DNA of 38,103 nucleotides from Candidatus Altimarinota bacterium (GTDB lineage Bacteria; Patescibacteriota; Minisyncoccia; Phycocordibacterales; UBA5272). The stretch is taken from NCBI GenBank assembly GCA_021734745.1, contig JAIPIK010000009.1:1-38103 (forward strand), read 5' to 3'. The notes below the pieces were generated by a model. The model was not told the DNA's origin, did not search any database, and worked only from the letters and a program-made list of their open reading frames with translations. Position 1 is the first letter of the stretch. The number at the start of each line of letters is the position of its first letter. Made by a program: the position numbers and the translations under genes. Below are positions 1 through 38,103 of this stretch, one piece after another.

Positions 1-132
1 TGCCCCATGGCGTAAGCCTGTGGGATGAACGCGCCACTCACACCTTAGGTGTGAGCAAACAGCAAAGCTGTTTGAAACCTTAATCTGAAAGATTAAGGGG
101 CGATAATGCCACGTGGCGTGAGCCCGTGGTGC
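1..132 (+). other. Array of five short-loop hairpins, possible end of a mobile element or structured RNA
   Basis: Seen directly: five consecutive hairpins. H1 (about 4-24) and H5 (about 109-130) share the core TGGCGTRAGCC, giving GNRA loops GTAA and GTGA. H2 (37-44/48-55) has 8 bp and loop TTA; H3 (56-63/67-74) has 8 bp and loop AAA; H4 (78-86/90-98) has 9 bp and loop GAA. Bases 32-35 (CGCC) can pair with 99-102 (GGCG), enclosing H2-H4 in a four-way junction. All three forward frames contain stops, so it is not coding. Homology to a prephenate-dehydrogenase-like protein resumes right after H5. Inference: this is the right end of an inserted element, for example the guide-RNA end of an IS200/IS605-type (TnpB) element whose body lies left of the window. 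No transposase is visible, so identity is open. Confidence 0.5.
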
Positions 133-847
133 TTTACTATATAAACATGGTTTTAATGTTTATTTGTTAGGTAGGAAATCAGCAGACATAGATCAGTGTA
201 TACATGAATCTGACATTATATTATTTTCTGTTCCAATTAGAGAATTTAAAAATTCACTAAAACTAGTAAGTAAGATAGATTTAAAAGAAAAAATATTAGT
301 AGACATGTCTTCTGTTTTACTTGACCACTTAAATCTTCTAAAAAAGTTTTCTCCAAACGTTGGATTTATTCACTTAATGTTCGGTCCAGATGTTGTTGAT
401 ATAAAAAATAAAAATATAATCATATCAAATGAAATGAATGATGGTCGACATATGGCACTTATTGATGTTTTTAAAAAAGAACAGGCAAACATAACCGAAA
501 CATCGTCAAATCATCATGATTATATGGTGTCTATAGTGCAATCTCTTTCTCAGTTTAGTTCTATAACTTTAGCTAAAACAATATCAGAAATGGATACGAG
601 TAAAAAAGAGCTAGATGCATTTTCGTCAGTTACTTTCTCATTAAATAAAGAGTCTATATCAAGAATTGTAAATCAAAATCCTGAATTATGGGCAGCAATT
701 CAGTTTAATAGTATTTATATTGAAAAAATATTAGATCAACATACAAAAAATATAAAGTTATTTAAAAAGTATATAAAGGAAAAAAATTATGAAAAATTTA
801 GTAATACTTTTAGCAGCATGGTTCCTTTTTGGAGAAGTGAAGAGTAA
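122..847 (+). pseudogene. Prephenate/arogenate dehydrogenase-like protein, 5' truncated
   Basis: The frame is open from 122 and ends with TAA at 845-847. From about 131 the translation resembles the middle and end of TyrA-type dehydrogenases: the second Rossmann strand (HGFNVYLLGRKS), then DIILFSVPI, then the ILVDMSSV strand, then the family's H-x-MFGP motif as IHLMFGPD with the His kept. An alpha-helical C-terminal half starts at HHDYMVSIVQSLSQF, matching the HDxxMxxVQxLxHF region except that the late His is Gln. The N-terminal GxGxxG nucleotide-binding segment is missing: upstream sequence is the hairpin array, with TGA at 119-121. The first usable start inside is TTG at 164, which would give a 227-residue protein unable to bind NAD(P) normally. 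It is most likely a gene broken by insertion. Alternatively, the hairpin element is removed or bypassed in expression. No -10 element or Shine-Dalgarno precedes 164. Confidence 0.55.
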
Positions 848-853
848 ATTTTA

Positions 854-884
854 ACTTATTGTTATTGATATGCGTGCAATAAGT
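854..884. terminator. Hairpin between convergent genes
   Basis: ACTTATTG (854-861) pairs with CAATAAGT (877-884), 8 bp around a 15-nt loop. It lies between the convergent TyrA-like and folD genes. T-rich sequence follows on the plus side but no clean U tract, so it is a moderate bidirectional terminator candidate. Confidence 0.5.
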
Positions 885-903
885 AAGTTTAATTTAATTG
901 GTT

Positions 904-1725
904 TTATTTTTCCACTGAATCAACCACATTCTTAAAAAGATGCGCAACCGTGAGTGGCCCAACTCCACCTGGAACTGGGGTAATGATACTTGCAACATCA
1001 GCACAAGTTGGGTCACAGTCACCAGTAAATACTCCTAATTGCTCACTTGTTCCAGCGTCAATTAGAATAACTCCCCGTTTAAAAAATTCTGGTTTAAGAT
1101 GATGAGGAATTCCTACTCCAGAAATTACTATATCTGCTTCCTTGTATAACTTTAATTTTAAATTTTCATTTGTGTTTATATCTACAATATCCGGTCGTAA
1201 ATTTTGATGACTAAACCAAGTGTAAACTGGAGAGCCTACAAGTTTTCCATTACCTATAATTACAATTTTTTTATTTGAAATATCTGTATTCGTGTAATTT
1301 AATATATGTGCAACTGCTTCTGCTACTGGTGGTATCGGATTGCAGTTTGCTTTAAATGATTCCAAAGCCTCTTTTCCTAGTACATCTACATCCAATTTTT
1401 TAGGTATTGTATCAAGAATTCTTTGTGTGTTATATGAAGATGGTAGTGGAAGTTGCACAATGATACCAGTGAATTGGTTACTGTTTATTAATATTTGTAT
1501 TTCTTTAATTAAATTTTCCTCACCAAAGGATTCTGGAAAGTCATATTCTTTCATGTTTACACCAATCGCATCTGCAAACTTTCTTTTTATTTTAATAAAT
1601 GAAGCAATGCTTGGGTGTGTAGAAATAGAAATAACAGCAAGTTTCGGCACTTGAGTTAGTAAAACAACATGTTCACGCAATTTATCTTGCAAAATTAGTG
1701 AAGCTTTTTTACCATCGTAAATCAT
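904..1725 (-). CDS. folD: Bifunctional methylenetetrahydrofolate dehydrogenase/cyclohydrolase FolD
   Basis: FolD interconverts 5,10-methylene-THF, 5,10-methenyl-THF and 10-formyl-THF using NADP in the cytosol. The protein is 273 residues, a normal FolD length. Start ATG at 1725 (MIYDGKKAS) is chosen because family homology begins there. A TACAAT hexamer sits 10 nt upstream (1736-1741), suggesting a leaderless or near-leaderless mRNA. Visible motifs are GIIVQLPLP (87-95), DVDVLG (112-117), the dinucleotide loop GNGKLVGSP (158-166) and the C-terminal signature PVPGGVGPLT (250-259). The catalytic Lys is K47. The Tyr four residues before it in E. coli FolD (Tyr50) is Phe43 here, and the usual PCTPxG segment is replaced by PIPPVAEAV. 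It is convergent with the TyrA-like gene and stands alone. Assignment is secure; full cyclohydrolase activity is less certain because of Phe43. Confidence 0.93.
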   Translation of the reverse strand: MIYDGKKASLILQDKLREHVVLLTQVPKLAVISISTHPSIASFIKIKRKFADAIGVNMKEYDFPESFGEENLIKEIQILINSNQFTGIIVQLPLPSSYNTQRILDTIPKKLDVDVLGKEALESFKANCNPIPPVAEAVAHILNYTNTDISNKKIVIIGNGKLVGSPVYTWFSHQNLRPDIVDINTNENLKLKLYKEADIVISGVGIPHHLKPEFFKRGVILIDAGTSEQLGVFTGDCDPTCADVASIITPVPGGVGPLTVAHLFKNVVDSVEK

Positions 1726-1830
1726 AATGAGTAGTATTGTAGCAAAAATATATTGTGAGTGCTTATGCAAATGTGATTATAATTTAATTCATAATAGTTG
1801 TTTAATAAAATTTATTCGTGCAACAAAAAA

Positions 1831-1851
1831 GCGCAGAGTGAGACTCTACGC
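1831..1851 (-). terminator. Intrinsic terminator of the 1890-2249 gene
   Basis: GCG(C)AGAGT (1831-1839) pairs with ACTCT(A)CGC (1843-1851) with one mismatch and loop GAG. On the minus strand the stem is followed by TTTTTT (1830-1825), a classic U tract. The plus side has only TTTATT. Confidence 0.75.
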
Positions 1852-1889
1852 TTTATTCGATGATGCATCATTGCACAGGAATTATTGAA

Positions 1890-2249
1890 TTATTTTTTCT
1901 TAGACTTCAAATACCCGTTATTTTTTCTCCAGGCACGAAGATGTTCTCTGAGTTCATCTTTATTTGATGTATTACAGTGTAGGTTATATCGTATGTTACA
2001 CCCCCTGACGTATATTGAGATTATGAAGAAAGTTGGTTTATTCTTGTCTGCAGAAAAGATTACATGTGTCTCTTTTGAGGTTTCTAGAATTTTTTCTTGT
2101 TGGGGGTTGCAAAAACTTGCATGAAAACATTTGCTTTCTGCTTTTATTTCGACCGTTATTCTACGGAATTCATCCAGATGACTTCTTCCGAATGTCAAAG
2201 GATGTGACGCAAGCCTTGGAGGGCAATCATAACTATGTCGTATTGGCAC
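1890..2249 (-). CDS. Hypothetical protein, small basic Cys/His-containing
   Basis: This is a 119-residue protein with no family I recognise. I place the start at GTG 2249 because AAAGGGAG (2261-2254) lies 4 nt upstream as a Shine-Dalgarno site; an in-frame TTG at 2264 has no such site. The protein has scattered Cys and His (RHSYDCPP near the N-terminus, CFHASFCNP mid-protein, GCNIRYNLHC), a beta-rich middle (THVIFSADKNKPTFFIISIYV) and a very basic C-terminus (LRAWRKNNGYLKSKKK). No signal peptide or membrane segment is clear. The dedicated intrinsic terminator at 1831-1851 on this strand, together with the Shine-Dalgarno, favours this frame over the overlapping plus-strand frames. It resembles in organisation the other orphan small genes at 3640, 5126 and 17077. 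Function unknown. Confidence 0.6.
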   Translation of the reverse strand: MPIRHSYDCPPRLASHPLTFGRSHLDEFRRITVEIKAESKCFHASFCNPQQEKILETSKETHVIFSADKNKPTFFIISIYVRGCNIRYNLHCNTSNKDELREHLRAWRKNNGYLKSKKK

Positions 2250-2382
2250 CTTACTCCCTTTCAAAAATGAACTGCAAGATATAATTAAAACATTTTTTTG
2301 TGTTTTTGTCTAATATTTGTACATTGTAGCTCTACAAAATTTTCTAGCCAATAAGTTTCATAATGTATAATACTTACTATAC

Positions 2383-2982
2383 ATGAAATACATAATTGGT
2401 ATTGATGAAGTTGGTCGAGGTCCTATTGCTGGACCTGTTGTTGTATGTGCATGTGCAATTATGGAAGGAACTGAGTTATTAAGTCTTTTTCCTAATAATA
2501 AATTAAAAGACAGTAAAAAACTAACAGAGAAAAATAGAGAAAAAATAAGAAGTAAATTAAATATTCTAAATAGTGAAAAGAAAGTTGTGTGGGGGGTAGG
2601 GGAAGTAAGTGCAAGAAGAATCGACGAGATAGGAATATCTTTATCAATAAAAGAAGCAATGAATGACGCATTATTAAAGCTAGAGGATATCGGAGTATCA
2701 ACAAAATCCAAAGTAGTATTGGACGGGTCACTTTTTGCCCCAGAAAGATATATCAATCAAGAAACATTTATTAAAGGTGATGAAAAGTTTGTTGAGATTT
2801 CACTTGCTTCTATTATAGCAAAAGTTTATCGCGATAATCTGATGACAGATATTTCAAAAAAGTTCTCAATGTATGGATTCGAAAATCATGTTGGATACGG
2901 TACTAAGGCACATTACGAAGCTATTTCAAAATACGGAATGACGACGCAGCACAGAAAGAGTTTTTTGAAGAAATTGCAGTAA
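2383..2982 (+). CDS. rnhB: Ribonuclease HII
   Basis: RNase HII cleaves the RNA strand of RNA/DNA hybrids and nicks at single ribonucleotides in DNA, starting ribonucleotide excision repair. The protein has 199 residues, the usual size. The N-terminal signature GIDEVGRGPIAGPVV holds the catalytic pair D8 and E9. The other acidic ligands are D114 (VVLDGS) and D151 (KVYRDN). LKDSKKLT (41-48), ASIIAKVYRD (142-151) and the C-terminal GYGTKAHYEAI and GMTTQHRKSF blocks are all family hallmarks. Start ATG 2383 has TATAAT 11 nt upstream (2366-2371) and no Shine-Dalgarno, so the leader would be only a few nucleotides. It is monocistronic, followed by msrA after 46 bp. Confidence 0.96.
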   Translation: MKYIIGIDEVGRGPIAGPVVVCACAIMEGTELLSLFPNNKLKDSKKLTEKNREKIRSKLNILNSEKKVVWGVGEVSARRIDEIGISLSIKEAMNDALLKLEDIGVSTKSKVVLDGSLFAPERYINQETFIKGDEKFVEISLASIIAKVYRDNLMTDISKKFSMYGFENHVGYGTKAHYEAISKYGMTTQHRKSFLKKLQ

Positions 2983-2987
2983 TTTTT

Positions 2988-2999
2988 AAGGTATACCTT
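2988..2999. promoter_or_regulatory. 12-bp perfect palindrome upstream of msrA
   Basis: AAGGTATACCTT is self-complementary and sits 17 bp before the msrA -10 hexamer (TATACT 3017-3022), roughly where a -35 element would lie. It could be a repressor operator or chance; no regulator is known. Confidence 0.3.
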
Positions 3000-3028
3000 T
3001 AATATTTTATTGGGTGTATACTTTATAT

Positions 3029-3568
3029 ATGACAAAGACACTTATTCTCGCAGGAGGATGTTTCTGGTGTTTGGAACATGATATGCGTCAGGCTGTTGGT
3101 GTTATTTCTGTTGTTTCTGGCTATTCCGGAGGGGAGACATTTAATCCATCTTATGATGACCACGAAGGTCACAGAGAAGCCATTTTGGTGGAATATAATG
3201 CAACAGAAACTACTTATAAAAAATTGTTACAGTATTTTATTGATCACATTGATCCGACAGATGGAGAAGGGCAATTTACAGATATTGGTGAAAGTTATAG
3301 ACCTGCAATTTTTTGCGAAAATGAAGAAGAGAGAGATATTGCAAAAAAAGTAATTGATGAACTAAATAAAAGTGGGGTGTATGAAGTTCCTTCAGCAGTA
3401 GAAATTCTTTTGCGAAAGCCATTTTATAAAGCTGAAGAGTATCATCAGAATTATGCAGAGAAGAATTCTACACAATATGGATTGTATCGTCTTGCAAGTG
3501 GACGTGAGGATTTTGTTCAAAATACCTGCGAAATAAGAAAGGAGAAAAATATTATTTGGAGTGAGTAA
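3029..3568 (+). CDS. msrA: Peptide methionine sulfoxide reductase MsrA
   Basis: MsrA reduces methionine-S-sulfoxide in proteins using thioredoxin, an oxidative damage repair role. Start ATG 3029 gives 179 residues. The GTG at 3014 lies upstream of the -10 and is rejected. TATACT (3017-3022) ends 6 nt before the ATG, so transcription should begin at or next to the A of ATG (leaderless). The signature GGCFWCLE (9-16) holds nucleophile C11, with C14 nearby. The middle has SGYSGG, HEGHREAILVEY (family GHAEVVxVxYDP) and HIDPTDGEGQFTDIGESYRPAIF; the C-terminal part has EEYHQNYAEKN. A late Cys (NTCEIRKE) could be the resolving residue. The end is 71 bp before the 3640 gene, and that gene's promoter starts within a few bases of the stop. 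Confidence 0.95.
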   Translation: MTKTLILAGGCFWCLEHDMRQAVGVISVVSGYSGGETFNPSYDDHEGHREAILVEYNATETTYKKLLQYFIDHIDPTDGEGQFTDIGESYRPAIFCENEEERDIAKKVIDELNKSGVYEVPSAVEILLRKPFYKAEEYHQNYAEKNSTQYGLYRLASGREDFVQNTCEIRKEKNIIWSE

Positions 3569-3575
3569 CCAACCC

Positions 3576-3603
3576 TTGACAGTTTTAAATTTGGGTGTAA
3601 TAT
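3576..3603 (+). promoter_or_regulatory. Sigma70-type promoter for the 3640 gene
   Basis: TTGACA (3576-3581), 16-bp spacer, TAATAT (3598-3603), preceded by TG. It gives a leader of about 30 nt that contains the Shine-Dalgarno AAGGGGG (3626-3632). Confidence 0.75.
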
Positions 3604-3639
3604 TACCAGCAGATGTTCAATTAAAAAGGGGGTATAAAG

Positions 3640-3972
3640 ATGGCCAGTGGTAGACATAATGGAAGTAAGAAAGTGAGAAAAGTTCAACAGGCAGATCAAA
3701 AGCCAGAACTAGGAAGCGTCGTACAACTTTACCCACTTGAGCAATTTCAAAATCAACAAAAACTAACAACGTTTGGACAACTTAAAGTTGGGGATAGATT
3801 TCAATTCCCGGTGACAGAAAGTTCTCCAAAAGACATGGAGTGTCCAATTCATGTAAAGACTGAAGTTGGGAGAAAAGATGAATCGAACCCAAGGTCTGAA
3901 CTTTTTAACTGTAAAGTTGGCCCTTGGAAAGAATGGGTGCAAAATGTAATACCAGTAATAAGGTGTAACTAA
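3640..3972 (+). CDS. Small orphan protein with KVGDRF-type domain
   Basis: A 110-residue protein with a basic, disordered first 20 residues (MASGRHNGSKKVRKVQ) and then a compact domain: LTTFGQLKVGDRFQFP (42-57), HVKTEVGRKDE, a short Cys-containing strand (LFNCKVG) and a final strand (VIPVIRC). The pattern TFxxLKxGDxF ... VKT ... VxxV recalls small beta-rich proteins found in Patescibacteria and phages; this is a resemblance by eye, not a search result. The gene is a complete unit: strong promoter (3576-3603), Shine-Dalgarno AAGGGGG 7 nt before ATG, and a textbook terminator (4005-4033). This differs from its leaderless neighbours and suggests high independent expression. No signal peptide or membrane segment. 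Function unknown. Confidence 0.75.
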   Translation: MASGRHNGSKKVRKVQQADQKPELGSVVQLYPLEQFQNQQKLTTFGQLKVGDRFQFPVTESSPKDMECPIHVKTEVGRKDESNPRSELFNCKVGPWKEWVQNVIPVIRCN

Positions 3973-4004
3973 TCTCTAATTTCAACAAATAAACAAAAGG
4001 TGAT

Positions 4005-4033
4005 AAAACCCCGCAAATATTCGCGGGGTTTTT
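4005..4033. terminator. Strong intrinsic terminator
   Basis: AAAACCCCGC (4005-4014) pairs with GCGGGGTTTT (4023-4032), 10 bp with an 8-nt loop, followed by T. It terminates the 3640 gene and is bidirectional in form. Confidence 0.9.
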
Positions 4034-4075
4034 GTATTATAAAAAGTTATTGAAACGGGTGTATACTTAAAACAT

Positions 4076-4459
4076 ATGAGTACAATTTTTTCAAAAATCA
4101 TTTCTGGTGAGATACCAGCTTACAAAATATACGAAGACGATTACGTGTGTGCTTTTTTGGATATTAATCCAGTACATAAGGGGCACACTCTTGTTGTTCC
4201 AAAGATTGAGGTTGATGATTTCTTAAAACTTGATGAAATTATGTACGATAAAGTAATGCATCGTGTTCGTTATGTCGCATTGGTTATCAAAGGTAGATTA
4301 GGTTGTAAAAGAGTAGTTATGTTAGTGGAGGGGTATGATATACCACATGCACATATGCATCTTATTCCAACAAATAGTGGTGATGATTTTGATAAGAAAA
4401 ATATTTATAAGGCAACTAATGAAGAATTAAATGAGATGCAAAAACTTCTCCAGTCATAA
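4076..4459 (+). CDS. HIT family protein (nucleotide phosphohydrolase/transferase)
   Basis: Histidine-triad proteins hydrolyse AMP-linked substrates such as adenosine phosphoramidates or dinucleoside polyphosphates. At 127 residues the size is typical. The N-terminal block is CxFCxI-like but degenerate (STIFSKIISGEIPAYKIYEDD, family FxxIIxGEIPxxxVYEDD), followed by FLDINPVHKGHTLVVPK. The triad DIPHAHMHLIP has H91, H93 and H95. The first metal-binding Cys pair of some HIT proteins is absent. Start ATG 4076 has TATACT 8 nt upstream (4062-4067), consistent with a leaderless mRNA. It heads a tight run with the alkyltransferase (2-nt gap) and the holin-like gene (2-nt gap), likely one operon. The exact substrate cannot be told. 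Confidence 0.93.
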   Translation: MSTIFSKIISGEIPAYKIYEDDYVCAFLDINPVHKGHTLVVPKIEVDDFLKLDEIMYDKVMHRVRYVALVIKGRLGCKRVVMLVEGYDIPHAHMHLIPTNSGDDFDKKNIYKATNEELNEMQKLLQS

Positions 4460-4461
4460 TT

Positions 4462-4713
4462 ATGACATTTACTGAAACTGTATATGAAATGGTTAGTAAA
4501 ATTCCGAAAGGAAAAGTCTTGACTTATAAAGAAGTAGCGAATCTAGTTGGGAATAGCAGAGCTTATCGAGCTGTTGGCAATATTCTTAATAAAAATAACA
4601 ATCCAGATATTCCATGCCATCGTGTCATAAGGAGTGATGGTGAGATTGGTGGATACAACAAAGGAAATACCGAAAAAGTTAGACGTCTGAAAGAAGAAGG
4701 TGTTATTATATAA
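4462..4713 (+). CDS. Minimal MGMT/Ogt-type alkyltransferase domain protein
   Basis: The 83-residue protein consists only of the DNA-binding winged-helix part of O6-alkylguanine-DNA alkyltransferases, without the N-terminal domain. It has IPKGKVLTYKEVANLVG (14-30), RAVGNILNKN (36-45), the active-site motif IPCHRV with C52, and GGYNKG followed by KVRRLKEEGV. Because Cys is kept (alkyltransferase-like ATL proteins usually have Trp or Ala there), it may accept alkyl groups from damaged guanine; otherwise it flags lesions for nucleotide excision repair. That is notable because uvrA and uvrC lie in the same window. It is translationally close to the HIT gene upstream and the holin-like gene downstream. 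The domain call is secure; catalysis without the N-terminal domain is inference. Confidence 0.88.
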   Translation: MTFTETVYEMVSKIPKGKVLTYKEVANLVGNSRAYRAVGNILNKNNNPDIPCHRVIRSDGEIGGYNKGNTEKVRRLKEEGVII

Positions 4714-4715
4714 AT

Positions 4716-5069
4716 ATGAAGTATATTATTATTAGAACAGTGGGGATTCTTATTGCAAGTTATGTTACAAGAGTAGGGGTGCCACTTATCTTTACATCAA
4801 TTACACTTGCATTTGGCACAGCCTGGGTAGCATTACTTACAGCTATTGTGCTTGCGGTAATTAATCACACTATTAAACCTATCTTTATGCTCATATCTAT
4901 TCCAGTTAATCTTGTAACTCTTGGTTTATTTTCTTTTGTAATTAATGGTTTTATGATTCTTCTTGCTGATAAACTTGTTCCAGAGTTCGCTATACCGTCA
5001 CTTCTAATGGCAATTTATTTTTCAATTGTGCTATCTGTTATTAACTGGGTGTTACATATTTTTGAATAA
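4716..5069 (+). CDS. Phage holin family (YvlD-like) four-TM membrane protein
   Basis: The 117-residue protein is almost entirely hydrophobic with four predicted membrane segments, roughly residues 5-20, 25-50, 55-83 and 92-114. The loop between segments 2 and 3 (NHTIKPIFMLISIPVNLVTLGLF) matches the NxxIKPIlxLltlPlxxlTLGLF pattern of the superfamily IV holin/YvlD family. Despite the name, chromosomal members are mostly uncharacterised envelope proteins and there are no phage genes nearby. The gene starts 2 nt after the alkyltransferase stop and is the last of the HIT operon; no clear hairpin follows before 5126. Confidence 0.85.
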   Translation: MKYIIIRTVGILIASYVTRVGVPLIFTSITLAFGTAWVALLTAIVLAVINHTIKPIFMLISIPVNLVTLGLFSFVINGFMILLADKLVPEFAIPSLLMAIYFSIVLSVINWVLHIFE

Positions 5070-5125
5070 GATGGTATTATTTACATGTTATATTTAAGTT
5101 AAAATGAGACAAGGAGACCTTTTGT

Positions 5126-5293
5126 ATGTGTACAGATAATCATCGTACGATTGATGGTGAGTCAGTAGTTGACAATTCAAAAGCCAAAAAACCAGCATGG
5201 CGCCCAGAATACCAAGGGGTGTGCAGTAATCTGCATAATACTATACGTATACCAAACCCAGTTATATTAGATGGGGAAGTATATGGAGATTGA
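5126..5293 (+). CDS. Hypothetical 55-residue protein
   Basis: An ATG at 5126 preceded by AAGGAG (5111-5116, 9-nt spacing), a clear Shine-Dalgarno. The frame runs 55 codons to TGA (5291-5293). The product is hydrophilic, starting MCTDNHRTIDGESVVDN and including KKPAWRPEYQGVCSNLHN and IRIPNPVILDGEVYGD, with two Cys and no membrane segment. A hairpin with a T-rich tail at 5314-5349 lies 20 nt downstream and would terminate it. Promoter candidates are TTATAT (5088-5093) or TAAAAT (5100-5105), both without a good -35. I do not recognise the family. The Shine-Dalgarno plus terminator argue it is real. Confidence 0.55.
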   Translation: MCTDNHRTIDGESVVDNSKAKKPAWRPEYQGVCSNLHNTIRIPNPVILDGEVYGD

Positions 5294-5313
5294 TTTATTT
5301 AGATGACTCTACG

Positions 5314-5349
5314 TCGACCAGAGATAACATCAAAGGTCGATTTTATTTT
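5314..5349 (+). terminator. Intrinsic terminator of the 5126 gene
   Basis: TCGACC (5314-5319) pairs with GGTCGA (5335-5340) and is followed directly by TTTTATTTT. The 15-nt loop is long. The tail overlaps the last codons of the opposing gene. Confidence 0.6.
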
Positions 5350-5846
5350 GCCTTCTTGCCGGCGTCTAGATGTTCTTCAGCATCATCGTGCATCTCATCA
5401 ACATCAACCTGAATTTCATCGACATCCTTTTGAATCTCATCAACATCAACCTGAATTTCATCGACATCCTTTTGAATCTCATCAACATCAACCTGAATTT
5501 CATCCACATCTTTCTGAATTTCGTCCACATCTTCTGCGATTTCACCAACATCTTCTGCGATCTCTTCAACATCTTCCTGAATCTCATCGATATCTTTTTC
5601 TACATTTTCGATTGCACGAGCTTGGTAGTTAACACTCAACTGAATGAATATTGCAAGGTAGATTGCCTCTAATGAAACGATTGTAGTAACAACAAGGAGT
5701 ACTCTATCTAAGTCAAAACCAAACAAAACAAGAGCAAACGACCCAATAAATAGGATTGTATGTATAATAATGGACGTAACTGAGCCAAGTCCACGAGTTA
5801 TGGAAAGGGCTACAGTTTCAAGGTTATTTAGTGGAGTTCTGGACAT
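5343..5846 (-). CDS. DUF1003-like membrane protein with heptad-repeat coiled coil
   Basis: A 167-residue protein. Two membrane segments (about residues 22-45 and 48-72) precede a long coiled coil. The second segment and its end (VSLEAIYLAIFIQLSVNYQARA) resemble DUF1003 proteins, whose function is unknown. From about residue 82 the chain is a run of acidic heptads of the type DVDEIQK/DVDEIQV, about nine in a row, encoded partly by a 42-bp tandem repeat (5394-5519). It ends with a basic tail (GKKAK). The heptads place I and V at core positions, so an oligomeric rod projecting from the membrane is likely. Start ATG 5846 is 46 bp from the divergent gene at 5893, with a palindrome between. On the minus strand TATAAT lies 4 nt before the ATG. 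Repeat number may vary between strains. Confidence 0.75.
   Translation of the reverse strand: MSRTPLNNLETVALSITRGLGSVTSIIIHTILFIGSFALVLFGFDLDRVLLVVTTIVSLEAIYLAIFIQLSVNYQARAIENVEKDIDEIQEDVEEIAEDVGEIAEDVDEIQKDVDEIQVDVDEIQKDVDEIQVDVDEIQKDVDEIQVDVDEMHDDAEEHLDAGKKAK
5394..5519. repeat. Three tandem 42-bp repeats
   Basis: Units 5394-5435 and 5436-5477 look identical; 5478-5519 carries a few changes. Each encodes two heptads of the coiled coil on the minus strand. The repeat keeps all frames open, which explains several long overlapping open frames here that are not genes. Confidence 0.9.
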
Positions 5847-5851
5847 AATAA

Positions 5852-5869
5852 TTATAGTTCCTACTATAA
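5852..5869. promoter_or_regulatory. Palindrome in the divergent promoter region
   Basis: TTATAGT (5852-5858) and ACTATAA (5863-5869) are perfect inverted arms around TCCT. They lie in the 46 bp between the divergent starts at 5846 and 5893 and overlap minus-strand -10 candidates. A shared operator is possible. Confidence 0.4.
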
Positions 5870-5892
5870 CATGAAAATGTTAGAATATAGAC

Positions 5893-7035
5893 ATGTCAAC
5901 GATGATACCAATAATTATGTTACTTATTTTCTTATTAATAATTGCTGGACTTGGTGCGTTTATTTACTCACTTATCAATAATAAAAATTCTATGAACGAA
6001 AATATTAAAACAAAAGCTCTCGACGTGTTCGTATATGTAGGTATTGCAATCTCACTAGTGTGGAGTGTTGTGAATCTTCTACAGATAGTATTCGCTGCAA
6101 TTGATAGAAAATTCGTAGATATATTAAACACATCAAGATATGTAGATATGTACAGTAGTGATGTTCGTTTTGCTATTGCTTCACTAGTTGTTATGTTTCC
6201 TTTGTATCTTGGGTTGTCGTGGTATGTTTCAAAAGATATTGCGAAGTTTCTTTATAAACGTGACTTACTGATTCGTAAGGTCGTAGTTTATTTAACTCTC
6301 TTTGTTACGGTATGTACTTTAGTTGGAACATTAGTTACTTTAATTTATACCTATCTTGGAGGAGAGATTTCTATTAGATTTGAACTCAAAGCACTTGCTG
6401 TTTTTGTTTTGGCGCTTTCATTATTCTCATATTATCTTTATTCATTAAGACGTGATTATACAAAGAAAAGTTATATTCCCTTAGTTGCAAGTATTGTTAC
6501 AACTCTAGTTGTTCTTGCTTCTATAGTATGGAGTGTAGGAATTATAGGTACACCATCTGAAATGCGCGCAAAAAGAATAGACAGTACTAGATTATCAGAT
6601 ATTTCTAGAATTCAGCAGGAGATTCTTAATCGTCTCAATATGACAGAAAAAATGCCAGCAGATTTATCAGAATTGAATAATGCATTTCAGGGATATGCTG
6701 TACCCACAGATCCAGTTACAAAAGTTGCCTATGGTTACAATGTTACACAACAACCGACATTTAAGATGAACTATACAACCAATAGAAAAGAATTAGTAAC
6801 ATCAGCTATATTTGAATTATGTGCAACATTTGAAACAGTTCGTGCTGTTGACGAAAGAGGTGCTGAAATAAATGTTTCTATGCCCATGAAACCTGGTATT
6901 GGGGGTGGTGTGGATATGATGTATTCCGCATCAAATTATTATTATGATGGAGACATGTCACCATTTTGGAATCACGATATTGGGGAGAAATGTTTCAAGC
7001 GAGTTATTTCTTCTGAAATGTATTACGGAAGATAA
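5893..7035 (+). CDS. DUF5671-type membrane protein with pseudopilin-like C-terminal region
   Basis: A 380-residue protein with six predicted membrane segments (about 5-27, 44-68, 93-112, 130-153, 164-184, 196-216). The segment from residue 41 (TKALDVFVYVGIAISLVWSVV) looks like DUF5671, a family of unknown function common in Patescibacteria. The C-terminal 160 residues are soluble: DISRIQQEILNRLN, then MPADLSEL, DPVTKVAYGY and FELCATFE. This order (helix, short Pro-containing linker, DPxT, YxY, LCAxFE) recalls the globular part of type II/IV pseudopilin-like domains. Start ATG 5893 has TAGAAT 6 nt upstream (5881-5886), the leaderless pattern. It is divergent from the DUF1003-like gene. Function unknown; an envelope role is likely. 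Confidence 0.75.
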   Translation: MSTMIPIIMLLIFLLIIAGLGAFIYSLINNKNSMNENIKTKALDVFVYVGIAISLVWSVVNLLQIVFAAIDRKFVDILNTSRYVDMYSSDVRFAIASLVVMFPLYLGLSWYVSKDIAKFLYKRDLLIRKVVVYLTLFVTVCTLVGTLVTLIYTYLGGEISIRFELKALAVFVLALSLFSYYLYSLRRDYTKKSYIPLVASIVTTLVVLASIVWSVGIIGTPSEMRAKRIDSTRLSDISRIQQEILNRLNMTEKMPADLSELNNAFQGYAVPTDPVTKVAYGYNVTQQPTFKMNYTTNRKELVTSAIFELCATFETVRAVDERGAEINVSMPMKPGIGGGVDMMYSASNYYYDGDMSPFWNHDIGEKCFKRVISSEMYYGR

Positions 7036-7044
7036 TCAATTCTC

Positions 7045-7142
7045 TAACCCAATCTTCTGCGTTACGGGTCCCAGCTCGCTCCTCACCGTACTATTCGTAC
7101 GCCTCCTCGCTCCGCTTTTCCCGCGCCTTGAATCTTGGGTCA
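7045..7142. repeat. GC-rich palindromic intergenic repeat element
   Basis: A block of about 95 bp much richer in G+C than everything around it. The centre is CGTAC (7087-7091), TATTC, GTACG (7097-7101), flanked by similar CTCCTC-containing arms. The outer ends are imperfect inverted repeats: ACCCAATCTTC on the left, and the complement of GAATCTTGGGT on the right. It resembles the dispersed palindromic repeats with a GTAC-N-GTAC core found between genes in many bacteria. An open frame crosses it (6944-7147) but has no start signal and is not a gene. Confidence 0.6.
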
Positions 7143-7176
7143 TATAATTAATTATTTAAAAATCAGAATAGAAGGT

Positions 7177-7207
7177 AAAAAAGTGACCACTAAGTGGTCA
7201 CTTTTTT
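7177..7207. terminator. Strong intrinsic terminator
   Basis: AAAAAAGTGACCAC (7177-7190) pairs with GTGGTCACTTTTTT (7194-7207): 8 bp of mixed sequence plus A6/T6 around loop TAA. It separates the DUF5671 gene from leuS. Confidence 0.92.
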
Positions 7208-7244
7208 GTTTACGACATATAAAGGATTTGATAGTATAGAGTGT

Positions 7245-9725
7245 ATGAAGTTATACGACCATAAAAATAATGATGCAAAGTGGCAGAAAGAATGGGAAGA
7301 CAAAAAGTTGTATGAGACTCCTAGATTACCAGGAGAGAAAAAAGTGTATGTTTTGGACATGTTCCCGTATCCTTCCGGTGAAGGACTTCATGTTGGTCAT
7401 CCAAAGGGATATATTGCAACAGATATTTATTCACGCTTTAAGCGTATGAATGGATTTGATGTATTACATCCGATGGGGTGGGATGCTTTTGGACTTCCAG
7501 CTGAGCAATATGCGATTAAAAATAAAATACACCCAAAAATTGCTGTTGCAAAAAATGTAGAAATGTTCAAACAACAACTTTCACATATTGGTCTTAGTTA
7601 TGACTGGTCACGTGAAATAGACACAACTGACCCTGCTTTTTATAAATGGACACAATGGATATTTACAAAATTATATGAAAAAGGTCTCGCTTATGAAAGT
7701 AATGAGCCTATTAATTGGTGTCCAAAATGTAAAACCGGACTTGCGAACGAAGATTTAAATGGTAACACCTGCGAAAGATGTGATTCAGTTGTTGAGAAGA
7801 AACCTATTCGTCAGTGGGTTCTTAAAATTACAGAATATGCAGACAGAATGTTAAATGATTTAGATACACTCAATTGGCCAGAAGGGGTGAAGACTGCACA
7901 GAAGAATTGGATTGGAAGAAGTGAAGGTGCAGAGTTTGATTTCAAACTTACAGATGTAAAAGATCACGAAGATGGCTCCATGTCTGTGAGAATATTTACA
8001 ACTCGTGCTGATACGTTGTTTGGTGCAACATATGTGGCTATCTCAGCAGAGATGGCAAAAACTTGGTTAGATGCTGGGTTGGAAATAAAAGCAGAAGTGA
8101 GTAAGTATGTTTTGGAGACATTAGAGGAACAAAAGAAAGAAAATGACTATACTGTCACAAAAGAAAAGACAGGAGTATTCACAGGTGTATATGCTATTAA
8201 TCCTGCAACAAAAGAAAAAATTCCAGTATGGGTAGCAAATTATGTTATGGGTGGTGTTGGAACAGGAGCAATTATGGCTGTGCCAGCTCATGACGAACGC
8301 GATTTTGAATTCGCAAAGAAATATGGAATAGAAATTAAAGTAGTTATTAACCACCCCATAGGTGGAGATGGGTCAAGAAAGGGTAAATCAATTATGGAAG
8401 ATATTAATGAAATGAATATTGGAAATATTTCTTGTGCGTATATTGATGAGGGTGTACTTATCAACTCCAAAGATTTTAATGGATTAAAAAGTGAAGATGC
8501 TCGTCAGAAAAGCATAGAATCATTTGATGGTAAGAAAGTTGTTCGCTACAAAATACAAGATTGGGTATTCGCTCGTCAGAGATATTGGGGAGAGCCATTT
8601 CCTGTTGTTAGAGATGAAAATGGGAAGGTATATATGGTCGATGAATCAGAATTACCAGTACTACTTCCAGATGTAGAAAGTTACGAACCAACAGACACTG
8701 GTGAGTCACCACTAGCAACAATCACTGATTGGGTAAATGTAAAAGGCTTTATTACTGAGAAGGGGGCATTCAAACAGTCAGCTGACGGAAAAGTGTTCAC
8801 CCGAGAAACAAACACTATGCCACAGTGGGCAGGTTCATCATGGTATTATCTTCGATTCGCAGATCCACATAATGATAAAGTTTTAATCGACAAAGATGTG
8901 GAAAAAGCTTGGAACCCAGTTGATGTTTATGTTGGAGGTGATCATGCAACAAGACATCTTATTTATGCGAGATTTTGGCATAAGTTTTTGTTTGATATTG
9001 GTGTAGTAACGTCAAGTGAACCATTTTCACGTTTAGAGTTCCTCGGATTTATTCTTGCTGAAGATGGTCGTAAGATGAGTAAGCGATGGGGGAATATTAT
9101 TAACCCTGATGATGTGGTTAATGAGTATGGGGCTGACACTCTTCGTGTATATGAGATGTTTATGGCACCATTTGAACAAACAGCGGCATGGAGTACTTCA
9201 AGTATTAAGGGGTCAGATAAATTCTTAGACAGAGTGTATGCATTACATTCAAAAATTGGAGAGAAGAGTACTGTAACTAATGTACTCCATAAAACTATTA
9301 AAAAAGTATCTGAGGATATTGAGAATTTTAAATTTAATACTGCTGTTTCCCAGATGATGATACTCGTAAATAGTATGGAAGATGGAGAATTCAACAAAGA
9401 TGATTATGAGAGATTTTTGCAAGTACTCGCACCGTCTGCACCGCATCTTACAGAGGAGATTTGGAGCATTTTAGGGCACAATACTTCAATACATAAGTCA
9501 AGTTGGCCTACATTTGATGAGAAATACCTCCTAACTGATGAGGTGATTATTGCAATTCAAATTGGTGGAAAAATGAGAGGAACTATTACAGTGACACGAA
9601 ATTTATCAGATGACAAGGTTATTAAATCCGTAAAAACCCTTGAAATGTATAGGAAATACGTAGGAGATATAGTTCCGAAGAAAATAATAGTCATTCCAAA
9701 CCGTCTAATTAATATCGTGATTTGA
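7245..9725 (+). CDS. leuS: Leucyl-tRNA synthetase
   Basis: LeuRS charges tRNA-Leu in the cytosol. The protein has 826 residues, normal for the bacterial type. Start ATG 7245 (MKLYDHKNNDAKWQKEWED) is chosen because homology begins there; an upstream start at 7194 would lie inside the terminator hairpin. TAGTAT (7232-7237) ends 7 nt before the ATG, again a leaderless arrangement. The HIGH motif is HVGH (49-52) within PYPSGEGLHVGHPKGY. A zinc-binding CPKC...CERC pair follows. The CP1 editing domain spans roughly 220-410 (TRADTLFGATYVA, MAVPAHDERDFEFAKKY). The KMSKS loop is KMSKRWGN, then an anticodon-binding domain and a small C-terminal domain (KMRGTITV). TGA stop at 9723-9725 overlaps the next promoter's -35. 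No oddities seen. Confidence 0.98.
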   Translation: MKLYDHKNNDAKWQKEWEDKKLYETPRLPGEKKVYVLDMFPYPSGEGLHVGHPKGYIATDIYSRFKRMNGFDVLHPMGWDAFGLPAEQYAIKNKIHPKIAVAKNVEMFKQQLSHIGLSYDWSREIDTTDPAFYKWTQWIFTKLYEKGLAYESNEPINWCPKCKTGLANEDLNGNTCERCDSVVEKKPIRQWVLKITEYADRMLNDLDTLNWPEGVKTAQKNWIGRSEGAEFDFKLTDVKDHEDGSMSVRIFTTRADTLFGATYVAISAEMAKTWLDAGLEIKAEVSKYVLETLEEQKKENDYTVTKEKTGVFTGVYAINPATKEKIPVWVANYVMGGVGTGAIMAVPAHDERDFEFAKKYGIEIKVVINHPIGGDGSRKGKSIMEDINEMNIGNISCAYIDEGVLINSKDFNGLKSEDARQKSIESFDGKKVVRYKIQDWVFARQRYWGEPFPVVRDENGKVYMVDESELPVLLPDVESYEPTDTGESPLATITDWVNVKGFITEKGAFKQSADGKVFTRETNTMPQWAGSSWYYLRFADPHNDKVLIDKDVEKAWNPVDVYVGGDHATRHLIYARFWHKFLFDIGVVTSSEPFSRLEFLGFILAEDGRKMSKRWGNIINPDDVVNEYGADTLRVYEMFMAPFEQTAAWSTSSIKGSDKFLDRVYALHSKIGEKSTVTNVLHKTIKKVSEDIENFKFNTAVSQMMILVNSMEDGEFNKDDYERFLQVLAPSAPHLTEEIWSILGHNTSIHKSSWPTFDEKYLLTDEVIIAIQIGGKMRGTITVTRNLSDDKVIKSVKTLEMYRKYVGDIVPKKIIVIPNRLINIVI

Positions 9726-9750
9726 CGTTTTTGGCAAATTCTGGTAGAAT
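9722..9750 (+). promoter_or_regulatory. Sigma70-type promoter for the sigma4/HARE gene
   Basis: TTGACG (9722-9727), 17-bp spacer, TAGAAT (9745-9750). The -35 overlaps the leuS stop codon. Predicted leader is about 16 nt. Confidence 0.75.
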
Positions 9751-9773
9751 AGAGAAAACTAATTAATAATCAT

Positions 9774-10802
9774 ATGTCAGGTATCACATTTAAACCAAAA
9801 GCCATTTCCAAAAAATTGTTGACAACCCTCAATCCACGTACTCGCGAGATTGTGGTTAATCGTTACGGACTAGAGAAAGAAAACCGTATGACCCTTGAGG
9901 CTATTGGAAAGACATATGATATTACTCGTGAGCGTGTTCGTCAGATTGAGAATTTCGCTCTTTCTTCAATAAAGAAGTCAAAAGAATATAAAGAGAGTGC
10001 TTTTGTTTTTGATGAACTAAAAAGTATCGTTAGAGAGTTAGGTTCTGTTGTTTCTGAAGATCATTTGATGCGCCACATTTCAAAGGATCCAGTAATTCAG
10101 AATCATATTAATTTATATCTTGCATTAGGAGAAGAATTCGAGAAGCATAAAGAAGATGAAAATTTCCATGCACATTTTACAACTGATAATAAAACAGCTG
10201 GCCATGTACGTGAAGCTCTTAGTAAGTTGTACAACTCAATCAGTGAAGAAGATTTAGTAAACGAAGAAGAAATTTTTGGTCGTTTTACAGGACATCTTGC
10301 AGAACTCGTTTCAGAATATAAAGAGAATAAAGATATTATCAATCGTTACCTAGCGCTATCAAAAGTAGTTGGCAAGAATCAATTAAGTGAATGGGGTCGC
10401 ACATCTTCACCACACGTTAAGGCTCGTGGTATTAAGGATTATGCATATCTTATTATGCGTCGCGCTGGACGTCCAATGCACTTCAAAGAAGTAGCTTTAG
10501 AAATTAACAAGACTTTTGGTAAAAAAGCTCATGTTGCAACTTGTCACAACGAATTAATAAAAGACACTCGTTTCGTTCTAGTCGGTCGCGGCATGTACGG
10601 ACTAAAGGATTGGGGTCATACTGGAGGAGTTGTTCGTGATGTTATTACAGAAGTTCTAAAAGAAGCTGGTCGCCCGCTTCCAAAAGAAGAAGTTATTAAA
10701 CGTGTACTTCTAAAAAGAATTGTAAAGCCTAACACTGTTTTGGTTAATCTTCAAAACTCAAAGCATTTTCGTAAAGTTGCAGGGGATTATACATTGGCAT
10801 AA
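9774..10802 (+). CDS. Sigma-70 region 4-like / HARE-HTH DNA-binding protein
   Basis: A 342-residue regulator. Residues about 18-72 form a sigma-70 region 4-like helix-turn-helix (RTREIVVNRYGL, MTLEAIGKTYDITRERVRQIE), the motif that reads -35 elements, but regions 2 and 3 of a sigma factor are absent. Residues about 75-215 are helical and unassigned. Residues about 220-283 match a HARE-HTH domain (YAYLIMRRAGRPMHFKEVALEINKTFG, then FVLVGRGMYGLKDWG), known from the RNA polymerase delta subunit and some chromatin proteins. A further winged-helix-like segment follows (VITEVLKEAGRPLPKEEVIKRVL). Inference: a transcription regulator that may contact promoters or RNA polymerase. It has its own promoter and a strong terminator (10838-10876), so it is monocistronic. 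Confidence 0.85.
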   Translation: MSGITFKPKAISKKLLTTLNPRTREIVVNRYGLEKENRMTLEAIGKTYDITRERVRQIENFALSSIKKSKEYKESAFVFDELKSIVRELGSVVSEDHLMRHISKDPVIQNHINLYLALGEEFEKHKEDENFHAHFTTDNKTAGHVREALSKLYNSISEEDLVNEEEIFGRFTGHLAELVSEYKENKDIINRYLALSKVVGKNQLSEWGRTSSPHVKARGIKDYAYLIMRRAGRPMHFKEVALEINKTFGKKAHVATCHNELIKDTRFVLVGRGMYGLKDWGHTGGVVRDVITEVLKEAGRPLPKEEVIKRVLLKRIVKPNTVLVNLQNSKHFRKVAGDYTLA

Positions 10803-10837
10803 TTAGTCAAAAGTCTAAAGTCTGTAAAGTTAAAAGT

Positions 10838-10876
10838 AGTAAATGCATAATCCTTTGGATTATGCATTTACTTTTT
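10838..10876. terminator. Very strong intrinsic terminator
   Basis: A perfect inverted repeat, 10838-10853 with 10857-10872, with loop TTT, followed by TTTT. It ends the sigma4/HARE transcript. Confidence 0.93.
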
Positions 10877-10951
10877 GGACTTCAATTTAGCAGAATCGTG
10901 TCTTTACATAATACTTTCAGCTTTATGTGCTTTTGATGATATACTTTTATT

Positions 10952-12487
10952 ATGCAGTTTCTTATTGATATAGCTTTATCACTTATATATTTGTGCGCCT
11001 TTTTACTTGTCTGGATATGGGCTTGGCGTTTTTGGAAGATGTACATTAATCAAAAGTTTATTGATAAATGGAATGCGGATAGTATTTTGCTTGAGATAAA
11101 ACTTCCTAGAGACATAATGAAGTCACCACTTGCAACTGAGACCGCAATAGCTTCATTACTTCAAACTGGTGGAATTTCAACTTGGTATGCAAGAGAGTTT
11201 AGTGGTAATTTACCAGCATATTCTTCACTTGAAATTGCCTCACTTGAAGGAACTTTACATTTTTATGTTAGAATAAATAAAAAATATAAGCATTTAGTAG
11301 AATCAAATTTTTATGCACAATATCCTGGCATAGAGATTGTAGAAGCAGATGATTATACAAAATTAATTAGATATCATCATTTGTCAAAAGACGTTTCTAT
11401 TTGGGGGTCTAATTATACACTGGGTAAAAAATGGAAACCCGTAAATGAAAAAACAGGTAAAAAATATTCAAAGTCTGGTAAATCTGAACCAAAAGATGAT
11501 AAAGATGAATATGAAATGCCTGCTGACTTTTTTCCAATTAAAACATACGTTGACTATGGTCTAGATAAAGACCCAAAGGAAGAATTTAAGACTGACCCCA
11601 TTACCCCATTATTAGAATTCATGGGGAGTATTGGTAAAGGTGAATACTTTTGGTATCAAGTTCTTGTTCAAGATGAGGGTGTGTATAGTGGCTCTAAAAT
11701 GCCCAAGTTTTATGTTAATGAACAAACACATGAGCATGTTTCATTAAGTAAAATGGCAGATACACATAAAAAACAAATTAGAACAGCTTCACATTTTATA
11801 GAAGGTAAACCTTTTCTTGATAAATATGGAGACCCAGAAATGAAAAAAAGTGGCAAGAAAGATGAAGATGGAAAAGACATAATGATTGAAGCATTATATC
11901 CGAAGACAAAAGTAGAGAATAAAAAGGATATGGATTTAACTCAAGAAGAAAAAGATGAGATTGAATCAATTAATAAAAAATTATCAAAACCACTAGCTTT
12001 AGTAGTAGTTAGACTTGTATATGTTGCAAAAAAGGAGAGCTTTAACAGTAATCATATACAGAATATTTTATCCTTTCCAAAGCCATATAAAGGAGTAAAT
12101 TCATTTAACCCGTCCGGTGTCACAGACCCATATGATTTTCCTTGGCAAAAAATAGGAGGGAAAAGAGTTAATTGGAGAAGTGAGGAAAAGTTTGATGCAT
12201 ATGTTGAGAGAGAAGGATTCTTCCCACATATTAAAGAAAGAAAATCCCTAGATTCATGGGAGGATATGATTTTTTATTCATATTCTATGAAAACAAGAAA
12301 GGTTTTCAGAATGCTTGTTGAAGCTATATTTTTTCCATTTGATCATCCTCACCCATCAGATGTTTCAATTTTGAATTTGGAAGAAATCGCGACATTATGG
12401 CATCTTCCAGGACAAGTAGCAGGAACTCCAACACTTCCACGTATTGATAGTAACAAAGGTATGGCGCCAACTAATCTTCCACAGTAG
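10952..12487 (+). CDS. Conserved CPR-type membrane-anchored protein, unknown function
   Basis: A 511-residue protein with one N-terminal membrane anchor (about residues 4-30, ending WAWRFWKMYI) and a large soluble part. A charged Lys/Asp-rich insert lies near 165-190. The C-terminal 35 residues (NLEEIATLWHLPG, then PTLPRIDSNKG, then APTNLP) resemble the conserved end of large membrane proteins that in many Patescibacteria and archaea neighbour a HerA/TraG-like type IV secretion ATPase; this is from memory. No such ATPase is in this window. Start ATG 10952 has TATACT 6 nt upstream (10940-10945), leaderless. mltG begins 9 nt after its stop, so the two are probably co-transcribed. Function unknown; an envelope or DNA-transfer role is conceivable. 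Confidence 0.7.
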   Translation: MQFLIDIALSLIYLCAFLLVWIWAWRFWKMYINQKFIDKWNADSILLEIKLPRDIMKSPLATETAIASLLQTGGISTWYAREFSGNLPAYSSLEIASLEGTLHFYVRINKKYKHLVESNFYAQYPGIEIVEADDYTKLIRYHHLSKDVSIWGSNYTLGKKWKPVNEKTGKKYSKSGKSEPKDDKDEYEMPADFFPIKTYVDYGLDKDPKEEFKTDPITPLLEFMGSIGKGEYFWYQVLVQDEGVYSGSKMPKFYVNEQTHEHVSLSKMADTHKKQIRTASHFIEGKPFLDKYGDPEMKKSGKKDEDGKDIMIEALYPKTKVENKKDMDLTQEEKDEIESINKKLSKPLALVVVRLVYVAKKESFNSNHIQNILSFPKPYKGVNSFNPSGVTDPYDFPWQKIGGKRVNWRSEEKFDAYVEREGFFPHIKERKSLDSWEDMIFYSYSMKTRKVFRMLVEAIFFPFDHPHPSDVSILNLEEIATLWHLPGQVAGTPTLPRIDSNKGMAPTNLPQ

Positions 12488-12496
12488 TAATTAATT

Positions 12497-13399
12497 ATGT
12501 CTAAATTTTCAATTTTTAGTTCAACAGGAACCTTTCTTATGTTAATCATAATATTCGTTTATGGTTACTATATGATTAGAACTATCCCTTCTAGTTTTCC
12601 AGTCTCATCACATTTTACTATTTCGGAAAATGAGAGTCTTCGTAGTGTGAGTATTAGACTTGAAGAAAATAGTTATATTCATTCTGCATTATGGTTTAGG
12701 GTCTGGGTTTCATCATTGGGTAAAGATAGACATATACAGCTTGGCAATTATGAATTTGATAGACCTTACGTAATGGGAGGAGTAGTCAAGAAAATAGTAG
12801 GAAGTGTTCCCGACAAACCCTTAATTAAAGTTACAATACCAGAAGGAAGTACATCATTTGAAATTGCAACGCTCATACATCAAGTTATCCCAACGATTAA
12901 CATTGATATATTCGGAGAGAAAATTTCAGAATATAAAGCTGATGGAAAACTTTTCCCTTCAACATATTTTCTTCTTCCATCAAATAAAGAAGAAGATATT
13001 GTAAAATTAATGACAGAAACTTTTGAAAAGAAATACATTACATCGTTTAGATGGAATGTTATACCTGAACCACTTAAAAGTAGAGGAGAGGTTATTTCAC
13101 TTGCTGCAATTATTGAGGGTGAAGCTAATAAAAAAGAAGATATGAATATTATTGCAGGGGTACTGTTATCTCGATTAAAAAAAGGAATACCACTTCAAGT
13201 TGATGTAGCAAAAGAAACATACTCAACCAAAGGATTACCAGAGACACCAATAAACAATCCAGGACTAGATACATTATCTGCTGTGCTTCATCCAGTTGAG
13301 TCACCCTATCTTTTCTACTTAACAGGTAAAGACGGTAATATGTATTACGCTAAAACATTTGAAGAACATAAGAAAAATATAAATAAATACCTGAGATAG
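12497..13399 (+). CDS. mltG: Endolytic murein transglycosylase MltG (YceG-like)
   Basis: MltG cleaves nascent glycan strands at the outer face of the inner membrane and sets glycan length. The protein has 300 residues, somewhat shorter than E. coli MltG (340). One N-terminal membrane anchor (about 9-28) precedes a LysM-like region (SHFTISENESLRSVSIRLEE) and the catalytic domain: IPEGSTSFEIA (114-124), LFPSTYFL (152-159), LAAIIEGEA with the catalytic Glu at E207, then GLPETPINNPG and a C-terminal LFYLTGKDGNMYYAKTFEEHKKN. All hallmark blocks are present. It sits 9 nt after the 10952 gene with no Shine-Dalgarno of note, probably in one operon. Confidence 0.94.
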   Translation: MSKFSIFSSTGTFLMLIIIFVYGYYMIRTIPSSFPVSSHFTISENESLRSVSIRLEENSYIHSALWFRVWVSSLGKDRHIQLGNYEFDRPYVMGGVVKKIVGSVPDKPLIKVTIPEGSTSFEIATLIHQVIPTINIDIFGEKISEYKADGKLFPSTYFLLPSNKEEDIVKLMTETFEKKYITSFRWNVIPEPLKSRGEVISLAAIIEGEANKKEDMNIIAGVLLSRLKKGIPLQVDVAKETYSTKGLPETPINNPGLDTLSAVLHPVESPYLFYLTGKDGNMYYAKTFEEHKKNINKYLR

Positions 13400-13488
13400 A
13401 AATTAGATTTTAGATTAATACAAAATATTGTATACTTTAGTTTCTAACAAAGAATTAATATCTAAAGTTTAATCCCTAACATCTACCT
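13398..13488. repeat. Degenerate TTAGATTTTAGA-type repeats in the leader of the exonuclease gene
   Basis: TTAGATTTTAGATTAA (about 13403-13418) and, reversed in sense, ATCTAAAGTTTAATCCCTAA (about 13460-13479) flank a TATACT -10 candidate (13431-13436). Related motifs occur at about 14143-14177 and 21606-21650. They look like a dispersed low-complexity intergenic repeat. Confidence 0.45.
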
Positions 13489-13490
13489 TT

Positions 13491-14042
13491 ATGAAAGTAC
13501 ACAATCTAGCATTTATTGACACAGAGACAACCGGGACAGATCCAGAGAGGCATGAAATTATTGAATTAGCAGTTATAATTGCAAGACAAGTTGAACGTGA
13601 AGGGAAGGGGCCAAAACTTGAGATTATAGAAGAATGTGAGTGGAAGATTAAACCGCAACATTTAGAACGTGCAGAAGAAGCTGCACTTCGTGTGAACGGT
13701 TACAATGAGGTTGATTGGATGTTCGCAGTGGATAGAAAAAAAGCGATGGAGGAGTTTTCAAAGAAAACTCAAAGCTGTACATTTGTGTCACATAACCTTA
13801 CTTTTGATTATGGTTTCGTAATGAAAGCTTTTGAAGAAACAGGGGTTGAGAATCGTATGCACTATGCTAAGCTAGACACAATCTCAATGGCTTTTGCACG
13901 GCTTTATGATGCAAGAGCCGCGGATAAGTTTTCCCTCCGATTTTTATGTGAACTACTGAAAGTAGAAAACAGTAAAGCTCACACAGCTCTTGCTGACACA
14001 AAAGCACTGTACGAAGTGTATAAAAAACTAATGGGAGCATAG
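13491..14042 (+). CDS. DEDDh-type 3'-5' exonuclease
   Basis: A 183-residue single-domain exonuclease of the RNase T/DnaQ superfamily. Exo I is FIDTETTGTD with D10 and E12; Exo II is SHNLTFDYGF, with the conserved Asp; Exo III is HTALADTKALY, with His and Asp, making it the DEDDh subtype. It could be the proofreading (epsilon-like) subunit for the DnaE encoded at 32303-35431, whose own PHP site is uncertain, or an oligoribonuclease-like enzyme. The protein is shorter than E. coli DnaQ (243) and lacks an obvious polymerase-binding tail. TATACT lies at 13431-13436, giving a leader of about 50 nt with no evident Shine-Dalgarno. uvrA follows after 139 bp with its own promoter. Confidence 0.88.
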   Translation: MKVHNLAFIDTETTGTDPERHEIIELAVIIARQVEREGKGPKLEIIEECEWKIKPQHLERAEEAALRVNGYNEVDWMFAVDRKKAMEEFSKKTQSCTFVSHNLTFDYGFVMKAFEETGVENRMHYAKLDTISMAFARLYDARAADKFSLRFLCELLKVENSKAHTALADTKALYEVYKKLMGA

Positions 14043-14077
14043 ACAGATTAGTATTATTTAATTTTTATATTTTGACT

Positions 14078-14107
14078 TTCGACTAAAGCGTGTTTTTATG
14101 GTATAAT
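14078..14107 (+). promoter_or_regulatory. Promoter for uvrA
   Basis: TTCGAC (14078-14083), 18-bp spacer, TATAAT (14102-14107). The leader would be about 67 nt and contains the CTAAAATC-type repeat at 14143-14177. No SOS box (LexA-type) was recognised nearby. Confidence 0.55.
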
Positions 14108-14142
14108 TCCTTAATTGACCTATTCGGTTGTTGCACTTGTTT

Positions 14143-14177
14143 TATCTAAAATCCAAAGTCTAACATCTAAAATCTAT
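14143..14177 (+). repeat. CTAAAATC/CTAACATC degenerate repeat in the uvrA leader
   Basis: Three partial copies of a roughly 10-11 nt motif (TCTAAAATCC, TCTAACA, TCTAAAATCT) run up to 5 nt before the uvrA start. The same motif in other orientation appears after nrdA (21606-21650) and before the exonuclease gene. Confidence 0.45.
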
Positions 14178-14181
14178 CACC

Positions 14182-16791
14182 ATGTCCCAGAAAAAAATAG
14201 AACACATTGAAAGTATAATTGTAAGAGGGGCTAGAACTCATAATCTTAAGAATATTACTGTTGAGATGCCTCGTCATAAGATGATTGTGTTCACTGGGTT
14301 ATCTGGTTCTGGAAAATCATCTCTTGCTTTCGATACTATTTTTGCAGAAGGTCAACGACGTTATGTTGAATCACTTTCTGCGTACGCTAGGCAGTTTTTA
14401 ACTCAACTTCAGAAACCAGACGTTGATGAAATAATTGGGCTTTCTCCTGCAATTTCTATTGACCAAAAATCAGCAGGGCGCAATCCTCGTTCAACAGTTG
14501 CAACCATTACAGAAATTTATGACTATTTGCGAGTGCTTTATGCTCGTGTTGGTAAGCCATATTGTGTAGAGTGTGGCGCGAAGATTCAGAAACTTTCGAA
14601 TGAAGAAATCATGCATTTTATTTTGAGCAAAGTAAAAGCTGTAGATTATAAAAAAATAAAATCTGAATTAATGGGTGTAGAATTTTCTCATGCTGAAATT
14701 CATATCATGTCACCTCTCGTACGAGGGAGAAAGGGTGAGCACTATCAAATGCTTTATGACATGTTGGGTAAAGGTTATACAGAAGCAGTTATAGACGGCA
14801 AGCGTAAATCACTCAGGGAACAAATAGTACTTTCCAAAACCAAGAAGCATGAAATATCGATTGTTGTAGATTCAATCGCATTGGATGATTTTCGTACAAA
14901 ACAAACTGAAAAAGATGCAATGATAAGACTCTCAGAAGCTATTGAGAGAGCTCTTCATGAATCAAATGGTTTACTTGAAGTGGAAATACTTGGAGAAAAG
15001 ACAATTATGAGTAATAAGTTTTCATGTGCCTCTTGTGGATTTTCATTTCCAGAAATAGAACCAAGGTTATTTTCTTTTAACTCACCATATGGTGCATGTC
15101 CAACTTGTAATGGGCTTGGGACAAAATATTTTGGAGGACTAGATGAGTGCGATGATTGTCATGGTAAACGTCTTAGACCGGAAGCTTTGAATGTATATCT
15201 TGATGATGTTGAAAAAATAAACATTGTTGATATAACAGCACTTTCAATAAAAGATGCTAAGGATTATTTTGCACGTATTCCGTTAACAAAAAAAGAGCAG
15301 GAAATTGCATCTGTAGTAATTAAAGAAATTGAATCACGGCTTGAGTTCATGTTAAATGTTGGATTAGATTATCTATCACTTAATCGTAAAGCAGATACAT
15401 TATCCGGTGGAGAAGCACAACGAATTAGATTAGCGTCACAGCTAGGATCTCAACTAGTTGGCGCACTTTATGTTCTTGATGAACCGACGATTGGTCTTCA
15501 TCAACGTGACAATGAAAGATTAATTAAGACATTGCTTCATCTTCGTGATATTGGGAATACAATTATTATTGTTGAACATGATGAGGATACTATTTTTGCA
15601 TCGGATTATATTGTTGACATTGGTCCGAAAGCTGGAGTGCATGGTGGGGAAGTTGTAGTATCAGGATATCTTGAGGAATTACTCACTGCCAAGAACAATA
15701 AGTCCGGAAGTGTAACATTATCTTATCTTCGTGGTGAAAAAGAAATTGCAATTCCAGCACGACGTCAGCAAGATAAGGGAACAATCCGTGTTACTGGGGG
15801 AAATGTATTTAATATTAAGGATATGAAAGTAAATGTTCCTCTTGGGAAGCTAGGTGTAATCACAGGTGTTTCTGGTTCTGGTAAAAGTTCATTTATGTAT
15901 GAAATACTTCATCGTAATTTATTAGCTAGACTTGAAAGACGTCATCGCACTGCACAGATTTATAATTGTGATACTTTCACAGGAACTGAATATATTTCTC
16001 GAGTAGTTATGATTGATCAATCCGCTATTGGACGTACTCCACGTTCTAACCCTGCAACATATACCGGTTGTTGGACATTTATTAGAGATTTATTTGCTGA
16101 GACAGAAGAGTCTCGTATTCGTGGTTGGAAGCCGTCTAGATTCTCTTTTAATGTGAAAGGTGGGCGTTGTGAAGTGTGTCAGGGTAATGGCCAAATAGCT
16201 GTCGAGATGCACTTCCTTCCAACTGTTTATGTCGAGTGTGATGTGTGTCATGGAAAGAGGTTCATGAAGGAAACACTGGAGGTAAAATGGAAAGGAAAAA
16301 ATATTTATGATGTGCTCCATATGACAGTTGAGGAAGCCTTAACTTTCTTTTACGATATTCCTGCAATTTATGACAGAATAAAAACATTATCCGACGTAGG
16401 TCTTGATTATCTTGAGCTTGGCCAATCAGCAACTACTCTTTCTGGTGGAGAGGCACAACGTGTAAAAATATCTTCAGAGTTATATAGACCACATGTTGAA
16501 AAAACAATTTACTTGTTAGATGAACCTTCCATCGGTCTTCATTATGAAGATGTTGTAAAGTTGATGGATATTTTGAACAAATTAGTTGATAAAGGGAACA
16601 CTGTTCTATTAATAGAACATAATCTAGATATAATAAAATGCGCAGACCATGTAATTGATATTGGTCCAGAAGGAGGTGTGGGTGGGGGTAAAGTTGTAGC
16701 AACAGGCACTCCAGAACAGGTAGCAAGTAATCCAAAAAGTTACACAGGACAATATCTTAAAAAAGTTTTAAAAAGAGATAAAAATAAATAA
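14182..16791 (+). CDS. uvrA: Excinuclease ABC subunit A
   Basis: UvrA is the damage-sensing ABC ATPase of nucleotide excision repair and loads UvrB. The protein has 869 residues, shorter than E. coli UvrA (940). The first Walker A is GLSGSGKSSLAF (39-50), followed by AEGQRRYVESLSAYARQFL. Zinc-binding Cys pairs include YCVECG, FSCASCGFSFPEIEP with CPTCNGLG, and CDDCHGKRL. ABC signature 1 is LSGGEAQRIRLASQLG, then VLDEPTIGLHQRD. The second half has GVSGSGKSSF, the C-terminal zinc module (GGRCEVCQGNGQIAVEM, CDVCHGKRF), LSGGEAQRVKISSELY and LLDEPSIGLHYED. All catalytic blocks are intact. Promoter at 14078-14107; terminator at 16825-16855. uvrC follows at 17320, but uvrB is not in the window. Confidence 0.98.
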   Translation: MSQKKIEHIESIIVRGARTHNLKNITVEMPRHKMIVFTGLSGSGKSSLAFDTIFAEGQRRYVESLSAYARQFLTQLQKPDVDEIIGLSPAISIDQKSAGRNPRSTVATITEIYDYLRVLYARVGKPYCVECGAKIQKLSNEEIMHFILSKVKAVDYKKIKSELMGVEFSHAEIHIMSPLVRGRKGEHYQMLYDMLGKGYTEAVIDGKRKSLREQIVLSKTKKHEISIVVDSIALDDFRTKQTEKDAMIRLSEAIERALHESNGLLEVEILGEKTIMSNKFSCASCGFSFPEIEPRLFSFNSPYGACPTCNGLGTKYFGGLDECDDCHGKRLRPEALNVYLDDVEKINIVDITALSIKDAKDYFARIPLTKKEQEIASVVIKEIESRLEFMLNVGLDYLSLNRKADTLSGGEAQRIRLASQLGSQLVGALYVLDEPTIGLHQRDNERLIKTLLHLRDIGNTIIIVEHDEDTIFASDYIVDIGPKAGVHGGEVVVSGYLEELLTAKNNKSGSVTLSYLRGEKEIAIPARRQQDKGTIRVTGGNVFNIKDMKVNVPLGKLGVITGVSGSGKSSFMYEILHRNLLARLERRHRTAQIYNCDTFTGTEYISRVVMIDQSAIGRTPRSNPATYTGCWTFIRDLFAETEESRIRGWKPSRFSFNVKGGRCEVCQGNGQIAVEMHFLPTVYVECDVCHGKRFMKETLEVKWKGKNIYDVLHMTVEEALTFFYDIPAIYDRIKTLSDVGLDYLELGQSATTLSGGEAQRVKISSELYRPHVEKTIYLLDEPSIGLHYEDVVKLMDILNKLVDKGNTVLLIEHNLDIIKCADHVIDIGPEGGVGGGKVVATGTPEQVASNPKSYTGQYLKKVLKRDKNK

Positions 16792-16824
16792 AATAGTTTA
16801 AATAATACTAATAAAATAATAAAA

Positions 16825-16855
16825 TAAAAAACCAGCAACTTGTGCTGGCTTTTTG
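16825..16855. terminator. Bidirectional terminator between uvrA and the 16883-17077 gene
   Basis: CCAGC (16832-16836) pairs with GCTGG (16844-16848), flanked by A-rich and T-rich arms (CTTTTT on plus, TTTTTT on minus). One A-C mismatch sits below the core. It serves both convergent genes. Confidence 0.75.
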
Positions 16856-16882
16856 CTGATAAATTCATCAGCAGAATTATCG

Positions 16883-17077
16883 TCACTCCACAGGATTATC
16901 ACAGTCTTTATTGTTTTTGTTATGACTAAAGTCTCTGAGGTCAACGTGACATATCGGGATTGGCCCCCCCGCTAATTTTCCACCCTTGTATTCAGAAATC
17001 TGACGAGCGGGGACACCACCTTCCTGGACACAGTTACACCATGGCCAATGTCTACACTTTGTGGCTTGTTCCTGCAT
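16883..17077 (-). CDS. Hypothetical 64-residue Cys-rich protein
   Basis: Start ATG 17077 is fixed by a strong Shine-Dalgarno, GGGAGGAA (17089-17082), 4 nt upstream. A longer open frame reaching 17176 is not needed. The protein has CRHWPWCNC near the N-terminus and PICHVDLRDFSH plus a late DCDNP, so a zinc site (C, C, C, C/H) is possible. The middle is Gly-rich (EYKGGKLAGGPIP). There is no membrane segment. It is convergent with uvrA and shares its terminator. A 14-bp palindrome (17101-17114) lies in its leader. It belongs with the small Shine-Dalgarno-led orphan genes at 1890, 3640 and 5126. Function unknown. Confidence 0.62.
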   Translation of the reverse strand: MQEQATKCRHWPWCNCVQEGGVPARQISEYKGGKLAGGPIPICHVDLRDFSHNKNNKDCDNPVE

Positions 17078-17100
17078 GATCTTCCTCCCTGCTATTTTCA

Positions 17101-17114
17101 AGGTCAGTTGACCT
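17101..17114. promoter_or_regulatory. Palindrome in the leader of the 16883-17077 gene
   Basis: AGGTCA (17101-17106) and TGACCT (17109-17114) are perfect inverted arms with a 2-bp centre, 12 nt upstream of the Shine-Dalgarno. An operator is more likely than a hairpin because the spacer is too short for an RNA loop at full arm length. Confidence 0.4.
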
Positions 17115-17319
17115 GCTGTTATTCTTAGAAAACAGATACGACATTGAGCAATGCAAAAACTGAAGCATGTGCTCAAAGGATATTTCGTTTGAAGCAGGTT
17201 GATTCATGGATTATTTCTCCTATTTTAGTTTTGGGGATTTTTAAAGAACAGATTACACTAATAAATCACAAAATATTTGCTTTTTTATCAGGGTAAGGGT
17301 ATATTATACCATATAACTC

Positions 17320-18567
17320 ATGAAAAAGCAAGAACTCACTAAACTAAAACTCCCTGATAATCCAGGGGTATATTTTTTCAAAGATAAAGATGGAAACATA
17401 TTGTATATAGGAAAGGCGACATCATTGAAGGATAGAGTAAGGAGTTATTTTAACCCTGACTTATTGGAAACAAGAGGTCTTAGGCTTGTAACCATGGTAA
17501 CCATTGCAAATACAGTTACATATCAAGAAACAAGTAGTGTTCTCGAGGCACTTCTATTAGAAAGTAAACTGATTAAAGAGTATACACCAACGTATAATGC
17601 AAAAGAAAAAGACAATAAAAGCTTTGCTTGTGTAGTTATTACAAAGGAAGATTTTCCAAGAGTTCTTGCTATCCGTATTAGAGATTTTGAGAAAAAATTT
17701 TCAAAAAAAGAGTGTTTGGCGGTGTATGGTCCATTCGCATCAATGTCACAACTTAAGGAGGTATTAAAAATTATACGTAAACTTTTTCCATATAGAGATA
17801 AATGCGAGTCACTTAATACAAGGGGAGACCTTGTATTAAGTGGAGTAAAACTAAAGGCATGCTTTAATGCACAAATTGGACTTTGTCCTGGTGTTTGTAC
17901 TGGGAAAATTTCAAAAGAAGATTATAAAAAAAATATCAACAACATTTCAAAACTATTTAACGGTAAAAAAACTGAGATAGTGAAATCATTAGAAAATGAT
18001 ATGAAAGATTTTGCGAAAAAACAGTTATTTGAAAAAGCTTCCACGGTAAAGAATACACTTTTTGCACTTAATCATATAAAAGACATAAGTCTAATTAGGG
18101 ATGATGAAATAATGTCCTTTAAAAGTACAAATTTTAGAATAGAAGGATATGATGTTGCGCATATTTCTGGAACTTCCAGAGTTGGAGTAATGGTTGTAAT
18201 GGAAGGTAAAGAAAAAGTAAGTAATGAGTATCGTAAATTTAAATTAGAAGAAAAAGTAAATGATGATTACGAAGGGTTAAGACAAGTTTTAATTAGAAGG
18301 TTTTCACATAAGGAGTGGCAGTATCCAGATTTGATTGTTATTGATGGAGGAAGTGCTCATAAACAAGTTGCTGAAAAAGCGCTTGTAAGTTTAGGGTTAT
18401 TGATTCCTTGTGTATCAGTAGTAAAAGATGAACGTCATAAACCAAAAGACATTCTTGGTGATAAAGTACATGTGGATTACCATAAAAAGGAAATACTTTT
18501 GGTAAATAATGAGGCACACAGATTTGCAATAAAATATCATAAGACCTTACGAAATAGGATAAAGTAG
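17320..18567 (+). CDS. uvrC: Excinuclease ABC subunit C, short form without C-terminal HhH
   Basis: UvrC makes both incisions around a lesion. At 415 residues it is about 200 shorter than E. coli UvrC (610). The N-terminal GIY-YIG nuclease is intact: PGVYFF (15-20), LYIGKATSLKDRVRSYF (28-44, with R39) and later ALLLESKLIKEYTP with the catalytic Glu. A Cys cluster (ACFNAQIGLCPGVCTGKI) follows, as in other UvrCs. A UVR-like helical region is around 215-255, then the RNase H-like domain (EGYDVAHISGTSRVGVMVV, LIVIDGGSAHKQVA). The protein stops right after AHRFAIKYHKTLRNR, so the tandem HhH DNA-binding domain is missing. TATTAT/TATACC (17302-17310) lies 9-12 nt upstream of the ATG. This short form is, from memory, usual in Patescibacteria. 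Confidence 0.93.
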   Translation: MKKQELTKLKLPDNPGVYFFKDKDGNILYIGKATSLKDRVRSYFNPDLLETRGLRLVTMVTIANTVTYQETSSVLEALLLESKLIKEYTPTYNAKEKDNKSFACVVITKEDFPRVLAIRIRDFEKKFSKKECLAVYGPFASMSQLKEVLKIIRKLFPYRDKCESLNTRGDLVLSGVKLKACFNAQIGLCPGVCTGKISKEDYKKNINNISKLFNGKKTEIVKSLENDMKDFAKKQLFEKASTVKNTLFALNHIKDISLIRDDEIMSFKSTNFRIEGYDVAHISGTSRVGVMVVMEGKEKVSNEYRKFKLEEKVNDDYEGLRQVLIRRFSHKEWQYPDLIVIDGGSAHKQVAEKALVSLGLLIPCVSVVKDERHKPKDILGDKVHVDYHKKEILLVNNEAHRFAIKYHKTLRNRIK

Positions 18568-18693
18568 ACGGAACCATTTCGGTATGTCAAGGCTAACTAT
18601 TGACACGTAATTATGAGACAAAAAATGTGTCTTTTACTATTTAGTGTGTACACTGAATATATTACTAAACAACCTAAATATTCACGGCAGCGT

Positions 18694-21606
18694 ATGGCTA
18701 TTCTACAAATTATAAAGAAAAGAAATGGAGAAATTGTAAGTTTTGATATAAACAAAATAGAGAAAGTAATCAAGAAAGCCTTTTTAGCCACAAGGTTAGA
18801 TGAAAACGCACCCATTGCAAAAAGTATTGCAGGGTTAGTGGGTAGTGAGCTCGATTATAGAGTATTAGCCAATGACGGAATTACGTTTACTGTTGAACAA
18901 ATACAAGATATTGTAGAAAGACATCTTATGTCTGCTGGATTTTTTGATGTTGCAAAGAAGTACATTATTTACCGTTATGAGCACGAAAAAATAAGAGAGC
19001 AAGAAAAGTTTGAGGTAATTGAAAAATTAGAAGAGGGGGAATTTTATGTTCTAAAACGGAGCGGAAAGAAGCAGAAATTTAATATAGAAAAGGTAAGAAA
19101 GAGTTTGAATTTTGTACTCTCAACTTTCTCTGAGCAAGAAAAAAATCTTTTTGAGGTAGATACTGTTCTTAGTCAAATTAAGTTAGATATTTTCGAGAAT
19201 ATGTCTACAGGTGATGTGCAAAAAGTTCTGATTATGAATATTAGATCAATGATTGAGCTTGATCCTGTATATTCAAAGGTTGCTTCAAGATTATTACTTT
19301 CAAAGTTATATAGACAGGTTTTTGGAAGTAATTTGGACTTTGGAAATATTAAAAGTGAGATGAAAAAATTCTATCCAAAGTATATTGAGAAGATGGTTGA
19401 AATTAAAAAGTTTGACCCAAGAATGCTTGATTTTGATTTGGAAAAACTTGCTGACTACATGGTTATAGAAAGAGATTACAATTTTGAATACATGGGGCTT
19501 GAAATTCTATCCTCAAGATATTTAATTGAGGATAGCACCACAAGATTACCACTTGAAACCCCCCAAATGTTTTGGATGAGAATAGCAATGGGAACCGCTT
19601 TAGTTGAAGAGAAGTCTAAAAAAGAGGATATTGCAAAAAATTTCTATGATATTTTGTCTGAATTTTATTACACACCAGGAGGAAGGACATTATTCCAGTC
19701 AGGTACAATAAAAGCACAGCTATCGAACTGTTTCTTAAATGTTGTACCGGATGATCTTCGTGAAATATTCAGAATGTATTCTGATAATGCTCAGCTATTG
19801 AAATGGTCAGGTGGAGTTGGTACTAGTTGGTCAAAAGTTCGTGGCACAGGAGCTCAAGTAAAATCAGTCGATATTCATTCACAAGGTGTTGTGCCATATT
19901 TAAAAATCGCAAATGACATAAATGTTTGTGTTATGAGAAGTGGAAAGAGACGTGCTGCATCTGTTGTTTACTTGGAAACATGGCATGTGGATATCGAGGA
20001 CTTTTTAGAACTTCGTAAAAACACAGGAGATGAAAGACGTCGAACTCATGATTTGAATACAGCAAACTGGATACCAGATTTGTTCATGGAAAGAGTAAAA
20101 CAAGATAAAGATTGGACACTATTTTCTCCAGATGAGACACCAGAGTTGCCTGAACTTTATGGAAAGAAATTCAATGCTAAATATGAAGAGTATGAAAAAA
20201 TGGCAGCTGAAGGAAAAATAAAATTATTTAAAGTTATAAAGGCAAAAGATTTGTGGAAAAAAATGATTGGAATGTTGTTCGAAACTGGCCACCCTTGGCT
20301 TTGTTTTAAAGACCCATCAAATATTCGTAGTCCACAAGACCATGTCGGGGTAATTCATTCTTCGAATCTTTGTACTGAGATTATGTTGAATACATCAGAG
20401 CATGAAACAGCTGTGTGTAATCTAGGTTCAATAAATCTTGCGAAGTTTGTTAAAAGTGATAGAACAATTGACAGAGAATTGTTACAGAAGGTCGTTAGAT
20501 ATTCTGTAAGAATGATTGATAATACTGTTGATATAAATTATTATCCAACAGAAGATAGTAAGGCATCAAATATGAAGCACAGACCAATTGGACTCGGTAT
20601 TCGTGGTTATCATGATGCAATGTATGGTATGGGTATTTTGTTTGACACAAATGAAGCAGTGAACTTTGCTGATGAATCAATGGAGCTTATCTCTTATTAC
20701 ACTATTCTATCCTCAAGTGAACTTGCAAGAGAAAAAGGTGCATATCTGTCATATCCAGGTTCAAAGTGGAGTAGAGGTATACTACCGCAAGATACAATTG
20801 AATTATTAGAAAAGGAGAGAAATACAGTTATTGATATTCCAAAGGGTGGTAAATTAGACTGGACCCCAGTTAGAAAGCATATAAAAGAATTTGGTATGAG
20901 AAATTCTAATACAATGGCTATTGCTCCAACTGCCTCTACTGCTAATCTAGTTGGATGTATACCAACAGTTGAGCCAATTTACAAAAATATTTATGTGAAG
21001 AGTAATAAAGAAGGTGAATTCATTGTTGTTAATAAATATCTTGTTGAAGACTTGAAAAAAATAAATCTCTGGAATAGAGACATGGTGAATAAAATAAAAT
21101 TCTATGATGGTTCTATACAAGATATACATGAAATTCCACAGAATATAAAAAATAAACACAAGGAAGTGTTCGACATAGATCAGAAGTGGCTTATTCTTGC
21201 TGCTGCAAGACGAGGTAAGTGGATTGACCAAGCGCAATCAATTAATATATTCTTTAAAGGAACGTCTGGCAAGGATTTGTCGGAGGTTTATATGCTTGCT
21301 TATGACCTTGGACTTAAGACTACATATTATCTAAGAACTTTAGGCGCTTCACAGGTTGAGAAATCCACAGTTAATTCCTCTGAGTTCGGCTCAACACACT
21401 TAAGAGATGGTAAAGCATCTGTTGCCTCATCAACTCCGATGAATGAGATGCCTGTGTCATTTGGACAAGCTGGTGGCAGAACTGCTACTGTATCTGGACC
21501 ACAAATAGCAAATGAAGTTAAGATTGAACCAGCAAAAGCTGAGAATAAAAAATATGTAATATATAGACCAGAGCAGGTAGAGGAATGTGAAGGGTGTTCA
21601 GCGTAG
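18694..21606 (+). CDS. nrdA: Class I ribonucleoside-diphosphate reductase, alpha subunit
   Basis: NrdA reduces ribonucleotides to deoxyribonucleotides with NrdB. Start ATG 18694 (MAILQIIKKRNGEIVSFD) gives 970 residues; the upstream frame to 18613 lacks similarity. Two ATP-cone domains occupy about 1-95 and 110-200 (the second begins YVLKRSGKKQKFN), so allosteric activity control is likely. The barrel has the catalytic Cys positions: LSNCFLN, SSNLCTEIML (Asn, Cys, Glu) and AVCNLGSINL. The radical-transfer tyrosines are in TTYYLRT. The C-terminus CEGC near the stop is the thioredoxin-reducible Cys pair. A low-complexity linker precedes it. A TTGACA at 18600-18605 and short inverted repeats (AGACA/TGTCT, AGTGT/ACACT) lie upstream, but I cannot make a convincing NrdR box. 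nrdB follows after 78 bp. Confidence 0.96.
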   Translation: MAILQIIKKRNGEIVSFDINKIEKVIKKAFLATRLDENAPIAKSIAGLVGSELDYRVLANDGITFTVEQIQDIVERHLMSAGFFDVAKKYIIYRYEHEKIREQEKFEVIEKLEEGEFYVLKRSGKKQKFNIEKVRKSLNFVLSTFSEQEKNLFEVDTVLSQIKLDIFENMSTGDVQKVLIMNIRSMIELDPVYSKVASRLLLSKLYRQVFGSNLDFGNIKSEMKKFYPKYIEKMVEIKKFDPRMLDFDLEKLADYMVIERDYNFEYMGLEILSSRYLIEDSTTRLPLETPQMFWMRIAMGTALVEEKSKKEDIAKNFYDILSEFYYTPGGRTLFQSGTIKAQLSNCFLNVVPDDLREIFRMYSDNAQLLKWSGGVGTSWSKVRGTGAQVKSVDIHSQGVVPYLKIANDINVCVMRSGKRRAASVVYLETWHVDIEDFLELRKNTGDERRRTHDLNTANWIPDLFMERVKQDKDWTLFSPDETPELPELYGKKFNAKYEEYEKMAAEGKIKLFKVIKAKDLWKKMIGMLFETGHPWLCFKDPSNIRSPQDHVGVIHSSNLCTEIMLNTSEHETAVCNLGSINLAKFVKSDRTIDRELLQKVVRYSVRMIDNTVDINYYPTEDSKASNMKHRPIGLGIRGYHDAMYGMGILFDTNEAVNFADESMELISYYTILSSSELAREKGAYLSYPGSKWSRGILPQDTIELLEKERNTVIDIPKGGKLDWTPVRKHIKEFGMRNSNTMAIAPTASTANLVGCIPTVEPIYKNIYVKSNKEGEFIVVNKYLVEDLKKINLWNRDMVNKIKFYDGSIQDIHEIPQNIKNKHKEVFDIDQKWLILAAARRGKWIDQAQSINIFFKGTSGKDLSEVYMLAYDLGLKTTYYLRTLGASQVEKSTVNSSEFGSTHLRDGKASVASSTPMNEMPVSFGQAGGRTATVSGPQIANEVKIEPAKAENKKYVIYRPEQVEECEGCSA

Positions 21607-21650
21607 AGGCAGATTTTAGAGATTAGATTTTAGACATTAGAAATTAATTA
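21606..21650 (-). repeat. TTAGATTTTAGA-type degenerate repeat between nrdA and nrdB
   Basis: AGATTTTAGAGATTAGATTT followed by TAGACATTAGAAATTAATTA. It is the reverse-complement sense of the motif in the uvrA leader. It is not obviously a hairpin or a promoter. Confidence 0.45.
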
Positions 21651-21684
21651 ACACACTACAATTATTAGTAATTTAACAACCGAT

Positions 21685-22719
21685 ATGCCAATTATACCGA
21701 CCACACAAAAAATAGATATTAATCAAAGAAAAATCATCAACGGAAAAGATGCAGATGTTATGCAACTTTATCCGATGAAGCATACTTATGCATGGGACAC
21801 TTATCTTGCAGCGAATGCGAATCACTGGTTACCAACAGAAATATCTATGCAGAGAGATATTGAGCAATGGAAGAGTAAAGATGTTTTAACTCAAGATGAG
21901 AGAGATGCATTCGAGACAGTACTTGGATTCTTTTCTACAGCTGATTCACTAGCTGCTAATAATGTAGTACTCGCATTCTACAAGCATATAACAAGCCCAG
22001 AAGTAAGAATGTATTTGCTACGTCAGGGTTATGAGGAAGCTATTCATACGCATTCATATCAATATATTGTGGAGTCACTTGGTCTTGACCAAGGTAAAAT
22101 CTTCAACATGTATCGCGAGAAGAAGGCAATATATGATAAAGATAATTTGGTTTTGAGTTTGAATGAAGGGATTTTTGATGATAACTTTCACACTGGTACA
22201 TTTGAGAATGACCAAAAGTTCTTGGAGAATATGTGCGTATTCTCACTCATTATGGAAGGACTATTCTTCTATTCTTCTTTTGCGGTGATGTTCGGTCTAC
22301 AAAGACAAAATAAAATGACAGCTAGTGCAGAACAGATTCAATACATTATGCGTGATGAGTCCAATCACTTGAACTTCGGCGTGTTTATGATTAATACTAT
22401 CAAGGAAGAGCAACCAGAATTATGGACACCAGAATTCCAACAGCATATTATTGATTTAATGAAGAGAGCAGTAGACCTTGAATATGAGTTCGCTATTACA
22501 GTATTTCCAAAAGGAATATTTGGTATGAATGCACAAGGATTTAGACAATATACTGAGCATATCGCAGATAGAAGATTAAATGCAGTAGGGTTGCCATCAG
22601 TTTATGGCTCACCGAATCCATTTCCATGGATGAGTGAGGCGATTGATTTGTCGAAGGAGAAGAATTTCTTTGAGACGCGCGTAACCGAGTATAAAGTTGG
22701 AGGTACGCTCAGTTGGTAG
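21685..22719 (+). CDS. nrdB: Class I ribonucleoside-diphosphate reductase, beta subunit
   Basis: NrdB holds the metal site that generates the radical passed to NrdA. The protein is 344 residues, normal. Metal ligands are visible in order: D87 (STADSL), E118 and H121 (YEEAIHTHSY), E191 (IMEGLFF), E225 and H228 (RDESNHLNFG). The radical Tyr is present at Y125, exactly the E-x-x-H-x-x-x-Y spacing of E. coli Y122, so this is a tyrosyl-radical enzyme and not the Phe-containing class Ic. It ends with a short tail (TEYKVGGTLSW) that would dock into NrdA. TACAAT lies at 21657-21662, 22 nt before the ATG. Presence of NrdAB implies oxygen exposure or tolerance. It is transcribed with or just after nrdA. 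Confidence 0.96.
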   Translation: MPIIPTTQKIDINQRKIINGKDADVMQLYPMKHTYAWDTYLAANANHWLPTEISMQRDIEQWKSKDVLTQDERDAFETVLGFFSTADSLAANNVVLAFYKHITSPEVRMYLLRQGYEEAIHTHSYQYIVESLGLDQGKIFNMYREKKAIYDKDNLVLSLNEGIFDDNFHTGTFENDQKFLENMCVFSLIMEGLFFYSSFAVMFGLQRQNKMTASAEQIQYIMRDESNHLNFGVFMINTIKEEQPELWTPEFQQHIIDLMKRAVDLEYEFAITVFPKGIFGMNAQGFRQYTEHIADRRLNAVGLPSVYGSPNPFPWMSEAIDLSKEKNFFETRVTEYKVGGTLSW

Positions 22720-22764
22720 CTAGGTGTTTAAAATTAAATTTAATATTATAATATAATATACATT

Positions 22765-23160
22765 ATGAAAGAATTATCTTTAGACTATGTTGTGGCAGCT
22801 GAAACAGCCTTTTTTAGTGAAGACCAACGGCTCAGTATTATTAGAATTTTCAAAGAAATAAAGGTAGAAAAAGACAAAATAGAACATGATAGTACTGTCT
22901 ATCCATTTTTTTCTATAGCCGGAAAAGTTACAGGAGATTATGGAGAAGGAGTTATTGTCGGAGTAATTCATGATAACGGTGAAGCTATGATTAATGAAGT
23001 AATGGTTAAAGCTGGAGAAAAGAACAAAAGTTTTTTAAATTTCATAGTAAACGTTAGTACTATCCCACTTAAAATTGGTACATATTTTGTAGTAGTTAAA
23101 GACGAAAAAGGTGAATTAATAGAAAAAAATGGCTTGTTTGATGTGGTTGAATTTAAGTAG
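22765..23160 (+). CDS. DUF6941-like beta-sandwich protein
   Basis: A 131-residue soluble protein. The start LSLDYVVAAETAFFSEDQRLSIIRIFKEI matches the pattern of DUF6941-type proteins (xYVxxAD, then a KxnIiGiFdxI segment), and the rest alternates strands with a typical immunoglobulin-like spacing (IAGKVTGDYG, VIVGVIHDNGEAM, NFIVNVSTIPLKIGTYFVVVKDEKG). I suggest the family from memory; function is unknown. ATG 22765 has TATAAT 7 nt upstream (22752-22757), leaderless. It is followed after 1 nt by the membrane protein at 23162, so the two are probably co-expressed and may interact. Confidence 0.6.
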   Translation: MKELSLDYVVAAETAFFSEDQRLSIIRIFKEIKVEKDKIEHDSTVYPFFSIAGKVTGDYGEGVIVGVIHDNGEAMINEVMVKAGEKNKSFLNFIVNVSTIPLKIGTYFVVVKDEKGELIEKNGLFDVVEFK

Positions 23161-23161
23161 T

Positions 23162-23647
23162 ATGAATAATAAAGAGACAAAATTCACCTCAATGGGTTTA
23201 TATACTTCTAAAAAAAATTTATCAGGTGGTGGAACTGGCTCTTCTTTAGCTGGTGGTGGAGGGTCAGGTGGTCGAGCTGGAGGTGTAGAGGATAGTTCTG
23301 GTGAGCAATCAGCAGTTGGAATAATATCCAGAGAAGAGTTTGATGATGTGAAAAAAAACATAGAAGTTCTTGATGGGTTACAAGAAGAAACAAGAAAAGT
23401 TCTTGAAAGAGCTAAAGATATAAACAGCTTCACAACTTACTTCTTGTTTATTTTAGTTGTTGCATTTATTATAGCTTTCTATCAATCCGTTAGTGATTAT
23501 AAATATCATCTTGATGAACAGCGAAGGTATTTTTTTGAAATACTAAAAGATTATCAAACAAAAGAAAATTCACAAGAATATATTAATAATTTTAAGACCT
23601 GTTTACGAACATATAACTTAAATATTTGTACTAAATCAATTAAATAA
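23162..23647 (+). CDS. Hypothetical single-TM protein with Gly-rich linker and coiled coil
   Basis: Start ATG 23162 (MNNKETKFTSMGLY) lies 1 nt after the previous stop, so the larger frame from 23129 is rejected. The 161-residue protein has a short N-terminal part, a Gly/Ser-rich linker (residues about 18-45), a coiled-coil-prone helix (EEFDDVKKNIEVLDG, EETRKVLERAKDI), one membrane segment (about 92-110, FLFILVVAFIIAF) and an external or cytoplasmic tail with two Cys (KTCLRTYNLNICTK). No homolog recognised. Tight coupling to the DUF6941-like gene suggests a joint role. Confidence 0.6.
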   Translation: MNNKETKFTSMGLYTSKKNLSGGGTGSSLAGGGGSGGRAGGVEDSSGEQSAVGIISREEFDDVKKNIEVLDGLQEETRKVLERAKDINSFTTYFLFILVVAFIIAFYQSVSDYKYHLDEQRRYFFEILKDYQTKENSQEYINNFKTCLRTYNLNICTKSIK

Positions 23648-23676
23648 TTTTAATTCTTTTGGTATACTAAAACTCT

Positions 23677-24210
23677 ATGGAAAATAAAAATATTATAATT
23701 GGGGGAGGGGTAATTGTGCTTATTATAGTCGGCTGGTTATCATTTATGAATAATAATGCAGAGATGGCCAAACAAGCAGAAAAGACTATAAATGAAATAA
23801 ATGCAACAAGCACAGAAAGTGCTACTGTTGATACTAATGCAAATACAAACACTAATACAAATACAAATATGACACAAATAACAGAACTTAAAATGGAGGA
23901 TAGTGTGGTGGGAACTGGAGCAGAGGCAAAGGCAGGGGATAATGTAACGGTACATTATGTTGGGACATTATTAGATGGTACTGTTTTTGATGCTTCTAAG
24001 CCACGTGGTGATCAAGGATTTACATTTACTCTTGGTGCTGGTCAAGTAATCAAAGGATGGGATGTAGGGGTCGCTGGTATGAAAGTTGGTGGTAAACGTA
24101 AACTAAGTATTCCATCTGCAATGGCGTATGGAAATCAGGCTGTTGGAGGGGTTATACCAGCCAATTCTGACCTAATATTCGAAGTAGAATTACTTAGTAC
24201 AGGAAAGTAA
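23677..24210 (+). CDS. Membrane-anchored FKBP-type peptidyl-prolyl isomerase
   Basis: This enzyme catalyses cis-trans isomerisation of prolyl bonds and helps fold exported proteins. The protein has 177 residues. A membrane anchor at about 6-23 (IIIGGGVIVLIIVGWLSFM) is followed by a Thr/Asn-rich linker (TNANTNTNTNTN). The FKBP domain covers about 70-177: GDNVTVHYVGTLLDGTVFDAS, FTFTLGAGQVIKGWDVGVAG, KLSIPSAMAYG and IPANSDLIFEVELL. The active-site aromatic and acidic residues (Y, F, D, W) are in place. The orientation places the catalytic domain outside the cytoplasm. TATACT (23663-23668) ends 8 nt before the ATG. A strong terminator follows at 24235-24269. Confidence 0.95.
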   Translation: MENKNIIIGGGVIVLIIVGWLSFMNNNAEMAKQAEKTINEINATSTESATVDTNANTNTNTNTNMTQITELKMEDSVVGTGAEAKAGDNVTVHYVGTLLDGTVFDASKPRGDQGFTFTLGAGQVIKGWDVGVAGMKVGGKRKLSIPSAMAYGNQAVGGVIPANSDLIFEVELLSTGK

Positions 24211-24234
24211 TATTTAGTTATAAAACTATAAATT

Positions 24235-24270
24235 AAAAATACTGCAAGGCAAAGCCTTGCAGTATTTTTA
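24235..24270. terminator. Strong intrinsic terminator after the FKBP gene
   Basis: A perfect 16-bp stem (24235-24250 with 24254-24269) with loop AAA and a T run inside the descending arm. It faces the minus-strand RNA terminator at 24296-24330, so the two transcripts converge here. Confidence 0.93.
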
Positions 24271-24295
24271 ATTTAATTTTAGTTAAATATTATGT

Positions 24296-24330
24296 ATAAA
24301 AACAAAATCCGGGACATGAACATGTCCCGG
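24296..24330 (-). terminator. Intrinsic terminator of the tandem RNA
   Basis: CCGGGACATG (24309-24318) and CATGTCCCGG (24321-24330) form a GC-rich stem; on the minus strand it is followed by ATTTTGTTTTT. This is a clear Rho-independent terminator for minus-strand transcription. Confidence 0.88.
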
Positions 24331-24383
24331 ACCAGATAAGCATTTTGGCTACAAACCAAAAAATCAGCTTACCTTATCTCATC

Positions 24384-24414
24384 CCCCCGAAACGGACGCA
24401 TTGCCGACGGGAAG
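24384..24414 (-). repeat. 31-nt box, copy of module 2
   Basis: One of two near-identical 31-nt direct repeats (period 128 bp). On the minus strand the ends UUCCCG and CGGGGG can pair (two G-U), enclosing GGC-AAUGC-GUC. Confidence 0.9.
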
Positions 24415-24511
24415 GAGGTGTAGATTTAACGCTGTAGTCAGTTTTGCTCTGCCACAGTCGGGTACCTATACTTTGATCTACGAATCAAAAAACGTATATA
24501 CCCTTACCAAG

Positions 24512-24542
24512 CCCCCGAAACGGACGCATTGTCGACGGGAAG
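24512..24542 (-). repeat. 31-nt box, copy of module 1
   Basis: Differs from the other copy at one base (plus-strand T24532 versus C24404). In the small inner stem this turns a G-U pair into A-U, so pairing is kept. Confidence 0.9.
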
Positions 24543-24558
24543 TATTGCGTAGAATTTA

Positions 24559-24587
24559 ATTATATTCAATATATATTATAGAGTCAA
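24559..24587 (-). promoter_or_regulatory. Consensus promoter of the tandem RNA
   Basis: On the minus strand TTGACT (24587-24582), 17-bp spacer, TATAAT (24564-24559). Start predicted near 24552, precisely at the CUACG that opens module 1. The RNA diverges from the ATP-grasp gene at 24653. Confidence 0.82.
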
Positions 24588-24652
24588 TATAATTAGCATG
24601 CTTTTTTAAGTTAAAACTACTAGCTAAAAGAGGTATCTGATATACTATATTA

Positions 24653-25597
24653 ATGATAAAAGGATCTCGTAGTCTTCCAGATATTGCAGTGCTTCGTGGA
24701 GGTAAAAAAGATTTTAAACAGTCACTATTAGAAGGGGCTGAAGTTTTGACGTCACTCACAAAGCTAGGATATCATCCACTAGATGTATTAATAGATACTG
24801 ATGGAAATTGGACAACTAAAGGCAAACCAACAGATGCTCATATGGTTTTTGCAACCGCACATACAGTCGTAGACACAACAAGAACAAAAGGAGAAAAGTA
24901 TCAAGATCTAGCTAAGAAGATGAAAATACCTTTGTTGTTTTCTCAAGCACATGATGTAACTTTAGACAGGGAAGATATGTACAGACTTTTAAGACAACAA
25001 GGGGTTAAAGTTCCAGACACTGTTGTTGTGAGAGCAAAAGCACCTCTTAAAGATAGCTTGTTTCGAGATTTGTGGTCAAAGTATCACACCCCACTTCTTG
25101 TGCGACCTCTTACAAAAAATGAAAGTGCACCATCAAGACTTATAAAACTTTTTTCTGACTTAGAAAAAACAATTCGTGATTATCATAGTAAAGGTATAGA
25201 TACACACGTCCTTACATATCGTAAAGCATCAACAGTTTCGGTCGCGTTACTACCTAATTTTCGTAATCAAGATTTATACATACCAGTATTCGTCGAAACT
25301 TTTAATGTTAATAATGAGCTTCCTCATAAAGACTCAGTTGTGCGCCCACATCTACAAGCACCTCAGATAAAAAAAGATAAGATGAAGGAACTCGCAACAA
25401 AAGTATACAAAGCTTTAGATCTAAAAGGACCAGCTACCGTAGATGTTATTAGTTATAATAATAATCATATCGTTGTGAATGTGGATACTGCACCGTCGTT
25501 AAGAAAAGAAGGTAGGTTCATGCAAGCATTAGAAACAACTGGAGTAGATGCTGGGCATTATATTCATTCACATATACAAAATGAATTCGAGAGATAG
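24653..25597 (+). CDS. ATP-grasp protein related to D-alanine-D-alanine ligase, divergent
   Basis: A 314-residue protein with the Ddl-like order of domains: an N-terminal PDIAVLRGG and KLGYHPLDVLID segment, a central lid region (VPDTVVVRAKA, TPLLVRPLTKNESAPSRLI) and a C-terminal GPATVDVISYNNNHIVVNVDTAPSL. In Ddl the last motif reads E-V-N-T-x-P, with Glu and Asn binding Mg-ATP. Here it is N-V-D-T-A-P, so Glu is Asn and Asn is Asp, and the usual Arg before the VD strand is Thr. The glycine-rich ATP loop is also not obvious. It may be a different ligase or a weakened one; D-Ala ligation is not assured. TATACT (24641-24646) ends 6 nt before the ATG, leaderless. Adjacent to the divergent RNA gene. 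Confidence 0.75.
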   Translation: MIKGSRSLPDIAVLRGGKKDFKQSLLEGAEVLTSLTKLGYHPLDVLIDTDGNWTTKGKPTDAHMVFATAHTVVDTTRTKGEKYQDLAKKMKIPLLFSQAHDVTLDREDMYRLLRQQGVKVPDTVVVRAKAPLKDSLFRDLWSKYHTPLLVRPLTKNESAPSRLIKLFSDLEKTIRDYHSKGIDTHVLTYRKASTVSVALLPNFRNQDLYIPVFVETFNVNNELPHKDSVVRPHLQAPQIKKDKMKELATKVYKALDLKGPATVDVISYNNNHIVVNVDTAPSLRKEGRFMQALETTGVDAGHYIHSHIQNEFER

Positions 25598-25664
25598 GCG
25601 ATTATTGAGTATTATATTAGGACTACCGATAATTCTTATTATTATATATTTTTTACTTAGTTAG
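25581..25664 (+). CDS. Possible 27-residue single-TM peptide
   Basis: An ATG at 25581, inside the last codons of the ATP-grasp gene in another frame, opens 27 codons ending TAG (25662-25664). The peptide starts MNSRDRRLLS, then a pure hydrophobic stretch (IILGLPIILIIIYFLL). The positively charged N-terminus followed by one membrane segment is the profile of small membrane proteins. No Shine-Dalgarno is evident, so translation would depend on coupling to the upstream stop (TAG 25595-25597). It lies before the terminator at 25689-25730. It could be chance in AT-rich DNA. Confidence 0.35.
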   Translation: MNSRDRRLLSIILGLPIILIIIYFLLS

Positions 25665-25688
25665 TTTTTTAAATAATAAATATTGCAA

Positions 25689-25730
25689 AAGTAAAAACCG
25701 CCCCTCTGGTAAGTACGGCGGTTTTTACTT
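25689..25730. terminator. Strong terminator between convergent genes
   Basis: A 14-bp stem (25689-25702 with 25717-25730) with a 14-nt loop; A and T tracts on both sides. It ends the ATP-grasp transcript and the opposing DUF1508 transcript. Confidence 0.9.
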
Positions 25731-25788
25731 GTTACTTTTTTACTAAAAAGTGACGTCTTTGTTTGATGCGTTTTTTGTGTGTTGCTTC

Positions 25789-26112
25789 TTAGGCTTTCAC
25801 TCCAACAACTTTTTTGGTAGCTGGCTTTTTCGTGATTACCTTCGATGCTACTACCTTTTCCGCAACCTTTTTTCTTTTTACAGAATTGGATTGCTTCCCA
25901 GTTGTTTTTGAAGCCGCATCTGCTTTTTTATCGGCATCAACGAGAACGGCCTTAGACACCCATTCAGAGAGCCTCTTTACTTGCGCCATGGCTACTGACT
26001 TCTTCTCAAACTTTGAAGAAGAGAAGATCAGTTTTCCATCGCGAGAAAGAAGTTTGAATTGGTACAGACCCTTCTTGTCTTTATAGACTTCAAGGATTGT
26101 CGTTTTTGACAT
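25789..26112 (-). CDS. DUF1508/YegP-like domain with Lys/Ala-rich histone-like tail
   Basis: A 107-residue protein. The first 50 residues (LEVYKDKKGLYQFKLLSRDGKLIFSSS, then KSVAMAQVKRL) fit the small beta-beta-alpha fold of DUF1508 (YegP). The remaining half is low complexity and strongly basic, with repeated Lys, Ala and Val (SVKRKKVAEKVVASK, TKKPATKKVVGVKA), like the tails of bacterial histone H1-like proteins. Such tails bind nucleic acids nonspecifically, so a nucleoid- or RNA-binding role is plausible. Start ATG 26112; the upstream region has a consensus promoter at 26219-26248 and a leader of about 100 nt. Terminator at 25689-25730. It is in an otherwise gene-free spacing, monocistronic. 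Confidence 0.75.
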   Translation of the reverse strand: MSKTTILEVYKDKKGLYQFKLLSRDGKLIFSSSKFEKKSVAMAQVKRLSEWVSKAVLVDADKKADAASKTTGKQSNSVKRKKVAEKVVASKVITKKPATKKVVGVKA

Positions 26113-26218
26113 TCTTTTTCTATTAAAAGCTGATAATGAAACAACTGTCCACTACTAGTGTAACAACCTTATGTACTATACTCAAGTAAAAGTAGGGGTA
26201 GTTATTCACACCCTAACA

Positions 26219-26248
26219 ATATTAGGAATATTATTATTGCACAGTCAA
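26219..26248 (-). promoter_or_regulatory. Promoter upstream of the DUF1508 gene
   Basis: Minus strand: TTGACT (26248-26243), 18-bp spacer, TAATAT (26224-26219). The leader of about 100 nt is long for this genome, where most leaders are nearly absent. Confidence 0.6.
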
Positions 26249-26297
26249 GAGTAAAATTATTAATTACTTATTAAAGTATTTGAGTTAGATTAAATAC

Positions 26298-26987
26298 TTA
26301 TTTTATTCCACACTCGGTAAGTAGTGTTTCAACCTGTTTTGGGGTTAGAATATGTACAGCTTTTGATTTTAGGCCGTGCACTACAAATGACATAATCCTT
26401 ACTCTCTTAAGTGAAATTACAGTTAGATTCAAAGCGTTTAGCATCCTACGTATTTCATGCTTCTTTCCCTCAGTTAAAATAATTCGAAGTGAATAACCCT
26501 CATTATAAATTGCTACTGATTTAACAGGGGCATATTGTGCTTCTTGAGTGCGAATTCCCTTTTTAAGTAACGTAATTACACGCGGTGTTGCTTTTTCTCT
26601 TATAACAACTTCATATTCTTTTTCGCGGCCATGTTTCGGGTTAAGAAGAGCATCAACAACACGGTAGTCATTACTGTATAGTAGTAGACCGTCACTCTCT
26701 TTATCTAGTCTTCCAAGCGGTTCACAACCTGGGATACTTTCATGCCTACCGGTAACTTCACCTCTCGGTTTATTATAAAGTGCATATATTAAATCTTTTG
26801 TAATATGTTTAACTTGAACAATGTCATTTTTTGAAACTTTACTTCCAAGAGTAGCTGGCTTTTTATTAATAGTTACATAATTTTTTGTAATGTAATCATC
26901 AATTGTACGACGAGACCCAATACCTTGATCACGCAAAAAGGCATTAATACGAACGGGTTCTGTTGTTGTTACTTTTATTTCCTTCAT
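26298..26987 (-). CDS. RsuA/RluB-family 16S/23S rRNA pseudouridine synthase
   Basis: It isomerises a specific uridine in rRNA to pseudouridine. The protein has 229 residues. An S4 RNA-binding domain (RINAFLRDQGIGSRRTIDDYI, residues 13-33) is followed by the catalytic domain: LIYALYNKPRGEVTG (66-80), the active-site motif GRLDKESDGLLLYSND with D95, KEYEV and the C-terminal GKKHEIRRMLNALNL. These are the signatures of the RsuA/RluB/RluE/RluF group. Which uridine is modified cannot be read from the sequence. Start ATG 26987 is 4 nt after the MFS gene's stop, so it is the second gene of an operon. Confidence 0.93.
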   Translation of the reverse strand: MKEIKVTTTEPVRINAFLRDQGIGSRRTIDDYITKNYVTINKKPATLGSKVSKNDIVQVKHITKDLIYALYNKPRGEVTGRHESIPGCEPLGRLDKESDGLLLYSNDYRVVDALLNPKHGREKEYEVVIREKATPRVITLLKKGIRTQEAQYAPVKSVAIYNEGYSLRIILTEGKKHEIRRMLNALNLTVISLKRVRIMSFVVHGLKSKAVHILTPKQVETLLTECGIK

Positions 26988-26991
26988 ATAG

Positions 26992-28176
26992 TTATTTGTT
27001 GTGATGATTATTTGGTAACTGTATTCTAATTGCGTAAGATATACCCCACAGTATAACGCATCCTAAGATTATAAACATTAATTGTGGTCTTTCAATAAGT
27101 AGTGGTGCAAATATAAAACCTATACTACCAACAAATATAATTGAAACACCGCGTATATTCATAAACAGAGCTGTGAGAGAGGCGTCCTCTGGGCCAATTT
27201 TTTTAAAGAAAGATGTAAACGCCATTGTCTCAGTAGCAGATGTTCCTATGCGCGAAACAAATAATAGCAGAGCCCAGATTAATGGATTAGAACTCGTAAT
27301 GATTACAAACAGAAAAGTAGTTACTGCCATAATAAGTAAACCTGATACTAATATATTTTTTTCACCATAGTGACCGTCTGCTAAGTGTCCAAGCTCATAT
27401 GGAAATATAACAAGCGGAATAAGTGCAATTGGTAAAATATAAGTCATATATGTTGTAAGAGGTATTCCAATTGTGGCAAGATAAATAGGAGAGTAAATTA
27501 TCATTGTAGAATAAAATGACTCAACAACTAAGTCTACAATGAATATTGCTTTGAGGTTTTTATCTTTTAATACTCTTTTTAATGCTCCAAAAATATCAAC
27601 ACTTGAGTAAGCTGGCTCTTTTACATGTGTGAGATACTTATGTATGAAATAAAGAAAAGGAATAAGAAAGAGGGATGCGACAACATATAAAGCCTTGAAT
27701 GAGTAATTGGCAAGTATGAATCCACCTATCATTGGAGAAACAAGTACACCTAAATTGAGTATTGTAAAAAATAGACCACGTATACTTCCAGTATTTGCGT
27801 TTTTGCTAAAACTCTCTATAAAAATATTAAGACATATATATAGAAATGATTGCAATATAATATGTATAACAAAAAATAAAGCTATGACAAATAAATTATC
27901 AGTGATTGCAAAAGTAATAGTTGCTATTATCTCAGCAATAACTAAAAAGAAAGTAAAACCATAAGTGTGAAAACGTCGAATAGATTTTGCAATTGATAGT
28001 GAAGCAATCAGTGTTGCAATACTTGCTACGACGTATAAGCCACTAACATATGCAGAGGTAAAGTACATATGTAAAAATGATGATGTTGCGTATAAAGGAA
28101 TTGCATAATGCAAAGCATATAGCATCGTTAGTATATATGTAACAATGAGAAGTTTATTGCGAAGTATTGCGTGCAT
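26992..28176 (-). CDS. Major facilitator superfamily transporter
   Basis: A 394-residue protein with twelve predicted membrane segments spread evenly, with a longer central cytoplasmic loop around 185-210 (YLTHVKEPAYSSVDIFGALKRVLKDKN). The loop between segments 2 and 3 has SIAKSIRRFHTYG, a weak form of the MFS motif A, and the second half carries GHLADGHYGEKNI, which is closer to G-x-L-a-D-r-x-G-r. Segments 5 and 6 hold the glycine-rich SPMIGGFILANYS. Substrate cannot be inferred; Patescibacteria often keep a few carriers for scavenged nutrients or drugs. On the minus strand TATACT (28194-28189) lies 12 nt before the ATG. Co-transcribed with the pseudouridine synthase. Confidence 0.88.
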   Translation of the reverse strand: MHAILRNKLLIVTYILTMLYALHYAIPLYATSSFLHMYFTSAYVSGLYVVASIATLIASLSIAKSIRRFHTYGFTFFLVIAEIIATITFAITDNLFVIALFFVIHIILQSFLYICLNIFIESFSKNANTGSIRGLFFTILNLGVLVSPMIGGFILANYSFKALYVVASLFLIPFLYFIHKYLTHVKEPAYSSVDIFGALKRVLKDKNLKAIFIVDLVVESFYSTMIIYSPIYLATIGIPLTTYMTYILPIALIPLVIFPYELGHLADGHYGEKNILVSGLLIMAVTTFLFVIITSSNPLIWALLLFVSRIGTSATETMAFTSFFKKIGPEDASLTALFMNIRGVSIIFVGSIGFIFAPLLIERPQLMFIILGCVILWGISYAIRIQLPNNHHNK

Positions 28177-28234
28177 AGATTATTTTGTAGTATATCAAGA
28201 ATAGATAATAGGTGGTAGGCAACTATTGTATACA

Positions 28235-28262
28235 AAAAGCATTATCATAAGATAATGCTTTT
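28235..28262 (-). terminator. Intrinsic terminator of RNase J
   Basis: A 12-bp perfect stem (28235-28246 with 28251-28262), loop ATAA. On the minus strand it is followed by TTTTTGT. It lies just upstream of the MFS promoter. Confidence 0.85.
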
Positions 28263-28284
28263 CTCCATCCATTTACTAAATAAA

Positions 28285-30207
28285 TTAAACGCTAATTATT
28301 ACAGGAATAATAACAGGGCGCTTTGCAGTTTTCTGAAGAAGGAATTTTGTTGTTGCCTCAACAACATCTTGCTTCATTTGGTCTAGATTGGAATACCCTC
28401 CGCGTAAGAGTCCTTCATCAATAACTTTTTTTGTAAGAAGTCGTGTCTGGTATAAAAGGTCTTGTGATTCTTTAAGATAAACGAACCCACGAGAAATAAG
28501 ATCAGGAGACTTCTTGAGTGTGTGTGTATGACTGTCTATGACTCCAATGACAACAAACATACCATCCTCAGCTAGGGTCTGCCTGTCACGCATAACAACG
28601 TCCTGAATTTTTCCAACAGATGTACCGTCCACAACAATCATCTCACCTGGCGCCAGTTCTTTTAATTTAAGGATTTTACTACCGCCATCCTGAATCTCGA
28701 TAATCATTCCATTATCAGGTGTAACAATATTTTCATCCATCATACCTAGCTTTCGCTCAATGTCAGCATGCACACGAAGCATATAATGATATCCGTGAAC
28801 AGGAATGAAAAACTTCGGATGAATTTTACGGTGAATCCAAATTAACTCATCAGCATTAGCGTGACCAGAAGAGTGCACATCAGATGTTTTATAGTGAATA
28901 ATATGAGCGCCCATACGTGAAAGCTTATCCTTCAAGTTTTGAACAGCGCGCTCATTTCCTGGTACAACAGACGATGACATTAGAATCGTATCGCGTGAGG
29001 ATAAACGAATAAATTTATGAGTCTTGGAGGCAATTCTACCAAGAGCAGCAAACTCTTCTCCTTGCTGTCCTGTTGCTAAAATAATAATTTTGTTTTCAGG
29101 ATAATTAGACATTTCTTCAAGAGAGATAAGTGTCTCTGGTTTAACTTTCAACATGTTTGCAAGCTTTGAAATTTCAACGTTCGTCTTCATACTGCGTCCT
29201 TCCACAACAACTTTCTTGCCATATTTTTCTGCTGTTTCTAACATGAATAGCATTCGCTCCACCTGTGAGGCAAAAGTACTAATGATTAGACGTCCAGACG
29301 TTTCCTTAATAATATTTTCTATGTTTTTATAAACAACAGTGTCTGAAATAGAAAACCCAGGGTTCTCACAGTTTGTAGAATCAGCCATAAGAAGAAGAGT
29401 TTTTCTATCATCAAAAACTTTATATCTTTCTTCTTCATCATCTGTTGGAATATTGTCATTATGCTCTAGCCGAAGATCGCCTGTATGAACTATATCACCG
29501 TATGGTGTTTCAATTATTATACCCATTGAGTCTGGAATAGCGTGTGTTACACCAAAGAAACGCACCTTAAGGTCACCAAAAGTAATAGCATCACCTTTCT
29601 CAACTACATTAATTGTAAGTGGTGCGAGGTGAGGGAACTCTTCCTGACGCTTTCTAATCATTAGAGATGTAAAAAGACGTGCGTAAATTTGGGGGTTACC
29701 TATACGAGGCATAATATAAGGAATTGCCCCAATATGGTCAAGGTGACCATGAGTAACAACCACTCCCTTTATCTTGTGTTTATTTTCTTCGAGATATCGA
29801 GAGTTAGGCAAAATAAAATCGATACCTGGGGTATGCTTTTCAGTAAACTGAACACCACAGTCAATAATAACTATAGTATCTTTGAATTCAACCATACTCA
29901 TGTTGCGTCCAATTTCTTCAACACCACCAAAATGAATAATGCGAATATCTCCGTCCTTCAATTTTGGAATATGCCCTAGTTCTGTTTTTGGCGATACAGT
30001 TGTATCAAATTTTGGACCAACCATTGATCTTGGTGGCCTGTTGTTGCGCATACGGTTACCTCCTCCTGTGCGTGGGCGTGGGTCGTGAGCTCTCTTAAAA
30101 GGAGTCTGTGTTGGAGTCTCTGCTTGGGTTGATTCTTGGTTTTTTGAGTTGCTAGTAACTTCAGCTTCTGCTTCATTATTTGATTGTGTTGGGTAGTTTG
30201 TGTTCAT
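28285..30207 (-). CDS. rnj: Ribonuclease J
   Basis: A metallo-beta-lactamase/beta-CASP RNase with 5'-3' exonuclease and endonuclease activity, a central mRNA-decay enzyme where RNase E is absent. The protein has 640 residues against about 555 for B. subtilis RNase J1; the excess is a disordered N-terminus of about 75 residues rich in Gln, Thr and Arg (TGGGNRMRNNRPPR), perhaps RNA-binding. Metal motifs: VTHGHLDHIG (HxHxDH at 153-158), VIIDCGVQF, THAIPDSMG, VHTGDLRLEHN. Beta-CASP motifs follow: ISTFASQVERM, LATGQQGEE and SSGHANADEL, then the C-terminal FIPVHGYHYML. In a genome with leaderless 5' ends it may be important in turnover. ATG 30207 has TATAAA-like sequence about 20 nt upstream. Terminator at 28235-28262. 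Confidence 0.96.
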   Translation of the reverse strand: MNTNYPTQSNNEAEAEVTSNSKNQESTQAETPTQTPFKRAHDPRPRTGGGNRMRNNRPPRSMVGPKFDTTVSPKTELGHIPKLKDGDIRIIHFGGVEEIGRNMSMVEFKDTIVIIDCGVQFTEKHTPGIDFILPNSRYLEENKHKIKGVVVTHGHLDHIGAIPYIMPRIGNPQIYARLFTSLMIRKRQEEFPHLAPLTINVVEKGDAITFGDLKVRFFGVTHAIPDSMGIIIETPYGDIVHTGDLRLEHNDNIPTDDEEERYKVFDDRKTLLLMADSTNCENPGFSISDTVVYKNIENIIKETSGRLIISTFASQVERMLFMLETAEKYGKKVVVEGRSMKTNVEISKLANMLKVKPETLISLEEMSNYPENKIIILATGQQGEEFAALGRIASKTHKFIRLSSRDTILMSSSVVPGNERAVQNLKDKLSRMGAHIIHYKTSDVHSSGHANADELIWIHRKIHPKFFIPVHGYHYMLRVHADIERKLGMMDENIVTPDNGMIIEIQDGGSKILKLKELAPGEMIVVDGTSVGKIQDVVMRDRQTLAEDGMFVVIGVIDSHTHTLKKSPDLISRGFVYLKESQDLLYQTRLLTKKVIDEGLLRGGYSNLDQMKQDVVEATTKFLLQKTAKRPVIIPVIISV

Positions 30208-30246
30208 ATTGTTAAGGTTATTTTATAAAAAGGATTTAAGTTATGT

Positions 30247-31962
30247 TTAATGAATAATGTTCTGAAGTAAAGTTGTTAATGGTTTGTGATACGTCTTAGG
30301 CCATACTTTATCGGTATATCTGTACCAGCTTTCAATTAACGTAAATCTAGATGAGTTATCAAAACTGTATCGAGGCAAAGAAGATGTTACCTTGTCATTT
30401 GTAATATAAATAAGTGATGGGGCAAAAAGAAATATTCCAGGAACCTCTTCTGAGAATTCTTTTTTAACATCTTGGTAAGCACTTATGCGAGCTAATTCAT
30501 CTTTACTTGTTCTCAGTGTTTCAAGATTAGTGTCAAGATTTTTACTTACGTAATTTGAAATGTTAAGTCCTGGGTAAGAGCGTTGAGAAGAGTGCCAAAA
30601 TGCATAAAGGTCAGAAGGGGTTTGTGTAATTGTTCCAAAAAGAAGAGCTTGAAAATCACGTTCCTTAATAATAGATTGATTAAGGTCAGACACTTCATAA
30701 ATAGCTAGGGATGTCGTCACTCCAATTTTTCCCCAGTCAGCTTTTATCATTTCTGCAACTTTTTTCATTTCATCTGTATTAGCAGTAGCTAAAGTAATTT
30801 CTAAGGTACTTGAGGCTTTTTTGAATAACTTATTTTCAGCTAGTAATGCACGCGCTTGCTCAACGTTATATATAGACTCAGTTACATCTTCATCGAATGG
30901 ATATGGGTCATTTATCACTTTTCCATATTTATTCAAAACCTCGTCAACTATAGCTTGTTTGTTGATAGACATTTGCAGTGCTGAGCGAACACTTTTATCT
31001 GAGAGTATTTGTGATTTATTTGGGTTAAAGAAAACAGCAAAAGTTCTAGGGAGTAATGATGTATAAATAGAGGTTGATGAAATTTTTAATGCTTTAATTT
31101 TTTCTGATGAAATTCCGTATATTCTATCTATATCTCCGTCCTCATAAGCTTTTAATAAATATTTTTCATTTTGATATGTTGAAATAATTATAGTGTCGAC
31201 ATATGGACGCCCAAGAGTATATTTTGTGTGGGCAGTGAGTGTAAAAGTGTTTGGTATGCCAGAGTCTGTTGTTATTTTTTTAATACTGTATGGACCGCTA
31301 CCTATTGCATGTAAATTATAATCACTTAAACTTATTTGCTCATCAGATAGATTCTTCCAAAGATGTTTTGGTAGAATACCTAGAGTTAAGATATCCATAA
31401 AAAGAGGAAATGGTTTTTTAAGTAAAAACCTAAGCTCGGTATCACTAATTTTTTCTATTGTTATACCTTCCCATTTTACACGGTAGGGACTTTTTGTTGC
31501 TGGGTTTTGTATTAACCCCACAGTATATATAACATCATCAGAAGTAACTTGCTTACCATCATGAAATTCAGCATCTTTTCTTAGTGTAATTGTATACTTT
31601 AAATTATCATCACTTTCTACCACTGTTTGTGCCATGTCCAAGCTCGTTCTGCCTTGAGAATCCTTTTTAGTAATACCTGCGTAAATAAGAGAAGTTAAAT
31701 CTCTGTCTTGATCACTTATGGCAAGAACGGGGTTTATAAACCTTGGAGTACCTATAATACCTTCCCGTACTTCCCCTCCATATATTGGTGTAGTTATGAG
31801 AAAACGACTATTGTAAATTATTAGTGCTGAGAAAAAAAATATAACTGATGCAATTGAAAGAACCCACAAAATAATAACCCTCTCAGGAGATAGAGATTTG
31901 TATAGTTTTGTCGTATTTAATTTTAGATTAGACCACTGTTTTTGGTATTGTGATATGTCCAT
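30247..31962 (-). CDS. ABC-type oligopeptide substrate-binding protein (family 5)
   Basis: A 571-residue extracytoplasmic solute-binding protein of the SBP_bac_5 family. Start ATG 31962 (MDISQYQKQWSNLK) is chosen over the frame start at 31977 because no signal supports the latter. A membrane anchor lies at about 32-52 (VIILWVLSIASVIFFFSALIIY) and there is no lipobox Cys, so it is anchored by the segment rather than by lipid. Then GGEVREGIIGTPRFINPVLA, LRKDAEFHDGKQVTSDDVIYT (the family signature DGxpvTADDVxyT), SGPYSIKK, and the late LLFGTITQTPSDLYAFWHSSQ with a Ser/Tyr-rich pocket. No permease or ATPase genes are adjacent, so the partner transporter is elsewhere or the protein acts alone. In the secG-rnj cluster, 34 bp from secG. 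Confidence 0.9.
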   Translation of the reverse strand: MDISQYQKQWSNLKLNTTKLYKSLSPERVIILWVLSIASVIFFFSALIIYNSRFLITTPIYGGEVREGIIGTPRFINPVLAISDQDRDLTSLIYAGITKKDSQGRTSLDMAQTVVESDDNLKYTITLRKDAEFHDGKQVTSDDVIYTVGLIQNPATKSPYRVKWEGITIEKISDTELRFLLKKPFPLFMDILTLGILPKHLWKNLSDEQISLSDYNLHAIGSGPYSIKKITTDSGIPNTFTLTAHTKYTLGRPYVDTIIISTYQNEKYLLKAYEDGDIDRIYGISSEKIKALKISSTSIYTSLLPRTFAVFFNPNKSQILSDKSVRSALQMSINKQAIVDEVLNKYGKVINDPYPFDEDVTESIYNVEQARALLAENKLFKKASSTLEITLATANTDEMKKVAEMIKADWGKIGVTTSLAIYEVSDLNQSIIKERDFQALLFGTITQTPSDLYAFWHSSQRSYPGLNISNYVSKNLDTNLETLRTSKDELARISAYQDVKKEFSEEVPGIFLFAPSLIYITNDKVTSSLPRYSFDNSSRFTLIESWYRYTDKVWPKTYHKPLTTLLQNIIH

Positions 31963-31996
31963 AGTAATCTTGTACACAAAGGACTATTTACGTGCA

Positions 31997-32224
31997 TTAG
32001 TTGATGAGAAGTGTGTAAGCATGAGAAAGCACAAACAAAGTTGCAACTATAATAGTTAAACGATGAAGAGACTTCTCAGTACCACGCTTTTCATGTGCGG
32101 CATTATTCGAACCTCCGTCGGCACCAAGAGCGCCAGAGGCGTCAGTGTTTGCTCGCTGTATTAGGACGAGTACGACAAGGAGAATAGCTAGTATTAATTG
32201 CACAATAGATAGCAAGTGAAACAT
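31997..32224 (-). CDS. secG: Preprotein translocase subunit SecG
   Basis: SecG is the small auxiliary subunit of the SecYEG channel. The 75-residue protein has two membrane segments (about 3-22 and 55-74) with a polar loop (RANTDASGALGADGGSNNAA). The first segment ends LVVLVLIQRANTD, matching the family LvvvVLlQ-G pattern, and the loop has the GG motif. Start ATG 32224 has TATAAT exactly 6 nt upstream (32236-32231), a textbook leaderless case. It lies between dnaE and the peptide-binding protein in one minus-strand cluster. Confidence 0.92.
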   Translation of the reverse strand: MFHLLSIVQLILAILLVVLVLIQRANTDASGALGADGGSNNAAHEKRGTEKSLHRLTIIVATLFVLSHAYTLLIN

Positions 32225-32302
32225 GGGTAGATTATATCACATACTGATAAACTCTGCAAAATTGGGATGTGGAGAGAGATTGTGTTGCTTCTTACAGCAT
32301 TA

Positions 32303-35300
32303 TTATGTCGTAGACAGTCTTTTTAATTCATTCACAATAATAGTCTTCTCACCATTTCTCGTAGATACCTTACCACTGGCAATAAGAGGGGTATCTATTG
32401 TGACCAGATCCTTTTGTCTCTTGTATGTTTCGGGGAATACTGCGACTTCTATAGTTCCTGTGTAATCACGTAATCTCATAAGAGCCATCTTGTCACCTTT
32501 TTTAGTTACAGTTATTTTTATATTTTCAATTATTACTGCAAGAGATACCTCTTTGCCGTCTGGGATATTGTGGTGAACCTTATCGATATCAATATTTCTT
32601 GCATCAATTTTTTCTTTCCACGGATCTAGAGGAAACCCAGAAACAAATAAACCAAGCAAATCCTTTTCCCAAACTAATTTTTGTTCTTGAGAAATTGGCT
32701 CAGCTTTTTTCATTACAAAAGATGGTGACTCTGACTCACCAAATAGACTATGTTGTAGTATGTTATCTTTTACAACGTGCTTATGAAAATCAAGAATACT
32801 TTCAATGTTTGCAAGTATTTCACCGCGTTCTCTAAATTCATCTAACGCGCCACATTTAGTGAGGGCTTCTAGAGATTTTTTATTCAAATTTTTGTGAGTA
32901 ACTCTGCGAATGAAATCTTCAAAAGATGTGTACTTACCGTTAATTTTTCTCTCTTCAATAATTGCATCAGAAATATCGACACCAAGATTTTTTACTGTAT
33001 ATAAACCGAAGCGAATTTCTTCTTTACCGTCCTTATCTTTCACAACACTAAATCCACCGTCACTCATATTGATGTCGGGAGGTAGAACAATTATCTTCAT
33101 GCGTTTACACTCTGCAACGATTTCTGAAATTTTATCTACATCACCACTTTCATTCGTCATAATAGCAGTCATATAAGCAACAGGAAAATTTGCCTTCATA
33201 TATGCAGTTTGGTAAGCAACTCGACCATAACTTGCAGCATGAGCCTTATTAAAACCATAAGCAGCAAACGGTTCAATTAATGACCAGAGTAGCTGTCCCT
33301 TTTTTGCAGATAATCCATGCTCAACGAAACCAAGAAGTAATTTCTCTTTTTGTGCTTGCATTTCTGCTGGTATTTTTTTACCCATTGCTTTTCGTAGTTT
33401 GTCAGCCTCAAGCCACGAATATCCCGCAAGGTGAATTGCTATAAGCATCACGTCATCTTGATATACAATAACTCCAAACGATTGATCGAGGATTGGTTCT
33501 AATCTTGGGTCAAGAAAAGTAATAAGAGATGGGTTGTGCTTACGTGCAATATAATCAGGAATCATTTCAAGTGGACCTGGGCGGTATAGAGCAACCATTG
33601 CATTGATATCAAAAATGGTACTAGGTTTTAGTTCTTTAAGGAAACGAGTCATGCCGGAGCCATTCAACTGGAAAAGCCCAACAGTTTCTCCTCGTGATAA
33701 CATATCAAATGTCTTCATGTCATCAAGGGGGATTTCTTCGATATCAACATAAACTTTATATCTTTCTTTTGCAATTTTAATTGCATCTCCTAATATGGTA
33801 AGGTTACGAATTCCCAAAAAATCAAACTTAAGAAGACCTGCGTCTTCTACCGTGTACATGTCATATTGAGTAATAACCTTACCACCCTTTGGATCTTTTT
33901 GTATAGGACTAAATTCCCACAAAGGGAGAGGTGAAATAACTGTACCTGCTGCATGAACAGAAATGTGTCTAGCGCACCCTTCTATTTTTTGAGCCATATC
34001 TAGTATAGTCTGAGTTTCTCTGTCAGCGTCATACATCGCCTTAAGTTCAGGAACATCTCTCAGGGCGCCAGCAATAGTCACAGGAAACCCTTGTTTTGGA
34101 GGAGGGATCATCTTGCTTATTCTATCTCCAACAATGTATGGATATTTCATAGCACGAGCAACATCACGTACCGCACCTCTTGCCATCATTGTTCCAAAAG
34201 TTCCAATTTGAGCAACGTTATCAATTCCATATTTTGAACGGACATAGTCGAGCACCTCATCACGCCGGATATCAGCATAATCCATGTCAATGTCAGGAGC
34301 CGATGGGCGTTCAGGGTTTAAAAATCTTTCAAATGGCAATTTGTATGCCAAGGGGTCACACTTAGTAATGCGAAGAAGATAGGTAATTAATGATCCAGCA
34401 ACTGACCCTCTGATATTTGTAAGAATATTATTTTCTCTAGCGTAACGAAGAAGGTCATATACCACTAAAAAGTAAGGGGAATATCCTTTATCAGAAATAA
34501 CTTTTAACTCATACTCAAGACGAGTTTTAACAATATCAGTTAACTCCATTTTTCTAACTTTTAATCCTTCGTAGGCTAAATCTCTTACGTCTTCATCATA
34601 ACTTTTCTTATACTCGATATTCGGAAAAACCCATGACCCAAGAGGGATGTCGACATCGCACGAGTCAGATATTTTTATAGTATTAAGTAGTGCCTCCGGG
34701 ACATCTTTGAATTGAATTACTGCATCCTTTTCATCAACAAAAGAAAAGGAATCTTTTTGAAACAAGTGATTGTATTCGCCAAGTGAACTTTCTCCACCTT
34801 GAATCATAAAGAGTGTTTTGTGGGCACTTTTATCAGAGGGGTGAATATAATGAGTATTCCAAGTTGCAACTAAAGGAGTGTTAGTTTCATGCGCGCAGGA
34901 TATTGTCTCAGAACGCATTCTTTCGCTGTACTCCATTGAAGTTTGAGGGTTTACCTCCAAGTAAAAGAATGCACCAAAGTTTTCCTTGTAAAATGAAATT
35001 CTACTCATTGCCTCTTGTTTATTTATAACGAGCAAATTACTTACATCACCCCACAATCCTCCAGAAAGTACTGTAATTCCGTCTCTGTATCGCAGTAGTA
35101 TTTCATCCGTCAGTGTAGGACTTAAGGGGTTATCTACGTTAACACATGAAGTAATGTGCATTAGATTCTTATAGCCAGAAAAAGTGCGTGCAATAAGAAT
35201 TATCTGAAAAGTGCGATCATTGTAACGAATAGAGAATTCAACACCAATAATTGGCTTAATGTTCGCCTTTTTACATGTTTTATAAAACTCAATTACACCG

Positions 35301-35431
35301 TACATATTACTATAGTCAGTAATTGCAACTGCTGGCATCTGCACAGAAGAAGCATGTTTTACTAGTTCATCAACCTTAGGTAGAGCTTTAAGTAGGGAGT
35401 AATGTGTGTGGTTTCGAAGATGAATAAACAT
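32303..35431 (-). CDS. dnaE: DNA polymerase III alpha subunit DnaE
   Basis: The replicative polymerase catalytic subunit. Start ATG 35431 (MFIHLRNHTHYSLL) gives 1042 residues; the open frame extends to 35533 but that part has no homology. The N-terminal PHP domain has HLRNHTHYS, where the usual HxH reads HTH, and the DYSNMYG segment, so its metal site may be intact or partly degenerate. The polymerase core has SVAGSLITYLL, the catalytic PDIDMDYAD with its acidic pair, and the finger segments RPGPLEMIPDYIARKHN, YQDDVMLIAIHLAGYSWLEADKLRKAMGKK and FNKAHAASYGRVAYQTAYMK. An HhH region and an OB-fold (AVIIENIKITVTKKGDKMALMRLRDYTG) finish the protein. The DEDDh exonuclease at 13491 could supply proofreading. 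secG follows 78 bp downstream. Confidence 0.97.
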   Translation of the reverse strand: MFIHLRNHTHYSLLKALPKVDELVKHASSVQMPAVAITDYSNMYGVIEFYKTCKKANIKPIIGVEFSIRYNDRTFQIILIARTFSGYKNLMHITSCVNVDNPLSPTLTDEILLRYRDGITVLSGGLWGDVSNLLVINKQEAMSRISFYKENFGAFFYLEVNPQTSMEYSERMRSETISCAHETNTPLVATWNTHYIHPSDKSAHKTLFMIQGGESSLGEYNHLFQKDSFSFVDEKDAVIQFKDVPEALLNTIKISDSCDVDIPLGSWVFPNIEYKKSYDEDVRDLAYEGLKVRKMELTDIVKTRLEYELKVISDKGYSPYFLVVYDLLRYARENNILTNIRGSVAGSLITYLLRITKCDPLAYKLPFERFLNPERPSAPDIDMDYADIRRDEVLDYVRSKYGIDNVAQIGTFGTMMARGAVRDVARAMKYPYIVGDRISKMIPPPKQGFPVTIAGALRDVPELKAMYDADRETQTILDMAQKIEGCARHISVHAAGTVISPLPLWEFSPIQKDPKGGKVITQYDMYTVEDAGLLKFDFLGIRNLTILGDAIKIAKERYKVYVDIEEIPLDDMKTFDMLSRGETVGLFQLNGSGMTRFLKELKPSTIFDINAMVALYRPGPLEMIPDYIARKHNPSLITFLDPRLEPILDQSFGVIVYQDDVMLIAIHLAGYSWLEADKLRKAMGKKIPAEMQAQKEKLLLGFVEHGLSAKKGQLLWSLIEPFAAYGFNKAHAASYGRVAYQTAYMKANFPVAYMTAIMTNESGDVDKISEIVAECKRMKIIVLPPDINMSDGGFSVVKDKDGKEEIRFGLYTVKNLGVDISDAIIEERKINGKYTSFEDFIRRVTHKNLNKKSLEALTKCGALDEFRERGEILANIESILDFHKHVVKDNILQHSLFGESESPSFVMKKAEPISQEQKLVWEKDLLGLFVSGFPLDPWKEKIDARNIDIDKVHHNIPDGKEVSLAVIIENIKITVTKKGDKMALMRLRDYTGTIEVAVFPETYKRQKDLVTIDTPLIASGKVSTRNGEKTIIVNELKRLSTT

Positions 35432-35755
35432 ACGTATACAGAGTTTATCAGAAAAAAAACATATTAAAATAGCACAAAGTAAAAAAATCAAGTTTTGTAG
35501 ATAAGATGCAAATATATGGCACTGGTTAGTCAAAATAGCAGGAATAGATCAATTAATTAGATAATAGCATATTATTAAAATACTTTTAATTGTCAGTACT
35601 TATCTAATATTAAGTTATAACAGATAGTTTAAATTAACAGTTCGAAATTTACTAAGATATTGATACTAAACAAGGCTACAGAGTTATATCTCACGAATTA
35701 GACTTTCCTCATTTTTTAGAGTGTGGAAATTTTTAAAATTTTAGAATACTTTAGT

Positions 35756-35880
35756 AGTCAAGATTATGACTTTCAGTAGAAGTGGTAATAGAACCTTAAT
35801 TTACAGCTTACTGATCAATTTATCACCAGTCTTGTTAGGGGTCAAACCAAGATATGTCCTTGCCTCACAAGGTCAATTTT
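35756..35880 (-). pseudogene. Remnant of an IS110-family transposase C-terminal domain
   Basis: On the minus strand, ARTYLGLTPNKTGDK (near 35863-35819) resembles the Transposase_20 core of IS110 family enzymes (xLaxYLGLtPsxxxSGdk-x-x-ISKxGN). Just after it comes ISKL, then a stop, then a frame with KVLLPLLLKV that matches the family's K-x-L-R-x-L-L. Just before it, in another frame, FKI occurs as in RFKS. So the fragment has at least one stop and one frameshift. No full transposase or terminal repeat is seen. Resemblance is by eye. Confidence 0.5.
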
Positions 35881-36204
35881 GAATACTTGCTCAATGTGTG
35901 CAAAAAATACTATCTACTGCATTTTTTCATTCTAGTTTAAGCTGAACAATTCTGTGCTTAGAGTACATACTAACAGTGTTACATAATTTGTAAGTAATTC
36001 AGTCATTTAAACTATTAGATAAAACAGAATAATAAATTCATAGTTTTTGTGTGCCTCCATACGTAGTTTCTTTGCTCTTAGTTCTCATTTCGTTCATTTT
36101 TTATTTGGTATTTTTTATGTTAATTTTTGAGTTAAATGGTGTGTCAAAATTATGTGAATATTTCCAATATGTGTTTTTAAAATAAGGTTTTTCTGATTTG
36201 TACT

Positions 36205-36213
36205 TTATCCACA
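36205..36213 (+). promoter_or_regulatory. Perfect DnaA-box-like 9-mer
   Basis: TTATCCACA, identical to the E. coli-type DnaA box consensus. Only one perfect copy is seen; a single 9-mer is not evidence of an origin. Confidence 0.4.
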
Positions 36214-36254
36214 AGTATCTTTATTTTCTGAGCACATTTTCTTAATATTTTTAC

Positions 36255-36270
36255 TATACTTATAAGTATA
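36255..36270. promoter_or_regulatory. 16-bp perfect palindrome at the surface-protein promoter
   Basis: TATACTTATAAGTATA is fully self-complementary, contains a TATACT -10 candidate (36255-36260) in both strands and lies 7 bp before the ATG at 36278. It could be an operator covering the promoter. Confidence 0.5.
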
Positions 36271-36277
36271 AAACTAC

Positions 36278-38103
36278 ATGCAAGATTTTGGAAAATTTAT
36301 TGGTAATAAAATTAGTTTCCTCTTTGGATTTTTGGTAATTTCGTCATTATTTTTTTCAACTAGTTATGCACAGGTTGTTAATAGTAATGACGGGTCTGAA
36401 CTCTTTAGTAACTACAGTCACCGTACTTTTTTTGATAGGTCTAGTTTAACTAAAATTAGTGATGTAGACAGTTCTTCAAAAAATGTTCTTATATCAAATA
36501 TTACTAAGATAATAAGTAGGCGCAATATCAGTAGTTTGACCATAAACCCAACTACACCTAATTTTGGTTACAATAATAATAAACCTTTTTTTGATGTAGC
36601 ATTAAATCCAGTTTCAGATTCTGCTATTACCCATAGTGATATTAAATTTAATTTGTTTAATATTTATAATGAAGTTCATTGTGCAATGGGTAGTAAATTA
36701 TTCTTTAGTGAGGATGTAAATTGCTCAATTTTTTCTGCAAAAGTAGACGATAATAAGTTTCATAAAAGTAAGGGTATTTTAGTAAGCGGAACCGTTTCTA
36801 GGGAAATAAGCATTGTAGGATCGGAACTGAGCCTACCTTTTGTGGAGGAAATAGTTTCTAATTTTATAGGTTTATCCAGAACAGATATTTTTAGTAAAAA
36901 TGCTCTTGTCGATAAGTTAGAAAGATTTAATGTAATACCTCCTCGTTTGTCTGAGATTGAACTTTTGCCCGTTAAGCAATATCAAGCACTAGTGTTTAGT
37001 GACAAAAAAGTGAATGCTTTTGTATCAAAATCTAATTCACAAGACAAGAAAACAGTTCGATTATTAGATCAGCTGTCTTTAGGTCTTTATTGTAAAATTT
37101 CCTCCTTCTCTTCTACACTTAATCAAAAAAGATGTAACTATGATATTCTTGCTTCTGGCCTACTTTCATCCATTACATCAAATGCTACTAGTTCAGATAT
37201 TAAATTAGATGAAAAAAATAATTTACCAGCACCTGTATTATTCTCAACTTCCACCACTGTATATATTACGCAATATGTTCCAGTTCCTGGTCCAAGAGGT
37301 TTAAGTGGTAGAGATGGTTTAAGTGGTAAAGATGGTAAAGATGGTAAAGATGGGGTGGATGGTGTTGGTAATAATTCTGCATCAAATCAAGTATCATATC
37401 TGCCATTTTTCTCTAATAATGTTGGTGGTAATGTTACTAATCTTACAAGCACTACGATAACAGGAGGAACATTCAACTCAGGGACTGGTAGCGGTTTAGT
37501 GCTCTCGTCCTCAACATTAAATGAAACAACTTTTGGTGGTATGAGTATATTTAATGGTGATGCATTTTTTAACTATAATCTTACTGCAAACACATTAACC
37601 GCGACTTCGGCTATCTTTGTAGACGCTACGACTACTAATAGTTTTGTTGTGACTGGGACTTCTACTCTAGCTACGACCACGGTTTCAAATTTAACAATTA
37701 CTGGATCACTTTTCGATTCTAATAATCTAGCGGGGAACGCGGGCCAAATTCTTGCTTCAAATGGGACATCAACATATTGGGCATATGTAACAGACGTCTC
37801 AGGTGTTATTATTGGTGGCTCTGCAACATCGTCAACTGTATATTGGAATGGGTCTACTTGGATGGAAAATACTAATTTTCTTGCTGATCAATTCGGTAAT
37901 TTAACGGCGGCCGGAGGGCTCATTGTTAATGGTTCATCTACTTTAGCTACGACCACTATTACTGATCTAACTTCAGCATCAGGTACTATAACTAACCTAA
38001 ACTCAGCTACAGCTACTATAGCTAATCTAATAACAACAAACTCATCTTCTACTAATAGTACAAGTACAAACTTCTTTGCTGAAATCTTTACTGCTTTTAC
38101 AGG
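36278..38103 (+). CDS. Secreted collagen-like, Thr/Ser-rich surface protein (3' partial)
   Basis: An uninterrupted frame from ATG 36278 to the window edge, at least 608 residues; the C-terminus lies outside. Residues 1-31 form a signal peptide (hydrophobic core about 12-28, probable cleavage after TSYA-Q). Residues about 32-320 form an N-terminal domain with four or more Cys (EVHCAMG, VNCSIF, LYCKIS, KRCNYD), perhaps disulfide-bonded. At 338-364 (37289-37369) are nine Gly-X-Y triplets with mostly K-D and L-S side chains (GLSGKDGKDGKDGVD), a short collagen-like rod. Beyond are long Thr/Ser/Asn-rich stretches with beta-helix-like spacing (NLTITGSLFDSN, TSTLATTTVSNL) and a repeated 20-bp DNA motif at 37661-37680 and 37937-37956. 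Such proteins are typical candidate cell-surface adhesins or fibres in Patescibacteria that attach to hosts. No homolog identified; function is inference. Confidence 0.8.
   Translation, partial: MQDFGKFIGNKISFLFGFLVISSLFFSTSYAQVVNSNDGSELFSNYSHRTFFDRSSLTKISDVDSSSKNVLISNITKIISRRNISSLTINPTTPNFGYNNNKPFFDVALNPVSDSAITHSDIKFNLFNIYNEVHCAMGSKLFFSEDVNCSIFSAKVDDNKFHKSKGILVSGTVSREISIVGSELSLPFVEEIVSNFIGLSRTDIFSKNALVDKLERFNVIPPRLSEIELLPVKQYQALVFSDKKVNAFVSKSNSQDKKTVRLLDQLSLGLYCKISSFSSTLNQKRCNYDILASGLLSSITSNATSSDIKLDEKNNLPAPVLFSTSTTVYITQYVPVPGPRGLSGRDGLSGKDGKDGKDGVDGVGNNSASNQVSYLPFFSNNVGGNVTNLTSTTITGGTFNSGTGSGLVLSSSTLNETTFGGMSIFNGDAFFNYNLTANTLTATSAIFVDATTTNSFVVTGTSTLATTTVSNLTITGSLFDSNNLAGNAGQILASNGTSTYWAYVTDVSGVIIGGSATSSTVYWNGSTWMENTNFLADQFGNLTAAGGLIVNGSSTLATTTITDLTSASGTITNLNSATATIANLITTNSSSTNSTSTNFFAEIFTAFT

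Follow-up and report, generated by a model that had tools for sequence, protein, structure and literature searches.

Tandem-aptamer riboswitches of the glycine and glutamine types place two pseudoknot-capable modules in tandem beside an intrinsic terminator. Type III antitoxin RNAs (ToxI, AntiQ) combine a promoter, tandem pseudoknot-capable repeats in arrays of ~35–60 nt, and a terminator, and protein-sponge RNAs (CsrB/RsmZ) are free-standing RNAs that present a repeated docking element and end in a terminator. Searches of the open-access literature turned up next to nothing about RNA-based regulation in ultrasmall bacteria of the kind examined here.

Here we describe a putative small RNA gene of ~255 nt that shares these features in part. 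It lies on the minus strand of a contig from a Candidatus Altimarinota bacterium (GCA_021734745.1, contig JAIPIK010000009.1; Bacteria; Patescibacteriota; Minisyncoccia; Phycocordibacterales; UBA5272). The window, the whole stretch of DNA that was analysed, comprises positions 1–38,103 of the forward strand, and the host genome analysed has 960,017 bases. Unlike the tandem riboswitches, the host RNA has no downstream same-strand gene, no Rfam match and no known ligand. Its units are ~92 nt long at a 128-nt period, in contrast to the shorter type III antitoxin arrays, and its neighbour is a convergent FKBP gene rather than a toxin gene. It differs from CsrB/RsmZ in having only two units and no identified CsrA-type partner, and a direct reading of the sequence found no repeated GGA loop motif. 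Where a CRISPR array would have unique spacers of ~25–45 nt, the two boxes described below are 97 nt apart, with sequence that is diverged but structurally alike. If the interpretation given below is true, a tandem pseudoknot-capable RNA that is present or absent between sister species would be a test case for regulation in reduced genomes, and its two built-in module copies would serve as an internal control for probing. Without homologs it stays a single-lineage curiosity.

Transcription signals and module architecture

The features of the putative gene are as follows.

24559–24587, minus strand: promoter TTGACT-17-TATAAT (−35 at 24587–24582, −10 at 24564–24559, 17-nt spacer)
24460–24552, minus strand: module 1 (CUACG strand, box, hairpin with CGUAG loop)
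24548–24552, minus strand: CUACG strand of module 1, complementary to CGUAG at 24482–24478
24512–24542, minus strand: first copy of the 31-nt box, stem UUCCCG/CGGGGG around loop UCGACAAUGCGUCCGUUU
24460–24503, minus strand: module 1 hairpin, with CGUAG in the apical loop (24482–24478)
24432–24457, minus strand: linker hairpin CUGUGG..CUACAG between the modules (z −2.7 for the 36-nt linker)
24334–24423, minus strand: module 2 (CUACA strand, box, hairpin with UGUAG loop)
24419–24423, minus strand: CUACA strand of module 2, complementary to UGUAG at 24353–24349
24384–24414, minus strand: second copy of the 31-nt box, with one A-to-G difference
24334–24374, minus strand: module 2 hairpin, with UGUAG in the apical loop (24353–24349)
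24298–24333, minus strand: intrinsic terminator GUCCGGGACAUG-UUCA-CAUGUCCCGGAU plus U-tract (stem 24333–24306)

An earlier note on this DNA had described a consensus minus-strand promoter and an intrinsic terminator around ~250 nt, and all of these coordinates were verified. The promoter scores 11/12 against the consensus; 72 such sites exist genome-wide (both strands, 16–18 nt spacing), so that the promoter, though good, is not rare when taken alone. The terminator stem has 12 pairs and ends at 24306, followed by the U-tract (fold z −4.75). We infer that the unit is transcribed, with the likely +1 at or just inside the CUACG of module 1, which would possibly truncate this strand. The whole transcript folds with a z of −3.1, and its G+C content is 0.47 against 0.35 for the genome, an excess that is usual for structured RNAs of AT-rich genomes.

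The overlapping open reading frames are short and have TTG or GTG starts only, leaving no plausible gene in the region, in agreement with the earlier description. Since, in addition, the 128-nt period is not divisible by three, the conservation of the box is not due to coding. The gene of an FKBP-type isomerase is convergent with the RNA and an ATP-grasp gene is divergent from it; the predicted RNA ends at its own terminator. At the level of signals the locus is an independent small RNA gene, with its own promoter and terminator and no conserved reading frame, and a free-standing small RNA gene here is likely to be real.

Other sequence features were seen around the gene. A 19-nt imperfect palindrome (84%) at 24557–24595 covers the promoter of the RNA and is a possible operator. 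Two AT-rich 17-nt direct repeats (82% alike; 24270–24286 and 24553–24569), 283 nt apart, flank the gene. They could be an insertion trace, but they are AT-rich and short, so they are probably due to chance. Very near the start codon of the ATP-grasp gene is a TGnTATACT-like extended −10 (window ~24620–24653), also seen in many relatives (L139–L152), a position that suggests leaderless transcripts.

The two modules share one architecture at a 128-bp period, as originally described, and the complementary strands CUACG/CGUAG and CUACA/UGUAG are both present. The boxes (24542–24512 and 24414–24384) are identical at 30/31 positions, compared to only 28/53 of the columns after the box, which indicates that the box is the part held constant, although recent gene conversion could also explain the box identity. 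No match arose by chance in 100 shuffles, and no third copy of the box exists elsewhere in the 960-kb host genome. In module 1, the pseudoknot pairing extends to 6 bp (UCUACG/CGUAGA).

Chance controls and covariation

Taken one module at a time, at least five Watson-Crick pairs between the upstream strand and the loop were found in 8% (module 1) and 11% (module 2) of composition-matched shuffles; both modules would have such a pairing by chance in 0.9% of cases if independent. The predicted pseudoknot is therefore supported, yet by itself not compelling, in keeping with the caution voiced at the outset that it might partly be chance. Both loop hairpins were more stable than dinucleotide shuffles (z −2.7 for module 1 and −2.95 for module 2). 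The box hairpins were no more stable than their shuffles (z −0.2 and −0.7).

When the two modules were aligned, 98% of 50 cells paired across 25 pairs, with four two-sided changes including the pseudoknot pair; sliding the partners by 1–3 columns as a control left 0–1 two-sided changes. With two sequences the shuffle control has a floor of ~26/500, and these same sequences had served to choose the structure, so that the covariation is support rather than proof. The suggestion that the hairpin stems differ in sequence while keeping their shape thus holds in terms of stability and two-sided changes, with the reservation that the covariation comes only from two paralogous copies.

Searches for relatives

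No Rfam 15 family reached its gathering cut-off in the window. At a relaxed E-value only sub-threshold matches appeared, none convincing over the modules; there was no match to a riboswitch, and none over the modules to a ribozyme or CRISPR repeat family, in line with the earlier view that no named family has this box. The box was absent from 147 other genomes in a pattern search allowing up to three mismatches. A covariance model of the module found only its own two copies in 148 relatives and in sets of 380 phylum, 397 order and 384 class genomes; the four sets overlap and amount to ~900 related genomes, and the model is sharp (1.2 effective sequences), so that this result excludes only relatives with a clearly similar box. 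No relatives of the module were found in phage and plasmid collections. In viral contigs, five patterns gave chance matches only, as checked with the covariance model, and a sixth, based on the G009 RNA described below, gave none.

Several candidates were rejected. The one other match of the covariance model, at 30.8 bits in another genome (G412), is without the core of the box. A 17-nt pattern gave >100 chance matches in genome contigs, mostly in GC-rich genomes, with only the own-genome loci extending along the box. Regular-expression matches in six genomes looked coding, and a reversed control likewise returned six; the best further R2 matches lay inside long open frames. The same U/UUU internal loop is found in one further terminator, but the gene before it is unrelated. 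The host RNA is probably a lineage-restricted, accessory regulatory RNA without a family, rather than a demonstrated new class.

The same locus in related genomes

In the closest sister genome, G014, whose ATP-grasp protein is 78% identical, the RNA gene is missing from the same locus, though the order of the FKBP and ATP-grasp genes is kept. G014 also carries ~560 extra bases that are not in the host genome (L139, ~2500–3060); they lie between its ATP-grasp gene and the gene that follows.

A more distant member of the same genus, G009, carries an RNA with the same layout in the corresponding position and on the same strand (L268/L141). It is divergent from the orthologous ATP-grasp gene, lies upstream of it and is near nrdB, as in the host. 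In order, it comprises an extended −10-like TGGTATACT, GGAGCUACG, a 7-bp stem, a hairpin, an CGUAGCUC strand and a terminator. The 7-bp stem is of different sequence and encloses UCG...CGUUU, and there is an 8-bp complementarity between the 5′ GAGCUACG and CGUAGCUC. The G009 RNA thus resembles the host RNA in its CUACG, in the GUCG...CGUUUC internal loop within a 7-bp stem, in the 8-bp GAGCUACG/CGUAGCUC complement and in the terminator; it differs in being a single module and in its outer stem, loop and spacer. If it is homologous, the box stem gains two two-sided changes (in an alignment for which four bases were removed from the G009 loop).

A leave-one-out model built from modules 1 and 2 gave the G009 RNA 12.2 bits and an E-value of 0.68 across 53 kb, which placed it only third, and the same model gave no match at E up to 10 against the whole G009 genome. 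Limited to the orthologous intergenic strands, the E-value becomes ~0.04 by our own scaling, with the 8-bp complement as extra evidence. By plain alignment, sequence similarity alone was not significant (p ~0.15–0.25). The structural pattern has a background of ~0.6 per Mb, and was defined after the G009 match had been spotted by eye. A BLAST search with the G009 RNA in relatives and phages returned itself and short chance matches only. On balance we lean slightly towards the G009 RNA being a divergent single-module homolog, a suggestive case that the leave-one-out scoring does not establish. A lack of homologs with conserved pairing was named earlier as refuting; by this measure the proposal is only partly saved, by the one possible case in G009, with no clear homologs in the ~900 relatives. 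It is rather doubtful that the two RNAs represent an undescribed class, with a 5′ strand, a hairpin bearing the invariant GUCG/CGUUUC internal loop and another hairpin with a loop that pairs with this strand, located at the nrdB/ATP-grasp locus, single in G009 and tandem in the host, and binding a protein or small molecule in trans.

Proposed function and alternatives

Promoter and terminator signals, a tandem box, hairpins with compensatory differences, and the lack of both coding potential and a same-strand downstream gene can be read from the sequence directly. From these we tentatively propose that the ~255-nt RNA is independently transcribed, structured and trans-acting, with two docking modules, probably for a protein. 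Within each module the box hairpin would be followed by another hairpin, and pairing between the loop of the latter and the 5′ strand of the same module would close a pseudoknot, which is predicted to form in solution. The near-identical boxes would offer the same docking surface twice to a partner in trans, more probably an RNA-binding protein, for sequestration or scaffolding, than a metabolite. We infer docking of a protein through a process of elimination, and also since what stays constant is an internal loop present twice. With FKBP convergent and ATP-grasp divergent, there is no cis target downstream, and the ATP-grasp gene has its own conserved promoter beside its start codon, so that the RNA is not its leader. 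Of the earlier expectation of a trans-acting or ligand-sensing RNA, the trans-acting part stands on the absence of a downstream gene and the convergent FKBP; start-site antisense targets were not found, and nothing pointed to ligand sensing.

Action in trans could also take the form of antisense pairing with mRNAs, by means of the box or of the anti-SD-like CACCUCCUU in module 2; the two copies would double the seed. Bacterial small RNAs with tandem seeds are known, and CACCUCCUU exactly matches the 3′ end of the 16S in the host genome; however, it is absent from module 1, and an SD-like core occurs in only 98/770 start regions. Against 770 predicted start regions, for which the gene starts are crude, neither the box and its loop nor the two 5′ strands nor the linker reached duplex energies better than those of shuffled sequences, and docking is therefore favoured over start-site antisense pairing. 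The antisense reading as a whole we regard as unlikely. The strongest apparent antisense partner lay inside an RCC1-like repeat gene. A pair of ligand-binding aptamers acting on the adjoining terminator is another reading: module 2 abuts the terminator, and an intrinsic terminator placed after tandem pseudoknotted aptamers has the look of a riboswitch expression platform. Yet no same-strand gene follows the RNA, and with FKBP convergent it is not in a 5′ UTR position, which makes a cis riboswitch improbable; no Rfam riboswitch was found even at relaxed E-value, and visual inspection showed no clear alternative anti-terminator pairing.

The locus could instead act as DNA, as a pair of binding sites or an insertion remnant, or be decaying sequence without an RNA function. 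The patchy presence among relatives and the 17-nt repeats around the gene fit such an origin, and the CCCG/CGGG half-sites of the box, ~22 bp apart, would suit a dimeric DNA-binding protein. But the hairpins outside the box diverge while keeping their fold with compensatory changes, a promoter and terminator flank the whole, and the repeats are short, AT-rich and probably chance, so this explanation too seems quite unlikely. Two direct pseudoknot-capable units in one transcript might, finally, be processed apart, as in a new ribozyme, a type III antitoxin or a CRISPR-like repeat RNA, and dimers of this kind are known from type III antitoxins and from RNAs flanked by ribozymes. This self-cleaving or guide-like reading is highly improbable: no Rfam ribozyme or CRISPR repeat family lies over the modules, the gene after the terminator is that of the FKBP-type isomerase on the opposite strand and not a toxin gene, and the box-to-box spacing is far beyond that of CRISPR spacers.

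A conserved element in a neighbouring 3′ UTR

A second element lies 1.2 kb away from the small RNA.

25685–25788, minus strand: conserved 3′ UTR element of the gene at 25789–26112 (also at L139–L150)

No Rfam family matched it at gathering (best sub-threshold match ohsC, 34.8 of 50 bits). A 20-nt block, ACGCAUCAAACAARGACGUC, is near-invariant, with one A/G change, in 13/13 same-genus genomes examined, and is followed by 20–45 variable nt and a terminator hairpin. The stem of this hairpin is 100% paired and covarying (13 two-sided cells, 0/500 shuffles), and its loop ACUUACCAGAGG is near-invariant. The 3′ UTR element is far better conserved than the small RNA and is the stronger evidence for a new structured RNA.
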